Part shown: positions 1 to 64,000 of the stretch, piece by piece | How positions within the stretch are numbered: position 1 is the stretch's first letter | How the letters are laid out: every line of letters begins with the position of its first letter | From: Cellvibrio sp. UBA7671 | GTDB taxonomy: Bacteria; Pseudomonadota; Gammaproteobacteria; Pseudomonadales; Cellvibrionaceae | DNA length: 64,000 nucleotides | NCBI GenBank assembly: GCA_002483145.1 | Contig: DLHJ01000003.1 | Coordinates: forward strand, 124,001 to 188,000 | Direction: 5' to 3' | Translations under genes and position numbers: made by a program | Notes under the pieces: model-generated | The model's database searches: none | The model's input: the letters and a program-made list of their open reading frames with translations, nothing else | What the model was told of the DNA's origin: nothing

Positions 1-1
1 G

Positions 2-676
2 ATGTTAAATGGAACGCTCAATGCGTCTACTAAATTGCGCTGGACGTCCAATATCAATGGCCACTTGGGCTATGGTTCGCAATTGACTACCCGTGCGTTG
101 TCGCAAGGTATTCATACCATCACCTTGTCGGTTACTGACAACAGTGGAGCTGTGGGTAGTGCGCGAATTACCGTGTACGTCGGAGTGGACAAAACAAGTA
201 TTACAAAAAATATTGCGCTTACAGCAACCGCTACTGCGTCATCTACTTATTGCCCCTCGCCCACAACGCCGCTGCATTGTTATTACGCCTCACGTATCAA
301 CGATGGCAGCACCAGTACCACACTCGGTGGCGTGGATAGCTGGGTTAACGTGGGTGGCGGTTTGCCCCAGTGGGTGGAGCTGCGCTGGCCGAACAAGGTG
401 GCGATAATCAGTACCGAGCTTTATACGTCCGCTGGTTATCCAATCCAGGATTACGATTTACAGTATTGGAATGGCATTGAGTGGGTAGCGTTTAATCAGG
501 TTCGCGGAAATACCGCCTTGCAAAACGCTTACACACTACCGACGACTGTTACGACTGACCGTGTTCGCGTGTTGGGGCTTAAAGGACCTGGAGTCCAATT
601 AAGTCATGTCCGCGTGAACGAATTAATCGTGAATGGTTATGTGTTGGGTGCTACAGGTACCGGCCCTGCATTATGA
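2..676 (+). CDS. C-terminal part of a secreted protein with Ig-like and discoidin (F5/8 C) domains; 5' end outside window
   Basis: The reading frame is open from the window edge, so the real start lies upstream and only about 224 residues are visible. Residues 1-60 look like the end of a PKD/Ig-like beta-sandwich (GIHTITLSVTDNSGAVGSA is the typical last strands). Residues 67-215 resemble an F5/8 type C (discoidin, CBM32-like) domain: asparagine/serine-rich start with ATASSTY, an INDG motif, WVELRWP, and a C-terminal strand VRVNELIVNG. Such modules bind sugars on secreted glycosidases or surface proteins, so this is probably the tail of an extracellular enzyme whose catalytic part is not in view. 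A strong terminator follows at 732. The fold assignment is inference from motif spacing. Confidence 0.75.
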   Translation: MLNGTLNASTKLRWTSNINGHLGYGSQLTTRALSQGIHTITLSVTDNSGAVGSARITVYVGVDKTSITKNIALTATATASSTYCPSPTTPLHCYYASRINDGSTSTTLGGVDSWVNVGGGLPQWVELRWPNKVAIISTELYTSAGYPIQDYDLQYWNGIEWVAFNQVRGNTALQNAYTLPTTVTTDRVRVLGLKGPGVQLSHVRVNELIVNGYVLGATGTGPAL

Positions 677-731
677 GAAATGTTCAATGGTGTGATGAGA
701 CAGTACGCCATTGAATAAACACTTACTGATT

Positions 732-757
732 ACCCGGCCACCGGCCGGGTTTTTTAT
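732..757 (+). terminator. Rho-independent terminator
   Basis: Perfect 8-bp GC-rich stem (ACCCGGCC / GGCCGGGT) with an ACC loop, followed by TTTTTATTT. It lies 55 bases after the stop of the discoidin-domain gene and ends that transcript before the convergent Crp/Fnr gene. Confidence 0.9.
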
Positions 758-805
758 TTGACGACCACAACTGCTTTTATTAAATATGCCGCTGAACAAA
801 CACCG

Positions 806-1618
806 TCAACTAACCCCCAGCAACCGCTGTGTCTCCTTCCGCACTACCGCATAACACTCGCAAGAACATTTCTCCAAATCTTTGCGATTAATCACTGAAA
901 TATGTCCGCGCCTGTAACTAATACAACCAATATCCTGCAAGCTGGCCGCAGCGGCGGTGACACTTTCGCGACGCACGCCGAGCATGTTGGCGACTAATTC
1001 TTGCGTGAGTACAAATTCGCCCGAGGTGATTCGATCTAACGTGAGCAATAGCCAGCGGCTGAGTTGTTGCTCAACGGAATGGTGGCGATTGCACGCGGCA
1101 GTCTGTGATACCTGGGTAATTAACGCCTGGGTGTAACGCAACAAAATTTGTTGCAGTTTTCCGTTGCGATTAAATTCCGTTTTTAATTGCGATCGCTCCA
1201 AACGATAAGCGTAACCGCTGGTGTGAACCATAGCGGAACTGGGCGTGGTATTGCCGCCGGTAAATAGCGAAATGCCCACCATACCTTCATTACCGACGCC
1301 GGAAATTTCTGATGATGCGCCCGAGGCAGTTACATAGTGCAATGACACTATGGCGCTGGTGGGAAAATACGCATGCTGCAATTGCGTATTAGGCTCGTAA
1401 AGCATGTCACCGAGGCGCAAGGGCACCAGTTCCAAATGTTCTGACAGCGACGCCATGTCAGCCGCAGGTAAAGTGCCCAACAAATAATTCAGGCTGGGAT
1501 TCTGCGCCTTTTCAGCGGCAAGGATGAACGCACCTTTGGGTTTTGCTGCGGCGGAATTCGCGGCCGCAGACTTGCGTAAATCCGGATTAAGAACTGGCGG
1601 TATTATTGATACTGGCAT
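806..1618 (-). CDS. Crp/Fnr family transcriptional regulator
   Basis: 270 residues: an extended Ala-rich N-terminus (1-40), a cyclic-nucleotide-binding-type beta-roll (about 45-165), the dimer helix, and a winged HTH near 200-250 (LTQELVANMLGVRRESVTAAAASL is the recognition region). The cAMP-contacting Arg/Ser set of true CRP is not seen, so it probably senses something else or acts ligand-free. The C-terminus carries a CECYAVV motif shared with the paralogue at 7510-8289. The start overlaps the end of the upstream response-regulator gene by 32 bases, so the two are translationally linked; with the histidine kinase they form a three-gene operon. The regulator is probably the output or a partner of the phosphorelay, which is inference. 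Confidence 0.88.
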   Translation of the reverse strand: MPVSIIPPVLNPDLRKSAAANSAAAKPKGAFILAAEKAQNPSLNYLLGTLPAADMASLSEHLELVPLRLGDMLYEPNTQLQHAYFPTSAIVSLHYVTASGASSEISGVGNEGMVGISLFTGGNTTPSSAMVHTSGYAYRLERSQLKTEFNRNGKLQQILLRYTQALITQVSQTAACNRHHSVEQQLSRWLLLTLDRITSGEFVLTQELVANMLGVRRESVTAAAASLQDIGCISYRRGHISVINRKDLEKCSCECYAVVRKETQRLLGVS

Positions 1619-2447
1619 TGCTGTACACCATTTGTTTGCATTCCACGCCTATGCCGCGATAACCAATAAAACGGCATGATTGATCGAACATAGGTTCGCC
1701 ACTCACGCGGTAATGCTGCTGTGAACCATCGGGATAAGTGCGACTGAATGCGAAATCGATAAAAGGTTGGCGAGCCTCTATGGCCGCATGTAATTGCGCG
1801 CGCTCTGCTGCATCCCAACCTTCGTGAGTATTTTCGTTGGCGCTGCCATCGAGGGTATCAACGCGGATGCCAAGCATATCCAGCACCGGGCCTGACACTT
1901 TTGTGAAATAGCCGTGTTCATCCTGCTCCCAATACCAGTCCGAGGCTAGCTCGGTCAGGCTGCGAAACCGCGCTTCACTTTCACGCAACTCCGCCGTGCG
2001 CTCTGCCACCTTTTCTTCCAAAATTTTGCTGTAATCCTCCAATTTTTTGTAAAGCAAACGCACTTCCAGCATATTGCTGATGCGCGTTTTTACTTCAAGT
2101 AAATCGAAGGGCTTGCTAATAAAATCTTTTGCCCCGGCTTGCAGCGCACGCAGTTTATGCGCGGGCTGCGCTGTTAAGACTATGACGGGCAAATAGGCAT
2201 CGGTAATATTGGTGCGCAACCCAGCCATGACTTCAAAACCGTCCATACCCGGCATTTGTAAATCCAGCAGAATTAAATCGTATTGATGCTGGCGATGCAG
2301 TGCGCAAACTTCGGTTGGGTTGAGCGTTGCGGTTACATTTTTATAACCCGCTTCACTCAATAATTGCTCCAACAATTGCACATTGGTAAGTTGATCATCG
2401 ACGATCAAAATCCTGGCGTTGAGCAGATCCTGAGTGGTGAGCATCAT
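1587..2447 (-). CDS. Response regulator, REC plus PAS domain
   Basis: 286 residues. N-terminal receiver domain (about 12-128) with the acidic pair D17/D18, phospho-acceptor D62 in LILLDLQMPGMDG and the conserved Lys in ISKPFD. A coiled-coil linker (about 130-160, KKLEDYSKILEEKVAERTAELRESEA) leads to a PAS domain (about 160-275). There is no DNA-binding or enzymatic output domain, so the protein probably relays signal by protein contact. The ATG overlaps the TGA of the kinase gene (ATGA) and a second in-frame ATG follows directly, showing translational coupling. It sits between the hybrid kinase and the Crp/Fnr regulator. Confidence 0.9.
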   Translation of the reverse strand: MMLTTQDLLNARILIVDDQLTNVQLLEQLLSEAGYKNVTATLNPTEVCALHRQHQYDLILLDLQMPGMDGFEVMAGLRTNITDAYLPVIVLTAQPAHKLRALQAGAKDFISKPFDLLEVKTRISNMLEVRLLYKKLEDYSKILEEKVAERTAELRESEARFRSLTELASDWYWEQDEHGYFTKVSGPVLDMLGIRVDTLDGSANENTHEGWDAAERAQLHAAIEARQPFIDFAFSRTYPDGSQQHYRVSGEPMFDQSCRFIGYRGIGVECKQMVYSNASINNTASS

Positions 2448-4153
2448 AACGCTTGCTCTGCTTGTGTTACCGGTGCTGGATGAGCATCCGCATATTTGAG
2501 TGTGAGATCGAGCGTGTCCATAAATTCATTCACTTTAATGGGTTTAGTGAGATAGCGAAAAAAACCCGCCTCCAAACCCTTGGCGATATCGCGCGGCATC
2601 GCATTAGCGCTCAGCGCCACAATGGGAATATGTTTGGTGGTGGGATCTTTCGCAAGAATAAGTAAAGCAGTAATGCCGCTGATACCGGGCAAATTAATAT
2701 CCATCAAAATCATGTCGGGCAGAGCGCTGCGCGCCAGAGCAACACCTTCAAGGCCATCGCGCGCGGTAATTAATTTAATATCCGGGCGACGCGCAATCAG
2801 GTCTTCCACCAACATTAAATTCGCAGGATTGTCTTCTACATACAGCAGCAAGTGTTGCGCTGCGTCGGTTTGACGATAGGTTTTGGCGGGCTCATCGGTG
2901 ACTGCATCCGCCTCGTGCATACGGGCATGGGTTAAATCCATTTCAAACCAAAATGTACTGCCTTGGCCGACAGTACTTTCCAAACCAATTTCACCGCCCA
3001 TTAGTTCCACCAACCGTTTGGTCATCACCAAACCTATGCCGGTGCCCTCCTCCGCATTGGCTTCTTGCCCAAGGCGATTAAAGGGTTGGAATAATTGTTC
3101 GATTTGCTCGGGCGCCAAACCTGAACCTGCATCTTCAACGGCAATGCGAATACGACCCGGCACCCGCTCCTCGCAAGTTACCGTGACGCTGCCACCAACG
3201 CTGTTATATTTGATCGCGTTGGACAGCAAATTAATCAACACTTGTTTCACACGCGTGCGGTCGGCTTTTACAAAATGGCGCATACCTAGTGGTGGAAAAG
3301 TCACTCTGATACCGCGCTTGTGCGCTTGCGGTTCAATCATCGCCGCGCATTCCAGCATTACATCAGCAAGACCCATAGGCTCAAGCGAGAGCGATAATTT
3401 TCCTGATTCAATTAACGCGAGATCGAGAATTTCGTTGATCAATTCCAGCAGATACCAACCCGCTTGCAATATCTGGTCGATGCTGCGTTTTTGCGTGGCC
3501 GTTGGCGGTGGATTGCCCGACTCAATTAATTGTGCAAAACCTAAAATCGCACTCAGCGGAGTGCGCAATTCATGGCTCATGCTGGAGAGAAAATCGGATT
3601 TGGCAAGATTGGCTTTTTCTGCCACTGCCATCGCCTGGGTTAATTTCAACTCCGCTTGTTTGCGCTGGGAGTTGTCGGTGCCAATCAATAAATAACCGAT
3701 CAAACCATCATCGTCATCGCGCAGCGGCGTAATCGATACTATCGCCGGAAAACGGCTGCCGTCTTTGCAAATGTAGGTGAGCTCGTAAATATCTTCAATG
3801 CCGCGCGATGCCTTGAACGCGAGCGCTTCAAAACCGGGTTTGATCTCCGTATTCAGCTCCAGGCTCAGCGCCTGCGCACGCTCCAGCTCCTCCTGAGGGT
3901 CATGAATATCGCTGGGGGTAATTTTATTGACGACATCGGCGGCAGCGTAGCCCAGTGTGCGCTCGGCGCCGATGTTAAATAACTGGATAATGCCGGTTTC
4001 ATCAGTTGCGATAATGGAGAAATTTGCACTGTTCAAAATCGCATTTTGCAGGGCGCCAGTCTTCAACAGCGCCTGTTGCCGCTTGATTTCACTCATACTC
4101 TCTGCACTGCGTGTATTGGTTGGGGGAACAGCATTCTCTTCTGTATTCTTCAT
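2444..4153 (-). CDS. Hybrid sensor histidine kinase (PAS-HisKA-HATPase-REC)
   Basis: 569 residues, with no membrane segment, so a cytoplasmic sensor. Order: PAS domain (about 36-165, followed by a PAC-like stretch), HisKA with phospho-acceptor H194 in SMSHELRTPLSAILGF, HATPase_c with N312 (N box), DAGSGL (341-346) and GTGIGL (370-375), then a C-terminal receiver domain with E440/D441, phospho-acceptor D485 in MILMDINLPG and YLTKPIK. First gene of a coupled operon with the REC-PAS protein and the Crp/Fnr regulator. The presence of two receivers and only one kinase suggests a branched relay. The input signal cannot be told from sequence. Confidence 0.92.
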   Translation of the reverse strand: MKNTEENAVPPTNTRSAESMSEIKRQQALLKTGALQNAILNSANFSIIATDETGIIQLFNIGAERTLGYAAADVVNKITPSDIHDPQEELERAQALSLELNTEIKPGFEALAFKASRGIEDIYELTYICKDGSRFPAIVSITPLRDDDDGLIGYLLIGTDNSQRKQAELKLTQAMAVAEKANLAKSDFLSSMSHELRTPLSAILGFAQLIESGNPPPTATQKRSIDQILQAGWYLLELINEILDLALIESGKLSLSLEPMGLADVMLECAAMIEPQAHKRGIRVTFPPLGMRHFVKADRTRVKQVLINLLSNAIKYNSVGGSVTVTCEERVPGRIRIAVEDAGSGLAPEQIEQLFQPFNRLGQEANAEEGTGIGLVMTKRLVELMGGEIGLESTVGQGSTFWFEMDLTHARMHEADAVTDEPAKTYRQTDAAQHLLLYVEDNPANLMLVEDLIARRPDIKLITARDGLEGVALARSALPDMILMDINLPGISGITALLILAKDPTTKHIPIVALSANAMPRDIAKGLEAGFFRYLTKPIKVNEFMDTLDLTLKYADAHPAPVTQAEQAL

Positions 4154-4321
4154 GTACCAATACCTAAAAATAAATGATTATTCAAATATAACCTGCAGGG
4201 AAAGTTGAAATTTGAACGCCTTCTCGAGGCAACCGCGAATAATCATGATTTTTTAAGGTGCTGTCTGTACGCTACCGAACATATGAGAAAAATAAATACC
4301 GCGCTAAATAGACCTCCAAAA

Positions 4322-4354
4322 ATACAAAAAGCCAGCAATTGCTGGCTTTTTGTA
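4322..4354 (-). terminator. Rho-independent terminator for the OmpA-family gene
   Basis: Palindrome AAAAAGCCAGC-AATT-GCTGGCTTTTT lies about 50 bases beyond the stop of the minus-strand OmpA-like gene. The stem is flanked by A and T runs on both sides, so it could work in both directions. Confidence 0.85.
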
Positions 4355-4404
4355 TCTCCCGGCTGCGCGTTAACACATGTTAACAGCGCAACGCAGAGGG
4401 ATAA

Positions 4405-5898
4405 TTACTTCTTGGGGTAAGTAAAAATCACATTTACACGGCGATTATCTTGCTGGCCAGCAGCACTGGTGTTGTACGAGTAACGACGGCTTTTACCAAA
4501 ACCTTCCGCGGTTAAACGTGAACGTTCAATACCTTCGTTAGCAACCAGATAATCCACCACATTTTGCGCGCGCTTCAGGGAAATTTCCTGTGCGAGTGCG
4601 GGCGTTGTTTGCAAATTAGCAGTGTGGCCTTCAACTGTTGCAGTCACAGTTTTATTTTCTTTCAAAAATTTTGCCACCTTGGCCAATTCACTGTGGTACT
4701 CAGGCTTAACATTGGCACTGTTGATATCAAACTCAACCAGCATGCCCATAGTTACGCGTGCTGCAGCTGGCGACAGGCCTTCAATATCATTGGCACAGGC
4801 GATCACGGTATTAATGCGACGGTTGGCGCGCTTGCCATCTTCAGTTGAATTATCCGCGATCGGACGGGTATCGCCGTAACCGACGGCAGAAACACGGTTG
4901 CTCGCAACGCGCTGCTCGCGCACCAAATAACTCATCACACTTTCAGCGCGGTCACGCGACAAGCGCTGATTCGCTTCCGGCGTACCGACGTTATCAGTGT
5001 GACCTTCAACAACAGCTGTTGTATCAGGATATTTTTTCAGGAAAGTGCCAACAACTGCCAGGCGCTCCAAATCTTCGCGCTGAATTTCGTCGTTATTAAT
5101 TTCAAACTGGATATCCAGGACGCTGCAATATTCTTCCGTGAGTTTTTCACTGCGCTTGGTAACAGGCTCAGCCACTACGGCTCTTGCCGGTGCTGCATTT
5201 TGCTCGCCAAAGCGATAGAGCGCACCGAGCGAATACATGCTGATTTTGCCGTTGTTACCAATCACATCATTGATCGCATAACGCTCTGCTTCAAGGCGCA
5301 TGGCAAATTTTTGGGTGAAGTCATATTGCAGACCGCCGCCCCATTTAAAATCGACGTCGCGTTCGCGGCGATGCTGATCGCTAACGACATAGCCGTTGCC
5401 ACCTTGAAAACGGTCTTTCGCTTCATAGTAATGCGCACCAGCACGAGCAAAAGCCGATAATTTTTCCGTCATTGGCAATGAGCCAACTAAATCCAGGTTA
5501 AAACCTCGGGTTTTAGCGCGAGTCTTTAATGAGCCTTCCGGACCTTTTACTGCACGCGAACCGAATTGACCTAAATCAAAATAACCAGCTTCTAGCGCAA
5601 AATTATCATTGAGGTGATAACCGGCAAACAATTTGTAACCATTGTCGCGGTCGTCATCAGTAAGCGATGTTAAACCGCCACCCATTTCATCAGTGGCAAT
5701 CGCGCCATCGTTGATGCTTTCATGAGTTTGGCCGATGTTCAAACCACCGTACCAATTCGAAGTAAGGTCGTATTTGTTGCCGTCTTGTGCCAACAGCAGC
5801 GGGCTAGCCACCATCGCTGCAAGGCTGATAGCCATTGCAAGACGAGTTGGTTTAAGGAACTGGCTGCGCGAATGAATTTGTGTGTTTGTGTGTTGCAT
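4405..5898 (-). CDS. Outer-membrane OmpA-family protein with beta-barrel and two OmpA C-terminal domains
   Basis: 497 residues. Signal peptide (about 1-38, ending SPLLLAQ), an OmpA-type eight-strand barrel (about 42-232; NWYGGLNIGQTHES, FALEAGYFDLGQFGS, YSLGALYRFG), then two successive OmpA peptidoglycan-binding domains (about 255-370 and 382-497). The first has the canonical EGHTDN...LSRDRAESV...RRINTVI. The second reads EGHTAN, so the usual Asp that contacts diaminopimelate is Ala, though the NRRVNV Arg remains. It tethers the outer membrane to peptidoglycan. A good GGAG ribosome site precedes the ATG. Two OmpA modules on one barrel are unusual; OmpA itself has one. Confidence 0.92.
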   Translation of the reverse strand: MQHTNTQIHSRSQFLKPTRLAMAISLAAMVASPLLLAQDGNKYDLTSNWYGGLNIGQTHESINDGAIATDEMGGGLTSLTDDDRDNGYKLFAGYHLNDNFALEAGYFDLGQFGSRAVKGPEGSLKTRAKTRGFNLDLVGSLPMTEKLSAFARAGAHYYEAKDRFQGGNGYVVSDQHRRERDVDFKWGGGLQYDFTQKFAMRLEAERYAINDVIGNNGKISMYSLGALYRFGEQNAAPARAVVAEPVTKRSEKLTEEYCSVLDIQFEINNDEIQREDLERLAVVGTFLKKYPDTTAVVEGHTDNVGTPEANQRLSRDRAESVMSYLVREQRVASNRVSAVGYGDTRPIADNSTEDGKRANRRINTVIACANDIEGLSPAAARVTMGMLVEFDINSANVKPEYHSELAKVAKFLKENKTVTATVEGHTANLQTTPALAQEISLKRAQNVVDYLVANEGIERSRLTAEGFGKSRRYSYNTSAAGQQDNRRVNVIFTYPKK

Positions 5899-6106
5899 GT
5901 GTAACTCCGGGAGATGTGCCGTCCATGATTGCGCAGGTTGCGCAGACTGACCTTAGGCTCATTAAGTTGAGCGGCTTCTTCGGTGGTCAGTATCGGAGTT
6001 TTTAAAGGCGGGGTCGGTGCGCTGGCATACGCTGACAGCGTTATTTTTAAAGAGTTGCAATGATCAAGCAGAAATTTTTACATTTTCTAATAATAGTGAT
6101 TATGGA

Positions 6107-6823
6107 TTAACGAATAATTTTTACCAGCCATTGCGCGAGCGCTTCGTTTACGCGGGTTGGTTGCTCCAATGCAGAGAGATGTCCGCAGTTATCGATGATA
6201 CTTAATTCTGCCCATTCAATTTCGGTCACCATTTCCTGATGCAAGCCTATAGGCGTAATCGCATCATCGCGCCCGCACAACACCAGTGTTGGACAGTGGA
6301 TAAATGCCAGGGAGGGAATGCTATCGATACGACCGGCTATGGCGCGCTGCTGGCGAATAAATGTTTTATTGCCAAGGCTCATCGCCATATCGGTAATCAT
6401 GCTCACCATTTCTGCGTCTGCCATGTGCTGAGGATGTAGTTGTTTGGGCATCAATTCTTCAATCACTGCCTGATAATTACTTTCCGCTTTCTCAATCGCA
6501 ATACTGCGATTTTCCAATGCAGTAGGCGTATCTGGCCGCGCACTGGTATCAAGGAGCGCCAAAGCCAGAATCCGCTCCGGCGCCTGGCGCATAATTTCCA
6601 GCGCAACGTAACCACCCATCGACAAACCGGCCAATGCAAATTGCCCCGCTGGGGCACTGGCTAAAACGTCAGATGCCATTTCAGCAATGGTGTGTCCTTT
6701 GGTTAAATCACCCACAGACACACGTGCAATGTCCGCCAACCCGGAAGCCTGGTGTTGCCATAGACGTGAATCATTGACCAAGCCAGGCAATAAAACGAGA
6801 TGCGGACATTGAGTGGTTAACAT
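6107..6823 (-). CDS. Alpha/beta-fold hydrolase
   Basis: 238 residues from the ATG at 6823, chosen because GGAG lies 6 bases upstream; an in-frame GTG 15 bases earlier is less likely. Catalytic triad visible: Ser in GLSMGGYVALE (G-x-S-x-G elbow), Asp in LVLCGRDDAITP and His in IDNCGHLSALEQP. The helical cap is of ordinary size and there is no signal peptide, so it acts in the cytoplasm. The family includes esterases and acyl or C-C bond hydrolases; the substrate is unknown. It lies 39 bases downstream of the BON-lipoprotein gene on the same strand and may be cotranscribed. Confidence 0.88.
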   Translation of the reverse strand: MLTTQCPHLVLLPGLVNDSRLWQHQASGLADIARVSVGDLTKGHTIAEMASDVLASAPAGQFALAGLSMGGYVALEIMRQAPERILALALLDTSARPDTPTALENRSIAIEKAESNYQAVIEELMPKQLHPQHMADAEMVSMITDMAMSLGNKTFIRQQRAIAGRIDSIPSLAFIHCPTLVLCGRDDAITPIGLHQEMVTEIEWAELSIIDNCGHLSALEQPTRVNEALAQWLVKIIR

Positions 6824-6862
6824 GTATTTCTCCAGCACGATTAAGAATAAATGGACAAGGAA

Positions 6863-7192
6863 TTATTTAACTCGCATGTCATTCTTGACCGATTTAACGC
6901 CTTCGACTGAACGCGCAATGGTCGCTGCTCTATTAATGTCGCTTTGTGAGCTGACAAAGCCACTCATCTGCACAACACCTTTAAAAGTTTCGACATTAAT
7001 TTCGGTAGCTTTTAATTCTTTGTCTTCCAATATCGCCGCTTTAACTTTAGTGGTGATCACCGTATCGTCAATATATTCACCTGTGCTTGATTGTTTGGAG
7101 GTCGATGCACAACCAACAATTGTCGCCAACAACATTGCCGCTAAAAAAGCAATGCCAAAAAATTTGAAAGTAGATTGATTAAACGTATTCAT
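6863..7192 (-). CDS. BON-domain lipoprotein
   Basis: 109 residues from the ATG at 7192, which has GGAG 6 bases upstream; an upstream in-frame TTG has no ribosome site. Signal peptide with lipobox IVGC (Cys about residue 28), so an outer-membrane or periplasmic lipoprotein. One BON domain follows (about 43-109; DDTVITTKVKAAIL, INVETFKGVVQMSGFV, ARSVEGVKSVKNDMRVK), the fold found in OsmY and DolP that binds phospholipid. Family members often support envelope integrity under osmotic stress. Precedes the alpha/beta hydrolase gene. Confidence 0.88.
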   Translation of the reverse strand: MNTFNQSTFKFFGIAFLAAMLLATIVGCASTSKQSSTGEYIDDTVITTKVKAAILEDKELKATEINVETFKGVVQMSGFVSSQSDINRAATIARSVEGVKSVKNDMRVK

Positions 7193-7509
7193 TATGAACT
7201 CCAATATTGATTAATAGTATTTCGTATAGTATGTCGTATTGAAGTCTGATGATTTAACACCAACAATTCTGTTCGCCAGAACACAGAGAGTGTAAAAAGG
7301 CAAAGATTAGCAGCCAATTATTATGTGCGGTTGCGCACCGACAGTAATTGGTACGGACGACAAACTAAAGCTGTTAATCACTAACCACTGGTCATTAACA
7401 CCCATGCGGTTCCACCAGCAGGATGCAGGTCGCATACGCTCAATGCATGTCAATGGAATGGTAATGTGTTGTGTCATGGAAATGAGTACAGTGCGGTAAG
7501 AAACACTCT
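7193..7509. other. Intergenic region between BON lipoprotein and Crp/Fnr genes
   Basis: 317 bases. The part next to 7192 should hold the BON gene promoter. A 71-codon minus-strand reading frame (7307-7522) runs into the Crp/Fnr tail but has no ribosome site or recognisable protein features. No clear terminator is seen for the Crp/Fnr gene. Confidence 0.4.
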
Positions 7510-8289
7510 TCACTGTACACACGGAGGTAATCTGACCACACCAGGCCGGAGTGCCGGGCGCAGCGATGCAGCAGGTGTCAAAGGGCTTGGCATTAGCCGG
7601 TCAGTTTCTTTTTTTACCACGGCGTAACATTCACAGCTTAGATGTTCAAGTTGAGCGCGATCCAACACAGTAATTTGTCCGCGCGAATATTCGATTACGC
7701 CCAATTTTTGTAATTTGCCAGCGGCCTCAGTTACGCCTTCACGCCGCACACCTAGCATATTGGCAATAAGTTCTTGCGTCATGGTCAAGCGATTCGTTGG
7801 TAAACGATCAAGCGACAGTAGCAGCCAGCGACAAAGTTGTTGATCAATAGAGTGATGGCGATTGCATACCGCCGTTTGCGCCATTTGGGTAATTAGCGAT
7901 TGTGTGTAACGCAAGAGCAACATCAGCATTTCACTGTGGCGATTAAATTCTTCTTTAAATTTGTGTGCGAGCAAACGATAGGCATAACCACCACTTTGGA
8001 TAATGGCTCGGCTCGGCGTGCTTTCACCGCCCATAAATAAAGCAATGCCAATAATACCTTCCCGGCCGACCACAGAAATTTCAGCCGATGAGCCATTTTC
8101 CATCACGTACAAAAGGGACACTATGCAATCAATGGGAAAATACACATGGCGCATGGTATCGCCCGATTCGTAAAGCACTTTGCCTAAAGGTAAGGCTACC
8201 AGTTCAAGGTTGGGCGTTAGTCGCGCGTGCACCTCGTGGGGTAAGGCAGCAAGCAGATGATTGATCTGTGGTTTAGGCGGTTGAGGCAT
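7510..8289 (-). CDS. Crp/Fnr family transcriptional regulator (paralogue of 806-1618)
   Basis: 259 residues: beta-roll sensor domain (about 12-130), dimer helix, winged HTH (about 165-225 with LTMTQELIANMLGVRREGV) and the same SCECYAVVKKET motif near the C-terminus as the protein at 806-1618. The two proteins align along their whole length apart from the N-terminal extension of the first and a Pro/Leu-rich tail of about 25 residues here (PLTPAASLRPALRPG). Residues that bind cAMP in CRP are not conserved. Monocistronic, with GGAG 8 bases before the ATG. Divergent from a small membrane-protein gene at 8431. Confidence 0.88.
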   Translation of the reverse strand: MPQPPKPQINHLLAALPHEVHARLTPNLELVALPLGKVLYESGDTMRHVYFPIDCIVSLLYVMENGSSAEISVVGREGIIGIALFMGGESTPSRAIIQSGGYAYRLLAHKFKEEFNRHSEMLMLLLRYTQSLITQMAQTAVCNRHHSIDQQLCRWLLLSLDRLPTNRLTMTQELIANMLGVRREGVTEAAGKLQKLGVIEYSRGQITVLDRAQLEHLSCECYAVVKKETDRLMPSPLTPAASLRPALRPGVVRLPPCVQ

Positions 8290-8430
8290 AGTTAATTCTC
8301 CAAGTGATGATAGTGAGCTTCCAAGTGCGCGAATAATACGGCAGCGCTAATGCTCGCTATGTACGCTATCGAACAGACTACTCCCAATTGACTGGCAGCA
8401 GTTTTTTAATTCAATTAAAGAGAGAAAAAA

Positions 8431-8577
8431 ATGGCTGGAATGATTGGATTTATGCTCGTTATTGTTGGTGCTATCGGTTTTGCGTCGTCTTACGGCTGGA
8501 GTGGACTGTTCGGATTTTTACTCACGGCAATTATTATCGCGCTACTTTTACGCGCCAGAAAGCTACGCCGCATTTGA
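8431..8577 (+). CDS. Small hydrophobic membrane protein (48 aa)
   Basis: A 48-codon gene: ATG at 8431 preceded by AAAGAGAGA, stop TGA at 8575-8577. The product has two hydrophobic segments (about 4-18 and 26-40) separated by SSYGWSG, and a basic tail RARKLRRI that should stay in the cytoplasm. Small proteins of this shape often belong to envelope-stress regulons, but I do not recognise this one. Supported by ribosome site, topology and lack of a competing frame. Confidence 0.6.
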   Translation: MAGMIGFMLVIVGAIGFASSYGWSGLFGFLLTAIIIALLLRARKLRRI

Positions 8578-8758
8578 TCCTCGACTGTTTTCGCCATCGA
8601 CCTATTGAGTGCCCCCGCACTGGCGGTCACCAAAAAAAGCCTTAAAGGCATTTGGCACAATGCAAAGCGGTCGCTATGCTTATAAGAAGGTTACAGCAGT
8701 GCATTGCAACCTTGCGCGACCAAAAGATCCTTCCTTTACCTATCAGCGGAGAATCATT

Positions 8759-8875
8759 ATGAGCAAGTCACACGACACCAAAAAAGAAGGCAAAAAACCT
8801 GCCACCAAAACCGCGAAAGAAAAGCATGATGCCAAAAAGGCAAAAAAAATCGAGCAAGCCCACAGAGAGTTTTAA
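8759..8875 (+). CDS. Very short lysine-rich protein (38 aa)
   Basis: ATG at 8759 with GGAG about 6 bases upstream (CGGAGAATCATT), stop TAA at 8873-8875, and a strong terminator 35 bases later, so this is a complete small transcription unit end. The product is about one third Lys, with Ala, Thr and Glu and no hydrophobic core: probably disordered, possibly nucleic-acid binding. Frame choice rests on the ribosome site and the terminator; function unknown. Confidence 0.6.
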   Translation: MSKSHDTKKEGKKPATKTAKEKHDAKKAKKIEQAHREF

Positions 8876-8909
8876 TACTCAACCATATTTTTCGATTATG
8901 AAAGAAATC

Positions 8910-8942
8910 AGGCTAATGCATTTGCATTAGCCTGTTTTTTTA
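8910..8942 (+). terminator. Rho-independent terminator
   Basis: Perfect 11-bp stem AGGCTAATGCA / TGCATTAGCCT with a TT loop, then GTTTTTTTTAT. Ends the short lysine-rich gene; the convergent 763-residue gene stops 60 bases further on. Confidence 0.9.
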
Positions 8943-9001
8943 TAGCGAAGATTTTTACCCTATATGCTTTGTAATGTTGCCTTTTTATAACAGTTCCTGG
9001 C

Positions 9002-11293
9002 TTATAAGGGCTCCAGCGCGAAGGCGGCCAAATCTGATGCATCCAGATACGAGAGCCGATCATAGCCGTTGGTTGCCAGTGCGGTTACATACACATGTTC
9101 AGCAAAAGCAGCCTTTCCTCCAGCAACACAAACACCTAACAATTGCGCGGGCGAAAATCCCTCGCGGTAAATGCTATTGCTATCGCGCGTGTAATTATCC
9201 GCATTGCCAATCACCATGCCACTGGCATTGGTAAAGCCTTGTTGCAATGCATCATTGCAGGTGCCTTTTTTCACCACAAAACTAAAGGTTGCAAAATTGT
9301 GTGGATGATAGGCGCGGAAGGCAACTTCAATATTGGCATTAGGCGGATAAGGCACAAAGCCACAGCAGTCAGACGAAACTTCGCTGCCATTCACTTTGAT
9401 TTTATAAATCGTCGCTTCACAGCGTTGGTTATCCACACGTGCACTCATGGTAAAGCCATCGGCATTGGCACCGTTCACTAACAAATACTCATCCGGTGCA
9501 TCGATGGAAGGCGCAAAGCTGGTGTAGTGCGGCACTTGGAAAATGTGTTTTGGAATTACTGCCAATTTGTTGCCGTTGACATCAAACAATTCCAGCACAA
9601 ATTCGTACAGGCCATCGGCAAATTGTGTTGAATCCACGCTCGCCGTAATGGTGTTTTGATCCCAGAGCGGGCTCAACTCCGGCGCATTAACCGGATTGGA
9701 TGCCGGAAATGCAGGCGGGATTATGTATAAATCATCCTGGCCGTTGAGCGATACCGGACCCAACTTAAAGGTATTCTGGCCAAAATGTTTATGGTTAAGT
9801 GCATCAAAATATTCATAGGTATAGGCCTTGTGTAGCGCCTGGCCTTTATGCAGAGACATTAGCGCAGTTGCAGGCGAATTGGACAAATCCGCATTGCGCA
9901 ATTGACGATAACTCCAGCGGTAATAGTACATGCCATTCGCGGGCAAACCGCTGCCAAATTGCACAACAAAATTGAGTGTGCCACCAAACGGCCGGCGATA
10001 ATTATCCAGCGCACTGCTGCCACCGGTCATAAACACATCGGTCAAACCCACATGGTTAAATAATTTCCCCTGGATCACCGAGTATTGATCAGCCTGTTTG
10101 ATATGGTTAACGCTTGCGCTGGAACCAATGGTTTTAATCCACACAATATCGCCATCAATGACATCATTACATTCCCAGCGCACACGCGGATCGGTAACGC
10201 GGATTGTGACTGAACTGCCGCACAGATAATCCCAATAAGTATTGCAAGGCACCGAGGGTTTATAAACGGTTGTCCAGACACCATTGATTAAATATTCCAC
10301 CCAAAAATACAAATCCGGTTTGTCACCATCATTCCAATAATGGAAAGTGACATCAAAGGCGCCGTTCAAATCGGTATAAGCCAAAGCGACTTGGTCGTAG
10401 CGGTAAAAATACGGCCACAGCCAGGAGACATGGCAAAAATAGGGATGGAAAAGTGCAAAATTTTCCACAATCGATTTGCGAATGGCCGCTGCGCTACCTG
10501 AGTTTAATTGGTTAAGGATTTTTGGTGATGAGAGTATCGCAGTCTGCGCGGCAACCAATTGCGCTGGCGCACTGGCCGCCTCCTCTGCAGTTTGTTTGCG
10601 CTCAGTTAAACGGCTCAATGGCGAACGGGAGCGCGCGCTCAACTCGGATGCTGCATTAAAATTAAAAGCGCGCACACCCGGCGGTTCTGGTTGCGGATTC
10701 AGCTCAGCAATCACTGGGCCTACTGGATCGAATATAGATGGATCAAAGGGTTCTGGCTCTGGAATCGGGAACGGCCATTGCGGTGTTGCGATAATTTCGG
10801 GAATTTTAATAATGATGCGATCCGGAATTTTACTGATTAATAGCCAGATCCTGTCCACTTCGCATATATGCACCCGCGCATGGCAAATACCGCGATCTTG
10901 CGTGAGCGTACCGAGCGAAAAATTTTTAATTACGCGCCCGCGCACCCGGCAGGAGCGACGCAACCAAAGCAGCGGATAATCGCGGGGAATTAACACCGGG
11001 TTGAGAAGCCCTTCGCGGTTGAAATCCAACACCACTTCAAAAGGTTTGAAACGCTCAAGCTCAGCGATAGTGGCAATGTCATCTATCGCTTTATCACCTG
11101 CAGGAGCGACCAACACTTTATACAAGCGCGGGTTCGCGCCCGCCGTTTTAAACTCCACGGCTTCACCGCGCACGGCGGTTTTTTCCAGCAACTTACCGCT
11201 GCGGGAAAACAAAAAAGCAACCAGGGGAATATCTTCCTCAGGTTTTCCATCGAACCTAAGCGGAATAACAAGATTGTCAAATGATGTGTTCAT
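9002..11293 (-). CDS. Large protein of unknown function (763 aa), divergent from the MNIO/RiPP genes
   Basis: I do not recognise this family. There is no signal peptide or membrane segment. The N-terminal 170 residues look beta-rich (carboxypeptidase-regulatory/transthyretin-like) and contain a Cys-bearing stretch SCRVRGRV...GICHARVHICEVDRIWL, followed by a Pro/Glu-rich linker (WPFPIPEPEPFDPSIFDP, NPQPEPPG). The middle (about 270-400) has many aromatic residues and several Cys (FHPYFCHVSWLWPYFYRY, CNTYWDYLCGSS), and the C-terminal half is beta-sandwich-like with further Cys (DNQRCEAT, SDCCGFVPYPP). Ribosome site GAGAGGA precedes the ATG. It is divergent from the Tat-peptide/DUF692 genes 505 bases away; a functional link is only suggested by position. 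Confidence 0.8.
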   Translation of the reverse strand: MNTSFDNLVIPLRFDGKPEEDIPLVAFLFSRSGKLLEKTAVRGEAVEFKTAGANPRLYKVLVAPAGDKAIDDIATIAELERFKPFEVVLDFNREGLLNPVLIPRDYPLLWLRRSCRVRGRVIKNFSLGTLTQDRGICHARVHICEVDRIWLLISKIPDRIIIKIPEIIATPQWPFPIPEPEPFDPSIFDPVGPVIAELNPQPEPPGVRAFNFNAASELSARSRSPLSRLTERKQTAEEAASAPAQLVAAQTAILSSPKILNQLNSGSAAAIRKSIVENFALFHPYFCHVSWLWPYFYRYDQVALAYTDLNGAFDVTFHYWNDGDKPDLYFWVEYLINGVWTTVYKPSVPCNTYWDYLCGSSVTIRVTDPRVRWECNDVIDGDIVWIKTIGSSASVNHIKQADQYSVIQGKLFNHVGLTDVFMTGGSSALDNYRRPFGGTLNFVVQFGSGLPANGMYYYRWSYRQLRNADLSNSPATALMSLHKGQALHKAYTYEYFDALNHKHFGQNTFKLGPVSLNGQDDLYIIPPAFPASNPVNAPELSPLWDQNTITASVDSTQFADGLYEFVLELFDVNGNKLAVIPKHIFQVPHYTSFAPSIDAPDEYLLVNGANADGFTMSARVDNQRCEATIYKIKVNGSEVSSDCCGFVPYPPNANIEVAFRAYHPHNFATFSFVVKKGTCNDALQQGFTNASGMVIGNADNYTRDSNSIYREGFSPAQLLGVCVAGGKAAFAEHVYVTALATNGYDRLSYLDASDLAAFALEPL

Positions 11294-11798
11294 GAAAAAA
11301 TCCTCTCAAGAAAAATGTTGGCCTTAATAAGCAAGGCATAAAACACATTTACGTAGTGAGGAAAATTGCTGTATTCGCCAGCCGGATAAATGCTTCACCG
11401 CAGCTTTCCCAAAAGGAAAACCACGCTGCACTACAAAGGCGCGACGAATAAGAAAGATAAAAAACACTAACCGGCAAATTTCCTTTTACGACTGGTGAAT
11501 GGTTCCACAGCCACTGGAAGTATCTCCTCTGGCGCTTCATCCCTGGTGCATCTGCGGAAGCGCCTTCATCCCAAAGGCAACGACTACCACACACTGTGAT
11601 GCTAAGCCTCCATACACACAGAAAGCTGTGATTTATTCATATCCCGTTCGGGTAATTAATCACAGTAAACAGCGCTCTTTTTTCACCGCCATCGCTTGCA
11701 GAGAAAGAGAATAATTTGAGGTAAGGGCAAAACGCCTTTCACTAGCAAGGAGGCAAGTTTTGTTCTTTAATCCCATTAATCTTTTTAGGAGAAGGACC
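11294..11798. other. Divergent intergenic region between the 763-aa gene and the RiPP-like genes
   Basis: 505 bases that must hold promoters for both directions. A minus-strand 81-codon frame (11349-11594) has no ribosome site and odd composition, so I do not count it. I see no clear long inverted repeat. Immediately before the downstream ATG lies the strong ribosome site AGGAGAAGG. Confidence 0.4.
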
Positions 11799-12170
11799 AT
11801 GTCAGAAGATAAATCAGTAGATACCAAAATCGATGAATCTGCCACTAAAGAGCGTCGCGATTTTTTGCGCAACTCAGTGCTGGCAGCAGGTGCGGTGGCT
11901 ACGTTGGCGGTAGCGGAATCTGCCAGCGCGCAAACCTGCTATGACGCGGGTGGCAATGTGATAAAAGCCACCGGCACTCAGGTTATCGATGTAGCCTTTA
12001 ATAGCAGTGACCTGGTGATGGATGATTTGTACAGTGTTATCAAACAATTAGGCAAGCTGACCGGCTGTTTAAATTGCGGCTTTAACGGTTTTGATTTACG
12101 TTTTCGCATCAATCCGGTAATCCGCCTGGATACACGTATTCCCGCTGCTGCAACCCTGTCACAACGCTAA
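11799..12170 (+). CDS. Tat-signal peptide precursor, candidate substrate of the adjacent MNIO enzyme
   Basis: 123 residues from the ATG at 11799, chosen for AGGAGAAGG just upstream; an earlier in-frame ATG at 11760-area gives an implausible N-terminus. The leader has a twin-arginine motif (ERRDFLRN, Arg19-Arg20), a hydrophobic Ala-rich segment and a likely signal-peptidase site after SASA (residue 44). The mature part of about 79 residues has exactly three Cys: C47 right after the cleavage site and C90/C93 in GCLNCGFNGFDLRFR. The gene lies 64 bases before a DUF692 oxidase gene, as metallophore/bufferin-type precursors do. It lacks the EGKCG repeats of known bufferins, so the substrate role is inference. 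Confidence 0.7.
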   Translation: MSEDKSVDTKIDESATKERRDFLRNSVLAAGAVATLAVAESASAQTCYDAGGNVIKATGTQVIDVAFNSSDLVMDDLYSVIKQLGKLTGCLNCGFNGFDLRFRINPVIRLDTRIPAAATLSQR

Positions 12171-12234
12171 GCCTTTTATTGCGCCGGTAAGTGCCCAGCG
12201 CATTTATCGGCGCGATTAATGTCGGGAGAAGGAA

Positions 12235-13170
12235 ATGCTGCCACAAAAATCACTGCGCAAACTCGGTGTAGGGGTTAATTATCACTGGGATTTTCAAGAT
12301 CTCATCTACACTCACCTCGACCGTATCGATTACATCGAAGTAAGCCCGGACATTTTTTGCGAAGAAGTTATCGCAGCAAACAACAGCCGTCACTTTCAGC
12401 TGGATGCGCGTAAATTGCAGGACGCACTCGCACTGGGGCGCAAATGCCCGGTAATTGTACATGGACTCGGTTTATCGCTCGGTTCTGCCAGTGGTTGGAA
12501 TGCTGACTATTTAACAATGCTCGACAATTACGAGGAACAACAACCTTTTTGTTGGCACAGCGAACATCTGGGTTTTACTCTGGTAAAAAATCCGGATGGA
12601 TCGGAAGACCATGCTGGCTTGCTGTTGCCAATGCCGTTTACAGCAGAAGCATTGGATTTACTTTGCCCGCGCATCCAACATTTGTGTACACGTTACAGCG
12701 CACCTTTCCTGATCGAGAACACCACCTATTATCTGCCGCATTTTTCCAGCCATGCACAGGCTTGGGATGAAATTGATTTTTTAAACCAACTACTCGCCCG
12801 CACAGATTGCGGACTCTTACTCGATTTATATAATTTTTATTGCAACGCGATCAATTTTGGCTTTGATCCTTACGCGGCATTGGCCCGTTTACAGTTTGAT
12901 CGTGTGATAGAAATTCATATTGCCGGTGGCGTTACTCATGAGGGTTTTCTATTGGATGTACACAGTAGTGAAGTGCCGGAAGAAGTATGGGCGCTGCTCG
13001 AATGGATTTTGCCGAAGTTGCCCAATCTTTGTGCCATCACCTATGAGTTACTTGAACAAGCATTGCCGCTAATGGGCGAGGCTCGCATTATCGCGCAATT
13101 GGATCGCTGCAAATCCCTGTGGAATTATTATCTGGATTGCCGCAAGGAGTTGGACAATGTCGCTGCTTGA
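12235..13170 (+). CDS. DUF692 multinuclear non-heme iron oxidative enzyme (MNIO, MbnB/BufB-like)
   Basis: 311 residues, the usual DUF692 length, a TIM-barrel. Candidate metal ligands of the family are all present: H76 (VHGLGLSLGS), H108 and H111 (WHSEHLG), E161 (LIENTTYY), D197 and N200 (LLLDLYNFY), H228 (IEIHIAGG), H243 (DVHSSEVP) and E271 (TYELLEQ). Known members (MbnB, TglH, bufferin BufB) use two or three irons to oxidise Cys residues of ribosomal peptides into oxazolone/thioamide, thiooxazole or related groups. The preceding gene encodes a Cys-containing exported peptide and the next gene, overlapping by 14 bases, a probable partner. Cytoplasmic; AGGAGAAGG-like site (GGGAGAAGGAA) before the ATG. 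Confidence 0.92.
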   Translation: MLPQKSLRKLGVGVNYHWDFQDLIYTHLDRIDYIEVSPDIFCEEVIAANNSRHFQLDARKLQDALALGRKCPVIVHGLGLSLGSASGWNADYLTMLDNYEEQQPFCWHSEHLGFTLVKNPDGSEDHAGLLLPMPFTAEALDLLCPRIQHLCTRYSAPFLIENTTYYLPHFSSHAQAWDEIDFLNQLLARTDCGLLLDLYNFYCNAINFGFDPYAALARLQFDRVIEIHIAGGVTHEGFLLDVHSSEVPEEVWALLEWILPKLPNLCAITYELLEQALPLMGEARIIAQLDRCKSLWNYYLDCRKELDNVAA

Positions 13171-13768
13171 TGTACAGCGCAGTCTGGTGGGTTTGACGCG
13201 CGGCTCAATGGGTGCGTATGAAAATGCCCTTCAGCTCACACCGGGTGAGCAAGAATGGTTAACGCAGATTCTGGATTCAAAAGGGTTGCAGGTTACCCAG
13301 CAAATTCAGCAGTGGTGGCGCATGAGCCGCGTATGTTCAACTGCCCCCCTGACAATAGAATTACTCAAACGCACTGGCCTTACCGACGTGATTGTTGAAT
13401 ACATCACTAACCAACCAGTACGCACCTTATTTTTTGCGGCGGAGCTGGAACAGTTTAAACAATTTTTAGAAAACCACGCACAGGTCGATACCACTACTAA
13501 AACGCTGATTGCATTTGAAGCGGGCATAAAATCCGCTAGCCAACTGGCGTCTGCCAATTTAACGACACCGACTTTTTCACTATCGCTCAAATTTGAACAG
13601 AATCCGCTCGAACTTTTTACCGCCCTGCTCACGGGAACGCCGTTGCCCTCCGCAGATTCCCAAGGGTTTCAACTTGTTGTTGATTCAACTCTGGAGACGT
13701 TATGGCGCTGCTATCGCAACGGCGCCATCTCAACACATTCGCCTTATGAACAAGTTGCCGCCCGATAA
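13157..13768 (+). CDS. Probable MNIO partner protein (DUF2063/BufC/MbnC position)
   Basis: 203 residues starting within the end of the DUF692 gene (14-base overlap), so tightly coupled. By position and size it matches the partner subunit that accompanies MNIO enzymes and binds the precursor leader (MbnC, TglI, BufC). The N-terminal half is helical (LLDVQRSLVGLTRG, TPGEQEWLTQILDS, IQQWWRMSRVCSTAP). The C-terminal half mixes strands and a helix that ends ETLWRCYRNGAIS. Sequence similarity to canonical DUF2063 is weak by eye, so the role is inferred from context. Confidence 0.65.
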   Translation: MSLLDVQRSLVGLTRGSMGAYENALQLTPGEQEWLTQILDSKGLQVTQQIQQWWRMSRVCSTAPLTIELLKRTGLTDVIVEYITNQPVRTLFFAAELEQFKQFLENHAQVDTTTKTLIAFEAGIKSASQLASANLTTPTFSLSLKFEQNPLELFTALLTGTPLPSADSQGFQLVVDSTLETLWRCYRNGAISTHSPYEQVAAR

Positions 13769-13849
13769 CACTGGGGGTACGCCAGCGAACAGACTATCTC
13801 TCCGCCAAAAATTACAATGAAATCTGTCTATCACAACGAGCAATACATC

Positions 13850-14068
13850 ATGAACACTACAAAAATAATTGCCATCGCCCTGCTTGTCCTTGGCATATTA
13901 GGTTTGGCTTACGGCGGATTCAGTTATACCAAAGAAACTCACGAGACCAATATCGGCCCACTGAAGCTAAGCGTTAAAGAAGAGCAACGGGTCAACATTC
14001 CCATTTCATTGGGTATTGGTTGCTTGTTGTTTGGCAGTTTGTTGTTGGTATTGCGCAATAAATTTTAA
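13850..14068 (+). CDS. Small two-helix inner-membrane protein
   Basis: 72 residues from the ATG at 13850; a longer in-frame start at 13817 would overlap the preceding intergenic sequence with no ribosome site. Transmembrane helix about 4-21 (IIAIALLVLGILGLAYGG), a periplasmic stretch rich in charged residues (TKETHETNIGPLKLSVKEEQ), and a second helix about 48-66. It resembles the widespread small conserved membrane proteins of Proteobacteria with the same YTKETH...GPL pattern, of unknown function. Lies 81 bases after the MNIO partner gene; whether it belongs to that operon is unclear. Confidence 0.7.
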   Translation: MNTTKIIAIALLVLGILGLAYGGFSYTKETHETNIGPLKLSVKEEQRVNIPISLGIGCLLFGSLLLVLRNKF

Positions 14069-14246
14069 TTCTCCGCCTCGCCAGAGCGCGTACGCCGTGC
14101 GCGCAATAGAATAAAATCCAATCTTGTTAACAACACCTCTATGCGCTATCACCCCGGATAGCCTACACTTCGCTCACCAGTCATTTTCTGGTTGAATAAA
14201 AAACTACACCTCCTGTCGCTTCCAATTAATATCCGGGTTTTATTGA

Positions 14247-15137
14247 ATGCACCAATTCATGTGGATACTTGTGCTGGCAATTATTGCCGGTGTTGCCAAC
14301 GCTCAAGCTCCTGCAAATCCCGCCCCACAGACCTTGGTTGTGACGCATAAACTCCCCGATTTTGGCGATTTAAAACGCAAAACCTTCGAGCAGCAGGTTA
14401 TTCAATTGGCACTGGAAAAAACCCAGAAAAAAGTCGGTGCATTTGAGATGGTGCCTGTGAACGTCATTTCCCGCACCCATGCCATAGCTGCACTCAGCCA
14501 AAACCTCTACCAAAATTTTGTGATGGTACTCAGCTACGAAGATGCGCTGGTAGAGAGCGGCAACCTTATCTATATTCCGTTTCCCGTCGAGTTAGGTGCG
14601 CTGAGTTATCGCATCTGCTATGCCAATAAAAAATTCACTACGCAAGTGCAGCAGATTGAAAATTTAAGTCAGCTTAGACACTACAAAATGGGTGTGGGCG
14701 CCGGTTGGCTGGATGCAAAAATTTTACAGCACCACGGCGTGCCGATTGTGGAGGGGAGCAATATCACCGGCCTGTTCCGTATGACCCAAGCCGGCCGCGC
14801 TGATCTATTCTGCCCCAGTCCGACCGAATATTTTCATGAGTTGAAGACGGCCAAAATATCCGATCTTCAATTGGAAAATAAACTCGCCCTCTATTATCCC
14901 CTGCCTAAATTTTTGTTTAGTCACAAGAGCAATCAAGTACTGATGGATCGCCTCAAAGAAGGTATTGAGATCGCCTATAAAGATGGCTCTTATCAACATT
15001 TATGGCGCGCAGCGCATGAGGAAGATTTAAAGCGCGCAAAATTGGACGAACGCCATTTTATTAACATGGACAATCCTTTTATTACGACACTGAAGGATGA
15101 TTACAAACAGTATCTGTTCAATCCGCTTACATATTGA
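14247..15137 (+). CDS. Periplasmic solute-binding-like protein (SBP_bac_3 type)
   Basis: 296 residues with a cleavable signal peptide (about 1-20, ends VANAQA). The rest has the two-lobe pattern of family 3 periplasmic binding proteins: LVVTHKLPDF at the start, LRHYKMGVGAGWLDAKIL as the hinge, GLFRMTQAGRADLF for the second lobe, and a C-terminal MDRLKEGIEIAYKDGSYQHLW helix. No ABC permease or kinase is nearby, so it may be a sensor-like or orphan binding protein. The family relationship is by motif; the ligand is unknown. Confidence 0.8.
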   Translation: MHQFMWILVLAIIAGVANAQAPANPAPQTLVVTHKLPDFGDLKRKTFEQQVIQLALEKTQKKVGAFEMVPVNVISRTHAIAALSQNLYQNFVMVLSYEDALVESGNLIYIPFPVELGALSYRICYANKKFTTQVQQIENLSQLRHYKMGVGAGWLDAKILQHHGVPIVEGSNITGLFRMTQAGRADLFCPSPTEYFHELKTAKISDLQLENKLALYYPLPKFLFSHKSNQVLMDRLKEGIEIAYKDGSYQHLWRAAHEEDLKRAKLDERHFINMDNPFITTLKDDYKQYLFNPLTY

Positions 15138-15381
15138 ATTGATCGACCACCAGCCGGTGCTCGCCATCAAACACCGGCAGGCACCACCCCTATCTGCAAA
15201 AAAACCCTCCTCTCTGTAACCAAACGTCGGGAAATGTAAAAAGCATTGCGGGCTTATTCCTTGCATACTAGCCTCACAACTTAATGCGCCACGTTTCAAT
15301 TGCTGGCTTTTCAACAGAAAGATTGCACCAGCAACATAAGCCGATTGTTTACTAAAAGAATTGCTTCAAATTAATCAACTG

Positions 15382-16551
15382 ATGGATATGTTCATGTTTG
15401 CGTCTGTAAATCGTTTGTCGCGCGGCCAGCGCTGGTTAGCGGCTATCGCTGTGGTTCTCGTCTTGCTACTGGTGTGGTTTTTTGGTGTGCGTAAACCAGC
15501 GGAAAAACTACCGCCGCCACCGAATCCCTGGATGGGGCCTACCCCTGTACATGTGGTGAAAGTGACCAAAGAAGATTTGAAAGTGCACATAAAAGCGATT
15601 GGCAACGTAGCGCCACTCAATACGGTGACAGTGCGCAGCCGCGCCGATGGGCAATTGCTGCGAGTGTTGTTTGAAGAGGGGCAGCAGGTGAAAGCAGGCG
15701 AGTTATTGGCCGAGATCGACCCTGCGACTTATAAAGTCCAACTGGATCAAGCGGAAGGGACGCTGCAAGAAACCCGCGCGCAGTTAAAAAACGCGGAAGA
15801 AGACTTACGCTTATACGAACAACTGCTGACCAAAAATTCCATTGCCAAACAACAGTATGACAAGCAGGTTTCGCTGGTAGAGCAATTGCGCGGCACGTTA
15901 AAAAATCATACCGCACAGCTGGATGACGCGCGCCTGCAGCTGTCTTACACACGCATTACCGCCCCCATTACCGGGCGCCTGGGGCTGCGCCGCGTGGACG
16001 TGGGCAACCTGGTAAAAACCGGCGATGCCAACGGCTTAGTGACTATCACCCAAACCCAGCCGATTGCGGTCTCTTTCACCATACCGGAAAACCAATTGGT
16101 GGCCGTGCGTGGTGCATATCTGGCCGCTGAAAAAGCCTCTACGGCGTTAACGGTTGAAGCCTGGGATCGCACTGAGCAGAGTTTATTAGCAACCGGCAAA
16201 CTCACTACGCTCGATAACCAAATCGATACCGCCACCGGTACCCTGCGCTTGAAAGCCCAGTTCGACAACACCGACGACAGCCTCTTTCCCAATCAATTTG
16301 TGAATGCGCGCCTGCACTTGAGCACACTTGATGGCGCTGTGACCATTCCTATCGATGCAGTGCAATACGGGTCCAAAGGGACTTATGTGTATGTAATTGA
16401 AGAAGGCAAAGCCAAGATCCGCCCGATTAAATTGGGCTCACTTGAAGGTCCGCGCACCTCCGTATTGGAAGGTTTGACCGAAGGTGAGCAGGTGGTGTTG
16501 GAGGGGATCGACCGCCTCTGGGAAGGCAAAGAAGTGAAGGTGATGGAATAA
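15382..16551 (+). CDS. mdtA: RND efflux periplasmic adaptor (MdtA-like membrane fusion protein)
   Basis: About 389 residues from the first ATG (15382); two further ATGs at 15388 and 15394 and an upstream TTG are possible starts, none with a strong ribosome site. N-terminal membrane anchor (about 17-37, WLAAIAVVLVLLLVWFFGV), biotinyl-lipoyl halves (GNVAPLNTVTVRSRADG and ITAPITGRLGLRRVDVGN), a coiled-coil hairpin (about 115-190) and the beta-barrel/MP domains. This is the adaptor that links inner-membrane RND pumps to a TolC-type channel. First gene of an mdtABC-like operon; no outer-membrane channel gene is present. Confidence 0.9.
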   Translation: MDMFMFASVNRLSRGQRWLAAIAVVLVLLLVWFFGVRKPAEKLPPPPNPWMGPTPVHVVKVTKEDLKVHIKAIGNVAPLNTVTVRSRADGQLLRVLFEEGQQVKAGELLAEIDPATYKVQLDQAEGTLQETRAQLKNAEEDLRLYEQLLTKNSIAKQQYDKQVSLVEQLRGTLKNHTAQLDDARLQLSYTRITAPITGRLGLRRVDVGNLVKTGDANGLVTITQTQPIAVSFTIPENQLVAVRGAYLAAEKASTALTVEAWDRTEQSLLATGKLTTLDNQIDTATGTLRLKAQFDNTDDSLFPNQFVNARLHLSTLDGAVTIPIDAVQYGSKGTYVYVIEEGKAKIRPIKLGSLEGPRTSVLEGLTEGEQVVLEGIDRLWEGKEVKVME

Positions 16552-16552
16552 C

Positions 16553-16715
16553 GTAGGTTGCTGCGGGCCGCGCAGGCTGAGGAACGAACCTCAACGTGAC
16601 CATCTCGCCACCTGCACCGAAACTCTATTCAAAGCTCCATTTGGTTTTTGGTGGGCGCGGCGAGATGGATATGTTGCGGTTCGCAGGCTCAGCCTGCGCG
16701 GCCCGCAGCAACCTA
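16553..16715. repeat. MITE-like palindromic repeat, copy 1 (163 bp)
   Basis: Terminal inverted repeats are perfect for 28 bases: TAGGTTGCTGCGGGCCGCGC plus AGGCTGAG at the left is found inverted at the right end. The inner arms contain GAACCGCAACAT-type and CCATCTCGCC / GGCGAGATGG pairs around an asymmetric centre (CACCGAAACTC...AAAGCTCCATTTGG). The element starts one base after the mdtA-like stop codon. Related copies lie at 19833-19969 and 38579-38750. No coding capacity. Confidence 0.85.
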
Positions 16716-16758
16716 AAAAGCGCCCTGTTTGAAGTTTCTTATTAATTAGAGATAACCA

Positions 16759-19700
16759 ATGAGTTTGTCCCGCCCCTTTATTTTGCGCCCCGTCGCCACT
16801 TCGCTGGTGATGCTGGCGCTATTACTTGCCGGAATTCTGAGCTACCGCCTGTTGCCGGTCGCCGCTCTGCCGCAAGTGGATTACCCGATTATTCAGGTGT
16901 TCACCTTTAACCCCGGCGCCAGCCCCGATGTGATGGCGCGCACCGTGACCGCGCCGCTGGAGCGCAGCCTCGGGCAGATTCCCGGTTTGAAGCAGATGTC
17001 GTCCACCAGCTCCACCGGAGCTTCCATCATCACCCTGCAGTTTTCGCTGGAAGTGGATTTGGGAGTAGCTGAGCAGGAAGTGCAGTCGGCCCTGAATACG
17101 GCGAATAACCTGCTGCCGAATGATCTGCCCACCCCGCCGATTTATCGCAAAGTAAATCCCGCTGATGCACCGATCATGACTCTTGCCGTTACCTCGGCGA
17201 GCCTGCCCTTGCCGGAAGTTTACGATCTGGTGAACTCGCGCATGGCGCAAAAACTGGCGCAATTGCCGGGTGTGGGGATGGTTACTCTAGCGGGTGGCCA
17301 GCGTCCGGCGATCCGTATCAAGGTCAACCCCAATGCACTCGCCAATACCCAGATGAGCCTTGAGCAGGTGCGCAACGCCATAGTCGCCGCCAATACCAAC
17401 CAACCCAAAGGCAGCTTCGACGGCGCGCAGCGCTCCACCATGCTCGACGCCAATGACCAGATGCGCTCAGTTGAGGAATACCGCGATTTACTCATCAGCT
17501 GGCGCGATGGCTCACCCCTGCGCTTGGGCGATTTGGCGACCGTAGAAAACGGTGCTGAAGACCGCTTCCTCGCCGCCTGGGCAAATGATCAACCGGCGGT
17601 GCTGATTAATATCCAACGCCAGCCCGGCGCCAACGTAATTGATGTGGCGGACAGCGTACAAAAACTGCTGCCACAACTCACTGCGACATTACCGGCAGCG
17701 GTGAATGTGGCCATGCTCAGCGACCGCACACACAGCATCCGCGCCTCGATTCGCGATGTGCAAAAAGAACTGATTTTTGCGATCTGCCTGGTGGTAGCCG
17801 TTACTTTCGTCTTCCTGCGCTCGGTGCCCGCCACCATTATCCCCAGCCTCGCGGTGCCACTCTCCTTGGTCGGCACTTTTGCGGCTATGTACTTCCTCGA
17901 CTTCTCGATCAATAACCTGACCTTGATGGCACTCACTATCGCCACCGGATTTGTAGTTGACGACGCGATAGTGATGCTGGAAAACGTCGCCCGTCACCGC
18001 GAGCAAGGCGAATCGCCAATGAACGCAGCGCTCAAGGGCGCGGGGGAAATTGGGTTTACCTTGGTATCGCTCACTATTTCATTGATCGCCGTGCTGATTC
18101 CGCTGTTGTTTATGGGTGATCTGGTCGGGCGATTGTTTCAGGAATTTGCGATTACGCTGGCAGTGGCGATTGGGATTTCGCTGCTGGTATCGCTCACCCT
18201 CACCCCCATGATGTGCGCGCGTATGCTCAAACATGCGCCGGTGCACAACGACGCCCAACCGGATTTTATGGAGCGGCTGATCGCCAGCTACGGGCGAGGC
18301 TTGGATAAAGTCCTGCAACACCAAACGGCGGCTATGGCGGTAATGATCGGCACCGTATTGCTCACTGCCGGTCTTTATCTCGCCGTGCCCAAAGGCTTTT
18401 TCCCGATTCAGGACAGCGGTGTAATTCAAGCCGTAACCGAAGCGCCGCAGGATACCTCCTTCAGTGCCATGGCCGAGAAGCAGCAAGCCTTGGCGGAATT
18501 GATTCTCAAAGATCCGGATGTAGAAGGGCTTTCATCGTTTATCGGTGTGGACGGCAGCAATATCACCCTCAACTCTGGCCGCCTGCTGATTAACCTCAAG
18601 CCCCACCACGAGCGGGATGCGAGCGCGAGCGACATCATCGACAGGTTGCGGGAACAGATCAAAGGCGTCGCCGGTGTTACCGCCTGGTTCCAGCCAGTGC
18701 AGGAATTGAGTATCGAAGATCGCGTCAGCCGCACCCAATACCAATTCAGCCTGACCACGCCGGATTCCGCATTATTGGATGAGTGGGTACCGCGCGTGCT
18801 GGAACGTTTGCGGCAAGAACCGGCGCTCGCCGATGTCGCCGCCGATCTGCAAAACCGTGGCCTGCAGGCCTATGTGGAGATTGATCGCGACGCTGCGGCG
18901 CGCCTCGGTGTGCGTGTAAGTGATATCGCCGGAGCACTGCAAACCGCCTACGGCCAGCGCCAAATCGCCACGCTGTTTACCCAAGCGAATCAATATCGTG
19001 TGGTGCTGGAAGTCGATCCGGATTACGCCCAAGGCTTGAAAGCGCTGGAAAATACCTACGTCGCCAGCAGCTCCGGCAAACCGGTCGTGCTAACCACCCT
19101 CGCCAAAATCACCCAGCGCCCGGCGCCGCTGTTGATCAATCACCAGAGCCAATTTCCCTCAACTACCATCTCTTTCAACCTCGCGGGCGATGCGTCCCTC
19201 GGTGAAGCAATCGATGCAATTGAAGCGGCGCAGGCCGAGCTGGATTTACCCGCTGCATTGGAGCTGCGCTTTCAGGGTGCGGCAGAGGCTTTCCGTGCAT
19301 CGCTAAGCAATACACTTTGGTTGGTGCTCGCGGCGATAGTCACCATGTATATCGTGCTGGGGATTTTGTATGAGAGTTTTATCCACCCTGTGACCATTCT
19401 GTCCACCCTACCCTCGGCAACTGTGGGCGCTTTGCTCGCACTTCTACTGACGGGCCAGCCGCTGGATTTGATTGCGGTGATTGGCGTGGTGCTACTGATC
19501 GGCTTGGTGAAAAAGAACGGCATCATGATGGTGGACTTTGCACTCGAAGCCCAACGCAGCCTCGGCCTCAGCCCGCGCGAGGCGATTCATCGCGCCGCGT
19601 TAATGCGCTTCCGCCCGATTTTAATGACCACCCTCGCCGCCTTGTTCGGCGCCATACCACTCATGCTCGCCAGCGGTTCCGGCGCGGAATTGCGCCAGCC

Positions 19701-19836
19701 TTTGGGTTTGGTGATGGTGGGAGGGTTGCTGGTAAGCCAGGTATTAACCCTGTTTACCACGCCGGTGGTGTATTTGTTTTTTGATCGCTGGGTTAACAAA
19801 AACCCCACCAACGAATTGATTCCGGAGGAGGTGTAG
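16759..19836 (+). CDS. mdtB: RND multidrug efflux permease, MdtB-like
   Basis: 1025 residues, inner-membrane proton-driven pump with 12 transmembrane helices and two large periplasmic loops. MdtB hallmarks align closely: [59 protein letters not shown] and [16 protein letters not shown] with the proton-relay Asp pair, then [13 protein letters not shown]. In E. coli MdtB and MdtC form a mixed trimer. Here the second pump gene follows after a palindromic repeat, and the TAG stop lies inside that repeat. Substrates (bile-salt-like compounds, novobiocin in E. coli) are family knowledge, not shown here. Confidence 0.93.
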
Positions 19837-19969
19837 GTTGCTGGTGAGCTTGCGAACCGCAACATGGCCATGTATCCGCCCGCACCGAAACCTGATTTAA
19901 AGCTCCATTTGGCTTTTGGTTGGTGCAGCACATGGTCGTGTTGCGGTTCGTTCCTCACCAGCAACCTAC
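19833..19969. repeat. MITE-like palindromic repeat, copy 2 (137 bp)
   Basis: GTAGGTTGCTGGTGAG at the left is mirrored by CTCACCAGCAACCTAC at the right. Inner arms GCGAACCGCAACATGGCCATG and CATGGTCGTGTTGCGGTTCG pair, around a centre with CACCGAAACCTG...AAAGCTCCATTTGG shared with copy 1. The stop codon TAG of the mdtB-like gene is the second to fourth base of the element. It ends 11 bases before the mdtC-like ATG, so it occupies the whole gene junction. Confidence 0.85.
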
Positions 19970-19980
19970 GGTAAACCGTT

Positions 19981-22900
19981 ATGTTCATCGCTGATCCTTT
20001 TATAAAACGCCCGGTCGCCTCCAGCTTGTTGGCGGTCGGCATTGTCCTGCTAGGTTTATTAGCATGGCGCATGCTGCCGGTCGCGCCCTTGCCGCAGGTG
20101 GATTTCCCCGCCGTGCAAATCTACGCAGGCTTGCCCGGCGCTAGCCCGGAAAGTATGGCGGCGACGGTTGCGACACCGCTGGAGCGCGCGCTCGGCAGTA
20201 TTCCCGGCGTGACGGCGATCAACTCCAACTCGACCCAAGGCTCAACCTTTATCTGGGTGGAATTCACCCTCGACCGGGATCTGGATTCCGCCGCGCGCGA
20301 TGTACAAGCCGCACTGAATGCAGCACGTGGCCAATTGCCTGCAGGTATGCCGGGCAATCCGGGGTATCGCAAAATAAGCCCCTCGCAAGCGCCGATTATG
20401 GCGCTCGCGCTCAGCTCGCCTAACCTCTCACCCGCAGCTCTGTATGACTCAGCCGCGACCATACTCGCGCAAAAACTGTCGCAGATTAAAGGCGTCGGCC
20501 AAGTGGGAATCGACGGCGCTTCCCTGCCCGCCGTGCGCATCCAACTCAACCCCAATGCCCTCGCCAATTACGGCATCGCCCTGGATGAAGTGCGCAACGC
20601 GGTCGCTAACGCCAATGTGATGCGCCCGATTGGCATGCTCGAAGAAAATGACACCCGCTGGCAGGTGCATACCAATGAAAGCCTGCGTTCAGCCAAGGAT
20701 TACCAAACCCTCGTAATCCGCTACGGCGACGAAGGCGGTGTCGTGCGCCTGCAGGATGTCGCTACCGTTACCGACTCAGTCGAGAACCGCTACACCGATG
20801 GTTTCCACAACCAAAGTTCAGCGGTGACCCTGACCGTTAGCCGTCAGACCGGTGCCAATATCGTTGAAACCATCGACGCGATTAACGCTCAACTGCCCGC
20901 ACTGCGCGCCCTTATGCCCGCCGATACCCAACTCAAAGTAGTAATGGATCGTTCACCCGGCATCCGCGCCACGCTCAAAGAAGCGCAGATCACCTTGGTG
21001 CTTTCAGTCTTGTTAGTGGTCGGTGTGGTCTGGGTATTTCTCGGCAGTGCGCGCAGTGCACTTATCCCGAGCCTAGCAATTCCGGTGGCGATTATCGGCG
21101 CCTTCGCGGTCATGTATCTCTACGGATTTTCGCTCAACAATTTGTCGCTGATGGCACTGATTGTCGCCGCGGGATTAGTTGTAGACGATGCAATCGTGGT
21201 GCTGGAAAACATCAAACGCCATATCGAGCGCGGCCTTTCGCCCTTTCAAGCGGCGATCCAAGGCACGCGCGAAGTGGGCTTTACGCTGCTGGCGATGAAT
21301 ATCACCCTGGTGGTGGTATTTATTTCGATTCTGCTGATGGGCGGCGTGGTGGAAAAACTCTTCCGTGAATTCTCCATCACACTCGCTGCGGCGATGATTA
21401 TTTCGCTCGCGGTTTCGCTTAGCCTCACCCCCGCGCTCTGTGCTCAGCTGCTAAAAGCTGAGCCTAAAAGAGAACATAAACCCGGTATTTTTGATGACAT
21501 CAAACAGGGCTATTCCATCGCACTGAGTTGGGCGCTGCGCCATAGCCGTATTGTGTTATTGATTCTCGCGGGCGTCATCGGCCTGAATATTTACCTCTAC
21601 GTCGCCATTCCCAAAACCATGCTGCCCGAGCAAGACACCGGCCAAATGACCGGCTGGATTCGCGGCGACGACGGCTTCTCGTTTCAATTGATGCAACCGA
21701 AAATCCAGCAATTCCGCCAACTGTTATTAGCTGATCCGGCGGTAGAAGATGTGTTCGGCGCAAGTGGTGGCGGCAACGGCGTCAGCAACGCCTGGATGCG
21801 CATCAGCCTCAAACCCATGGCCGAACGCGGCGTGTCGGTGCATGAAGTGGTGGACAGATTGCGTCGCCAAATACCGAGTATTCCCGGTGCTATGTTGATG
21901 ATCGGCCCGGATCAGGACATCCGCCTCAGCTCGCCCTTTAGCCGCAGCGAACAGGAACTCATGTTGCTCGCCGACGATTTAAAACTGTTGCACAAATGGG
22001 CCGCAAAAATCACCACGGCGATGGAAAAAATGCCGGAGCTGACCGAGATCGACGGCGTAAAAGAAGAAGGCACCCAGCAAGTCGTACTCACCATTGACCG
22101 CGAAGCCGCGCAGCGCTTGGGCGTGAATATGAACGCGGTCGCCAGCATGCTCAACAACTCCTTCTCGCAGCGGCAAGTTTCCACCATGTTCGACGAGATG
22201 AATCAATACCGAGTGGTGATGGAACTGGAGCCCGGCTACACCGCAACGCCCGCTGTACTAGAACAACTGCAAGTTATCACTAACGATGGCAAACGCGTTC
22301 CGCTCTCGACTTTTTCCAGTTTTAATTACGGATTGGCAGAAGACCGCGTGCGCCACAGCAATCAATTTGCATCCGAGAGCATTGGTTACGGCGTGGCGGA
22401 AAATTTCACTGAAGAACAAGCCCGCGCCGCAATCGAAAATAAAATCGCCGAGCTGATGGTTCCTAAAGAAGTCTACCTCGCACCCGCTGGCAGCAGTCGC
22501 CCCGGTTGGGGCCCGAGCACACCTGGCATGGCGCAAGATCCGGCGGTATTAATTGCCTGTGTATTGCTTGCGGTCTATTTAATTCTGGGGATTTTGTACG
22601 AGAGCACCATTCACCCGCTCACGATTTTATCGACGCTGCCTTCAGCGGGAATCGGCGCATTGCTCGCTTTGCGCTTGAGCGATACACCCTTCAGTTTGAT
22701 CGCCATGCTCGGTTTATTTTTATTGATCGGCATAGTGATGAAAAACGCAATTTTAATGATTGACTTTGCCTTGGAATTAGAGCGCAAAGAGGGGTTGTCA
22801 TCGCGTGATTCCATTTTCCAGGCCGCTCTCCTGCGCCTGCGCCCGATCATGATGACCAACCTCGCCGGCCTGCTCGGTGCGCTGCCGTTAATTCTCAGCT

Positions 22901-23094
22901 TTAACGAAGGCTCCGAACTGCGCACCCCACTCGGCATTACAATCATCGGCGGCCTCGCTGTCAGCCAATTGCTTACCCTATTTACGACGCCGGTGGTGTA
23001 TTTGTATATGGAGAAGGTGCGGAATTGGGGGCTGGCCATAAGGCACATTTCCGAAACAAAAGAAAAACAAGCATCAACTAGCCATAACCTATAA
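19981..23094 (+). CDS. mdtC: RND multidrug efflux permease, MdtC-like
   Basis: 1037 residues, 12-helix RND pump. MdtC-like stretches: PFIKRPVASSLLAVGIVLLG, SNSTQGSTFIWVEFTLDRDL, GASLPAVRIQLNPNALA, LVVDDAIVVLENIKRHIERG (Asp pair) and LRLRPIMMTNLAGLLGALPL near the end. It is a paralogue of the preceding pump and probably forms a heterotrimer with it, fed by the adaptor at 15382. No ribosome site is obvious between the palindromic repeat and the ATG (only CGGTAAACCGTT), so expression may depend on read-through across the repeat. Confidence 0.92.
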   Translation: MFIADPFIKRPVASSLLAVGIVLLGLLAWRMLPVAPLPQVDFPAVQIYAGLPGASPESMAATVATPLERALGSIPGVTAINSNSTQGSTFIWVEFTLDRDLDSAARDVQAALNAARGQLPAGMPGNPGYRKISPSQAPIMALALSSPNLSPAALYDSAATILAQKLSQIKGVGQVGIDGASLPAVRIQLNPNALANYGIALDEVRNAVANANVMRPIGMLEENDTRWQVHTNESLRSAKDYQTLVIRYGDEGGVVRLQDVATVTDSVENRYTDGFHNQSSAVTLTVSRQTGANIVETIDAINAQLPALRALMPADTQLKVVMDRSPGIRATLKEAQITLVLSVLLVVGVVWVFLGSARSALIPSLAIPVAIIGAFAVMYLYGFSLNNLSLMALIVAAGLVVDDAIVVLENIKRHIERGLSPFQAAIQGTREVGFTLLAMNITLVVVFISILLMGGVVEKLFREFSITLAAAMIISLAVSLSLTPALCAQLLKAEPKREHKPGIFDDIKQGYSIALSWALRHSRIVLLILAGVIGLNIYLYVAIPKTMLPEQDTGQMTGWIRGDDGFSFQLMQPKIQQFRQLLLADPAVEDVFGASGGGNGVSNAWMRISLKPMAERGVSVHEVVDRLRRQIPSIPGAMLMIGPDQDIRLSSPFSRSEQELMLLADDLKLLHKWAAKITTAMEKMPELTEIDGVKEEGTQQVVLTIDREAAQRLGVNMNAVASMLNNSFSQRQVSTMFDEMNQYRVVMELEPGYTATPAVLEQLQVITNDGKRVPLSTFSSFNYGLAEDRVRHSNQFASESIGYGVAENFTEEQARAAIENKIAELMVPKEVYLAPAGSSRPGWGPSTPGMAQDPAVLIACVLLAVYLILGILYESTIHPLTILSTLPSAGIGALLALRLSDTPFSLIAMLGLFLLIGIVMKNAILMIDFALELERKEGLSSRDSIFQAALLRLRPIMMTNLAGLLGALPLILSFNEGSELRTPLGITIIGGLAVSQLLTLFTTPVVYLYMEKVRNWGLAIRHISETKEKQASTSHNL

Positions 23095-23120
23095 ACACAG
23101 TAAAAAGGATACGGATACAT

Positions 23121-23426
23121 ATGGGGGCTTTAGCAATTATTTTTGCAATAGATGTACTGATATCCACCTTATGCATTTGGCTTGCAACAAAATTCAGTTT
23201 CGTAAACTTAGAAATTAAGCTAGTACCTATAATCGTTTTACTCGCGTCCGCCGTCTCATTAATACCCGTTATTGGTTGGCTAGCAGGATTTTTATTGTTC
23301 GTTTACTTATTAATGCAACTATCGCAATGCTCTGTAGTGGATGCACTGTGGGTTGTATTATTCACGAAACTATTTTCATTTGTGGCGATATTAGTCACTA
23401 CACCTTTGTTCAATACCGCAGTGTAG
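23121..23426 (+). CDS. Small multi-pass membrane protein
   Basis: 101 residues, almost entirely hydrophobic with three predicted helices (about 3-22, 30-65 possibly two, 75-95) and few charges. AAAAGGA lies 11 bases before the ATG. Its codon use is more AT-rich than the efflux genes just upstream. I do not recognise the family. It starts 26 bases after the mdtC-like stop and may be read from the same transcript. Confidence 0.6.
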   Translation: MGALAIIFAIDVLISTLCIWLATKFSFVNLEIKLVPIIVLLASAVSLIPVIGWLAGFLLFVYLLMQLSQCSVVDALWVVLFTKLFSFVAILVTTPLFNTAV

Positions 23427-23677
23427 AAATACATTCCGACCCCGCAATACGTTCTACCCTCTTACGAGCGTAGCGGAAGTTAACAAATATTTACTGCCGT
23501 GTCGTACATGACGGGATTTAAGTCTCTAAAAACTAGACTAGAATCCCAGTCGTCGCACACTCTACAAAACTAACAAGCGGCGCTCTTCCACCTCACTAAT
23601 TAGCCTGACAATCAGCTCGCACCAGACGGGCGAATAAAACCAATAACACTTACTGTCGACGACAAGAGAACACCACC

Positions 23678-25558
23678 ATGAAACTATCAGTTACCCGCTG
23701 GTTGCAAGTCTCCAGCCTGCTTGTGCTCAGTTTAGGAATTTCGCAATTATCTCTCGCAGCAGAATTACCTTTACAGGCACAATCAATTCAAGCATATGGA
23801 CGCGATGCAACCTCTCTCAACGGCGAATGGAAAATCATCGTCGATCCTTACGAAAACGGTTACTACAACTATCGCTACGAACCGTTTGACCAGCAGGAAA
23901 ATCCGTCCGTTAATGCGTTCTTTACCGATTCAAAACAAAAAACACCCTCGGATCTGATTGAATACGATTTCGATAAAGCAGACACATTGCAAGTGCCCGG
24001 TGATTGGAATACCCAAAAAGAAAAGCTCTATTACTATGAAGGGAGCGTTTGGTATCGCAAAAAATTTGATGCGCCTGCTGCAAAAAAAACTGATCGCCAA
24101 TTTATCTACTTCGGTGCAGTAAACTATCGCGCCGATGTGTATTTAAATGGTAAAAAACTCGGTGTACATATCGGTGGTTTTACGCCTTTCCACTACGAAG
24201 TAACCGGAAAATTAAAACCTAAAGACAATTCATTAATTATTAAAGTAGATAACAAACGCCATGCCGATGCCGTACCCACACTCAACACCGATTGGTGGAA
24301 TTACGGCGGCATTACCCGTGAGGTAAAACTCTTTAATGTCCCGCGCACCTTTATCCGCGATTACAAAATCGCACTCGACTCATTGGAGCAAAAAACCGTA
24401 ACCGGTTCTGTGTTATTGGATGGTGCCAAAGGCGGCGAGAAAGTCCAATTGCGTTTGCCTGAATTAAATATCAAACAGACACTCACTGCCGATAAAAACG
24501 GCAGCGCCAGTTTTTCATTCGCAGTACCCGATGCACAACTCTGGTCACCGGAAACGCCAAAACTCTATTCCGTACAAATCAGCAGCGGCAGCGACAAGCT
24601 AACTGACAACATTGGCTTACGCACCATCACCACCCAGGGCAAACAATTATTGTTGAACGGCAAACCGCTTTTCTTGCGCGGCATTTCAGTGCATGAAGAA
24701 TATTCTGCCGATGGCGGTGGCCGCGTGAGTAATGCCAAAGAAGCGCAAACCTTATTGGGCTGGGCAAAAGAGTTAAATGCAAATTTTGTGCGCCTCGCCC
24801 ACTATCCACACAACGAAGATATGGTGCGCCTCGCCGACCAAATGGGTTTGTTAGTCTGGTCAGAAATTCCTGTGTACTGGACCATCAACTGGAAAAACGA
24901 AGCCACTTACCAAAACGCTGAAGCGCAATTGGCAGCGATGATTGAGCGCGATAAAAACCGCGCCGCCGTGATTATCTGGTCGCTCGCCAATGAAACGCCT
25001 GTGTCGGATGTGCGTAACCAGTTCCTCGCGCGCCTTGCAAAAAAAGCGCGCGCATTGGATAACACACGTTTGTTAAGCGCAGCGATGGAAAAACATTACC
25101 GCAGCGATAATCCTAACATCGCAGTAGTAGAGGATCCCCTCGCCGATTTGGTCGATATGGTGAGTTTCAACCAATACATCGGCTGGTACGATGGCTTGCC
25201 CGAAAAAGCCGATAGGGTGACCTGGGAAATCAGCTACAACAAACCGGTCTTTGTCAGCGAATTTGGCGGTAGCGCAAAACAGGGATTGCACGGCGATGTA
25301 AACCAGATTTTTACCGAAGAATTTCAGGAAAACCTCTATCGTAAAACCTTGGGCATGATCGATAAAATCGACGGTTTTGTCGGCACCTCACCCTGGATAC
25401 TCGCCGACTTCCGCTCACCGCGTCGTCTGCTCGATGGAATCCAGGATGATTACAATCGCAAGGGTATCTATTCCAATGAAGGCGTTAAGAAAAAATCGTT
25501 TTTTGTGTTGCAGGAATTTTATAAGCGCAAAGCAGAACAATCGAAAAACGCCGAATAA
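23678..25558 (+). CDS. Secreted GH2 glycosidase, probable beta-glucuronidase
   Basis: 626 residues. Signal peptide (about 1-28, ends SLAAE), sugar-binding jelly roll (about 35-230, ADVYLNGKKLGVHIGGFTPF), Ig-like domain, and a TIM barrel from about 325. Catalytic acid/base E439 in WSLANETP and nucleophile E528 in FVSEFGG. N593 and K595 in DYNRKGIYS match the Asn-x-Lys motif that grips the carboxylate in beta-glucuronidases, which favours uronic-acid rather than galactose substrates (beta-galacturonide also possible). Periplasmic or extracellular. Could act on glucuronoxylan or pectin fragments, in line with the xylanase/glucuronoyl esterase gene 6 kb away. Confidence 0.88.
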   Translation: MKLSVTRWLQVSSLLVLSLGISQLSLAAELPLQAQSIQAYGRDATSLNGEWKIIVDPYENGYYNYRYEPFDQQENPSVNAFFTDSKQKTPSDLIEYDFDKADTLQVPGDWNTQKEKLYYYEGSVWYRKKFDAPAAKKTDRQFIYFGAVNYRADVYLNGKKLGVHIGGFTPFHYEVTGKLKPKDNSLIIKVDNKRHADAVPTLNTDWWNYGGITREVKLFNVPRTFIRDYKIALDSLEQKTVTGSVLLDGAKGGEKVQLRLPELNIKQTLTADKNGSASFSFAVPDAQLWSPETPKLYSVQISSGSDKLTDNIGLRTITTQGKQLLLNGKPLFLRGISVHEEYSADGGGRVSNAKEAQTLLGWAKELNANFVRLAHYPHNEDMVRLADQMGLLVWSEIPVYWTINWKNEATYQNAEAQLAAMIERDKNRAAVIIWSLANETPVSDVRNQFLARLAKKARALDNTRLLSAAMEKHYRSDNPNIAVVEDPLADLVDMVSFNQYIGWYDGLPEKADRVTWEISYNKPVFVSEFGGSAKQGLHGDVNQIFTEEFQENLYRKTLGMIDKIDGFVGTSPWILADFRSPRRLLDGIQDDYNRKGIYSNEGVKKKSFFVLQEFYKRKAEQSKNAE

Positions 25559-25569
25559 TATGCAACATT

Positions 25570-25613
25570 AGCCAGTGCATACCGAGTGGATGCACTGGCT
25601 TATAATTTTTTAC
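25570..25613 (+). terminator. Rho-independent terminator
   Basis: Perfect 11-bp stem AGCCAGTGCAT / ATGCACTGGCT with a 9-base loop, followed by TATAATTTTTTACTT. Ends the GH2 gene; the opposing gene stops at 25614, so both convergent transcripts end here. Confidence 0.85.
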
Positions 25614-26198
25614 TTATTTTTTAGTGTTGGCTCGCTGCCAATAACGACAAGATATTAACGATAATAATGCGGATAAAAATAATATCGGTGCTGATGGTTC
25701 ATCGATAGCTGTGCGGGTGATATCCAGTTCCCAACGTGCTTCATCTAACCATAAATTATCGGTAGATGCCGCAATGCCAATACCGAATTGCCCCGTTTTT
25801 ACTGGATCATAATCACACTCAAACATACCCCAAATAACACAAGTATCTTCGCCGGGAAAATAATCGCGCACGAACTCAAAGCTTTCGTTATCGACATCGG
25901 GATACACATGCATTCGCGCACCGAATAGCATCGTATAAAATATCACGAACTCGCTGGTATCCGAGCCCGGCATATCTATATCGCTATCATCAATTATTTC
26001 GTGGACACGGACAAACAAGCGCACGCTGTTAACAATATCCGTTTGCGGGTTATAGCCCAGCGCGATCATATCTGTGGAAAAGCCATCATAGCCTTCCCTG
26101 ATCGCGGCATCTTTGCGTACATCCGTAATTATTAGCGCATGGGATTGAAAAGAAATCAGTGTCAACAACACAGGAAGTATGAAAATTATATTTTTCAT
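25614..26198 (-). CDS. Exported protein with a PEP-CTERM-like tail
   Basis: 194 residues from the ATG at 26198 (AAGGATGG 8 bases upstream; the earlier ATG has no spacing to a ribosome site). Signal peptide about 1-21 (ends SFQSHA). The body is acidic and beta-rich with two Cys. The C-terminus has a Pro-containing motif DEPSAP, a hydrophobic segment (ILFLSALLSLIS) and a basic end (CRYWQRANTKK), the tripartite pattern of PEP-CTERM/exosortase-sorted proteins, though the motif is degenerate. No function can be assigned. Isolated gene with its own upstream region. Confidence 0.7.
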   Translation of the reverse strand: MKNIIFILPVLLTLISFQSHALIITDVRKDAAIREGYDGFSTDMIALGYNPQTDIVNSVRLFVRVHEIIDDSDIDMPGSDTSEFVIFYTMLFGARMHVYPDVDNESFEFVRDYFPGEDTCVIWGMFECDYDPVKTGQFGIGIAASTDNLWLDEARWELDITRTAIDEPSAPILFLSALLSLISCRYWQRANTKK

Positions 26199-26669
26199 CG
26201 TAAGCACCATCCTTAACTAAAATCAGCTCTGTAGAATCCACAACAGATTCCGCCCCTTTCTATTGAAATCTTCAATTTATTAATCAAGAAAGTAACCACT
26301 CTTTTACACAATCCCGGGAGTAATAAATGCGATCGCACGCACGCTTGGCTGTACCTGTGTCACCCAAAATAACAACGCACGCAAATTATTACAGGGCATT
26401 ACATCCCATCGTCTAACCAAGCTTTCCACAGGATCAAATAGTTATTAAAATTTATTAATATGTACGCCACAGCCATAAAAACAGACGTTTAATTAATATT
26501 TTCACGCAATAATAACGGTGCTCATCACTTTGGTTCTAACAATCCTAACTTACGCCCAAAATACTCTTGCAGTCACTTCGACACACTGATTAGCCGCTGC
26601 TATATTTCAACGACCAGCCTGTTAACCACAGAGTTACCCTGCATCAGGGAGTTTTGCGAGAAGGAATAG
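26199..26669. other. Intergenic region before the GGDEF-EAL gene
   Basis: 471 AT-rich bases between divergent genes. One 29-codon plus-strand frame (26327-26416) is preceded by GGGAG at a good distance, but has no other support. The sequence CGATCGCACGCACGC stands out only by composition. No hairpin of terminator type was seen. Promoters for both flanking genes should lie here. Confidence 0.4.
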
Positions 26670-26678
26670 TTGAAATCA

Positions 26679-29489
26679 ATGACAGCCGAATTTTCATCGG
26701 ACAACTCAGAGCTTTATCGCCGCGCACTTGCCCAATGGCAGGCGAAAGATTTGCGCGGAGGAAAACCACTGCCCGAACTCAGCGGGCAGCAACAGCTTGA
26801 ACGCGAACTGCAAATTTACAAAATGGCGCTGGAATTACAGCGCGAAGAACTGCAGGCACTGGAAAAAAACCTCACCGAACTCAGTCAACACCAGCACCAT
26901 CAATTGGAAGCTTTGCGCACCAGCGCGCGCATATTAGAGGCATCCCAAGCCATCGCCCATGTCGGCGGTGTGGAAATGGATGTGACGACACGCAGTATTT
27001 ATTGGACCGCCGAAACCTATCGCATCCACGACACCACTCCTGAAGAGTACACCCCTCGCCTCGACGAAGGTTTTTCCATGTATCCACCCGAATCGCGCGA
27101 GCGCATTTCGCGAGCCTTGCGCCGCGCCATGGAAACCGGCGAAGTGTTTGATATTGAAGTGGAAAAAATTACCTTCAAAGGTCGCAAAATCGATATCCGC
27201 ACTACCTGCACTGCGCATATGGAAAATGGCAAGGTCGTGCGGCTGACCGGAATTTATCAAGACATCAGCGAACGCAAACAAGCGGAGCGCCGTCACCATC
27301 ACCACAATCGCGTTTTGGAAATGCTGCTCGCCAAAGTGGCGCTGCATGACATACTTACAACACTTGCGCTCGATATTGAAACGCTATTACCGGGGAGTTT
27401 TTGCAGCATTATGATGCTCGATAGCGAAGAGAAACATTTGCATAACGCTGCGTCGCAAGGTTTACCTGATTATTTTATTCAGGCGATTGATGGCCTGCCG
27501 GTTGGAGAAGGGATGGGCGTGTGTGGCAGCGCTGCTTTTTTTGGCCACCGCGTCATCATCGCCGATGTACATAACCACCCTTGGACAAAAAGCTTCAGTG
27601 ATATTGCGACCCGCGCCAATGTTAACTCCTGCTGGTCACAACCTATCATGTCAGCACAGGGCAAAGTGTTGGGCACCTTTGCGCTCTACCACAGCCACAT
27701 GCGCAATCCCACTGACGACGAGATCCGTTTAATTGAAAGCGAAGCGCGCCTGACATCACTTGCCATTGAGCAATCGCTCGCCGAGTCGCGTTTGCATCTG
27801 GCCGCAAGTGTATTTACTCACGCGAGCGAAGGCATTTTAATTACCGATGCCCAGGGCAACATTATTGAAACCAATGACGTCTTCACTGAAATCACCGGTT
27901 ATAGCCGCGATGAAGTCATCGGAAAAAACCCCCGCCTGCTGCAGTCCGGTCGCCACAATCAGGAGTTTTATTCATCGCTATGGCGCGATTTGATTAACAA
28001 AGGTGATTGGCAGGGAGAGATTTGGAACAAGCGCAAAAACGGTGAAATTTTTGCATCCATGATGACCATTAGCGCCGTGCAAGATATCCATGGTATTGCG
28101 CAAAATTATGTGAATTTATTTACCGATATTACTCCCATCAAAGAACACCAACGCCAGCTCGAATACATCGCCCATTACGATGCGTTAACCGGTTTACCCA
28201 ACCGCGTTTTACTTGCGGACCGGTTAAAACAAGCCATGGCACACAACCATCGCACAAGTGGCTCAGTGGCTGTAGTCTATCTCGACCTGGATGGATTCAA
28301 AGCCGTCAACGACCAACACGGCCATGACATGGGCGATCAGCTACTGGTCAATATCGCACATCGTTTAAAAGAAGTTCTGCGTGAAGGCGATACACTCGCG
28401 CGCATTGGCGGCGATGAATTTGTGGTGGTGATGGTAGGTTTGGAAAACCCAAACGATTACGAAATTATATTGAATCGCCTGCTGGTTGTTGCTGCCGAAC
28501 CTGTGATGCTCAACCAACAATTTTTGCGCGTCTCTGCCAGTATTGGCGCAACACTTTATCCACAGGATAACGCCGATGCCGACCAACTCTTGCGTCACGC
28601 CGATCAAGCAATGTATATCGCCAAACAAGCGGGCAAAAATTGTTATCACTTATTTGATGTCGCAAAAGATATAGCCACCAAAAATCAACGCGAATCGCTT
28701 GAACATATTCGCACCGCGCTCGATAAAAAAGAATTTGTATTGTTCTACCAACCCAAGGTCAATATGCGCACCGGAGAAATTATCGGTGCCGAAGCACTGG
28801 TGCGCTGGCAGCACCCCGAGCGCGGCTTATTAGCACCCGCCGCTTTTTTGCCGGTGATCGAAGACCATCCACTCAGTATCGAGCTGGGCGATTGGGTGAT
28901 CGACGATGCGCTGCGGCAAATCGCTCTGTGGCGCAACTTGGGTATGAATATTCCGGTGAGCGTAAACGTAGGTGCGCAACAATTGCAGCAGGGAAATTTT
29001 GCTGCGCGCCTCGCCGCCCAATTGTCCATGCACCCTGAGGTTCCTCCGGATTTTCTGGAATTGGAAATCGTAGAGACGAGCGCGTTGAAAGATATCGCCG
29101 AAGTCGCGGAATTAATGCGCTCATGTCGTGCTCTGGGCGTGCACTTTGCGGTGGATGATTTCGGCACTGGCTATTCATCGCTGACCTATTTAAAACGCCT
29201 GCCCGCCGAACTGTTAAAAATTGACCAGACATTTATCCGCGATATGCTCGACGACCCGGATGATCTGGAAATTGTGAAAGGTGTAATCGGTTTAGCCAAT
29301 GCATTCCATCGCAAAGTTATTGCAGAAGGTGTAGAGACTGTCGCCCACGGAGAATTGCTGATCCCACTCGGCTGCGAACTAGCGCAGGGTTACGGCATCG
29401 CCCGCCCAATGCCCGCTGCCGACTTACCTCACTGGGCAGCAACATGGAAGCCCGATCCTGCTTGGACAAAGCTGTACCGCTTGGTCTAA
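26679..29489 (+). CDS. Cyclic-di-GMP enzyme: PAS-GAF-PAS-GGDEF-EAL
   Basis: 936 residues from the ATG at 26679; an in-frame TTG at 26670 is nearer to AAGGA and may be the true start. Order: coiled coil (about 30-90), PAS (about 90-200), GAF (about 205-370), PAS (about 375-490), GGDEF (about 495-655) and EAL (about 675-930). No membrane segment. The diguanylate cyclase signature is intact (RIGGDEFVVV, about 575-584), as are EAL-domain motifs GAEALVRWQHP (about 704), ELEIVETSAL, VDDFGTGYSS and AEGVETVAHG. Both domains could be active, so net output must depend on the sensory domains. Single gene, followed by the GntR regulator. Confidence 0.93.
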   Translation: MTAEFSSDNSELYRRALAQWQAKDLRGGKPLPELSGQQQLERELQIYKMALELQREELQALEKNLTELSQHQHHQLEALRTSARILEASQAIAHVGGVEMDVTTRSIYWTAETYRIHDTTPEEYTPRLDEGFSMYPPESRERISRALRRAMETGEVFDIEVEKITFKGRKIDIRTTCTAHMENGKVVRLTGIYQDISERKQAERRHHHHNRVLEMLLAKVALHDILTTLALDIETLLPGSFCSIMMLDSEEKHLHNAASQGLPDYFIQAIDGLPVGEGMGVCGSAAFFGHRVIIADVHNHPWTKSFSDIATRANVNSCWSQPIMSAQGKVLGTFALYHSHMRNPTDDEIRLIESEARLTSLAIEQSLAESRLHLAASVFTHASEGILITDAQGNIIETNDVFTEITGYSRDEVIGKNPRLLQSGRHNQEFYSSLWRDLINKGDWQGEIWNKRKNGEIFASMMTISAVQDIHGIAQNYVNLFTDITPIKEHQRQLEYIAHYDALTGLPNRVLLADRLKQAMAHNHRTSGSVAVVYLDLDGFKAVNDQHGHDMGDQLLVNIAHRLKEVLREGDTLARIGGDEFVVVMVGLENPNDYEIILNRLLVVAAEPVMLNQQFLRVSASIGATLYPQDNADADQLLRHADQAMYIAKQAGKNCYHLFDVAKDIATKNQRESLEHIRTALDKKEFVLFYQPKVNMRTGEIIGAEALVRWQHPERGLLAPAAFLPVIEDHPLSIELGDWVIDDALRQIALWRNLGMNIPVSVNVGAQQLQQGNFAARLAAQLSMHPEVPPDFLELEIVETSALKDIAEVAELMRSCRALGVHFAVDDFGTGYSSLTYLKRLPAELLKIDQTFIRDMLDDPDDLEIVKGVIGLANAFHRKVIAEGVETVAHGELLIPLGCELAQGYGIARPMPAADLPHWAATWKPDPAWTKLYRLV

Positions 29490-29585
29490 ATCTCCTCCCA
29501 ATCTATAACCCTGAGCAGAATTCTCAGATTGTATTATTAACGAGAAATCGTTAATCTTCGTCCATCTTTTTCGTCTAGTAGAGCA

Positions 29586-30305
29586 ATGACAACGATGGCA
29601 ATCCTCGACCGCAATTTCAACCTTTCCCAACGCATGGTACAAGAGCTGGGGCGCACAATTATTTGTGGTGAATTTCCGGATGACAGTTTGCCGACTGAAG
29701 CAGAACTCTGCGATAAATTTGGTGTAAGCCGCAGCGCTGTGCGCGAAGCAGTAAAAATGCTCTCTGCAAAAGGATTGATCTCCAGCAAGCCGCGTCAGGG
29801 CATCCGCATTTTGCCAGAAGATCAGTGGAATATTTTTGATCCGGATTTACTGCGCTGGGTATTGGAAAGCAAACCTTCGCTGCTGGTATTAAAAGAATTT
29901 TTGCAAGTCCGCATCGCCATCGAACCCGAAGCCGCCGCCCTCGCCGCACGCTACGCCGACCAAACCAAATTAGACAATATTGAAAAAGCCCTCGAAGGTA
30001 TGCGCAAAGCCGAAGGCAATAGCAAAGAAGATCTGGAAGCCGACATCGCCTTTCACGTCAGCATCCTCTACGCCAGCAACAACCGTTTTTACATCCGCCT
30101 GCGCGATTTTATTTCCACCGCCCTGCGTGTCAGTATCAGCCACACCAGCCCCATCAAAGGCAACCACGAAGGCATAGTGGAAGACCACGCAAAAGTTTTC
30201 AATGCGATTAAAAACCGCAACCCTGAACGCGCGAAACAATCTATGCTGGCGCTGATCGATGAAGCATTGAATTTTATTGAGGATGCGATTGCGGCGGGGA
30301 AATAG
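29586..30305 (+). CDS. GntR-family (FadR/FCD subgroup) transcriptional regulator
   Basis: 239 residues. N-terminal winged HTH (about 10-80) with LPTEAELCDKFGVSRSAVREA and GLISSKPRQGIRI; C-terminal FCD all-helical effector domain (about 95-225) with the metal-binding set suggested by DIAFHVSILYAS, H in SHTSP and NHEGIVEDHAKVF. FCD regulators commonly respond to sugar acids such as uronate-derived metabolites and bind TNGTNNNACNA-type operators. It is flanked by the c-di-GMP enzyme gene and a terminator. Nearby GH2 and glucuronoyl-esterase genes make uronate control plausible, but this is inference. Confidence 0.9.
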   Translation: MTTMAILDRNFNLSQRMVQELGRTIICGEFPDDSLPTEAELCDKFGVSRSAVREAVKMLSAKGLISSKPRQGIRILPEDQWNIFDPDLLRWVLESKPSLLVLKEFLQVRIAIEPEAAALAARYADQTKLDNIEKALEGMRKAEGNSKEDLEADIAFHVSILYASNNRFYIRLRDFISTALRVSISHTSPIKGNHEGIVEDHAKVFNAIKNRNPERAKQSMLALIDEALNFIEDAIAAGK

Positions 30306-30334
30306 GTTTTCGTTCTTTGCAAAACACAAAATTC

Positions 30335-30371
30335 AAAAGCCAACATTGCTAAACAATGTTGGCTTTTTTGT
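30335..30371 (+). terminator. Rho-independent terminator of the GntR gene
   Basis: 14-bp perfect stem AAAAGCCAACATTG / CAATGTTGGCTTTT with a 5-base loop, then TTGTTTAA. Almost the same stem occurs again at 31606-31641. Confidence 0.9.
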
Positions 30372-30404
30372 TTAATCGACCACAGCAATTGCTGGACATT
30401 ATCT

Positions 30405-30429
30405 CGTTCCCAAGCTCCGCTTGGTAATG
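30405..30429. repeat. Short palindromic repeat (CCAAGC-TCC-GCTTGG)
   Basis: CGTTCCCAAGCTCCGCTTGG is of the common intergenic 'gttcccaagctccgcttggg' type. A related 25-bp palindrome lies at 36568-36592. Possibly part of a dispersed intergenic repeat family. Confidence 0.5.
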
Positions 30430-30530
30430 TATACGTTGTCATAATTAAGTCAACGGGTGCACTCACTGAGCAAGCCGCCGCAATGTATAGAGCTGCCAAA
30501 AGCGAAGGTTTTTCACTCAGCCCTAATTAC

Positions 30531-31058
30531 CTAATCAGCAATGCAATCTCGTTCGAACAACATGCTATTTACACCATCTTCGCCGGCATGAACAACAGTA
30601 TAGTTTGAATAAGCTTCGTTATGCTCTACGGATGTGATGAATTCAAGAGAAGTACCACCAGGGGCGATCACAGAAACCTGCCCTTTTTTTGCCAAAGCGA
30701 TCACTAACGATTCGATTAAAATCCCATAATCCCAAGTCTCAAAATTATATTGAAGCAGATCTTTATTTTCAGTTAAATCCAGATCAGATTTTATCTTGTT
30801 GATTAATTTATAGGATGGAAGCTCCTTATTTTTAATATCAAACAAACCTAAATAGCTACCCATATCTTCAGGAGAAATAAACACCACCCAAGATTCGGCA
30901 ACATAGTAAAAAGAAGGTTTATTTGAGAAAGGTTTTATAGCCACCTTTGTGACTATTTTACTTGGGTATGCAATTTCATCATTACAAGTTCCTTTCGTCT
31001 TTAAGGAAGTGCATGAAAACAATAAGAAAGGTAAGAAAATTAAAATTATATATTTCAT
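30531..31058 (-). CDS. Hypothetical lipoprotein
   Basis: 175 residues with a short signal peptide and lipobox LFSC (Cys16). The mature part has one early Cys (GTCNDEIAYPS), a mixed alpha/beta middle (SYKLINKIKSDLDL, YGILIESLVIALAKKG) and a C-terminal Cys (ERDCIAD). No family recognised. GGATT lies close to the ATG. More AT-rich than most of the window, as is its neighbour at 31138. Confidence 0.65.
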   Translation of the reverse strand: MKYIILIFLPFLLFSCTSLKTKGTCNDEIAYPSKIVTKVAIKPFSNKPSFYYVAESWVVFISPEDMGSYLGLFDIKNKELPSYKLINKIKSDLDLTENKDLLQYNFETWDYGILIESLVIALAKKGQVSVIAPGGTSLEFITSVEHNEAYSNYTVVHAGEDGVNSMLFERDCIAD

Positions 31059-31137
31059 AAAATCCTAATGCCGGAGATCAACGGTAATTGGTTATAACTT
31101 ATTTAGCCTTAGATTTCAAAACCCAAAATGGTTAAAG

Positions 31138-31512
31138 TCAAACCAGTTTCTTCATCTCTTCTGTACCAAATTCAGAAACCACTTTTCTAATCTCATCCAA
31201 GTTAGCCTTAGCACATACATACCCGCATGCGATACAGCAAAAGGTTTGCGGACTAACATCAAATGACGACCGCTTCAGCAATGTAAGTTTAAATCTCTGC
31301 CCCTTTAGCGAGAGTCTGTTGCGGTGCTCCCAATAGGCATCTGCCTCAAATACACTATTTTCATGGCAATTGGGGCAGGATTGCAGATCAAACTTATCTC
31401 TTTGCAGGGAATCTTTTTCGCGTTGAGTCATAAAGTGCATAACTGCCGGAATCCCACCCAGCAGAACCACAAACACTACAATAAAAATGATAACCGTAAT
31501 CACTGTATCCAT
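31138..31512 (-). CDS. Membrane protein with a split zinc-ribbon
   Basis: 124 residues: one N-terminal transmembrane helix (about 3-25), then a soluble part with two Cys pairs, CPNC (about 46-49) and CCIAC (about 92-96), spaced like a zinc ribbon interrupted by 40 residues. No family name can be given. It lies on the same strand as the lipoprotein gene at 30531, 79 bases upstream of it. Confidence 0.65.
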   Translation of the reverse strand: MDTVITVIIFIVVFVVLLGGIPAVMHFMTQREKDSLQRDKFDLQSCPNCHENSVFEADAYWEHRNRLSLKGQRFKLTLLKRSSFDVSPQTFCCIACGYVCAKANLDEIRKVVSEFGTEEMKKLV

Positions 31513-31605
31513 ATCTCATCCGAATGAACTTAATTATCAGGCAGAATATATAACTCTTTCCAAAGATAAAATAGAGCCTGCACAACCAGGGGGAGTAGAA
31601 AACAA

Positions 31606-31641
31606 AAAAAGCCAACATTGCAAAAACAATGTTGGCTTTTT
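31606..31641 (-). terminator. Rho-independent terminator of the xylanase/esterase gene
   Basis: 15-bp stem AAAAAGCCAACATTG / CAATGTTGGCTTTTT with a CAAAAA loop, 36 bases past the stop of the minus-strand GH10-CE15 gene. A/T runs on both flanks make it potentially bidirectional. The stem repeats that at 30335-30367. Confidence 0.88.
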
Positions 31642-31676
31642 GATGATTCAACTAACCATCCCTGGCGCTATCAAAT

Positions 31677-34600
31677 TTAATTCAACGTCGGTGTAGTCCA
31701 ATCCACCCAATCGTTGATATTTGCCGTTGCGTTTGAGCGCGCAGTTAAACCGCCCGTGGTCGCCGATTCTTTTTTCAGGAAGCGGCGGATGTTGGCTTGC
31801 ATTGGTGCTTTGTGTTCCGGGCGAATAGCGCAGTGAGATCCGTCGGCTACGTTAGAGTGGTAGGTGATGGAACTGGCTGCACCAAGCGCTTTGTAAACTT
31901 CTGCACCAGCGAGTGCAGCAGCGTGCGCTGATTTTGGCCCGAGGTTGGCGATGTGTGGATTGTCCATAATGAACAGTCCGCGCGGTGCTACCAGTGCAAT
32001 AATTTGATGGGTGTCTACCGGTAATCGTTTTGTATCAGCGGTGTAATTGCTGAAGGCATCTCCTAACCAATAGGTTTCACCGTAAGCACTGCTTGGGCTT
32101 TGTGCGCCTTCGCCTGGAATGCCGCGCCAGATCGGAACACCACCGCTACCAGATTCAAACGGCATGGTTAACGCGATGCGTTGATCCAACGCGCCGATTG
32201 CGAATGCGCCTTTACCGAAACGCGAACAACCTGTTACTCCGATTGCATCGGGCTTCAATATGGTTGCGCCGGATTGTTCCAAGACGTCGATGATACGGCT
32301 CACACCCCAACTCCATGCTGCCAATAATCCGGTTGTACTTCTGTTGCCGTAAATCGTGTAGAAGGCACCGGTTTTGTTGGTACGGCTGCCAGACTCGGCG
32401 CCGACAACATAAGGATCATAAGTAATGATTGCTACACCTTCTGCCTTAATGGTTGCAGTATCGCCACCAAAACCACCGAGCACAACAACCGCCGGTACCG
32501 GGCCGCTCACATTGCTCGGCATTTCTATTCTGGCGCTAAAGCTGGCAGTTTTACCTTGATGCTGAACATTCACGGTAATTTGCGAATTGCTAACGGTGCC
32601 GGTTACTGATTCTGGCTTGCCGGGTTTTGTGCCGTAAATTGATGCTTCAACTTGTTTTAACGTTTCCTGACGCTGGCAGCGCCAATCCGCTCTGGAAGTG
32701 ATGCGTGTACCGTTATATTTTTTAAATGGATCAGGCAGTTTTGCGTTGCTGCTTGCTACGGGCGTATTACCGATTGCGCAATCTGCACCTTCATTTTCTT
32801 TGCTGGCAGTACCGGGATTAATTGGCGGAGTCGTTTCCACCAGTTTGCCACCGGTTGATGAATAAATCGCAAATCCTGCGAGCGTTGCATTATCGACCAG
32901 CGTAGCCAAATCAATATTCAACTTACCATCAGTCACTTGCACATCTTCCACTCTATAGGTGTAAGCCGCATTCGCGCCGATTAATGAATAAAGATCCACT
33001 TGATACATTTCTTGCTGGCCTTCAACTGCCACATTGAACGAGCGACGCCCCACAGTTGTTTGATAAATTTCCGCAAAATGTAATTCGATTGAGTAGGTCG
33101 AATTCGTCACCGGAATTTCATAACCGTAAGTACCGTAGCGCTCGCTTTGAAAGAGTGCGCCTTCAGCAACATTGCTGATGCTGCTGGTAGTGCTGTTCGC
33201 CGTACCGCCAGTGCTGTATTGGTCTGCCTTATATTGCACCCCGTTGTAATTGACTTGCGCACCACCAGAATTAATTGCAACAACCAATTGCGGCTGTGTC
33301 GAAATAATCGAACTGGAACTGGATGAACGCAATGAACTTGAAGATAGGCGCGAACTACTGGTGGAACTCGCGGGCACAATCACACTTGATGATGAACTGG
33401 AAATTACCACTGATGATTGACTCGATCTGGATGAGCTAGCGACTGAACTGGGTACAGAACTTTGGCTCGACGGGTTTGTAGTTGCAAGATAATTCATCAG
33501 CCAGGTCATCGCCGGGCGGAATGTTCCGTTGTCCTGGATCAGGCCGGTACCCTCGCGCCAGGTTTTTCCAACAACGTAGCCCCACAAGGTAATACCTTTC
33601 ACTGAAGCGTGGTTATAGAACAACGGGAATTGTTGTTGCATCACCTGCAATTGTTCCTGGTCATTGGTTTTTTCGATGTCATATTCAGAAATATAAATCG
33701 GTAAACCCAATGCCGCGATTTGATTCAGTTTGGTTGTGGTTTCTGATAGTGGGCGATCAGCAAGACCGTGGGATTGCGCACCCAATGCATCCACTACACC
33801 GGCAGCGATAACAGGTCTGGCGAGCGTGATGAATTTATCGGTATCCCAACTTAACACGTTGTAGTCGTTCAAAATCAAAATCGCGTTAGGGCAATATTGG
33901 CGTGCGAGCTGGAAGGATTTAATAATCCAATCATTACCAAATGCATTTTGTGCGTAGGCAGCCGGTGCATGGCCAGGAATCGCTTCATTTACCACATCGA
34001 TCATTGCGGTGTCCGGATAGCGCGCGCAGTAATCGCGAATCCACTCTTCAATTTCTGCCGCTTGTTCAGATGCACTCAAATTAGTAATCCAGCTTGGAAA
34101 TTGGCTGCCCCACACAAAGGTATGGGCTTTCACTGGAATATTATGTTCGCGCGCGTAGGCATAAATCCGGTCGAGCGGCGCCCAGTTGTACTGATCGCGC
34201 GTGCCTTCAACTGAACCCCATTTGCCTTCGTTTTCCGGCGTAATTTGATTCCAATAATTAATAAAGTCTGGTCTCACCGCACCTGAAGTGGTGATGTTAC
34301 CAACGAATTTGCGTGTAGTCGGTGCAACAGAAGATCGGCTACTTGAAGTTACTGCAATCGAGCTGGGCGCCACTGAGCTGGGGGCGATTGAACTGGGAGC
34401 AACCGAACTTTTTGGCACTGAGCTGGGTGCAACCGAACTGGGAGCAACACTGGATCTTACCGACGACGCAGTACCACCAGCACACACAGTGCCATTGATG
34501 GTTGGACGCTCCGCAGTAGCACCGTTTTTATTGCCCTGAAAACCAAAGGATATCGATTGGCCGGCAGCGATATTGCCATTCCAGCCAATATTGGTCGCTG

Positions 34601-34880
34601 TGTAAGGATTGGAACCGGTGAGGTTAGCATTCCAGGAACTGGTAATCCGGTTAGTGGAATAGCTCCAATTAATGTTCCACCCATTGACCGCTGCACCCGT
34701 ATCATTTTTGATAGTGATGCTCGCGACAAAGCCAGTGTTCCATTCATTATCAATGGTATAGGTACAGGCAGCTGACGTACCTTGTGCTGTGATTGCCAGC
34801 AGAGCGCCCGCCGCAACCAGGGTGCGAGTTCGTTTAAACGCCTGCGTAATATACTCAGGAAAAATATTTATTGTGTGCAT
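31677..34880 (-). CDS. Bifunctional xylanase / glucuronoyl esterase: CBM2-GH10-malectin-CE15
   Basis: 1067 residues, secreted. Signal peptide (about 1-38), CBM2 (about 38-135, NEWNTGFVASITIKND, WNINWSY), Ser/Pro linker of SSVAPSS repeats, GH10 (about 190-470) with acid/base Glu in DVVNEAIPG and nucleophile Glu in PIYISEYDIE, a second poly-Ser linker, a malectin-like (CBM57-type) beta-sandwich (about 537-690, AINSGGAQV, YSIELHFAEIY), then a CE15 domain (about 700-1050) with nucleophile Ser in GVTGCSRFGKGA and His in DGSHCAIR. Endo-xylanase and cleavage of lignin-glucuronoxylan esters in one chain. GH10-CE15 fusions are known in Caldicellulosiruptor; this linker/malectin arrangement I do not recall. 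Likely controlled by the adjacent AraC protein. Confidence 0.93.
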   Translation of the reverse strand: MHTINIFPEYITQAFKRTRTLVAAGALLAITAQGTSAACTYTIDNEWNTGFVASITIKNDTGAAVNGWNINWSYSTNRITSSWNANLTGSNPYTATNIGWNGNIAAGQSISFGFQGNKNGATAERPTINGTVCAGGTASSVRSSVAPSSVAPSSVPKSSVAPSSIAPSSVAPSSIAVTSSSRSSVAPTTRKFVGNITTSGAVRPDFINYWNQITPENEGKWGSVEGTRDQYNWAPLDRIYAYAREHNIPVKAHTFVWGSQFPSWITNLSASEQAAEIEEWIRDYCARYPDTAMIDVVNEAIPGHAPAAYAQNAFGNDWIIKSFQLARQYCPNAILILNDYNVLSWDTDKFITLARPVIAAGVVDALGAQSHGLADRPLSETTTKLNQIAALGLPIYISEYDIEKTNDQEQLQVMQQQFPLFYNHASVKGITLWGYVVGKTWREGTGLIQDNGTFRPAMTWLMNYLATTNPSSQSSVPSSVASSSRSSQSSVVISSSSSSVIVPASSTSSSRLSSSSLRSSSSSSIISTQPQLVVAINSGGAQVNYNGVQYKADQYSTGGTANSTTSSISNVAEGALFQSERYGTYGYEIPVTNSTYSIELHFAEIYQTTVGRRSFNVAVEGQQEMYQVDLYSLIGANAAYTYRVEDVQVTDGKLNIDLATLVDNATLAGFAIYSSTGGKLVETTPPINPGTASKENEGADCAIGNTPVASSNAKLPDPFKKYNGTRITSRADWRCQRQETLKQVEASIYGTKPGKPESVTGTVSNSQITVNVQHQGKTASFSARIEMPSNVSGPVPAVVVLGGFGGDTATIKAEGVAIITYDPYVVGAESGSRTNKTGAFYTIYGNRSTTGLLAAWSWGVSRIIDVLEQSGATILKPDAIGVTGCSRFGKGAFAIGALDQRIALTMPFESGSGGVPIWRGIPGEGAQSPSSAYGETYWLGDAFSNYTADTKRLPVDTHQIIALVAPRGLFIMDNPHIANLGPKSAHAAALAGAEVYKALGAASSITYHSNVADGSHCAIRPEHKAPMQANIRRFLKKESATTGGLTARSNATANINDWVDWTTPTLN
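34330..34455. repeat. Tandem coding repeats of the Ser/Pro linker
   Basis: Imperfect copies of a 15-24 base unit (GGTGCAACCGAACTGGGAGC-like) encode the SSVAPSSVAP linker after the CBM2 module. Such repeats can slip and change linker length. Confidence 0.6.
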
Positions 34881-35064
34881 TGTCTTAATCTCCGATAAGA
34901 GTAGCGATGGAGTGATAGAAATTTTTTAACCAATAGTTGTTGGCATAAAGCTAACAATCGATGTGAGGGTTTGAGCGAACCGGTATTATTGTTATGTGAC
35001 TAGCGAACCCACAATGAAGGGGTGGAGAGATGCGGACGATATAGAGAAATAAGCTGAAATCTTT

Positions 35065-35125
35065 TCATTTTTCGCACAACCTCTTATTGCGATGCGAAAA
35101 ATGAAAGCTCTTGTGCGAAAAATGA
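35065..35125. promoter_or_regulatory. Three-site candidate AraC operator (TGCGAAAAATGA)
   Basis: The 12-mer TGCGAAAAATGA occurs at 35093-35104 and 35114-35125 as direct repeats exactly 21 bases apart, and inverted at 35065-35076. The inverted and last copies share the extension TTGTGCGAAAAATGA. The block sits 185-245 bases upstream of the xylanase/esterase ATG and just past the end of the AraC-family gene. A 21-base direct repeat is the classical AraC half-site spacing, so this is a strong candidate operator of that regulator. Confidence 0.65.
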
Positions 35126-35186
35126 CAGAGAAGTAAGTGACCAGGCTTATTCTACGAGAGGGGAATATTAAAATATTTTTCGCTAA

Positions 35187-35215
35187 TAAAACTGCTGTAG
35201 ATTTTTTACTACAGC
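35187..35215 (-). terminator. Rho-independent terminator of the AraC-family gene
   Basis: Stem GCTGTAG / CTACAGC (35194-35200 with 35209-35215) overlapping the stop codon, followed on the minus strand by AGTTTTATT. Short stem, modest strength. Confidence 0.6.
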
Positions 35216-36369
35216 GGATCTTTTGACTGATATAAGGTTTTGAAGGTTTTTGGCGCGCAACCGTACTCTTGTTTGAACAGCTTATTAAAGTAAGGGACGT
35301 TGTTATAACCCACCGCGTAGGCGATTTCAGAGACGTTCACATGGCTGCTCTCAGTCAATAACCGCGCCGCTTCAGTCAAGCGTAACTTATTTAAGTAGGT
35401 AGTGAACGTCAGACCCAACTCTTCTTTTAAAATGTCATTAATTTTATTGCGGTTAATATTGAGCGATGCAATGGCTGCATCAAGGCTTAAGTCATGGTTG
35501 GTATATTCCGTCGCCATATAACGCAGCAGCGCATCTTTTTCTTTATCCTTTTGCGGCTCAATAAATAATTTCTTGTAGGCCATTAGCGGTTGGTCATCCT
35601 TCACCCGCGTGCGAATTTCCCGCGTCAACACTCGCGTATAGCGGCGCAATTGCCACACAAAAAATAGCACCCATAAACACACACAAACAGCAATGGCCGC
35701 ATAAATAGTGCGCGGCTCGTAACCCGATAACTGGATATCGGTGAGCTTTACATTGGAGAGGGTGTTAGCAGGGCTTTGCAAGGAATTAACCCAGGCGAAT
35801 CCCATGGATTTATCGAGCCGGTAACCTTTTTCACTGTAGTCAAAGCCGTATTGACTTAACCACCACTGCGGCGTTTCAAGATCATCCAGCGCAATACTGA
35901 CCTTGGTCCAGCTCTGGGTGCAAGTGACTGCAGTGGAGGATACACGGCGGGTAACGAGATTTTTCAGATCGGTCACCTTGTCGTCAAAACTGAACAGAGT
36001 AAACAGGAGCACATTTTTGGGGTCGCAGATAATGTTAAACGACACCCTTTGGTAGCGCGTTAGATCGACCTGCAGCGAGGTTTGGATCGCATCGACAAAA
36101 TAAATAGAATAGTGGGTATAAGGAAACCGCTGCTCAGGATCAAGGACAAAATCGTACTCGATATTACCGACTTCATTTCTGAGCGATAATTGTGTTTTTC
36201 CTTTTGGCTGCTCAGGCTCAACCGATGTTTTCCAAACCAAACCCTGATCGCGCGCGGGAAATAATGACGTTGCCAACTGTGATTTTTTATGGCCGATAGT
36301 CAACAAGCATGCCGTCAGGATCACCATCACTAATGAGCCGAGGGCAAAATTCCGGTAAAACGTTATCAT
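35209..36369 (-). CDS. Membrane-spanning AraC-family regulator with periplasmic sensor domain
   Basis: 386 residues. Transmembrane helix 1 at about 8-26, a periplasmic region of about 190 residues, helix 2 at about 221-240 (TIYAAIAVCVCLWVLFFVWQ), then a cytoplasmic linker and an AraC/XylS double HTH at about 283-380 (LSLDAAIASLNINRNKIND; VSEIAYAVGYNNVPYFNKLFK). The periplasmic part has the strand pattern of a carbohydrate-binding jelly roll (LTRYQRVSFNI, WTKVSIALDDLETPQWW, VKLTDIQLSGYE). So it looks like a one-component sensor that reads periplasmic sugars directly. Neighbour of the xylanase/esterase and arabinan genes. The sugar-binding role is inference. Confidence 0.85.
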   Translation of the reverse strand: MITFYRNFALGSLVMVILTACLLTIGHKKSQLATSLFPARDQGLVWKTSVEPEQPKGKTQLSLRNEVGNIEYDFVLDPEQRFPYTHYSIYFVDAIQTSLQVDLTRYQRVSFNIICDPKNVLLFTLFSFDDKVTDLKNLVTRRVSSTAVTCTQSWTKVSIALDDLETPQWWLSQYGFDYSEKGYRLDKSMGFAWVNSLQSPANTLSNVKLTDIQLSGYEPRTIYAAIAVCVCLWVLFFVWQLRRYTRVLTREIRTRVKDDQPLMAYKKLFIEPQKDKEKDALLRYMATEYTNHDLSLDAAIASLNINRNKINDILKEELGLTFTTYLNKLRLTEAARLLTESSHVNVSEIAYAVGYNNVPYFNKLFKQEYGCAPKTFKTLYQSKDPL

Positions 36370-36567
36370 TGATGAAAAACCAAGGGGTATCCGGCAAAAA
36401 ACTGCCGATTATCGTAGATGTCATGGGAAGACATTACGAAGCAATTATTGTAGTTGGGTTAGTTGTTCACTTGTATACATGTAGCAACAGGGATTGTCAA
36501 ATGAAGGGAAATTCAGGAAAAGATTAATGAGCGGTGAGCTGGCTAATAATTGGGAGGTGGTGTTGTG

Positions 36568-36592
36568 CACTCCCAAGCAGAGCTTGGGAGTG
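36568..36592. repeat. Short perfect palindrome (CACTCCCAAGC-AGA-GCTTGGGAGTG)
   Basis: 11-bp perfect arms with a 3-base loop and no T run, so not a standard terminator. It shares TCCCAAGC with the palindrome at 30405. A second partial copy (CTGGGAGCGAGGACC) follows. It lies after the stop of the GH43 gene at 36632 on the minus strand. Confidence 0.5.
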
Positions 36593-36631
36593 AGGAAGAG
36601 TTGCAAACTGGGAGCGAGGACCAATCGGTTT

Positions 36632-38533
36632 TTAATTAATCGGCTTTAACTGGAATTTTTGGCAATTGGAATTTAACCATTGGCCTTGTGCAAAATTGGT
36701 GTGGTTTGCCAAACCGCAGTGCGCTAAATCCAATACCAGATTACTTTTGCGGTTCGCAAATTTAACCGTGCCATCGCTTAAAAAATCCACCTGCCACTGG
36801 GTGTGGATATCGCCACAAGCAGCCAGCTCGACATTGCTGCCGGGCACTATGGATTTATTGGCAATCGCCATGCACAACTTGGCATCTACACTGGACTGAA
36901 TGTAGTAGTAACCATCTTGTGTATTCACCAATAGCCAGCGTTGGTTCGCGTTGTTGTTCCACTCATTCTGTTCGATATTATTACCCGCTTTTGCAATAGC
37001 ACCCGCTGAGGTAACTGCTTTACCACTTTGGATACTGGTGATGGCAACTTCTCCCAATGGTTGTACACGCCAGAGTGTGCAGGCCGATTTTTTCTCGATG
37101 AATTGTGGCACATCTTCTACGGATTTTTTTCCGCTCACCGCAAGTGCAGGTTCTTTGCAATCGGCAAATTGTAACTCCTGTTTTGATTGTGCATTCTCCA
37201 AGGTTAACCAACCTTTATCGTGCGGCACTAATTGCCATTGCTGGCAGAGTTGGTTGTGCCATGGAGCACTATTAAAATCGGCAGATGTGCTGGAAGTACA
37301 TTGATCTCCGCCCTGCCCCAAAAATAATCCGGCCGCATTTACCAAACGGTAATTACCGTTGGTGGTGTAATCCAGAGTCCAACTCGCCTGCGTGCTGTCG
37401 CAATCGGCACTGCTGATTTTTCCATTCACATTGGTTACACATTGCTGATCGGCTTTGCTCACCAATTGCACCTGCGTGCCTTGCACTTTTGTTATCAATG
37501 GGCCATTTTCACCTGCAGGCGAAACAACCGGTTTCCCGGCTGCAACTGGTTCGCCAAAATTCGGGGTGCCGTCATCGTTCCAGGTGAATTTTTGCGCACG
37601 CAGCGAACGGGTACTGCTGCAGCCTTCCAACTCGCTAGCATTACCGTGATAGATCAACCAATCTTCACTGCCATCGGGCGATTTAAAAAAGCCGTTGTGG
37701 CCGGGGCCATAAACACCATTGGCTTTACTGAAAACGGGTTTATCAAATTTATGCCAGGATTCAGGTTTAAGTGGATCACTGCCCGTTAATTCAACCAACC
37801 CCAATTTATAATCCGGCGTGTTACAAAAACTCGCGGAATACACCATATAAGTTTTGCCATTGCGTTTGATAATTTCCGGGCCTTCATTTACTTTCATGCC
37901 GGAAAATTCCCATTCGTATTGCGGATGGGAAATCATTACCTTCTCGCCCGTTACTGTCCAGGGATTAGACATTTTGGAAATCCAAATGGTCTGCTCGTCT
38001 TTTACCCACTGCGACCACAGTAAATATAATTCACCATTATGTTCAAAATAATTGCCGTCGATATTCCAGATATCCGGCATAGGCGAACCTTTGTAAGTGT
38101 AAGGCCCAAGCGGATCATCGCCTTGGCTTTCAATCACACTTAAATGTTGTCGATCATAATTTTCGGCGATGCCGGAAGTGTACATCACATACCAGCGATA
38201 ACCCTTTGGTGTATTCAAGCGATGGAATTCAAATGCCCAAAAATTACAGCAGCGCTCCAATTCGCTTTCTGACCAGATATGGATGGGTGTTGCTGTAGCG
38301 AGACCTGCGAGTGTGGGCGATTTGCGCATCACCAACTGCGATGTCCAGGTAGTGGTGGTTAAATAATAATTGCCCTGAAAATATTCCAACCAGGGGTCGG
38401 CACCATTGGGGTAGATGGGATTGGTGAAGGTATTGGGATCTGCCGTAATTTTATCGGGTGTTTTACTTGGCTCTTTGGTCGCACAACCGAATAAAATAAT
38501 GGGCAGTAACAGGCCGGTTAATAATTTTTTCAT
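36632..38533 (-). CDS. GH43 arabinofuranosidase lipoprotein with C-terminal ricin-type modules
   Basis: 633 residues. Lipobox LFGC (Cys17) marks a lipoprotein. GH43 five-blade propeller (about 35-335) with catalytic base Asp in NGADPWLEY, pKa-modulating Asp in WNIDGNYFEH and acid Glu in VNEGPEII; the NPIYPNGADPW start, the metal His in YGPGHNGFF and the overall pattern resemble GH43_26 exo-1,5-alpha-L-arabinofuranosidases. Two beta-trefoil ricin-like modules follow (about 350-480 and 490-633; CTLWRVQPLG, NQRWLLVNTQDGYYYIQS). Probably trims arabino-oligosaccharides at the cell surface or in the periplasm. Third gene of a minus-strand run after the GH43 at 40769 and the GH97 gene, separated from the latter by a palindromic repeat. 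Confidence 0.88.
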   Translation of the reverse strand: MKKLLTGLLLPIILFGCATKEPSKTPDKITADPNTFTNPIYPNGADPWLEYFQGNYYLTTTTWTSQLVMRKSPTLAGLATATPIHIWSESELERCCNFWAFEFHRLNTPKGYRWYVMYTSGIAENYDRQHLSVIESQGDDPLGPYTYKGSPMPDIWNIDGNYFEHNGELYLLWSQWVKDEQTIWISKMSNPWTVTGEKVMISHPQYEWEFSGMKVNEGPEIIKRNGKTYMVYSASFCNTPDYKLGLVELTGSDPLKPESWHKFDKPVFSKANGVYGPGHNGFFKSPDGSEDWLIYHGNASELEGCSSTRSLRAQKFTWNDDGTPNFGEPVAAGKPVVSPAGENGPLITKVQGTQVQLVSKADQQCVTNVNGKISSADCDSTQASWTLDYTTNGNYRLVNAAGLFLGQGGDQCTSSTSADFNSAPWHNQLCQQWQLVPHDKGWLTLENAQSKQELQFADCKEPALAVSGKKSVEDVPQFIEKKSACTLWRVQPLGEVAITSIQSGKAVTSAGAIAKAGNNIEQNEWNNNANQRWLLVNTQDGYYYIQSSVDAKLCMAIANKSIVPGSNVELAACGDIHTQWQVDFLSDGTVKFANRKSNLVLDLAHCGLANHTNFAQGQWLNSNCQKFQLKPIN

Positions 38534-38578
38534 ACTTGTGTTTTCTCTCTCACTGGTTACATCTTTTTTTAATCTTTT

Positions 38579-38750
38579 GTAGGTTGGTGCGGCCCGCGTA
38601 GGGTGAGCCTGCGAACCGCAACATGACCATCTGTAAATTCACACCGAAAACTTATTCAATGCTTTTGATTTGCACGGCGACATGGTCATGTTGCGAATGC
38701 ATGATCATGTTGCGGTTCGTTCCTCAGCCTACGCGGCCCGCTTTACCTAC
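38579..38750. repeat. MITE-like palindromic repeat, copy 3 (172 bp)
   Basis: GTAGGTTGGTGCGGCCCGCGTAGG at the left pairs imperfectly with the right end (GCCTACGCGGCCCGC then TTTACCTAC). The inner arm GCGAACCGCAACATGACCAT is matched by two tandem inverted units CATGGTCATGTTGCG and GATCATGTTGCGGTTCG, so one arm is duplicated. Same family as 16553-16715 and 19833-19969. It fills the junction between the GH97 gene and the next GH43 gene. Confidence 0.82.
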
Positions 38751-38759
38751 AGTAAACAA

Positions 38760-40691
38760 TTACTTCAACACCACTACAAAACCGGCGTTTGGTCGCAAGG
38801 TAATTGTTTGTGAGGTTTTGCTATTGATCTCCTGCTGCACAAAACTGCGCTCGGTTTCACCGCTGCCAATCAACACCCCTTTTTGATCGCCCGCAAAACT
38901 CAAATCCAATGTCAGTGTTTTGCTTTCTGCTTCGGCGTTAATACCAGCGATATACCAAGCTTCATCTGCTCTACGTGCCAGCACCAGATACTTACCTGGA
39001 TATCCATCAATAAATTTCACATCGTCCCACTCGCGCGGCAATTCGCGCAAAAAATCCTTAACGTAGTCCGGCACTGTCGCCATGCCTTCGGGAATTTCTG
39101 CAAAATGTTGGATACCGGAGATCATCAATACCGATTCCGCTAATTCAAATGAGTTTTCCGTTACACGCTTGATATTGGGAATATCGCCAAACGCCATAGG
39201 GGTAAAATCCATTGGGTCAAACACATTGCGCGCAAACAGCGCCATGGCAACATGTTTGGCGACCGGGTCTTGATCCGCCTGCGAGAAAGTAGTGAATTCA
39301 AACCCTTTGATCGATTCCATGGTCATTAAATTGGGATAAGTGCGCTGCCAGCCGCGCGGCAGAGTTGCACCGTGAAAATTCACCGACAAGTTAAATTCAG
39401 CCGCGTCTTTTAAAATATCCACGTAGTAGGCAATCATGGATTGGCCATCGCCGGCAAAGAAATCAATTTTTAAACCTTTAACGCCTATATCACGCAAACG
39501 CGTAAAAACGGCTGCTCGCTGTTCGCGGGTTAACAATTCGCTCTTGGGGCTATAGGGCGTTTGGTTCCAATCGCCTGAGGAGTTGAACCACACTAAAATT
39601 CCGATATTTTTTTGCGCAGCGTAATCCACCAGCTCTTTTAATTTTTCGTAGCCGATTTTTTTATCCCAATCAGCATCGATCAAGGTGTAATCCCAGTGCA
39701 TATCCGCGGCGTAATCGATAAATTTTTTCTGTACATCAAAGGTAGTGAAATCGTCTTTTAAAATCGCCCAACTCCATGAGGCATGGCCGGGCTTTATAAA
39801 ATCATTTTTTAAAGTAATGGCAGGGATTGCCAGATCAGTTCCTAACGTCGATTGCATAATCGTCGGCAAATCACCTATTGCCAAAATACGCCAAGGGGAA
39901 ATTAATTTATCTGTACCACTTGCCAGCAATCCTCCATTGGTAAACACCTCTGGTGCCTGCGGCGGAGCGACAGTGTATGCGCCATTGGCAGATTCATGAG
40001 ATAACCGCGATGCGTGCCAGCTGCCATCCATTCCTGTTTCAGAGACTAACACCCAATTATTATTGGTATTAAATAAACCGGGAAAAGCCCAACCCGCACC
40101 CAAAGTAGATGGAGTGCCGACGGGAATATCCATTTGATAATGCTCTTCGTAAGAAGGATTGGTATTGCTCCAACCAGTTTGCGCTACCGACATAGGTTGC
40201 AACCAAGCTTTTGCGGTTGGTGCAAAATGGAAGCCGGTGGTTTCTTTTACAAATTGTTTTTGTGCAATCACAGGATCGGTCACTGCATAGCGAAAGGCGA
40301 CACCGTCATTGGAAACACGGAAGGTGACCTGTAATTTTTGTTGCTGTGCATTTTCAATAACAAAGGTTTGCTCATTGGCGCTGTAGGCAATCTTGCTCTT
40401 TTTGCCCACACGCATGCTGTACTCATCAGTTACGGGAGCAACTGGCGATTGGGATTCAATAGCAACACCCTGGGTAAAATCAGCAGCGGTTAATTGCAAC
40501 CCTAAATCCGATTCGAGAATAACCGGCTGTGCTGCGCGATCAATTGAATAGGCAAGTGCACTTTGCTTTGTAACAAACACTTTCACGTGCAATTGTTTAT
40601 CGGGGCTGGTAAGCAAATCAGGCGCGGGCTTGCTGCACCCGGCTAATACGCACACACTGAAGATGACCAAATAACTGCCTATTTTTTTCAT
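38760..40691 (-). CDS. GH97 lipoprotein, retaining type (alpha-galactosidase or beta-L-arabinopyranosidase)
   Basis: 643 residues, lipobox LAGC (Cys19). N-terminal beta-sandwich (about 25-290), (beta/alpha)8 barrel (about 295-560), C-terminal beta-sheet domain. D410 in GLKIDFFAGDG sits where retaining GH97 enzymes (Bacteroides BtGH97b) carry the nucleophile; inverting SusB-type alpha-glucosidases lack it. ESIKGFE near 459-465 is the expected acid/base region. In an arabinan locus a beta-L-arabinopyranosidase/alpha-galactosidase activity, known for some Bacteroides GH97s, fits well. Reading starts 78 bases after the GH43 gene upstream, with a terminator-like hairpin between them and AGGT before the ATG. 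Confidence 0.9.
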   Translation of the reverse strand: MKKIGSYLVIFSVCVLAGCSKPAPDLLTSPDKQLHVKVFVTKQSALAYSIDRAAQPVILESDLGLQLTAADFTQGVAIESQSPVAPVTDEYSMRVGKKSKIAYSANEQTFVIENAQQQKLQVTFRVSNDGVAFRYAVTDPVIAQKQFVKETTGFHFAPTAKAWLQPMSVAQTGWSNTNPSYEEHYQMDIPVGTPSTLGAGWAFPGLFNTNNNWVLVSETGMDGSWHASRLSHESANGAYTVAPPQAPEVFTNGGLLASGTDKLISPWRILAIGDLPTIMQSTLGTDLAIPAITLKNDFIKPGHASWSWAILKDDFTTFDVQKKFIDYAADMHWDYTLIDADWDKKIGYEKLKELVDYAAQKNIGILVWFNSSGDWNQTPYSPKSELLTREQRAAVFTRLRDIGVKGLKIDFFAGDGQSMIAYYVDILKDAAEFNLSVNFHGATLPRGWQRTYPNLMTMESIKGFEFTTFSQADQDPVAKHVAMALFARNVFDPMDFTPMAFGDIPNIKRVTENSFELAESVLMISGIQHFAEIPEGMATVPDYVKDFLRELPREWDDVKFIDGYPGKYLVLARRADEAWYIAGINAEAESKTLTLDLSFAGDQKGVLIGSGETERSFVQQEINSKTSQTITLRPNAGFVVVLK

Positions 40692-40718
40692 TTTTACCTC
40701 GTTTTATTAAAGTCCATT

Positions 40719-40749
40719 AAAAAACTACAGCGCATTACATGCGCTGTAG
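40719..40749 (-). terminator. Intrinsic terminator or attenuator between GH43 and GH97 genes
   Basis: 10-bp stem CTACAGCGCA / TGCGCTGTAG with a 5-base loop; on the minus strand it is followed by TTTTTTAATGG. The T run ends about 28 bases before the GH97 ATG, which suggests partial read-through rather than a true operon end, unless a promoter overlaps. Confidence 0.75.
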
Positions 40750-40768
40750 CTTCTCTGATACAAAAAAT

Positions 40769-42133
40769 CTATTTCAGTCGAGTCAAACTAAATTGCTGGT
40801 TCGTTGCACCAGTTGCAGTCCATTGAATAATTTGCGCTCCGTTAGCTGTGTTTAAATTCAACACATCGAGCGGCAAATTACTCAATTGCGATTTCACCGT
40901 GTAATAACCACTGTTGCTGGTCAGGCTCCATTTTTGTCCTGCCCCGCCCCAATAGTCCCACTGGGCGATATTCGCACCGGCGGCAGTGGAATTGTTATAC
41001 ACATCCAAACTTTTCAAACTCGCAGCATTAATCACACTGTAATAACCAGTACCTTGGTTGATCAGATACCACTGTTGCGCGCGATAACTATTCCAGGTTT
41101 CTTGCTGAATCATCGCGCCGTTTGCGCTGGATTTAGCCGCAGGCAATAAATCCTTACCGCTATGCCGTGCAGTGATCCGATACAAACCATCGCTTACACC
41201 ACCGCAACTCGCCACCGAAAAATTGCGCGTTAATGTGGGCCAGCCATTGCTATAAGTCATTTTTAAAATATCGAGCTTGGCTGCACCGTTATCATTTAAA
41301 TCGTAGTAGTGCGTAGAAACATAATTACAGCCGTCTTGTTTCAACACACCAATATGGCCGGGGCCTTTGTATTTGCCATCGGTATTGGGCAGCAGTGTGC
41401 GCACATCGGTGTAAGGGCCGGTGATGGACGTTGAGCGCGCCACTTGCACGTAATAGGTGCTGCTTGCACCGTTACAGCAAGCCCCGCGATTGATAAACAA
41501 ATAATAATAATCGCCGTTGCGTGAAATATAGGGCGCTTCAATATCGGCATGGTTGCCGCCATAAATTTTGGTCACGCTGCCATTTAATTTGCCGCTGCTT
41601 TGATTTATTTCTGCGATACCTATCCCGCCAAAAAAGGAGCCGTAACTCATGTACACCTTGCCATCGTGGTCGCGGTAAAGCGCAGGGTCGATGGCATTAA
41701 TCTCGGAGCTGCCGCCCCAGGATTCGACCACAATGCCCAAATCCGTCCAGCTGGGTGACGTAAGCGAGGCAGTGCGCGCAACACCAATCGCGGACACTGA
41801 AGTCCCAAACGTCGAAACCGAGTAATAGAGGTAGTAGTAGCCGTTCATGTGAATTACATCCGGCGCCCAGAATGATCCACTGAAGTTACTCACCTTGTTG
41901 TAAATCCATGACGGATAAGTAGTGAACACCGGGCTGGCGGCGCCCGTCCAAGTGGTGAGGTTGGTCGATGTGGAATACCAAATCCCCGTACCGGTCGTGA
42001 AATGGAAGTAAGTACTTCCATCTTTAGTGATAGTGCCGGGGTCGTGCGAGTTGATTAAACCGGAGAGGGTGATAGCTGAAGCGGTGAAGCTCAGCACCCA
42101 TAGGCCAAGGCCAGCGAGCAAACGTGTAAACAT
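40769..42133 (-). CDS. Secreted GH43 endo-arabinanase with ricin-type (CBM13-like) module
   Basis: 454 residues from the ATG at 42133, which has AGGTGA 6 bases upstream; the frame stays open 249 bases further but that part has no signal peptide logic. Signal peptide about 1-19 (FTASA). GH43 propeller (about 22-300) of endo-arabinanase type: base Asp in NSHDPGTITKDG, APDVIHMNGYYYLYYSVS, second Asp in NAIDPALYRD, acid Glu in DIEAPYISRN, and CCNGAS; resembles GH43_5. A beta-trefoil ricin-like module ends the protein (about 315-454, QQWYLINQGTGYYSV, GQKWSLTSN). Cuts alpha-1,5-arabinan outside the cell. First gene of a run with GH97 and GH43 genes; a TTGTCTTA palindrome lies 48 bases upstream. Confidence 0.9.
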   Translation of the reverse strand: MFTRLLAGLGLWVLSFTASAITLSGLINSHDPGTITKDGSTYFHFTTGTGIWYSTSTNLTTWTGAASPVFTTYPSWIYNKVSNFSGSFWAPDVIHMNGYYYLYYSVSTFGTSVSAIGVARTASLTSPSWTDLGIVVESWGGSSEINAIDPALYRDHDGKVYMSYGSFFGGIGIAEINQSSGKLNGSVTKIYGGNHADIEAPYISRNGDYYYLFINRGACCNGASSTYYVQVARSTSITGPYTDVRTLLPNTDGKYKGPGHIGVLKQDGCNYVSTHYYDLNDNGAAKLDILKMTYSNGWPTLTRNFSVASCGGVSDGLYRITARHSGKDLLPAAKSSANGAMIQQETWNSYRAQQWYLINQGTGYYSVINAASLKSLDVYNNSTAAGANIAQWDYWGGAGQKWSLTSNSGYYTVKSQLSNLPLDVLNLNTANGAQIIQWTATGATNQQFSLTRLK

Positions 42134-42180
42134 AGTGATCACCTGCAAATTATTGTTATGAAGCGAGGTTGTGTTTGATA

Positions 42181-42205
42181 TTGTCTTAATATTATAAGAC
42201 AAATA
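42181..42205. promoter_or_regulatory. Candidate operator: TTGTCTTA palindrome
   Basis: TTGTCTTA-ATATTA-TAAGACAA at 42181-42202 is a palindrome with perfect 8-base arms, 48 bases upstream of the secreted GH43 ATG. Its right half (42192-42205) read on the minus strand is TATTTGTCTTATAA, identical over 14 bases to 55079-55092 in the TonB-receptor promoter region. Likely bound by a shared regulator of the arabinan genes. Confidence 0.6.
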
Positions 42206-42457
42206 GATTCTACCCAGAAATGGGGGATTAAACCAAGCTTTTTGAGCATATTTACAGTTTGAATAAGGGAAATATAAAACCCGCCCGCTATACCTTTTGT
42301 TCGCTAACGCACCGCCACTAAGCCCCCTTCCTTTGTATGATGCAGGCGACTTACGCGTCATGGATTGTTCGACAATAAGCATCCTTACCGGATTAAAAAA
42401 AGCACATGTAAATGACGTGCGCTCACCAATCTTTAGCCATTTTTAAAGGAAAACAAT

Positions 42458-42649
42458 ATGGACTCTCTTATTAACTTAATCGTCTATCTGGTCGTGTTCG
42501 GCCTTATTTGGTGGCTGGTATCCCTGCTGCCATTACCTTCGCCCGTTGCACAAGTGGTAAGGGTGTTGTTCATTATCTTGCTTATCCTGATTGTCCTCTC
42601 GGTATTCGGAGTTCTTCCGGGCGGCTACTTACCGCGACTTAGTCTCTAG
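42458..42649 (+). CDS. Small two-helix membrane protein
   Basis: 63 residues, AAAGGA 7-8 bases before the ATG, and a strong terminator right after. Two hydrophobic helices (about 5-22 and 30-50) separated by PLPSPVAQ. Resembles the small INLI(V/I)YL-type membrane proteins of gammaproteobacteria (Thivi_2564-like); function unknown. It stands alone between the GH43 operon and a convergent lipoprotein gene. Confidence 0.72.
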   Translation: MDSLINLIVYLVVFGLIWWLVSLLPLPSPVAQVVRVLFIILLILIVLSVFGVLPGGYLPRLSL

Positions 42650-42667
42650 CTTAGGTCGATAAGCGGC

Positions 42668-42712
42668 AACAAAAAGCCCCGCCTTTCAGTTGAAAGGCGG
42701 GGCTTTTTGTTG
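42668..42712 (+). terminator. Strong bidirectional terminator
   Basis: CAACAAAAAGCCCCGCCTTT paired with AAAGGCGGGGCTTTTTGTTG, a nearly perfect 21-bp stem with a tiny loop and A/T runs on both sides. Serves the small membrane-protein gene and the convergent lipoprotein gene ending at 42728. Confidence 0.92.
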
Positions 42713-42727
42713 CAAAAGTTTAAAGTT

Positions 42728-43759
42728 TTATTCAGTAAAATATTCACTGACATCAAAGGAAAAGCTACCAGAGATACTCTTATTATCTGATTCATGCAGT
42801 AGGAAACTGCCTCTCATTCTAAGTGGCTCAATACGATCAAGACGCAACTCCCCGTGACTGACTGAAATATGCCATTGCGGATCAACATCTAAGCCTGCAT
42901 TTGCCGGAAGCACTTCTACAGCAGCGCTATCAATTAACATAGGATCATTAAAATCATGTGGAGCCAAATCATACACACCAGACTTCCAAGCACTTTTAAT
43001 ATTTCTAAAATAAAATAAAACTGAATGCTTATTGATGCCTGTACGTAATTGAATGCCGTTGAATACATGGGCATCACTTTCAAGCTGTATATCCCTGCCC
43101 TGCGCATCCAAAGACCAAAATTCGAAATGAGACAGATTCCAGTTAAAACAACCGGACTGTGGCACTTGTGCGCCGCCGAGTATCAAACCATTATCGTTAA
43201 ACGCCGCTACCGACGATACTTTGACCAAGCGCGTGGTAGCAACTAGCTCACTGCCGCAGTGATACTCAACCGTATAGGAACCATCTACCTCACGAAATAG
43301 ATGATCGTCAGTTACACAATAAAGCTCATTGGCGACCGGCGTATCAAACAACATATTTCTAAACCCGTCCTTTGTTTGCTCAGGGTCAAGAGGAAAAACA
43401 CATAAGCCTTCTGCAATCTCATTCGATGCTGGCGTAAATAGATACGTATTTACCGAGGTTTCAGTTAAGCGTGTTTCCAGAAACGGTTTTTGTGGATCAT
43501 CCTGCGCAAAACGATTACGAGCATCCACTTTGGTATAACCTAGCCATAAACCCGCCTCTTGAAAAAATTTGGCTTCGCGAGGGTTAATTTGCTGCCGGAT
43601 TGCTGTCGCACTACTAGAGGACGCTGTAACGCTTGATGAGGATGTCGTTGCTATCGAGTTAGCCAGAGATGAGCGACTTGAAGAAACCGAAGAACCGGAA
43701 CCACCACAGGCGGTAATAAAACAGACACAAATAAGTAACGAAATGAATCGTATTGCCAT
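42728..43759 (-). CDS. Hypothetical lipoprotein with poly-Ser linker
   Basis: 343 residues: lipobox ITAC (Cys18) followed by GGSGSS and a Ser-rich linker (about 20-52) of the type used by Cellvibrio secreted proteins, then a globular beta-rich domain with several Cys (EGLCVFPL, NELYCVTDD, EYHCGSE, SGCFNWNL). No catalytic motif recognised. Probably surface-exposed. GGGA precedes the ATG. Placed between the GH43 operon and the epimerase genes, but transcribed alone. Confidence 0.75.
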   Translation of the reverse strand: MAIRFISLLICVCFITACGGSGSSVSSSRSSLANSIATTSSSSVTASSSSATAIRQQINPREAKFFQEAGLWLGYTKVDARNRFAQDDPQKPFLETRLTETSVNTYLFTPASNEIAEGLCVFPLDPEQTKDGFRNMLFDTPVANELYCVTDDHLFREVDGSYTVEYHCGSELVATTRLVKVSSVAAFNDNGLILGGAQVPQSGCFNWNLSHFEFWSLDAQGRDIQLESDAHVFNGIQLRTGINKHSVLFYFRNIKSAWKSGVYDLAPHDFNDPMLIDSAAVEVLPANAGLDVDPQWHISVSHGELRLDRIEPLRMRGSFLLHESDNKSISGSFSFDVSEYFTE

Positions 43760-43895
43760 AATAAAATTCCCTATTACTGGTTGTTGTGTAAAACCGCACG
43801 GTTGATAGCATCTAGAGTTTTATTGTTTTATGTGCGCAGACTATGCAAAGTCGATGCAGGAGTCAAATCATCAGTTTTACTCTATCTTTGGGGGA

Positions 43896-43938
43896 AATAA
43901 AAAACGCCCTGCACTTTTAAATACAGGGCGTTTTTTAT
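43896..43938 (-). terminator. Rho-independent terminator
   Basis: AATAAAAAACGCCCTG / CAGGGCGTTTTTTATT stem around a 10-11 base loop. It lies 8 bases beyond the stop of the small gene at 43946 on the minus strand and ends the epimerase-side transcript. Confidence 0.88.
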
Positions 43939-43945
43939 TAGGGCT

Positions 43946-44140
43946 TCAGCTAAAACGCTTTTTAAGCGGCGCCAATGCGTAAAACAATATCCAGCAAAAC
44001 CAGGAGAGCGCTAAACAGGCAAAAATCCACATCAGCTTTTCATCCTTATCCACTCTGGAAGATCTGGCTATATCAATAATCGTTAACAACCACACCAACA
44101 ATATCGCCACTAACATACCTAACTGTAAGCTACTCATCAC
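43946..44140 (-). CDS. Small membrane protein (PLDc_N-like)
   Basis: 64 residues, AGGAG 8 bases before ATGATG. Two transmembrane helices (about 5-24 and 37-56) around a charged loop ARSSRVDKDEKLMW. This matches the short phospholipase-D N-terminal-like membrane family (WLLTIIDIARS...W...LALSW). Follows the epimerase gene by 28 bases and may be cotranscribed. Confidence 0.75.
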   Translation of the reverse strand: MMSSLQLGMLVAILLVWLLTIIDIARSSRVDKDEKLMWIFACLALSWFCWILFYALAPLKKRFS

Positions 44141-44168
44141 ATCTGCTCCTTGATAAACAATTGAACCC

Positions 44169-45233
44169 TTAGCTTACCGAAAGTTTAAAAATCGTGCGAG
44201 TTTTATATTCCTCACCCGGACGCAAGACTATCGACGGAAATTGCGACTGGTTAATGGAGTCCGGTGCATGCTGCGGCTCCAAACAAAAGCCAGTGCGTTT
44301 TTGGTAGGTAATACCTTTGCCGGTTAATGTGCCATCTAAAAAGTTGCCGGAATAGAATTGCACGCCCGGCTCTTCAGTGAATACTTCCAGTGCGCGACCT
44401 GAAGTTGCTTCTTCAACACGCGCAGCCAAGGTTAATTCTTTGTAAGTTTTTTGATTGATCAGAAAATTGTGATCGTAACCAAAACCGTTTTTAATTTGTT
44501 CGTGCCCGGTATTAATTAATTCGCCGATAGGACGCGGGTTGCGGAAATCAAATGGAGTATTAGCAACTGGCATAGGTGCGCCAACGGGGATTTGAACTTC
44601 ATTTACCGCGTTAATATGGTCGGCAAATATTTGCATTTTGTGATTAAGGATATCGCCCTTGCCCGCAAGATTGAAATAGGTGTGCTGGGTTAGATTTACT
44701 GGTGTAGCCTTATCGGTAGTGGCGAAATAATCCACGATGATTTCGTCATCATGCGTGAATTGATAAGTGACAGTTACATCCAGATTACCGGGAAAACCCT
44801 GATCGCCATCTTCACTCAACAAATGTAATTTCAAAATGGGACCATTTGCATCGTCTGCGGTAATTGCGCTCCAGACTTTTTTATCAAAACCAATTGGCCC
44901 GCCGTGCAAATTATTGCTGCCATTATTCGCGGTCAGTAAATAGGTTTCACCATTCAATGTGAATTGTGCATTGGCGATACGGTTGCCAACACGGCCAATG
45001 AGTGCACCAAAATAGGGGCCGATATCCAGATAGGGTTCGAGGGTATCAAAACCCAAGACCACATCGGCAAGCGCGCCGTTTTTATCGCGCATATGCCACT
45101 CGGTGATGATGCCGCCGAGGTTAATAATTTTTACGCTGCTACCGCGTTTATTGGTCAAGGTATATTCATTTACTACTTCACCGGCAGCTGTGGTGCCGAA
45201 TGGTTTTTGGGTAATTGCCGTGGTGGTTGTCAT
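44169..45233 (-). CDS. Aldose 1-epimerase (galactose mutarotase family)
   Basis: 354 residues from the ATG at 45233; a TTG 27 bases upstream is less likely (GAGAGT precedes the ATG). Beta-supersandwich fold with NRIANAQFTLNGE, catalytic His in VNLTQHTYFNLAG, YDHNFLIN and catalytic Glu in GFCLEPQHAPDS with RPGEEY near the end. Interconverts alpha and beta anomers of aldoses such as L-arabinose or galactose. No signal peptide, so cytoplasmic. It follows a GH43 arabinofuranosidase gene by 44 bases, consistent with handling arabinose released by the locus. Confidence 0.93.
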   Translation of the reverse strand: MTTTTAITQKPFGTTAAGEVVNEYTLTNKRGSSVKIINLGGIITEWHMRDKNGALADVVLGFDTLEPYLDIGPYFGALIGRVGNRIANAQFTLNGETYLLTANNGSNNLHGGPIGFDKKVWSAITADDANGPILKLHLLSEDGDQGFPGNLDVTVTYQFTHDDEIIVDYFATTDKATPVNLTQHTYFNLAGKGDILNHKMQIFADHINAVNEVQIPVGAPMPVANTPFDFRNPRPIGELINTGHEQIKNGFGYDHNFLINQKTYKELTLAARVEEATSGRALEVFTEEPGVQFYSGNFLDGTLTGKGITYQKRTGFCLEPQHAPDSINQSQFPSIVLRPGEEYKTRTIFKLSVS

Positions 45234-45277
45234 TAACAATAGACTCTCAGATTTTTTCAATTTGATAATTAATGGGA

Positions 45278-46321
45278 TTATTCGGTGTCCGGTTTATTCT
45301 GCCCAAAATCCGGAAAACCTTCGTTCGTCCAGCCGAGGCGGCGAATATAAGTATGTCGATTGGGATCGGTAAGCGGAGTGCCCTGCAGTTCTAAATAATC
45401 GCGTGCATGATATACCATAATGTCGGTTTGACCATCATCCGCCAGGGTAAAACTATTGTGGCCGGGCCCGTAACGATGCAGGGATTCATTGGTGGTAAAC
45501 ACCGGTTCCGGCAACTTATGCCAGGAGGATGCCGCGAGCAAATCGCTATCGGCGTCTGCCCACAGTAATCCCATCGCATAGCGGTGATCAGTGGCGCTCG
45601 CAGAATAACTGATAAAAATTTTACCGTTGCGCACAATCACCGCTGCACCTTCATTGACTTTATAGCCCTGGATTTCCCAGTCCAATTGCGGGCGGGAAAT
45701 TTCAGTTTCCACTTCGCCGACTTGCGTAGGTGAAATTAATTTGGCGATGTACAGCGCCGAATTTAATTTTTCCTCTGGATCTTTTTGCGCCCACACCAGA
45801 TAGCGCTGGCCTTTATGTTCAAAACTGGTAGCGTCGAGCGCAAAGGAATCGCGCGCGGTTTTTACGCGGCCTAATTCTTTCCACTCGCCTATTAATGGAT
45901 CAACCGATTCATTGGCCAATACATACATGCGGATCAACCAGGGTTTTTCGGCATCGCCCGCGGCAAAATAGATGTACCAAGCGTTGTTAAAATAATGTAA
46001 TTCCGGTGCCCAGATATTTGCGCCCATCGCGCCTGTGTTGCGTTTACGCCAAACGGTTTTGGTCGCTGCGGTTTTTAAATCCGCGAGTGAATCAGCAGCG
46101 CGCAATTCAATGCGGTCAAACTCCGGCGCGGTGGCAATAAAGTAATAGCGCCCCTCAGGTGTGCGATGGATAAACGGATCAGCCCGTTGTGCCACCAAAG
46201 GCTCCGCAACGGACAACTGAGCCGCTGGCGGTGGGAGTTCGCACACAGGCGTACATGACATCAACAATCCACTTACTAATCCAATCGCGGACAAGGCCGC
46301 TACACTCAACACAGACTTCAT
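45278..46321 (-). CDS. GH43 exo-alpha-L-arabinofuranosidase lipoprotein (GH43_26-like)
   Basis: 347 residues, lipobox LMSC (Cys23). Single GH43 propeller: base Asp in AQRADPFIHR, FALDATSFEH (second Asp), acid Glu in GYKVNEGAAVIV, and metal His in YGPGHNSFTL. The pattern follows exo-acting GH43_26 enzymes that release arabinose from alpha-1,5-arabino-oligosaccharides, as does the longer protein at 36632. No binding module. First gene of a unit with the epimerase; GAGGTAAT precedes the ATG. Divergent from arbA over 122 bases, so the two likely share a regulatory region. Confidence 0.9.
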   Translation of the reverse strand: MKSVLSVAALSAIGLVSGLLMSCTPVCELPPPAAQLSVAEPLVAQRADPFIHRTPEGRYYFIATAPEFDRIELRAADSLADLKTAATKTVWRKRNTGAMGANIWAPELHYFNNAWYIYFAAGDAEKPWLIRMYVLANESVDPLIGEWKELGRVKTARDSFALDATSFEHKGQRYLVWAQKDPEEKLNSALYIAKLISPTQVGEVETEISRPQLDWEIQGYKVNEGAAVIVRNGKIFISYSASATDHRYAMGLLWADADSDLLAASSWHKLPEPVFTTNESLHRYGPGHNSFTLADDGQTDIMVYHARDYLELQGTPLTDPNRHTYIRRLGWTNEGFPDFGQNKPDTE

Positions 46322-46443
46322 GGGATTACCTCGGCTACGCGTATCAACCTGGCCTGACCGGCTTTACACGGGTTAACTATTATTCTCAATAGATTAATAT
46401 TATATTACATATTCTAAGAATTAGACCAATACGAGAGAGACTT

Positions 46444-47493
46444 ATGCAATCAACCCAGCCCGCTACCCCTTCCCTAAACCAGCGCTTAGCCAGATTTCTT
46501 GGTGTTGCCGCCCTAATGATCACAGCGCCTTTCACGAACGCCAAACAAGTCGATGTACATGACCCGGTTATGGCGCGCGAAGGCGATACCTGGTACCTAT
46601 TCAGCACCGGCCCAGGTATCACCATTTACAGCTCCAAGGATCGTGTGAATTGGAAGCTGTCAGATCGCGCCTTTGCCACTGAACCTACCTGGGCAAAATC
46701 CGTAGCACCCAGTTTTAACGGCCACCTTTGGGCGCCCGATATTATCCAGCGCAACAACCAGTTTTATTTGTATTACTCGGTTTCCGCCTTCGGTAAAAAT
46801 ACCTCGGCGATTGGCGTAACCGTTAATAAAACCTTAAATCCCAAATCGCCGGATTATCGCTGGGAAGATAAAGGCATAGTGATTCAATCGGTGCCCAATC
46901 GCGATATGTGGAATGCAATCGACCCCGCCGTAATTGTGGATGAACAAGGCGCCGCCTGGATGAGCTTTGGCTCTTTCTGGAGCGGGCTGAAAATATTCAA
47001 GCTCAATGATGATTGGACACGTCCTGCCGAACCACAAGAATGGCACAGCATTGCCAAACGCGATCAGGTGCCCGCAAGTGCCAGCAGCAATGCGGGTCCC
47101 GGAGAAATTGAGGCGCCATTTATTTTCAAAAAAGGTGATTACTATTATTTGTTTGCGTCATGGGGACTCTGTTGCAAAGGTGCGAACTCTACTTATTATT
47201 TAGTGGTCGGTAGATCCAAAAATGCGATTGGCCCTTATTTGGATAAAACCGGTAAAGACATGAATGACGGCGGTGGCAGCTTATTAATCAACGGTAATAA
47301 AAACTGGGTTGGCCTTGGCCACAACGGGGCTTATAGCTGGGATGGCAAAGATTATTTAGTGCTGCACGCCTATGAAACCGCAGACAACTATTTGCAGAAA
47401 CTCAAAATACTGAATATCAGCTGGGATAAAGAAAGCTGGCCAATTGTAGACGAAGAAGAGTTGGATTTATATAAAAGCAAACGGTTGAAATAA
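46444..47493 (+). CDS. arbA: Endo-alpha-1,5-L-arabinanase (Arb43A orthologue, GH43)
   Basis: 349 residues with an N-terminal signal peptide (about 1-33, ends TNAK). Long runs match Cellvibrio japonicus Arb43A (WYLFSTGPGITIYSSKDRVN, YYSVSAFGKNTSAIGVTVNK, YYLFASWGLCC). The catalytic residues fall at D40 (VHDP, base), D160 (NAIDPA) and E223 (EIEAPF, acid), two more than D38, D158 and E221 of the C. japonicus enzyme. That enzyme hydrolyses linear alpha-1,5-arabinan, releasing mainly arabinotriose. The only arabinan gene of the locus on the plus strand; divergent from the GH43_26 gene. Confidence 0.95.
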   Translation: MQSTQPATPSLNQRLARFLGVAALMITAPFTNAKQVDVHDPVMAREGDTWYLFSTGPGITIYSSKDRVNWKLSDRAFATEPTWAKSVAPSFNGHLWAPDIIQRNNQFYLYYSVSAFGKNTSAIGVTVNKTLNPKSPDYRWEDKGIVIQSVPNRDMWNAIDPAVIVDEQGAAWMSFGSFWSGLKIFKLNDDWTRPAEPQEWHSIAKRDQVPASASSNAGPGEIEAPFIFKKGDYYYLFASWGLCCKGANSTYYLVVGRSKNAIGPYLDKTGKDMNDGGGSLLINGNKNWVGLGHNGAYSWDGKDYLVLHAYETADNYLQKLKILNISWDKESWPIVDEEELDLYKSKRLK

Positions 47494-47511
47494 TCTCAGT
47501 AAAATTTATTA

Positions 47512-47535
47512 CCGCACTTAACGGAATAAGTGCGG
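47512..47535. terminator. Hairpin after arbA, possible terminator
   Basis: CCGCACTTA / TAAGTGCGG, 9-bp perfect stem with a 6-base loop, 18 bases after the arbA stop. There is no T run directly after it on the plus strand, so termination would be weak or Rho-assisted. Confidence 0.4.
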
Positions 47536-47698
47536 AAGATCACAAAAAAATACAAAATTATTTTTTCATAACTTTTTGATCATAAGCATTTCAGTTTATG
47601 AACATTAACTCTTTGTTTAAAAAACACATTGGGGCTAGGCTGTAACTACACATGGTAAACACCCCTGTAGGGAATGTGGTTTTTAACGGAGGTATATG

Positions 47699-47944
47699 AT
47701 GACCAGAGAAGATATTTTACGTGAAGAGCAAGGCGAGACCGCGCGTGAACTGGCTGAGTTATTGCGGCTTGGACAAGAGATGGGGCGGCGTTTAAGTAAC
47801 GAAACTCACGGCGAAATGTACGATGAAGTGCGGATGCTTATTTCATTACTCCATCAAACCCGCGCGCAAGCCGATTTAATTGATGCAAAATTAAATTCCG
47901 CCGACCCGGTGGCAGATCTTATGGCACGACGCCAACAACACTAA
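47699..47944 (+). CDS. Small hypothetical helical protein
   Basis: 81 residues from the second of two adjacent ATGs (GGAGG is 6 bases upstream of it). Strongly charged and helix-forming, no Cys, no membrane segment; REDILREEQGETARELAELL and ISLLHQTRAQADLIDAKL suggest coiled coil. Not recognised. It lies about 200 bases after arbA with its own spacing and so may be a separate unit. Confidence 0.65.
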   Translation: MTREDILREEQGETARELAELLRLGQEMGRRLSNETHGEMYDEVRMLISLLHQTRAQADLIDAKLNSADPVADLMARRQQH

Positions 47945-48019
47945 AAACCATAATCAAACTCACTTGCAGCATTATCGCTTCGCGAGGCAGGTAAGTATTG
48001 GCAAGGGGGATTAGGCAAC

Positions 48020-50437
48020 TTATTCCCGCAGCAACCTCACACCGTAAACTCCACCGGCGATCGAACCGGTTTCGGCAACAAATTTCAGGGTATATTTACC
48101 CTTGGCACTTTTTACCAATTTCGCTGGAATTGCATAATCCACCGTAAAAAAATCCTGGCTATTAGCCTGCGAACGTACCTTGGCGATAACAACATCGTTC
48201 AGCCAGATTTCAAAACGGCGACCGCTATCGATTCCCGCATAGGTAATCCGCAGTGTTTTTGCTTCCTGCTGTTTATCATTTAATTCGTAACTAAACCAGG
48301 CGCGCGCGTGGCGCCAGTGGCGACCCTTGTAAATTCCTGTTTCGCTTTGCTCACCTTTATAAAAATGATCGGATTCAGGTTGTTGTTCGCCCGGGGCGAC
48401 CTGATCAATCGTTTTTGCCTGCAATGTGAGGCGCGCTTGTTCATCGGCAGCGGCCTTAGCGCGCGACTTTTCCAAATTTGCTGCTGTGGTGTAGGGCCAA
48501 TAAATCGCATAGCGTGATTCATGCAGCCGGAAGAAGGGGATTAATTCAATCTGCTGTAAATTCTGGCCATTGATTAAACCCGATGCGTTAAAGGTGAGCG
48601 GCTTACCTGCCACAGGTTTTAATTGTTGGATAAACTCGCGGCTATTACCCAATAAAAAGGGAGCAGCTTCCAAAGGGCACATTTTCCCTTGGGCGATGTG
48701 CCCCATGCGCGAATCGTCGGCAAAATAATTCAATTGCTCATTGGCAAAGGGTTGGGTTTTAGCGGCAAGTACAATTGGCCCATGCAGTATCGCGTAGTAG
48801 TTGGAACCATCGGGCATTTTTTCCAACTCGGTGTGCATCGGCAGGGTCAACTCAACTGTGTCGCCTTTTTTCCAGCGGCGTTCCAGTGCGATATAGTCAC
48901 CTGGCAGTTGCGTTACATCGGCTTTTTTACCATTAATACGCAATTCTAATTTACCTTGCTCGACCCAATTAGGGTAACGCAAATGCAAACTAAAGCGCGC
49001 TGATTTATCTATTACGATTTGTGTCGCTGCCTCATCGGGAAAGAGTGTTGTTTGTGTCAGGCTTATGCCCTGCTCCTTCCATTCCATTTGCGATGGGATA
49101 AATAAATTGACGAATACATCCGGGTCTTTTTTAGGTCTTTTATCGCGCGCATAAATAAATTCGGCGTATTTTGAGTGGCTCTCCAACCCCGACCCCACAC
49201 AACACCACATACCATCGTGCACTTGCGAATAAACGCGATAGTGATTGGGGCGCATAGGGGTAAAATACACAAAGCCGCCGGTAGTGGGATTTTGTGAACC
49301 TAAAATATGGTTGTAGAGTGCGCGCTCGTAATAATCTACATACTTAAGCTGCGATGAATTTTTAAGGCCCGATGCTTGATTGTCGAACGACTGGTTGCCA
49401 GAAGAAAGGTACAACAACTCGGTTAGTTTGAGCATATTGTAGGTATTGCAAGTTTCAGGCCCTTCAACCTCATTGACCATCGGCGAGAAATCTTGCGTAT
49501 CGTGAAAATGCTCCTTTACGCTGTTTCCACCAATGGCAACAGTGCGCTTGTCGATTACCGTTTGCCAAAAAAATTCCGCTGCACGCTTCCACTCAGGGTT
49601 ATTAGTCGCATCGGCATAGCGTTTAAAACCGATCACCTTGGGAATTTGGGTGTTGGCATGCAAGCCGGTTAAATGGTCATGCGATTTTTCCAACGGTTGT
49701 AAAATCGCTTGATGGGAAAATGCTTGTGCAAGGGCGAGGTATTTTTTATCGCCAGTAATTTCCGCTACATCGACAAATATTTCATTCATACCGCCATGCT
49801 CGGTGCGCAGCATGGCTTGCATCTGCTCAGGCGATAATGTTTTGGTTAATTCGATTGTCCAATCGGATAATTTCACCAACATTTTTTTTGCATCGACGCT
49901 ATTCGCATAGATATAAGCATCGCGCAGGCCGGCGTATATTTTATGCAGGTTGTACCAGGGCACCCAGCGCTCATTGGTAGAGAAGTTATCCGCGCGGATA
50001 TCCCCCTTCGCAATTTCGCTCCACATTTTGTTACTGGCGGGAATACCACCAATATAACCGGAACCTATTTTGTCCTGACATTTCTTTAATTCGGCGATGA
50101 CATAATCCAAACGTTCCAATACAGCTTTATCACGTGTAGAGGCATACATCAGCGCAAGCGCGGAAACATAATGACCACCCATATGGCCATCCAATCCGGT
50201 CGATTCCCAGTTGCCGTAAGTTTCTTTAAAAGGCAACCCTGCCTCGCGGCGAAATGGCGCAAGCAATTTTTCAACATCCAATGCCATCAAGTAATTTTTA
50301 TTAGTGTTTTGCGCATGTAGGAATGGACTTTCCAATAACTGCACATCGCGCAATGGCACAAGCTCCAGCGAGAAAACCGGAGCTATGTAAATACTGAAAC
50401 CTAGCGCAATTACGCGACATGCATTAAGTAGATTCAT
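48020..50437 (-). CDS. Beta-L-arabinofuranosidase (GH146/GH127-like, DUF1680)
   Basis: 805 residues from the ATG at 50437 (AGGAAC 8 bases upstream; ATG 30 bases earlier lacks one). Signal peptide about 1-25 (IAPVFS). (alpha/alpha)6 barrel (about 30-430) with the catalytic zinc/cysteine set: Glu and Cys in EVEGPETCNTYNMLK and the adjacent Cys pair in GMWCCVGSGLESHSKY, where one Cys is the nucleophile in this clan. Beta-sandwich domains follow, the last (about 660-805) a galactose-binding-like fold. Such enzymes remove beta-linked arabinofuranose caps from pectic arabinan. Follows the GH43-ricin gene by 108 bases, with a hairpin in between. Confidence 0.9.
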   Translation of the reverse strand: MNLLNACRVIALGFSIYIAPVFSLELVPLRDVQLLESPFLHAQNTNKNYLMALDVEKLLAPFRREAGLPFKETYGNWESTGLDGHMGGHYVSALALMYASTRDKAVLERLDYVIAELKKCQDKIGSGYIGGIPASNKMWSEIAKGDIRADNFSTNERWVPWYNLHKIYAGLRDAYIYANSVDAKKMLVKLSDWTIELTKTLSPEQMQAMLRTEHGGMNEIFVDVAEITGDKKYLALAQAFSHQAILQPLEKSHDHLTGLHANTQIPKVIGFKRYADATNNPEWKRAAEFFWQTVIDKRTVAIGGNSVKEHFHDTQDFSPMVNEVEGPETCNTYNMLKLTELLYLSSGNQSFDNQASGLKNSSQLKYVDYYERALYNHILGSQNPTTGGFVYFTPMRPNHYRVYSQVHDGMWCCVGSGLESHSKYAEFIYARDKRPKKDPDVFVNLFIPSQMEWKEQGISLTQTTLFPDEAATQIVIDKSARFSLHLRYPNWVEQGKLELRINGKKADVTQLPGDYIALERRWKKGDTVELTLPMHTELEKMPDGSNYYAILHGPIVLAAKTQPFANEQLNYFADDSRMGHIAQGKMCPLEAAPFLLGNSREFIQQLKPVAGKPLTFNASGLINGQNLQQIELIPFFRLHESRYAIYWPYTTAANLEKSRAKAAADEQARLTLQAKTIDQVAPGEQQPESDHFYKGEQSETGIYKGRHWRHARAWFSYELNDKQQEAKTLRITYAGIDSGRRFEIWLNDVVIAKVRSQANSQDFFTVDYAIPAKLVKSAKGKYTLKFVAETGSIAGGVYGVRLLRE

Positions 50438-50454
50438 TATAAAGTTCCTGAAAA

Positions 50455-50480
50455 ATATTCCCACCAATAGGTGGGAATAT
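50455..50480 (-). terminator. Intergenic hairpin with short T run before the GH146 gene
   Basis: ATATTCCCACC / GGTGGGAATAT, perfect 11-bp stem with a 4-base loop; on the minus strand it is followed by TTTTC and then the ribosome site of the GH146 gene. May attenuate or stabilise mRNA rather than end it. Confidence 0.6.
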
Positions 50481-50545
50481 AATGCTTATCGTTATTTCTG
50501 ACACAGGATTAACGTAACTTTTCAACGAGTGAAGCCCTGTTAAAA

Positions 50546-52024
50546 TTACTGCGCCTGCAAAGTAAACATTTGATTGGTGCTGTTCGCCACACATTGCCAT
50601 TGATACAGATTGGCACCATCCGCTGTAGATGCACCCGCAATATCCAAACATTTTTCACTGTTGCGATTGATAATTCGATAACGGCCGGAACCCGCAGACT
50701 GGAAACGGAATTGTTGATTGTGGCCGCCAGCATATGTCCACAACATCAGGTTAGCGCCATCAGCAGTTGAGAATGAATTTACATCGAAAGCTTTGTCGCT
50801 TGCATTGGCAGGCGAGATGCGGTGCCACACATCATCAACACGCGTAACAATAAATTTCTGGCAGCTGTTATTGATCCAGCTCCACTGGCGCATATTGGTA
50901 CCGTTAGCCACCGCACAATTTTCTACGTCCAACGATTTTCCACTGTGCGCAGGAGTAATACGATAGGTACCGCTAATGCGCGCATTACCATCGCTTTTTA
51001 TTGAAAAGTTGCGATTGAATACCGGCCAACCATTGGCGAAAGTCATTTGCAATAAATCCAAACGTGCAGGCCAACCATTTGCAGTGCTGCCATCGTAGTA
51101 ATGGATCGATGCGAGATGCTGGCCATTGTTATAGAAATAACCAAAGTGGCCTGGGCCGATATAATTACCATCGGACATTAATAGTGTGCTGCCGCCGTAA
51201 TTCCATAAACTTTTACCATTTTTATCCAAAAACGGACCCGTTGGACTGGTGGAGCGGCCAGTGACTATGTAGTAATTGCTTTGATTGCCCAGACAGCATT
51301 CACCCAGATTCACGAACATGTAGTAATAACCGTTGATATATTTTACCTGCGCCGCTTCGTATTCATGCCACGCATAATTATTGCCTACTACCGGGTAACG
51401 GGTGCTATTCATCAGCTTGCCAGTGGCAGGATTAATTTGGCGAACAAAAATTCCTGCATAGTGTGAACCGTAAACCATCCATACATTATTTTGCGCATCG
51501 CGGTATAAACCAGCATCAATCGCATTCACTGGCTGCCCATTGAGAGTGCCCTCATCGACAGTAGACACTATCATGCCCAAATCTTGCCAGTTGGGATTAT
51601 TCAGAGAGCTAGTGACCATAACTCCAATTGCAGAACGCATGCCCGAGGTGGATGAAAATGCGGAGTAATACAAATAAAATTTTCCGTTCATTTCAATCAC
51701 ATCCGGCGCCCAAAAATTTCCATCAAAGCCAGGCACTTTGTTGCTGATCCATGATGGATAGGTATTGGCGGGAATGGGCGATGCGCCACGCTTCCAATTA
51801 ATCAAATCAGTTGAGTAAAGTGCGTTAATGGGGAAATTACTTGCGCCACCACCAGTGCCAAATGTCCAGTAGGTATTGCCATCTTTAATAATGGTCGATG
51901 GATCGTGAATATCGGTAGTGCCGGTGAACGTGATTGCAAATACATTAAAACTAATGGCTAAAATTGCTGCCGCAGAAATTATCGCTGTTGATATATACCT
52001 GAATAAACGAACAACGCTGTACAT
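50546..52024 (-). CDS. Secreted GH43 endo-arabinanase with ricin-type (beta-trefoil) module
   Basis: 492 residues. Signal peptide about 1-30 (ISFNVFA). GH43 propeller (about 32-335): base Asp in TTDIHDPSTIIKDG, APDVIEMNGKFYLYYSA, second Asp in NAIDAGLYRDAQ (the usual Pro is Ala), acid Glu in HEYEAAQVKY, LGECCLGNQSNYYIV, and metal His in YIGPGHFGYF. Similar to the 40769 protein and GH43_5 arabinanases. A ricin B-type module (about 350-492; SGKSLDVENCAVANGTNMRQ, QQFRFQSAGSGRYRI, KCLDIAGAST) should bind polysaccharide. It follows the first TonB receptor, separated by a terminator-like hairpin 38 bases before its ATG. Confidence 0.9.
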   Translation of the reverse strand: MYSVVRLFRYISTAIISAAAILAISFNVFAITFTGTTDIHDPSTIIKDGNTYWTFGTGGGASNFPINALYSTDLINWKRGASPIPANTYPSWISNKVPGFDGNFWAPDVIEMNGKFYLYYSAFSSTSGMRSAIGVMVTSSLNNPNWQDLGMIVSTVDEGTLNGQPVNAIDAGLYRDAQNNVWMVYGSHYAGIFVRQINPATGKLMNSTRYPVVGNNYAWHEYEAAQVKYINGYYYMFVNLGECCLGNQSNYYIVTGRSTSPTGPFLDKNGKSLWNYGGSTLLMSDGNYIGPGHFGYFYNNGQHLASIHYYDGSTANGWPARLDLLQMTFANGWPVFNRNFSIKSDGNARISGTYRITPAHSGKSLDVENCAVANGTNMRQWSWINNSCQKFIVTRVDDVWHRISPANASDKAFDVNSFSTADGANLMLWTYAGGHNQQFRFQSAGSGRYRIINRNSEKCLDIAGASTADGANLYQWQCVANSTNQMFTLQAQ

Positions 52025-52061
52025 AGTGAGACCCTCGGTTATTAATTATTTTTAAAGGCAC

Positions 52062-52115
52062 AAAAAAATGAGTTTCACCATTGCCTGTTGACATCAACAG
52101 CAAGAGTGAAACTCA
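52062..52115 (-). terminator. Intrinsic terminator/attenuator 38 bases before the GH43-ricin gene
   Basis: 10-bp outer stem TGAGTTTCAC / GTGAAACTCA enclosing an inner CTGTTG / CAACAG hairpin, followed on the minus strand by TTTTTTTG. The run ends so near the next ATG that partial read-through from the receptor gene seems intended. Confidence 0.8.
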
Positions 52116-52148
52116 ACGACAAAGGCCAATGATTGACCTTTATGAGTT

Positions 52149-52189
52149 TGTTTAAACACTCAGCAGTAAAACTGCAAAGTGTTTAAACA
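52149..52189 (-). other. Long hairpin directly after the TonB receptor gene
   Basis: TGTTTAAACACT pairs perfectly with AGTGTTTAAACA; an inner GCAG/CTGC pair extends it. No T run follows, so it may protect the receptor mRNA 3' end rather than terminate. It lies 16 bases after the receptor stop. Confidence 0.65.
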
Positions 52190-52204
52190 GAAACGAGATA
52201 AAAA

Positions 52205-54997
52205 TTAGAAGGTCAAACGCGCTCCAATAGCAAAGGTACGGCTGTAAAGTGCAGAACCAAAGTTATTGGTTTTTGAACCGTTTTCGCCGTAATAGCTTTG
52301 GTAAATTTCTTCAGTCAAGTTAGTGCCATCAAACGTCAGTGCCAAATTGTCATTGACCTGATAGCTAATTTGCAGATCCATACTTGACTCTGGTTTTCTC
52401 CAGACTTCCAGCGGGTTCGCAAACAATGCCGCTTCGTAGTTATTCAGGAATTCGCTGCGCCACGCGTAGGACAAACGAACACCGACATCGTATTTGTCGT
52501 AGGCCAACACAACACTGTATGACTCATCAGACACACCGAACAAATCTGTTTCTTTGGTCTCAATAATGACACCTTTGGAATCAGTGATAGGTGTTGACTG
52601 CGATGATTCCAATGCGGTGTAGCTCGCTTGAATACCAAAGCCATCTAACACATTGGGTAGATTTTCCGGGAACCACACTGCACCCAGTTCCAATCCGGTC
52701 AATTCCCCATTCGATGCATTGTAGGGTTGGCTGAGTACATAAGTGCCCATCTCACCCGTTGGTGTTTCGTGCTGTACTTGGCGACGGAAATCAATAACAA
52801 AGCCTTCAATCTCACGCTTGAACAAGGTTCCGTACACTGAACTTGCATCCGCAAAATACCATTCCAATGAGAAATCATAGTTTTGCGATTCAGTAGGTTT
52901 CAGATCCGGATTGCCACCACCGGCAGTACCGTAACCAATGCCGGTAACATCTTCGTTGTAAACAATACGCGAGTTTAATGATGCAAAGTTTGGACGACGC
53001 AAAGTTTCGGTGTAAGCCAAACGTGCAAACAAATCATCAGTCAACGCATAGCGGAGCGATAAACTGGGCAACACTTTAGTGGTGCTCGCTGAATCGTCAT
53101 ACACCTCTTTTGCTGCTGAGGCAGTATCAGTGAATTCCATATCGGTATCTGAGCTGGTGTAGCGCAGGCCAATTTCACCATCTAATGTTCTACCTGCGAC
53201 TTCTGCTTCATATTTTGTCGTGACGTAAGCAGACGCCGTTAACTCGTCAATATTAAAACTCTCAACCAGTTCCAATTGTTGCAAGTTATAGGCTGCACGC
53301 ATTGCATCGGCGTTTGAGCGCAGGTAATAGCCGTTGGCTACAGCCCATGTGGTAGGCACCTTGGCATTGCCATCGAAGAAGCCATTATTGATATAGGCCA
53401 ATTCTTCAGTGATAGCGACATTCGGATTAAAGCCTTCCTGACGGCTAAATGATTCAGCTGCAGTGCGTTGGTCAACGCGAACACCGACATTGAATTGTTT
53501 AAAGATACCGGCATCCGCATCGTAGGTAGCATCGGTAGTGAAGGTAACGGCATCGCCTTCGTTTTTGTTGGCATTGTCATACAGCTGTGCAGTTCTCCAA
53601 TTGGCCACGTCAGATACATCGGCTTCATTGAGTCCAGTAGTTGCAGGGTTATCGATAAAACTAAACGCAGGAATTCCACCACCCGCATTGAAATCTACAT
53701 TCAAACCGTAACGGGCATTCTCAAAGCGCGCAGCGATAAAATCAGATTCAAAGGTACTTTCCTGATAAACAACTTCTGACTTCACCTGAAGGTTATCTGT
53801 CAGCTCCCAATCGCCACCCAAGGCGTACACAAAGCTGTCAGTTTTTCCGGTAGTTAAATCGCCGCTGGTGAATGACCAGTTATCTTTTACACTTCTGGAT
53901 CTAACAATATTAGTGCCTTCAAACAGTACGATGTTCGCATCGGCTTTTGCCGTTGGGCTATTTGCGTAAGAACCCCACCAGTCGGCAAAAGAGAATAAAA
54001 GTGAATTGAATGATTCATTGCGATAACCGTTGTAGAAAGCTTCAAAGGTGTATTCCGATGTATCATTTGGTGCAAATTGCAAAGACACATTGGCAGCAGA
54101 GCGCTCGCGCTTGCCGGTAAAATCGCTGGAGAAAATCGCATCGCGACCAAGGATATATTCCATTGGTTGGCCATTTACATTGAGCGTTGAACCCGCCGCA
54201 TTTGGCAAGCCATCTAACAGACCTGGAGTCCAGATAGGATTCTCAGCAACGCCGGGTTTATCGAGAAAAATACGCTCGTAATTACCGAACGGGGCAACCG
54301 GGTCATCAGTGGCAAACGGCACCATCGCACCCGCAGTGATGCTTTGGTCGCGGTAATTGGTTTCGGCATACGACAAGTTTACTAACGCACCAAATTCGCC
54401 AGAGCCAGTCTCCCAACGATTGCTCGCCAAACCACTAATGTTTGGATCAATCTCATCAGCCTGCTCTTGATTAATCGCACGTGCTGCAACTACAAATTTT
54501 TGGCCATCAAAATCAAATGGGCGCTGGGTTTTGATATCGACCGAACCGGCAATACCGTTTTCAATTTGCGAAGCAGAGCGGGTTTTATAAACATCGACTT
54601 GTTTGATCAAACTGGCAGGCACATCTTGCAGTGCTACCGCGAGACCCGATGCCGTAAAAATATTGCGACCATTCACAGTGGTGTTGATGTCAGTCAAACC
54701 GCGGATCGAAATGCCGGAAGTTTCACCTGAGCCACGATTGGTTACCTGCACACCGGTTACACGCTGCAAGGATTCAATCACGTTGTTGTCAGGGAATTTA
54801 CCAATGTCTTCAGCAACAATTGCATCAACGATTTGGGTGTTGTTGCGCTTTACATCCAAAGCCTGCGTCAAACTGCCGCGAATTCCCGTCACTACAATTT
54901 CTTCCACCTGGTCTTCTTCCTGCGCAACTGCAACATAAGATGAACCTAGAGCGGCGATCATAGCGATAGATAAGCTAAGTGTTTTTTTCTGGAACAT
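52205..54997 (-). CDS. TonB-dependent receptor (TIGR01782-type), arabinan oligosaccharide uptake candidate 1
   Basis: 930 residues. Signal peptide about 1-25 (SYVAVAQ), TonB-box-like EEIVVTG (about 32-38), plug domain (about 45-160, DIGKFPDNNVIESLQRVTGV, GISIRGLTDINTTVNGR) and a 22-strand barrel ending in the outer-membrane C-terminus FAIGARLTF. The plug pattern is that of the Xanthomonas/Caulobacter/Cellvibrio carbohydrate TonB receptors. Energised uptake of large oligosaccharides across the outer membrane. Followed by the GH43-ricin and GH146 genes; preceded by its own promoter region with two TATTTGTCTTA boxes. Paralogue of the receptor at 55452. Confidence 0.93.
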   Translation of the reverse strand: MFQKKTLSLSIAMIAALGSSYVAVAQEEDQVEEIVVTGIRGSLTQALDVKRNNTQIVDAIVAEDIGKFPDNNVIESLQRVTGVQVTNRGSGETSGISIRGLTDINTTVNGRNIFTASGLAVALQDVPASLIKQVDVYKTRSASQIENGIAGSVDIKTQRPFDFDGQKFVVAARAINQEQADEIDPNISGLASNRWETGSGEFGALVNLSYAETNYRDQSITAGAMVPFATDDPVAPFGNYERIFLDKPGVAENPIWTPGLLDGLPNAAGSTLNVNGQPMEYILGRDAIFSSDFTGKRERSAANVSLQFAPNDTSEYTFEAFYNGYRNESFNSLLFSFADWWGSYANSPTAKADANIVLFEGTNIVRSRSVKDNWSFTSGDLTTGKTDSFVYALGGDWELTDNLQVKSEVVYQESTFESDFIAARFENARYGLNVDFNAGGGIPAFSFIDNPATTGLNEADVSDVANWRTAQLYDNANKNEGDAVTFTTDATYDADAGIFKQFNVGVRVDQRTAAESFSRQEGFNPNVAITEELAYINNGFFDGNAKVPTTWAVANGYYLRSNADAMRAAYNLQQLELVESFNIDELTASAYVTTKYEAEVAGRTLDGEIGLRYTSSDTDMEFTDTASAAKEVYDDSASTTKVLPSLSLRYALTDDLFARLAYTETLRRPNFASLNSRIVYNEDVTGIGYGTAGGGNPDLKPTESQNYDFSLEWYFADASSVYGTLFKREIEGFVIDFRRQVQHETPTGEMGTYVLSQPYNASNGELTGLELGAVWFPENLPNVLDGFGIQASYTALESSQSTPITDSKGVIIETKETDLFGVSDESYSVVLAYDKYDVGVRLSYAWRSEFLNNYEAALFANPLEVWRKPESSMDLQISYQVNDNLALTFDGTNLTEEIYQSYYGENGSKTNNFGSALYSRTFAIGARLTF

Positions 54998-55078
54998 GAG
55001 TGATCTCCCGTGTTCGATTACTACTTGAGCCGAGGGGTTGGATCGGTGCAGTAATCGTTATTATTAAGTCGGTGCTTA

Positions 55079-55194
55079 TATTTGTCTTATAAAAAAGTCC
55101 GGCTGCTACTGGTATCTCACAGAGGTGGGGATGGTGCTTACCCTTGTTAATAACCATAAACCGTCGAATTATTATGCATATTGTAAGACAAATA
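55079..55194. promoter_or_regulatory. Two TATTTGTCTTA boxes upstream of the first TonB receptor
   Basis: TATTTGTCTTATAA at 55079-55092 (plus orientation) and its inverse TTGTAAGACAAATA at 55181-55194 (13 of 14 bases the same). The first is identical to the half-site at 42192-42205 upstream of a GH43 gene. They lie 82-197 bases from the receptor ATG, within the receptor promoter region, between its start and the terminator of the upstream receptor gene. Confidence 0.6.
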
Positions 55195-55261
55195 AAATAC
55201 TATCCCTCTGAGCATTAATCGTCAACAGGTAAAAATATATTTTTATGTAAAAATGAAAGGC

Positions 55262-55294
55262 AAAAAAAAGCCGCCACAGCGAGCTGTAACGGCC
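55262..55294 (-). terminator. Rho-independent terminator of the second TonB receptor gene
   Basis: GCCGCCACAGC / GCTGTAACGGC stem (with two wobble pairs) around GA, followed on the minus strand by eight T. It lies about 160 bases after the receptor stop. A TTGTAT-TATTAT-ATACAA palindrome (55408-55425) sits between. Confidence 0.82.
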
Positions 55295-55451
55295 TGAAAA
55301 GTGGCATAACAAAGGCTGTTACGCCATCCAACGACAAAAGGATAAGACTCCGGGCAAAACAACAACGAACAAGCTGGCAGATAGATAAATCAAATCACGC
55401 CTTATTTGTATTATTATATACAAGTATTAATAATATGCCAGTTTTTTCTAG

Positions 55452-58277
55452 TTAAAACGAGTAACGCGCGCCCACCGCAAAGGTTTTGGAGTAGATGGCA
55501 CTGCCGAAGTTAAACAGATCCTCGTTGCCTTCACCGTAGTAGCTTTGGTAAACATCGTCTAACAGGTTGGTGGCATCGAAGGTGACTACCAAGTTGTCCG
55601 TGACATCGTAGCTAACTTGCAGATCCAAACTCTGCTCCGGGCGACGCCAGAATTGGATGGGGTTAGCGAAGATAGCGGCCTCGTTGCCAGCGTAAAATTT
55701 CTCGCGCCAGACATAGGACAAGCGCGCATCAAAGACATCTTTGTCGTAGGCCAACACCACACTGTAAGACGAATCGGATACGCCCGACATTTTTGAATCT
55801 ACGTAACCGGAAATATCGCCCGCCAAACTGTACTCAGGTGTTTTTTGCGATGAGTCCAGCAAAGTGAAACTGGCTTGCACACCCAGACCATCGAGTGTTG
55901 TAGGTAAATTATCCGGGAAATAAACCAGCCCGACTTCCAAACCGGAAAGCTCACCATCAGCTGCATTGACCAGCGTAGTCAGTACATAGTCGCGTGTTAC
56001 ACCGTCGTTACCGGTGCGGTTGACGGTTTTTTTGCCGCCAATCACCAGACCATCGATTTCGCGTTTGAACAGGGCGCCGTACAGCGAACTGCCGTCGGCA
56101 AAATACCATTCAAGCGAAACATCATAATTGGTGGATTCGGTCGGTTTTAAATCCGGGTTGCCGCCACTGCCAGTGCCATAGGGAATTGAGGTCAGGGGAT
56201 CCTGGAAATATTGCAGCGGATTTAAATCCCCAAAGTTAGGCATGCGCAGAGTTTGGGTATAGGCGAAACGCCCCACCAGATCGTCAGTCACATTCCAATT
56301 CAATACCAGACTCGGCAATACTTTGTCCGCCTTGCCGGTACCGGTATTGTTATTGAAGATATTGGTGTTAGTGCCCGTCTCTGACCAGAACTCCATATCC
56401 TGTTCGTAATTCACGTAACGCACACCGAACTCTCCGCTCAATGCATCGCTCAGGTTAAATTTGGTAGTTGCATAAAGTGCGGCAGAATCTTCAGAGACAT
56501 CAAAGTTTTTATTGACGCTTTCTTTTTCCAAACCATACACGCTGCGCACTGCATCGGCATTAGCTAACAAATAGCTGCCATCAGCAGTAATAAAGCTATC
56601 AAAAATATTCGCGCGGCCTGCAAAATAGTCATCCACCGTGAAGATCAAACCGGAGCCATCGCCCGACGCACCTGCAGCAACCAAATCATCCATCAATTCA
56701 GTCACAGTGCCGGCGTAACTCCAGGAATCTTGTCCGCGCCCAAAATCTTGTGCATTGCGCTGCTCAAGGCGGCCACCGACTTTTAGCGTTTGGATAAATT
56801 GGCCATCCAATTTCCATTCAACATCGGTAGTCACACTGGATGAATCACCTTGATTGCCACCGCCGTTGTCCCACATGCCGGAGGCATTCCAATTGCCCAC
56901 TGCAGCCATGTCCGATTCATCCAGTGCACTGGTGGCAGGATTATCTTTAAAAATAGCGGAAGGCACACCGTCGCGATCGTTGTAATCCACATCCAAACCA
57001 TATGCAGTGCGCGCAAACCGCATCGCAAAAAATTCAGAGGTAAATTTACTGTCTTGATAAACAATTTCAGAATTGACCGTTACATTGTCACTTGGTGTCC
57101 ACTTGGCACCAAGCGCATATAAATAGCTGTCAGTTTTGCCAGTGGAATAGTCACCACTTTGGAAGCCGCCGTTGGCATAACCCTGATGTTCTTTTACAAC
57201 ATTAGTGCCGTCATAAACGAGAGGGATATCGATATTGCCATTTTGGTGTTCAAGCGTGTTGGTAAACCACATGGCATTTTGCGATGTATTTCTGTAGCCC
57301 GTGTAAAAACCTTCTGCAGTCACTTCCAACTCATCATTCGGTGCCCACTGCAAAGAAACGCTGGCGGCCGGGCGCTCGCGATTACCGGTGAAAGATGTAC
57401 CGAACACCGCATCGCGCATCAATAAATAATCGTAGTCTGCACCATCCAAGGTCAGGGTTGAACCTGTTGCAGAGGGAAGGCCATTCTCCAAACCGGCTTG
57501 CCACACGGGTGTATTGTTGTGCGAGTTGGGAATCATTTGGTAGGGCGCATAATCCAAATGCGGATTGGCACTGAAAAAAGGAAACACGGCACCCGCCGTC
57601 ATAGTCTCATCGCGATAATTGGTTTCTGCAAACGACACATTCACCAATGCACCGAATTCGCCACCGCTTTCCAATTCCCAGCGATTGCTAAATAGCGCAC
57701 TGATATTTGGATCAATTTTATCGGGCTGATCAGCGTAGATGCCGCGCCCCGCCAATACCATTTTTGCGCCATCAAAATTAAAGGGGCGATGGGTTTTTAC
57801 ATCAATCGATCCGGCAATACCGCGCTCCACCTGATCAGCCGAACGGGTTTTGTAAACATTCACATTGGCTAACAAACTCGCTGGAATATCTTGCAGCGCA
57901 ACCGCGCGGCCCGCGCCGGTAAATACATCGCGGCCATTTACGGTAGTGTGCACATCAGTTAAACCGCGAATTGACACTGCCGATACTTCGCCAGCTCCAC
58001 GGTTAGTGGTTTGCACACCCGTCACACGCTGCAATGCTTCAACGACGTTGTTATCGGGAAACTTGCCGATATCTTCGGCAACAATGGAATCGATAATTTG
58101 TGTGCTGTTGCGTTTGATATCCAAGGCTTTGGTTAAACTGCTGCGAATACCCTGCACGATAACTTCTTCTACTTGTTCATCGGCTACAGGTTGTGAGTTT
58201 TGCGCTTCTTGGGCGCTGGCGATTTGCGCCATCATTGCGGCCAGCACAGCGCTGACCAAGGCTGATTTCTTATACAT
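55452..58277 (-). CDS. TonB-dependent receptor (TIGR01782-type), arabinan oligosaccharide uptake candidate 2
   Basis: 941 residues from the ATG at 58277, which has GGAG 7 bases upstream; the frame extends 60 bases further without a ribosome site. Signal peptide about 1-23 (MAQIASA), TonB-box-like EEVIVQG, plug (DIGKFPDNNVVEALQRVTGV, VSIRGLTDVHTTVNGRDVF) and barrel ending FAVGARYSF. Clearly related to the receptor at 52205, with differing extracellular loops, suggesting a duplicated pair with different ligand sizes or branches. Follows the GH43-LamG gene by 107 bases. Confidence 0.93.
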   Translation of the reverse strand: MYKKSALVSAVLAAMMAQIASAQEAQNSQPVADEQVEEVIVQGIRSSLTKALDIKRNSTQIIDSIVAEDIGKFPDNNVVEALQRVTGVQTTNRGAGEVSAVSIRGLTDVHTTVNGRDVFTGAGRAVALQDIPASLLANVNVYKTRSADQVERGIAGSIDVKTHRPFNFDGAKMVLAGRGIYADQPDKIDPNISALFSNRWELESGGEFGALVNVSFAETNYRDETMTAGAVFPFFSANPHLDYAPYQMIPNSHNNTPVWQAGLENGLPSATGSTLTLDGADYDYLLMRDAVFGTSFTGNRERPAASVSLQWAPNDELEVTAEGFYTGYRNTSQNAMWFTNTLEHQNGNIDIPLVYDGTNVVKEHQGYANGGFQSGDYSTGKTDSYLYALGAKWTPSDNVTVNSEIVYQDSKFTSEFFAMRFARTAYGLDVDYNDRDGVPSAIFKDNPATSALDESDMAAVGNWNASGMWDNGGGNQGDSSSVTTDVEWKLDGQFIQTLKVGGRLEQRNAQDFGRGQDSWSYAGTVTELMDDLVAAGASGDGSGLIFTVDDYFAGRANIFDSFITADGSYLLANADAVRSVYGLEKESVNKNFDVSEDSAALYATTKFNLSDALSGEFGVRYVNYEQDMEFWSETGTNTNIFNNNTGTGKADKVLPSLVLNWNVTDDLVGRFAYTQTLRMPNFGDLNPLQYFQDPLTSIPYGTGSGGNPDLKPTESTNYDVSLEWYFADGSSLYGALFKREIDGLVIGGKKTVNRTGNDGVTRDYVLTTLVNAADGELSGLEVGLVYFPDNLPTTLDGLGVQASFTLLDSSQKTPEYSLAGDISGYVDSKMSGVSDSSYSVVLAYDKDVFDARLSYVWREKFYAGNEAAIFANPIQFWRRPEQSLDLQVSYDVTDNLVVTFDATNLLDDVYQSYYGEGNEDLFNFGSAIYSKTFAVGARYSF

Positions 58278-58349
58278 AATAAACTCCAAAATTTTTTGTA
58301 AATTTTGAGTTAATGTTTTATCCATTAACTCCATCAAAAAGAATTCAAG

Positions 58350-58376
58350 GCGAGGGAGAATAATTTTCTCCCTCGC
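58350..58376 (-). other. Intergenic hairpin between GH43-LamG and TonB receptor genes
   Basis: GCGAGGGAGAA / TTCTCCCTCGC, perfect 11-bp stem with a 5-base loop, 8 bases after the GH43-LamG stop. A TTTTT stretch comes only after CTTGAATTC, so it is a weak terminator or an mRNA-stabilising hairpin. Confidence 0.65.
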
Positions 58377-58384
58377 TACTGCGA

Positions 58385-61300
58385 TTACTGGGCAGTGGAA
58401 CCTTCTTGATACAGTGAGTTAATGCGTTCGTTGCTAATGGTGCCGGTGAACACTTTGAGTTCATCGATAGCGCCGTTGAAAGGTGTATCCCAATAGTTCA
58501 CACCCAATGCAAATTCATTGGTATCACCCACCACTGTCATCACCCGTGGGAAGCCAGTAGATTCAAGCTGCTGCACACCATTCACAAAAATTTTGATGGT
58601 GTTGTTATTTTCGCCATCGACCATGATCACCAAGTGCGTCCATTGATTGGCGGGAATACGATTGCTTAATTCCGCGTTGTCGTAGAACGCCGGGCCGTTC
58701 GCCCATACGCGGGTTTTTTCCGTGCCGTTCATGGAGGGGACCAAACTCAACCAATAGTTGGCATTAGCTCCACCAAAAAATGCGGTGGTGTAATTGGTAA
58801 ACGCAGTGGGTTTTAACCAGAGCGAAATACTGTAGCTAGCGGTGGTAATTAAATTGTCGGGCAGACGCACACCGGATGTGCCATCCAGATTGACCGCTGA
58901 ACCTTTAACACCCTGCACGTAGCTCACTGCCCCGCCAGTGTTGTGCATAAAGTTACCGGTGACTGTGCCTGCCGCTGCAACTGCATTTTTCGCGGTTAAG
59001 TCACCATCAAAACTGTATTCCGCTGGCGCTAAGGATTTAATCGTTACAGTAAATTCTTTAGTGTCAGTAAAACCCTGGTAATTGATGTGTGCAGTCAAGG
59101 TGACAGTTTTGTCGCCCTCATCGGCTGTCGGTTGCTTAACGACCGCAATACCGTTGGTGGGCTTCAAATAATTTTCGTTGCTGGATGTCCAACTAATGCC
59201 AGAAACAAATGGCCCTACGCGAATCAATTCAAAATTTTCGCGCACGGCGGACATATCGCCCAGCTCCAATGCTTCTTTTACAAAACCGGCAAATTGTGCG
59301 GGATTGGTGAGATTGTTAATTGCTGCACCGTTGATATCCAAATTACTCAAGGCGTAGTCGTACACAATTAATTCATCGATTTGGCCGACAAACGGCAAAT
59401 CCCAACCGAAGTTGACACCCAGTGCAAACTGTCCGCCACTCGCGCTGAAAATATCATCGCGCGGCATTGCACCGACCAGGGTACCGTCGATGTATAACTT
59501 CATTGTGGTGTCAGCATAGGTGATCGCCACATGTTGCCATTGATTTACCGGCGCTGTTGCAGTGTGTACAACCTGATTCCAGTTGCCGAGGAAATTACTC
59601 CAGATCAATGAGGTCGAGGTAAACCAGGCATTGCCCGGAATAAAACTGATCCAGTGATCAAAATCACTCGCGGCAAAAAAGGCGGGCGTATGGGTGGTGA
59701 GCGATTCCGGTTTCATCCAAAAGGACACAGTGTAGGCATTGGAGTGAATAATGTTGTCCGGCAAACGCACGCCGTTGGCACCATTAAAATCGTAAGCCTG
59801 CCCACTGTAACCGGCAGCAAAAGTGGGTGCCGTTGCATCGACATTAAACAGGTTGTTGTCAGTAGTTTTCGCAGCAGCAAAATAGCCCACTGAATCGGTT
59901 AAGGTATTTTCAAATCCATAATGCGCTACTGCATTTTTAAACGGCGGGCGTGCGGTTAAATGCACTGAAAACGTTTTTGTAGTGGTCTGGCCATTTAATG
60001 AAAGATTGGCAGTGAGCGTAACGGTTTTATCGCCGAGGTCTGGCGTTGGAATAAATACATTACCCATGGAGTCGATAAAGTATTCATTGCTGCTCACCCA
60101 ATTAATCGCAGTGCCGCTTTTGCCAATGGTCGGCAGCGAATAACCTTCATCGGCAATAGTCAATTCGGTTTTGATATTCAGTGCATCTTTTACACTATTC
60201 AAAGCTGCAGTTGTGCCCGCGATGGAATCCGTGCGGGTGCCAAATACCGAGGCGCCATCTTTTGCCATTGCAGAAAACACGGGAACCAATTCTTTGCTGC
60301 CGTTATCCCACTGCCACTTGATCACACCAAAGTAGGTGCCGGAATCCAATACCAGTTTGATGGAATCATCGCCCTGTGACATCCAGGTGCCTTTTTCACT
60401 ACCGGTGACGGTACGGTCTTCACGCAAGGTGATATAGCCGGATTTAATCGCGGTTTTATTAACGGCTTTACCTTGATTCACAAACTTATAGTGACCGGGC
60501 ACTTGCGCGAGATCGACCAGGTTATTGCCGTTAAGCGGAACATAGCGCTGGGGCGAGACCACTAACCAACCGTCTTTACTCACAAACATTTCATGGGTGC
60601 GTACGGCATGGGCTTCGATGTTACCGGGATATGTAGTAGATGACGCCGGGAAGCGAGTGTGGGTTACCAGCAGATGACGCTTTGTTGCTTCATCGTAATA
60701 GGCCGAGTTGTGACCGGGTGATTGATAACCCCATGAAAGACCTGGCTCACCTAATGCTTGGGTAAATTCAAATCCGCCCAGCAACTTGCCGCCAATCTCC
60801 AAACCGATGCCCATAGTGGCGATGTCTACGCCAGCAGGATCAAGGTAAGGGCCTTTGGGCGTTTTGGAGCGGGCAATGCGGATGGAATAGCCGCCATTTG
60901 CATCAAAGCCAGCTACTGAGTAGAACAAGTAATAGTAATCAGCGACCGGGCTGTAGATCACATAGGCGCCTTCAATCGCGCGGAAATCGCCCCCGACCAA
61001 ATGCTTGCCATAACCTTGACCCGCTTTGGGTTTACCCGTGGCGCCGTCCATTTCCAGAATAAAGATACCGCCAGAATAGGAGCCGTAGACCATCCACAAT
61101 TTGTTGTCTTTATCGTAAAACGCGGTGGGGTCAATCACATTGGGGTCAACCGCACCATTCCAACTGGTTTGGCCGTTGTCGAGCGGGAAGCTAGTGAATT
61201 CACCGGCATTGCGGTAACCACTGCGCAGGAATACGCCTTTATCCACATAAGGACCTGCAACAGAGTCAGCCTCTGCCAGACCTAAGTAGGAGCGGTTCCA

Positions 61301-61786
61301 GCAGCCGCCATTGTCCGCTTCTACTTGGGCGCAGTGGTTGTAGTAGAACCAATATTTGCCATTGGGCGCCTTGATTACATTGGCTGCCCAGTTGCCTTTA
61401 AAGCCATCACTCCAGGCGATGCCTTCAGAGATTTCGCTGGAATAGGTATTAAACAGCGGGCTCTCATCAACCTTATCATTGGCTGACAGCACCGAAATAT
61501 ATTCCCAGTTAATCAAATCAGCCGATTTGGCCGCTGCCAGGTGTGAGCCGAAAATGTAGTAATCGCTACCGGCTTTGACGATGGATGGGTCGTGTACACC
61601 TATATCCAACCAATTGACCGAGCCGTCTTGCGCCAGCGGGATTCCGCTTGCCAGCGTCGGCTTGGAATAAACAGGTTCAGGGGATGCAGGAACTGGCTTG
61701 GTTGAGGCGTTGTTGTCGCTACCGCCACCGCAGCCGCCCAATAACAGCAGACTGCCAATGACAAGCGTAAGGCTTGTTAGCTTCAT
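58385..61786 (-). CDS. GH43 arabinanase lipoprotein with two LamG domains
   Basis: 1133 residues, lipobox LGGC (Cys19) then GGGSDNN linker. GH43 propeller (about 50-415): base Asp in IGVHDPSIVKAG, second Asp in NVIDPTAFYDKDN, acid Glu in RAIEGAYVIYS, and metal His in QSPGHNSAYY, like GH43_4 endo-arabinanases. A C-terminal beta-barrel of the GH43 type follows (about 420-520, GHYKFVNQGKAVN), then an Ig-like domain, a LamG/concanavalin module (about 620-830, YTVSFWMKPESL), a second Ig-like domain and a second LamG (about 950-1130, YSISLWLKPTAF). Surface-anchored enzyme for branched or long arabinan. First gene of the receptor unit; TGTCATACAAT repeats lie upstream. Confidence 0.9.
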   Translation of the reverse strand: MKLTSLTLVIGSLLLLGGCGGGSDNNASTKPVPASPEPVYSKPTLASGIPLAQDGSVNWLDIGVHDPSIVKAGSDYYIFGSHLAAAKSADLINWEYISVLSANDKVDESPLFNTYSSEISEGIAWSDGFKGNWAANVIKAPNGKYWFYYNHCAQVEADNGGCWNRSYLGLAEADSVAGPYVDKGVFLRSGYRNAGEFTSFPLDNGQTSWNGAVDPNVIDPTAFYDKDNKLWMVYGSYSGGIFILEMDGATGKPKAGQGYGKHLVGGDFRAIEGAYVIYSPVADYYYLFYSVAGFDANGGYSIRIARSKTPKGPYLDPAGVDIATMGIGLEIGGKLLGGFEFTQALGEPGLSWGYQSPGHNSAYYDEATKRHLLVTHTRFPASSTTYPGNIEAHAVRTHEMFVSKDGWLVVSPQRYVPLNGNNLVDLAQVPGHYKFVNQGKAVNKTAIKSGYITLREDRTVTGSEKGTWMSQGDDSIKLVLDSGTYFGVIKWQWDNGSKELVPVFSAMAKDGASVFGTRTDSIAGTTAALNSVKDALNIKTELTIADEGYSLPTIGKSGTAINWVSSNEYFIDSMGNVFIPTPDLGDKTVTLTANLSLNGQTTTKTFSVHLTARPPFKNAVAHYGFENTLTDSVGYFAAAKTTDNNLFNVDATAPTFAAGYSGQAYDFNGANGVRLPDNIIHSNAYTVSFWMKPESLTTHTPAFFAASDFDHWISFIPGNAWFTSTSLIWSNFLGNWNQVVHTATAPVNQWQHVAITYADTTMKLYIDGTLVGAMPRDDIFSASGGQFALGVNFGWDLPFVGQIDELIVYDYALSNLDINGAAINNLTNPAQFAGFVKEALELGDMSAVRENFELIRVGPFVSGISWTSSNENYLKPTNGIAVVKQPTADEGDKTVTLTAHINYQGFTDTKEFTVTIKSLAPAEYSFDGDLTAKNAVAAAGTVTGNFMHNTGGAVSYVQGVKGSAVNLDGTSGVRLPDNLITTASYSISLWLKPTAFTNYTTAFFGGANANYWLSLVPSMNGTEKTRVWANGPAFYDNAELSNRIPANQWTHLVIMVDGENNNTIKIFVNGVQQLESTGFPRVMTVVGDTNEFALGVNYWDTPFNGAIDELKVFTGTISNERINSLYQEGSTAQ

Positions 61787-61895
61787 GTGTTTGACCTTCT
61801 CTCGTGTAGTTATTGCTTATTTATAATTCCCGGCGCAGCCACTTTTAAGACTTAGGATGAAACGCCACGTCGGGTCTAGTAGTCGCATGAACTAT

Positions 61896-61936
61896 ATGTC
61901 ATACAATATTACTATCAAATATTATTGTCATACAAT
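61896..61936. promoter_or_regulatory. Direct repeat TGTCATACAAT upstream of the GH43-LamG gene
   Basis: TGTCATACAAT occurs at 61897-61907 and 61926-61936, 29 bases apart, 111-150 bases before the ATG. The second is within ATTGTCATACAAT. TTGTCATA is one base different from TTGTCTTA found at 42181 and 55082, so it may be the same regulator's site. Confidence 0.5.
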
Positions 61937-62002
61937 TAAACAGAAGTAAAGCTGCAGTCAGTGCTTTTTATGTCTATAAATGGTGCTCGAACGAAGGGCA
62001 AT

Positions 62003-62026
62003 AAAAAAACCCGCACAAAGCGGGTT
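62003..62026 (-). terminator. Rho-independent terminator
   Basis: AACCCGC / GCGGGTT stem with a 5-base loop, followed on the minus strand by TTTTT. Ends the small secreted-protein gene at 62056. Confidence 0.85.
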
Positions 62027-62055
62027 CTTCACAATATCTTTGGTCAGCGAATATA

Positions 62056-62355
62056 TTAGCCCGCCGATCTCGCTTTAAAAGCACGTACAACCTGGTTGAA
62101 ATCGTCAGCAAATTTTTTCAAATCATCCAGCTCTTTTTTCTCATCCGAGCGCCCCAGACCAGCACACCCCAGGTAGGCCTCCATGTCTTTTACATAGGCC
62201 TTCATATCATTGTTCGCTTTTACCATTTGTGCAGTAACCACAGTAGCTGCATCAGGAATTTCTGGTTTAGCGGCGGGCTTTTCGCTAGCTGCAGCAGCCA
62301 TTGAAGTTACAACGCATGATGCAAAAAAAGTAGCAGCGATAACAAACGATCTCAT
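62056..62355 (-). CDS. Small secreted hypothetical protein
   Basis: 99 residues from the ATG at 62355 (GAGAGGA upstream; a TTG 18 bases earlier is unlikely). Signal peptide about 1-23 (SMAAAA), then a soluble helical part rich in Ala, Lys and Asp with one Cys (YLGCAGLGRSDEKK). Two long helices are likely (about 45-65 and 75-95). Family not recognised. It lies 63 bases after the chemotaxis-receptor gene, on the same strand. Confidence 0.72.
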   Translation of the reverse strand: MRSFVIAATFFASCVVTSMAAAASEKPAAKPEIPDAATVVTAQMVKANNDMKAYVKDMEAYLGCAGLGRSDEKKELDDLKKFADDFNQVVRAFKARSAG

Positions 62356-62418
62356 GAATTTTCCTCTCAACAAAAGAACAAGATTACATAATTAACAAAA
62401 CAAACATTCACAACAAAA

Positions 62419-63956
62419 TTAAACCCGGAAACGCCCAACCAACTCCGCCATACGCGCCGCCATTTCAGCCAGGTTGCCTGTATTGGTAGTAATGCGACTG
62501 GAGCTTTCTGCCGTATGAGTAGCAACTGAAGAAATACGATCAATATTGTTTTCAATTTGGCGTGTAGCTGCGCTCTGTTGTTCCGATGCAGCCGCAATCT
62601 GATTGGTCCTATCGCGAATCACACTTACAATTTCGGTAATATTTTCCAGGGCGTGACTTGCATCGCTGGCTTGCACTACCGCATTGCCCGCCTGGTTAGT
62701 ACCTGCCGCCATCATTTCTACTGCTTTTTGTGAGCCTGATTGCAAGCGCTCAATCATTTCGCGAATTTCAGTGGTGGAGCTTTGCGTTTTAGATGCAAGC
62801 GTGCGCACTTCATCGGCAACTACCGCAAAGCCGCGCCCTTGTTCACCGGCACGCGCCGCTTCAATCGCCGCGTTCAATGCGAGCAAATTAGTTTGCTCGG
62901 CAATACCACGAATCACATCCAGCACCGAGCCGATACTCACTGTTTCTTGACGCAGACGGTCAATTACATCGGCTGCCGTTTTAATATCACCCGACAGGTT
63001 GGTAATTTGCCCCATAGTATTGACCACTAGGGTTTTACCTTCTGCTGCTGCATCGTCAGCTTGTAAGGACTTATCAGCGGTTTCCGTCACACTCACAGTC
63101 ACATCTTGCACCACACCCGCCATCTCTTTCACTGCACCAACAATGTGTTGGATCTCAGTTTGCTGGGTGCGAATTTCGCGTTCATTTTCACGTGATAATT
63201 GCGAGAGGCTCACTGCACTATCACTCACATCGCGCGCGGTATGTGCCACGCTGGCGATAATCGATTGCAGACGCTCTACAAACTGATTAAAACAACGCGC
63301 CAGTTCTGATACTTCGTCATTACCGGTTACCGGTAAGCGACGGGTTAAATCGCCCTCGCCTTCAGCAATATCGCGCAACGCAGTCACCACATTATTTACC
63401 GGGCGCACAATACTCAATTGCACCGCATAGGCGAGCGATGCCGCTATCAGGCTGATAATAAAAACCAAGCCCAATGCGGAGTAAATTGCATCAGTCACTA
63501 TCACATCTACCTCGCTCATATCCACACGCAAACTGATGGCACCTATAGTGGCGCCGTCAGATTTAATCGTTTCAGTAATCAACAAAAGCTCGCCTTCAAC
63601 TTCAATGCCAGTCGCGCGCGGAGTGCCTGATAATTCACGCGGCACTATTTTGGAGTCGGTATTTTTTTCATACCAGGCAAAAGGTTTTTGGGCGCTATAT
63701 ACAACCGCGCTCAACACGCGTGGGCTTACACGCAAAGCACCCAGTGATGCGTTAACGGTGCGCTATCGTCAAAAGTCATTGCCCCAACACTTGCCTCTCC
63801 TAACACCTGCGCAAGCGTGCGTGTGTCTTCAATAATGGCGGATTCTGTTGTGGCAATACCGGTGCGCACAGTTACCAAAGTTGTTGCAATAACAGCGGCG
63901 ATACAGGTCAAGGTCACGCTGAGCAGAATCTTCCATTTAAGTGATAGATTGTTCAC
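62419..63956 (-). pseudogene. Methyl-accepting chemotaxis protein, interrupted by a single frameshift
   Basis: Two frames together make one MCP. The 5' part (63956 down to 63726, GTG start with GAGGT) has transmembrane helix 1 and the start of a CHASE8-like periplasmic domain. It leaves frame near 63757-63763 and hits a stop. One inserted base there would join it to ...[15 protein letters not shown] in the frame of 62419-63735. The rest has transmembrane helix 2 (about 95-120 of that part), HAMP, and a full MCP signalling domain with the hairpin tip [20 protein letters not shown]. Full length would be about 512 residues. Either a real mutation or a sequencing error; the C-terminal part alone has only a TTG start and no ribosome site. 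Confidence 0.85.
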
Positions 63957-64000
63957 TTACACCTCGGTTAGCACATGAATAAACTAAGAAAAAGCCTTTG

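Follow-up and report, generated by a model that had tools for sequence, protein, structure and literature searches.

Among the MNIO (DUF692) enzymes of known chemistry, most act on Cys, and small groups modify Asp, Asn or Phe instead (PMC12452194). One of them, TglH, for which nine iron ligands have been reported, acts on Cys together with an RRE partner, removing the beta-carbon from a Cys that a PEARL ligase has added to the C-terminus of a signal-less scaffold peptide (PMC10880893). Bufferins and captophorins are described as carrying a Sec signal and many Cys or Lys-Cys repeats, and as being paired with PME-type-1/DUF2063 partners (PMC12452194, PMC13097082). PMC12452194 states a general rule by which PME-type 1 is the partner of precursors with a Sec signal and PME-type 2 that of precursors without one; it also describes the PME-type-2-linked precursors as being without signal peptides, lists precursor families with CxxC (adjamnio-7) and CxxCC (adjamnio-IV), and raises the question of how premature Sec export is avoided.

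The locus considered here is an apparent exception to that rule. It lies at 11799-13768 of the analyzed window (the whole stretch of 64,000 nucleotides, positions 124001-188000 of contig DLHJ01000003.1 in the 5.04 Mb genome of Cellvibrio sp. UBA7671), where the ORF list has three genes, all on the forward strand: one for a putative precursor with a Tat-type signal, P0001 (11799..12170, 123 aa), one for a DUF692/MNIO enzyme, P0002 (12235..13170, 311 aa), and one for a partner protein, P0003 (13157..13768, 203 aa). The peptide and MNIO genes are separated by a gap of 64 nt, the MNIO and partner genes overlap by 14 nt, and ribosome-binding-like sequences (AGGAGAAGG and GGGAGAAGG) stand upstream of the ATGs of the peptide and MNIO genes. 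These three ORFs, the gene overlap, the Cys set of the peptide and its cleavage site had all been called in a sequence-only reading of the window and were confirmed in the sequence. No promoter above chance was found around the triad (one against 4.2 expected from shuffles), no useful terminator was seen there on the forward strand, and positions 9000-16000 of the window gave no Rfam match. A phage or defence origin of the triad was considered and rejected, as its three proteins had no PHROGs or PADLOC match at E 0.01; profiles A4 and A2 (MNIO) both found no relatives in viral contigs. In the plasmid search, P0002 matched 354 records, all at <60% identity, the MNIO-partner fusion of genome G226 (discussed below) matched 19, with coverage <80% in all, and P0003 and a G226 peptide matched none. 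As to the neighbours, a 763-aa protein that matches neither Pfam nor NCBIfam families is encoded at 9002-11293 (reverse strand) and a 296-aa probable substrate-binding-like protein with no family match at 14247-15137 (forward strand), after which come MdtA/MdtB-type RND genes. The flanks vary beyond the triad: three Cellvibrio loci have the 296-aa ORF and the RND adaptor gene, the other two lack them, and a reading of the fetched flanks showed no further gene shared by all five loci.

The triad is a real, conserved and rare cassette of the soil bacterium Cellvibrio, being present in 5 of the 21 genomes of the genus, always in the order peptide, MNIO, partner. A P0001 search of 96 relatives gave five genomes at E 0.001, each of them a Cellvibrio; when the five-peptide profile was run against all 21 genomes of the genus, these five scored E <1e-67 and any other match E 0.018 or worse. 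Every peptide-bearing Cellvibrio genome (5/5) has the enzyme pair, which bears out the proposed tie between the two, and no convincing case of the peptide without the pair was met in the 21 Cellvibrio genomes or among the 96 relatives; homologues spread widely away from DUF692 genes, the outcome that the sequence-only reading had named as contrary to it, were thus not encountered in the genomes searched. P0001 itself carries R19R20DFLR and ASA|Q45, has Cys at positions 47, 90 and 93 only, and has a predicted mature form of 79 aa. Compared across five sequences, its pN/pS is 0.65 for residues 1-18, 0.14 for 19-44, 0.17 for 45-57, 0.26 for 58-85, 0.13 for 86-107 and 0.48 for 108-123, the core and the Tat signal being the most constrained of the six regions; since amino acids are conserved over synonymous change, the ORF is a real gene under purifying selection rather than a frame open by chance. 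None of the three Cys varies among the five Cellvibrio homologues, and the two within the core (G89-CLNCGFNGFDLR-F102; 12063..12104, forward strand) are invariant in all seven peptides compared, i.e., also in the two from G226. The core Asp is conserved and the Phe mostly so: D99 is invariant, position 98 is Phe in 5/5 Cellvibrio peptides and Trp in both G226 ones, and GFNGFD, whose conservation alongside C90/C93 had been put forward as a check, is kept in four of the five homologues, the remaining one having GLNGFD. The peptide has no EGKCG motif, just as had been remarked, and no BufA or DUF2282 match (Pfam/NCBIfam). A lipoprotein was rejected on reading, SAQTC not being a lipobox, and the predicted model of P0001, which has a beta-alpha-beta-like pattern, is unusable at a pLDDT of 42.4.

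Tat is the export route for proteins that are already folded. The signal of P0001 (residues 1-44; 11799..11930, forward strand) combines a twin-arginine motif (RRDFLR, 19-24), a moderate h-region and an ASA cleavage motif; RRDFLR and the AxA site are invariant in all five Cellvibrio homologues, and TatC is encoded in the genome (231.8 bits). The twin-arginine stretch is constrained far more than the surrounding n-region, judging by the pN/pS values above for 19-44 and 1-18. The library models fall just below their cut-offs (TIGR01409 16.6 bits, cut-off 16.7; PF10399 17.7 bits, cut-off 24), and crude hydropathy does not set the signal (1.71) apart from six bufferin Sec signals (1.45-2.53). The twin-arginine leader of the sequence-only reading thus held up, and P0001 would, on these sequence features, be exported via Tat. 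Literature searches on MNIO, DUF692 or bufferin with Tat/twin-arginine found no Tat-type MNIO precursor, those on RiPP precursor peptides and twin-arginine found nothing on MNIOs by title, and we know of no other Tat-exported RiPP. The main text of PMC12452194 contains neither “Tat” nor “twin-arginine”; small ORFs with signal peptides upstream of MNIO genes are reported in its Table S2, in the hundreds, and P0001 may be among them.

As had been proposed, P0002 belongs to the DUF692/MNIO superfamily (PF05114, 190 bits, cut-off 25); by alignment, each of the nine iron ligands of TglH has its counterpart there: H76, H111, E161, D197, N200, H228, D241, H243 and E271, the equivalences of H111 and E271 being our own reading of the alignment. 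The set is complete in the Cellvibrio and G226 enzymes, while the related enzyme of genome G042 has N and R in place of D241 and H243 (third-iron ligands in TglH), and that of G541 likewise. The five NCBIfam MNIO models all remain sub-threshold on P0002 (BufB 155/310, HvfB 139/360, ApyH 103/400, ChrH 67/600 and MbnB 18/325 bits), the bufferin MNIO of G226 reaching, for comparison, 391 on BufB. The metallophore-type context that the sequence-only reading had brought in is weakened: in a tree of 33 rows over the C-terminal 166 columns, in which ApyH, ChrH and PbsC rows are absent and for which the program warned of long branches for MbnB, G226, TglH and G042, the five Cellvibrio enzymes fall with TglH (8HCI), G226 and G042 into an 8-row group (support 100/99), separate from the bufferin- and HvfB-type rows. 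By this sequence comparison the enzyme is one of the TglH branch and not of the bufferin branch, and a metallophore role, though possible, is not favoured by such kinship. The triad shares with TglH-TglI (pearlin, 3-thiaglutamate) the tree group, the AGGxxHxG and DxH segments, the nine ligands and a separate partner, and differs in having an internal Cys and a Tat signal where the TglH pathway has an appended C-terminal Cys, a PEARL ligase and a signal-less peptide. No PEARL-like gene is present in the triad of the Cellvibrio loci, which places it outside the pearlin pathway; what it adds is a TglH-like enzyme whose putative substrate has its Cys internally.

P0003 matches no Pfam family and lacks the DUF2063 signature (PF09836); profile comparison of the partner with a DUF2063 protein was not significant (probability 0.7%, E 0.078). 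Homology links it to the C-terminal portion of the G226 MNIO-partner fusion (hhalign E 2.5e-8 with 95% probability; hmmsearch E 0.0016, the best reversed-sequence control being at 1.6). The top Foldseek match of its model, which is poor (pLDDT 58.7), is NGO1945/3DEE, the reference MNIO partner, at a weak E 3.9 and prob 0.72, with MbnC at rank 14 (E 7.3). Its gene follows the MNIO gene and the DUF2063 signature is missing, both traits of PME-type 2, and P0003 looks like a protein of that type. PMC12452194 shows, as a PME-type-2 model, a protein from Cellvibrio sp. KY-GH-1 that is 215 aa long; the partner in genome G013 also has 215 aa, and on this length and the shared genus only, the published example is probably of the same partner family as in the Cellvibrio triad. 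The “undescribed class” of the sequence-only reading was therefore too strong: a Tat type was not found in print, so that part stands, whereas the enzyme groups with TglH and the partner is of a PME-type-2-like family already published with the KY-GH-1 example (PMC12452194). Like bufferins and captophorins/oxazolins (BufA/HvfA, BufB/HvfB, DUF2063), the triad has an exported Cys precursor directly before an MNIO and a partner; unlike them, it has a Tat-type signal, a PME-type-2-like partner and a single CxxC, its precursor matches no family of theirs, BufB and HvfB stay sub-threshold, and PF09836 is absent from the partner. With the PME-type-2 MNIO clusters and adjamnio families of PMC12452194, it would share the partner type; it is set apart from the PME-type-2-linked precursors, by their descriptions and not their sequences, through having a signal. 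What is new is, then, a Tat signal on a precursor that is paired with a PME-type-2-like partner, which would solve the export timing problem in another way and makes the question of premature export directly testable in three small genes.

A possible signal-less relative is found in G226, one of 369 class genomes sampled, in which two small signal-less peptides, each carrying LGCTACCSGWDIRFDI, precede a 494-aa MNIO-partner fusion; their motif GCTACCSGWDIRF resembles the Cellvibrio core. In this region (L071 5017-9414), a BufA2 bufferin operon (BufA2 at 93 bits, cut-off 60, with a BufB-type MNIO and DUF2063) lies directly upstream of these CxxCC peptides and the fusion, and an FTR1-cytochrome c protein is encoded downstream of the fusion on the opposite strand. 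The peptides compare at hhalign E 3.4e-4 with a probability of only 38%; the local alignment scores of the window peptide with the two G226 peptides are 37 and 40 (21-26 for six bufferin-type controls) and were reached by shuffles in 13/5000 cases for one pair and 3/5000 for the mean of five. With the Cellvibrio-only profile, hmmsearch did not place the G226 peptides among the top 16 of 4955 frames and gave higher ranks to a frame of L006 (E 2.9e-5) and one of L007 (E 0.002). Both were rejected as relatives and put down to chance, the match in L006 being unrelated to any MNIO and that in L007 sitting in the wrong frame inside genes of a different kind. In the reverse search, the Cellvibrio peptides came out at E 0.5-3, a level that reversed controls also reached (best 0.49). 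The similarity in sequence is thus only suggestive of kinship between the G226 and Cellvibrio peptides, and the shared gene order is the stronger argument for it.

The enzyme clade was found in three genomes outside Cellvibrio (G226, G042 and G541). At E 1e-50 it was present in 7 of 144 family genomes, namely the five Cellvibrio ones and G042 and G541, both of one other genus, in which the MNIO-partner pair (L043 3846-5416 and L072 5623-7193, respectively) has no recognisable precursor; a 717-aa ORF upstream of this pair reads as pilin-like and has no Pfam match. The class, order and phylum samples overlap and each covers a small part of its group. Within them, the A2 (MNIO) profile at E 1e-40 matched five of the 369 class genomes (the window's own, G226, G118, G153 and G310), G118 being a bufferin-type row outside the clade and G153 and G310 (L074, L075) being loci left out of the tree and scanned for motifs only; the A6 profile at E 1e-48 had four matches in 390 order genomes, none of them new; and the G226 fusion at E 1e-30 matched only the window genome among 398 phylum genomes and only itself among four genomes of its own order. 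The A4 profile at E 0.02 matched 16 of the 369 class genomes, the window genome and G226 by construction and the other 14 weakly (E 7.8e-4 to 0.019); the one of these that was inspected, G328 (L092), was rejected as IscA-like on reading. The 24 nearest-looking MNIO loci scanned (a set in which L092 has no MNIO and some entries repeat the same place) had no Cellvibrio-type peptide; their precursors were of bufferin, EGKCG or other types and were accompanied by DUF2063-like ORFs downstream.

The reading that we favour, at somewhat better than even chances, is that of a minimal three-gene RiPP-type cassette in which Cys of the CxxC is oxidised before Tat export. The precursor would be synthesised with its Tat signal; the partner would bind it, with either the signal or the strand-like stretch VIDVAFN as the probable contact, and present its C-terminal stretch, GCLNCGFNGFDLRF, to the MNIO, whose iron cluster would, with O2, oxidise one or both CxxC Cys, a thiooxazole-type heterocycle being the first guess for the product. 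The folded and possibly metal-loaded product would then leave via Tat, and after cleavage at ASA|QTC by signal peptidase, the 79-residue modified protein would stay in the periplasm, most likely with a metal-binding or redox role. In favour of this are the linkage of peptide and pair in 5/5 peptide-bearing Cellvibrio genomes, the strongest constraint falling on core and Tat signal, the nine ligand counterparts, the fact that TglH, of the same tree group, works with an RRE partner on Cys, and the order of peptides, MNIO and (fused) partner being repeated in G226 with a similar Cys motif; MNIOs of known chemistry, as noted at the outset, also mostly act on Cys. It is weakened by the G226 peptides being missed by the Cellvibrio-only profile, by the pair in G042 and G541 having no recognisable peptide, by the poor partner and precursor models, and by the tree having 166 columns and long branches.

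The Asp, Asn and Phe chemistry of the small MNIO groups (PMC12452194) weakens it further, the core having such residues, and the same cassette might instead modify F95, F98 or D99, the CxxC serving as a disulfide or metal ligand; the invariance of D99 and the aromatic residue kept at position 98 would fit, yet C90 and C93 are just as invariant in the seven peptides, and the closest known enzyme, TglH in a tree without ApyH, PbsC and ChrH rows, acts on Cys, which makes us consider such a substrate residue unlikely, at perhaps a third of the weight given to Cys oxidation. That P0001 is an ordinary small protein of redox or metal function, exported via Tat, and that the enzyme pair acts on something else, is suggested by the CxxC, the beta-alpha-beta-like pattern of the low-confidence model and the peptide-free pairs of G042 and G541, but appears improbable given that the peptide does not occur without the pair in the 21 Cellvibrio genomes or among the 96 relatives, that the pair adjoins no other small Cys-rich ORF in the window, and that in G226, too, small CxxC peptides directly precede the enzyme; P0001 is treated here as the putative MNIO substrate. 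Least probable of all, and hardly to be expected, is that P0001 belongs, as a divergent member, to the known bufferin/captophorin class of copper-binding thiooxazole peptides in the periplasm: the enzyme superfamily is the same, the Cys peptide is exported, and BufB is the best of the five sub-threshold NCBIfam matches, yet the enzyme falls in the TglH group, the partner has neither DUF2063 nor any other Pfam match, the core has two Cys only, the EGKCG, BufA and DUF2282 hallmarks are all absent, and the signal is of the Tat and not the Sec kind.

Going beyond the favoured cassette with Cys oxidation, a new MNIO RiPP class, in which a leaderless-type CxxC family with a TglH-like MNIO and PME-type 2 gained a Tat signal in Cellvibrio, is a bolder and rather doubtful proposal. 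Were it true, modification and folding would be finished in the cytoplasm, Tat proofreading rather than PME-type-1 masking would prevent early export, and the Cys modification would possibly be of an unseen kind. Two further ORFs stand out beside MNIO genes. In G008, of the same genus, an 82-aa Sec/lipoprotein-like ORF with an SGGCGH end (L106 2802-3050) lies just upstream of an MNIO gene and looks like another unusual precursor; in G052, a 578-aa protein with C-terminal CKGQGGCG segments (L049 81-1817), encoded just before an MNIO and a DUF2063-like partner, is possibly a large MNIO substrate.
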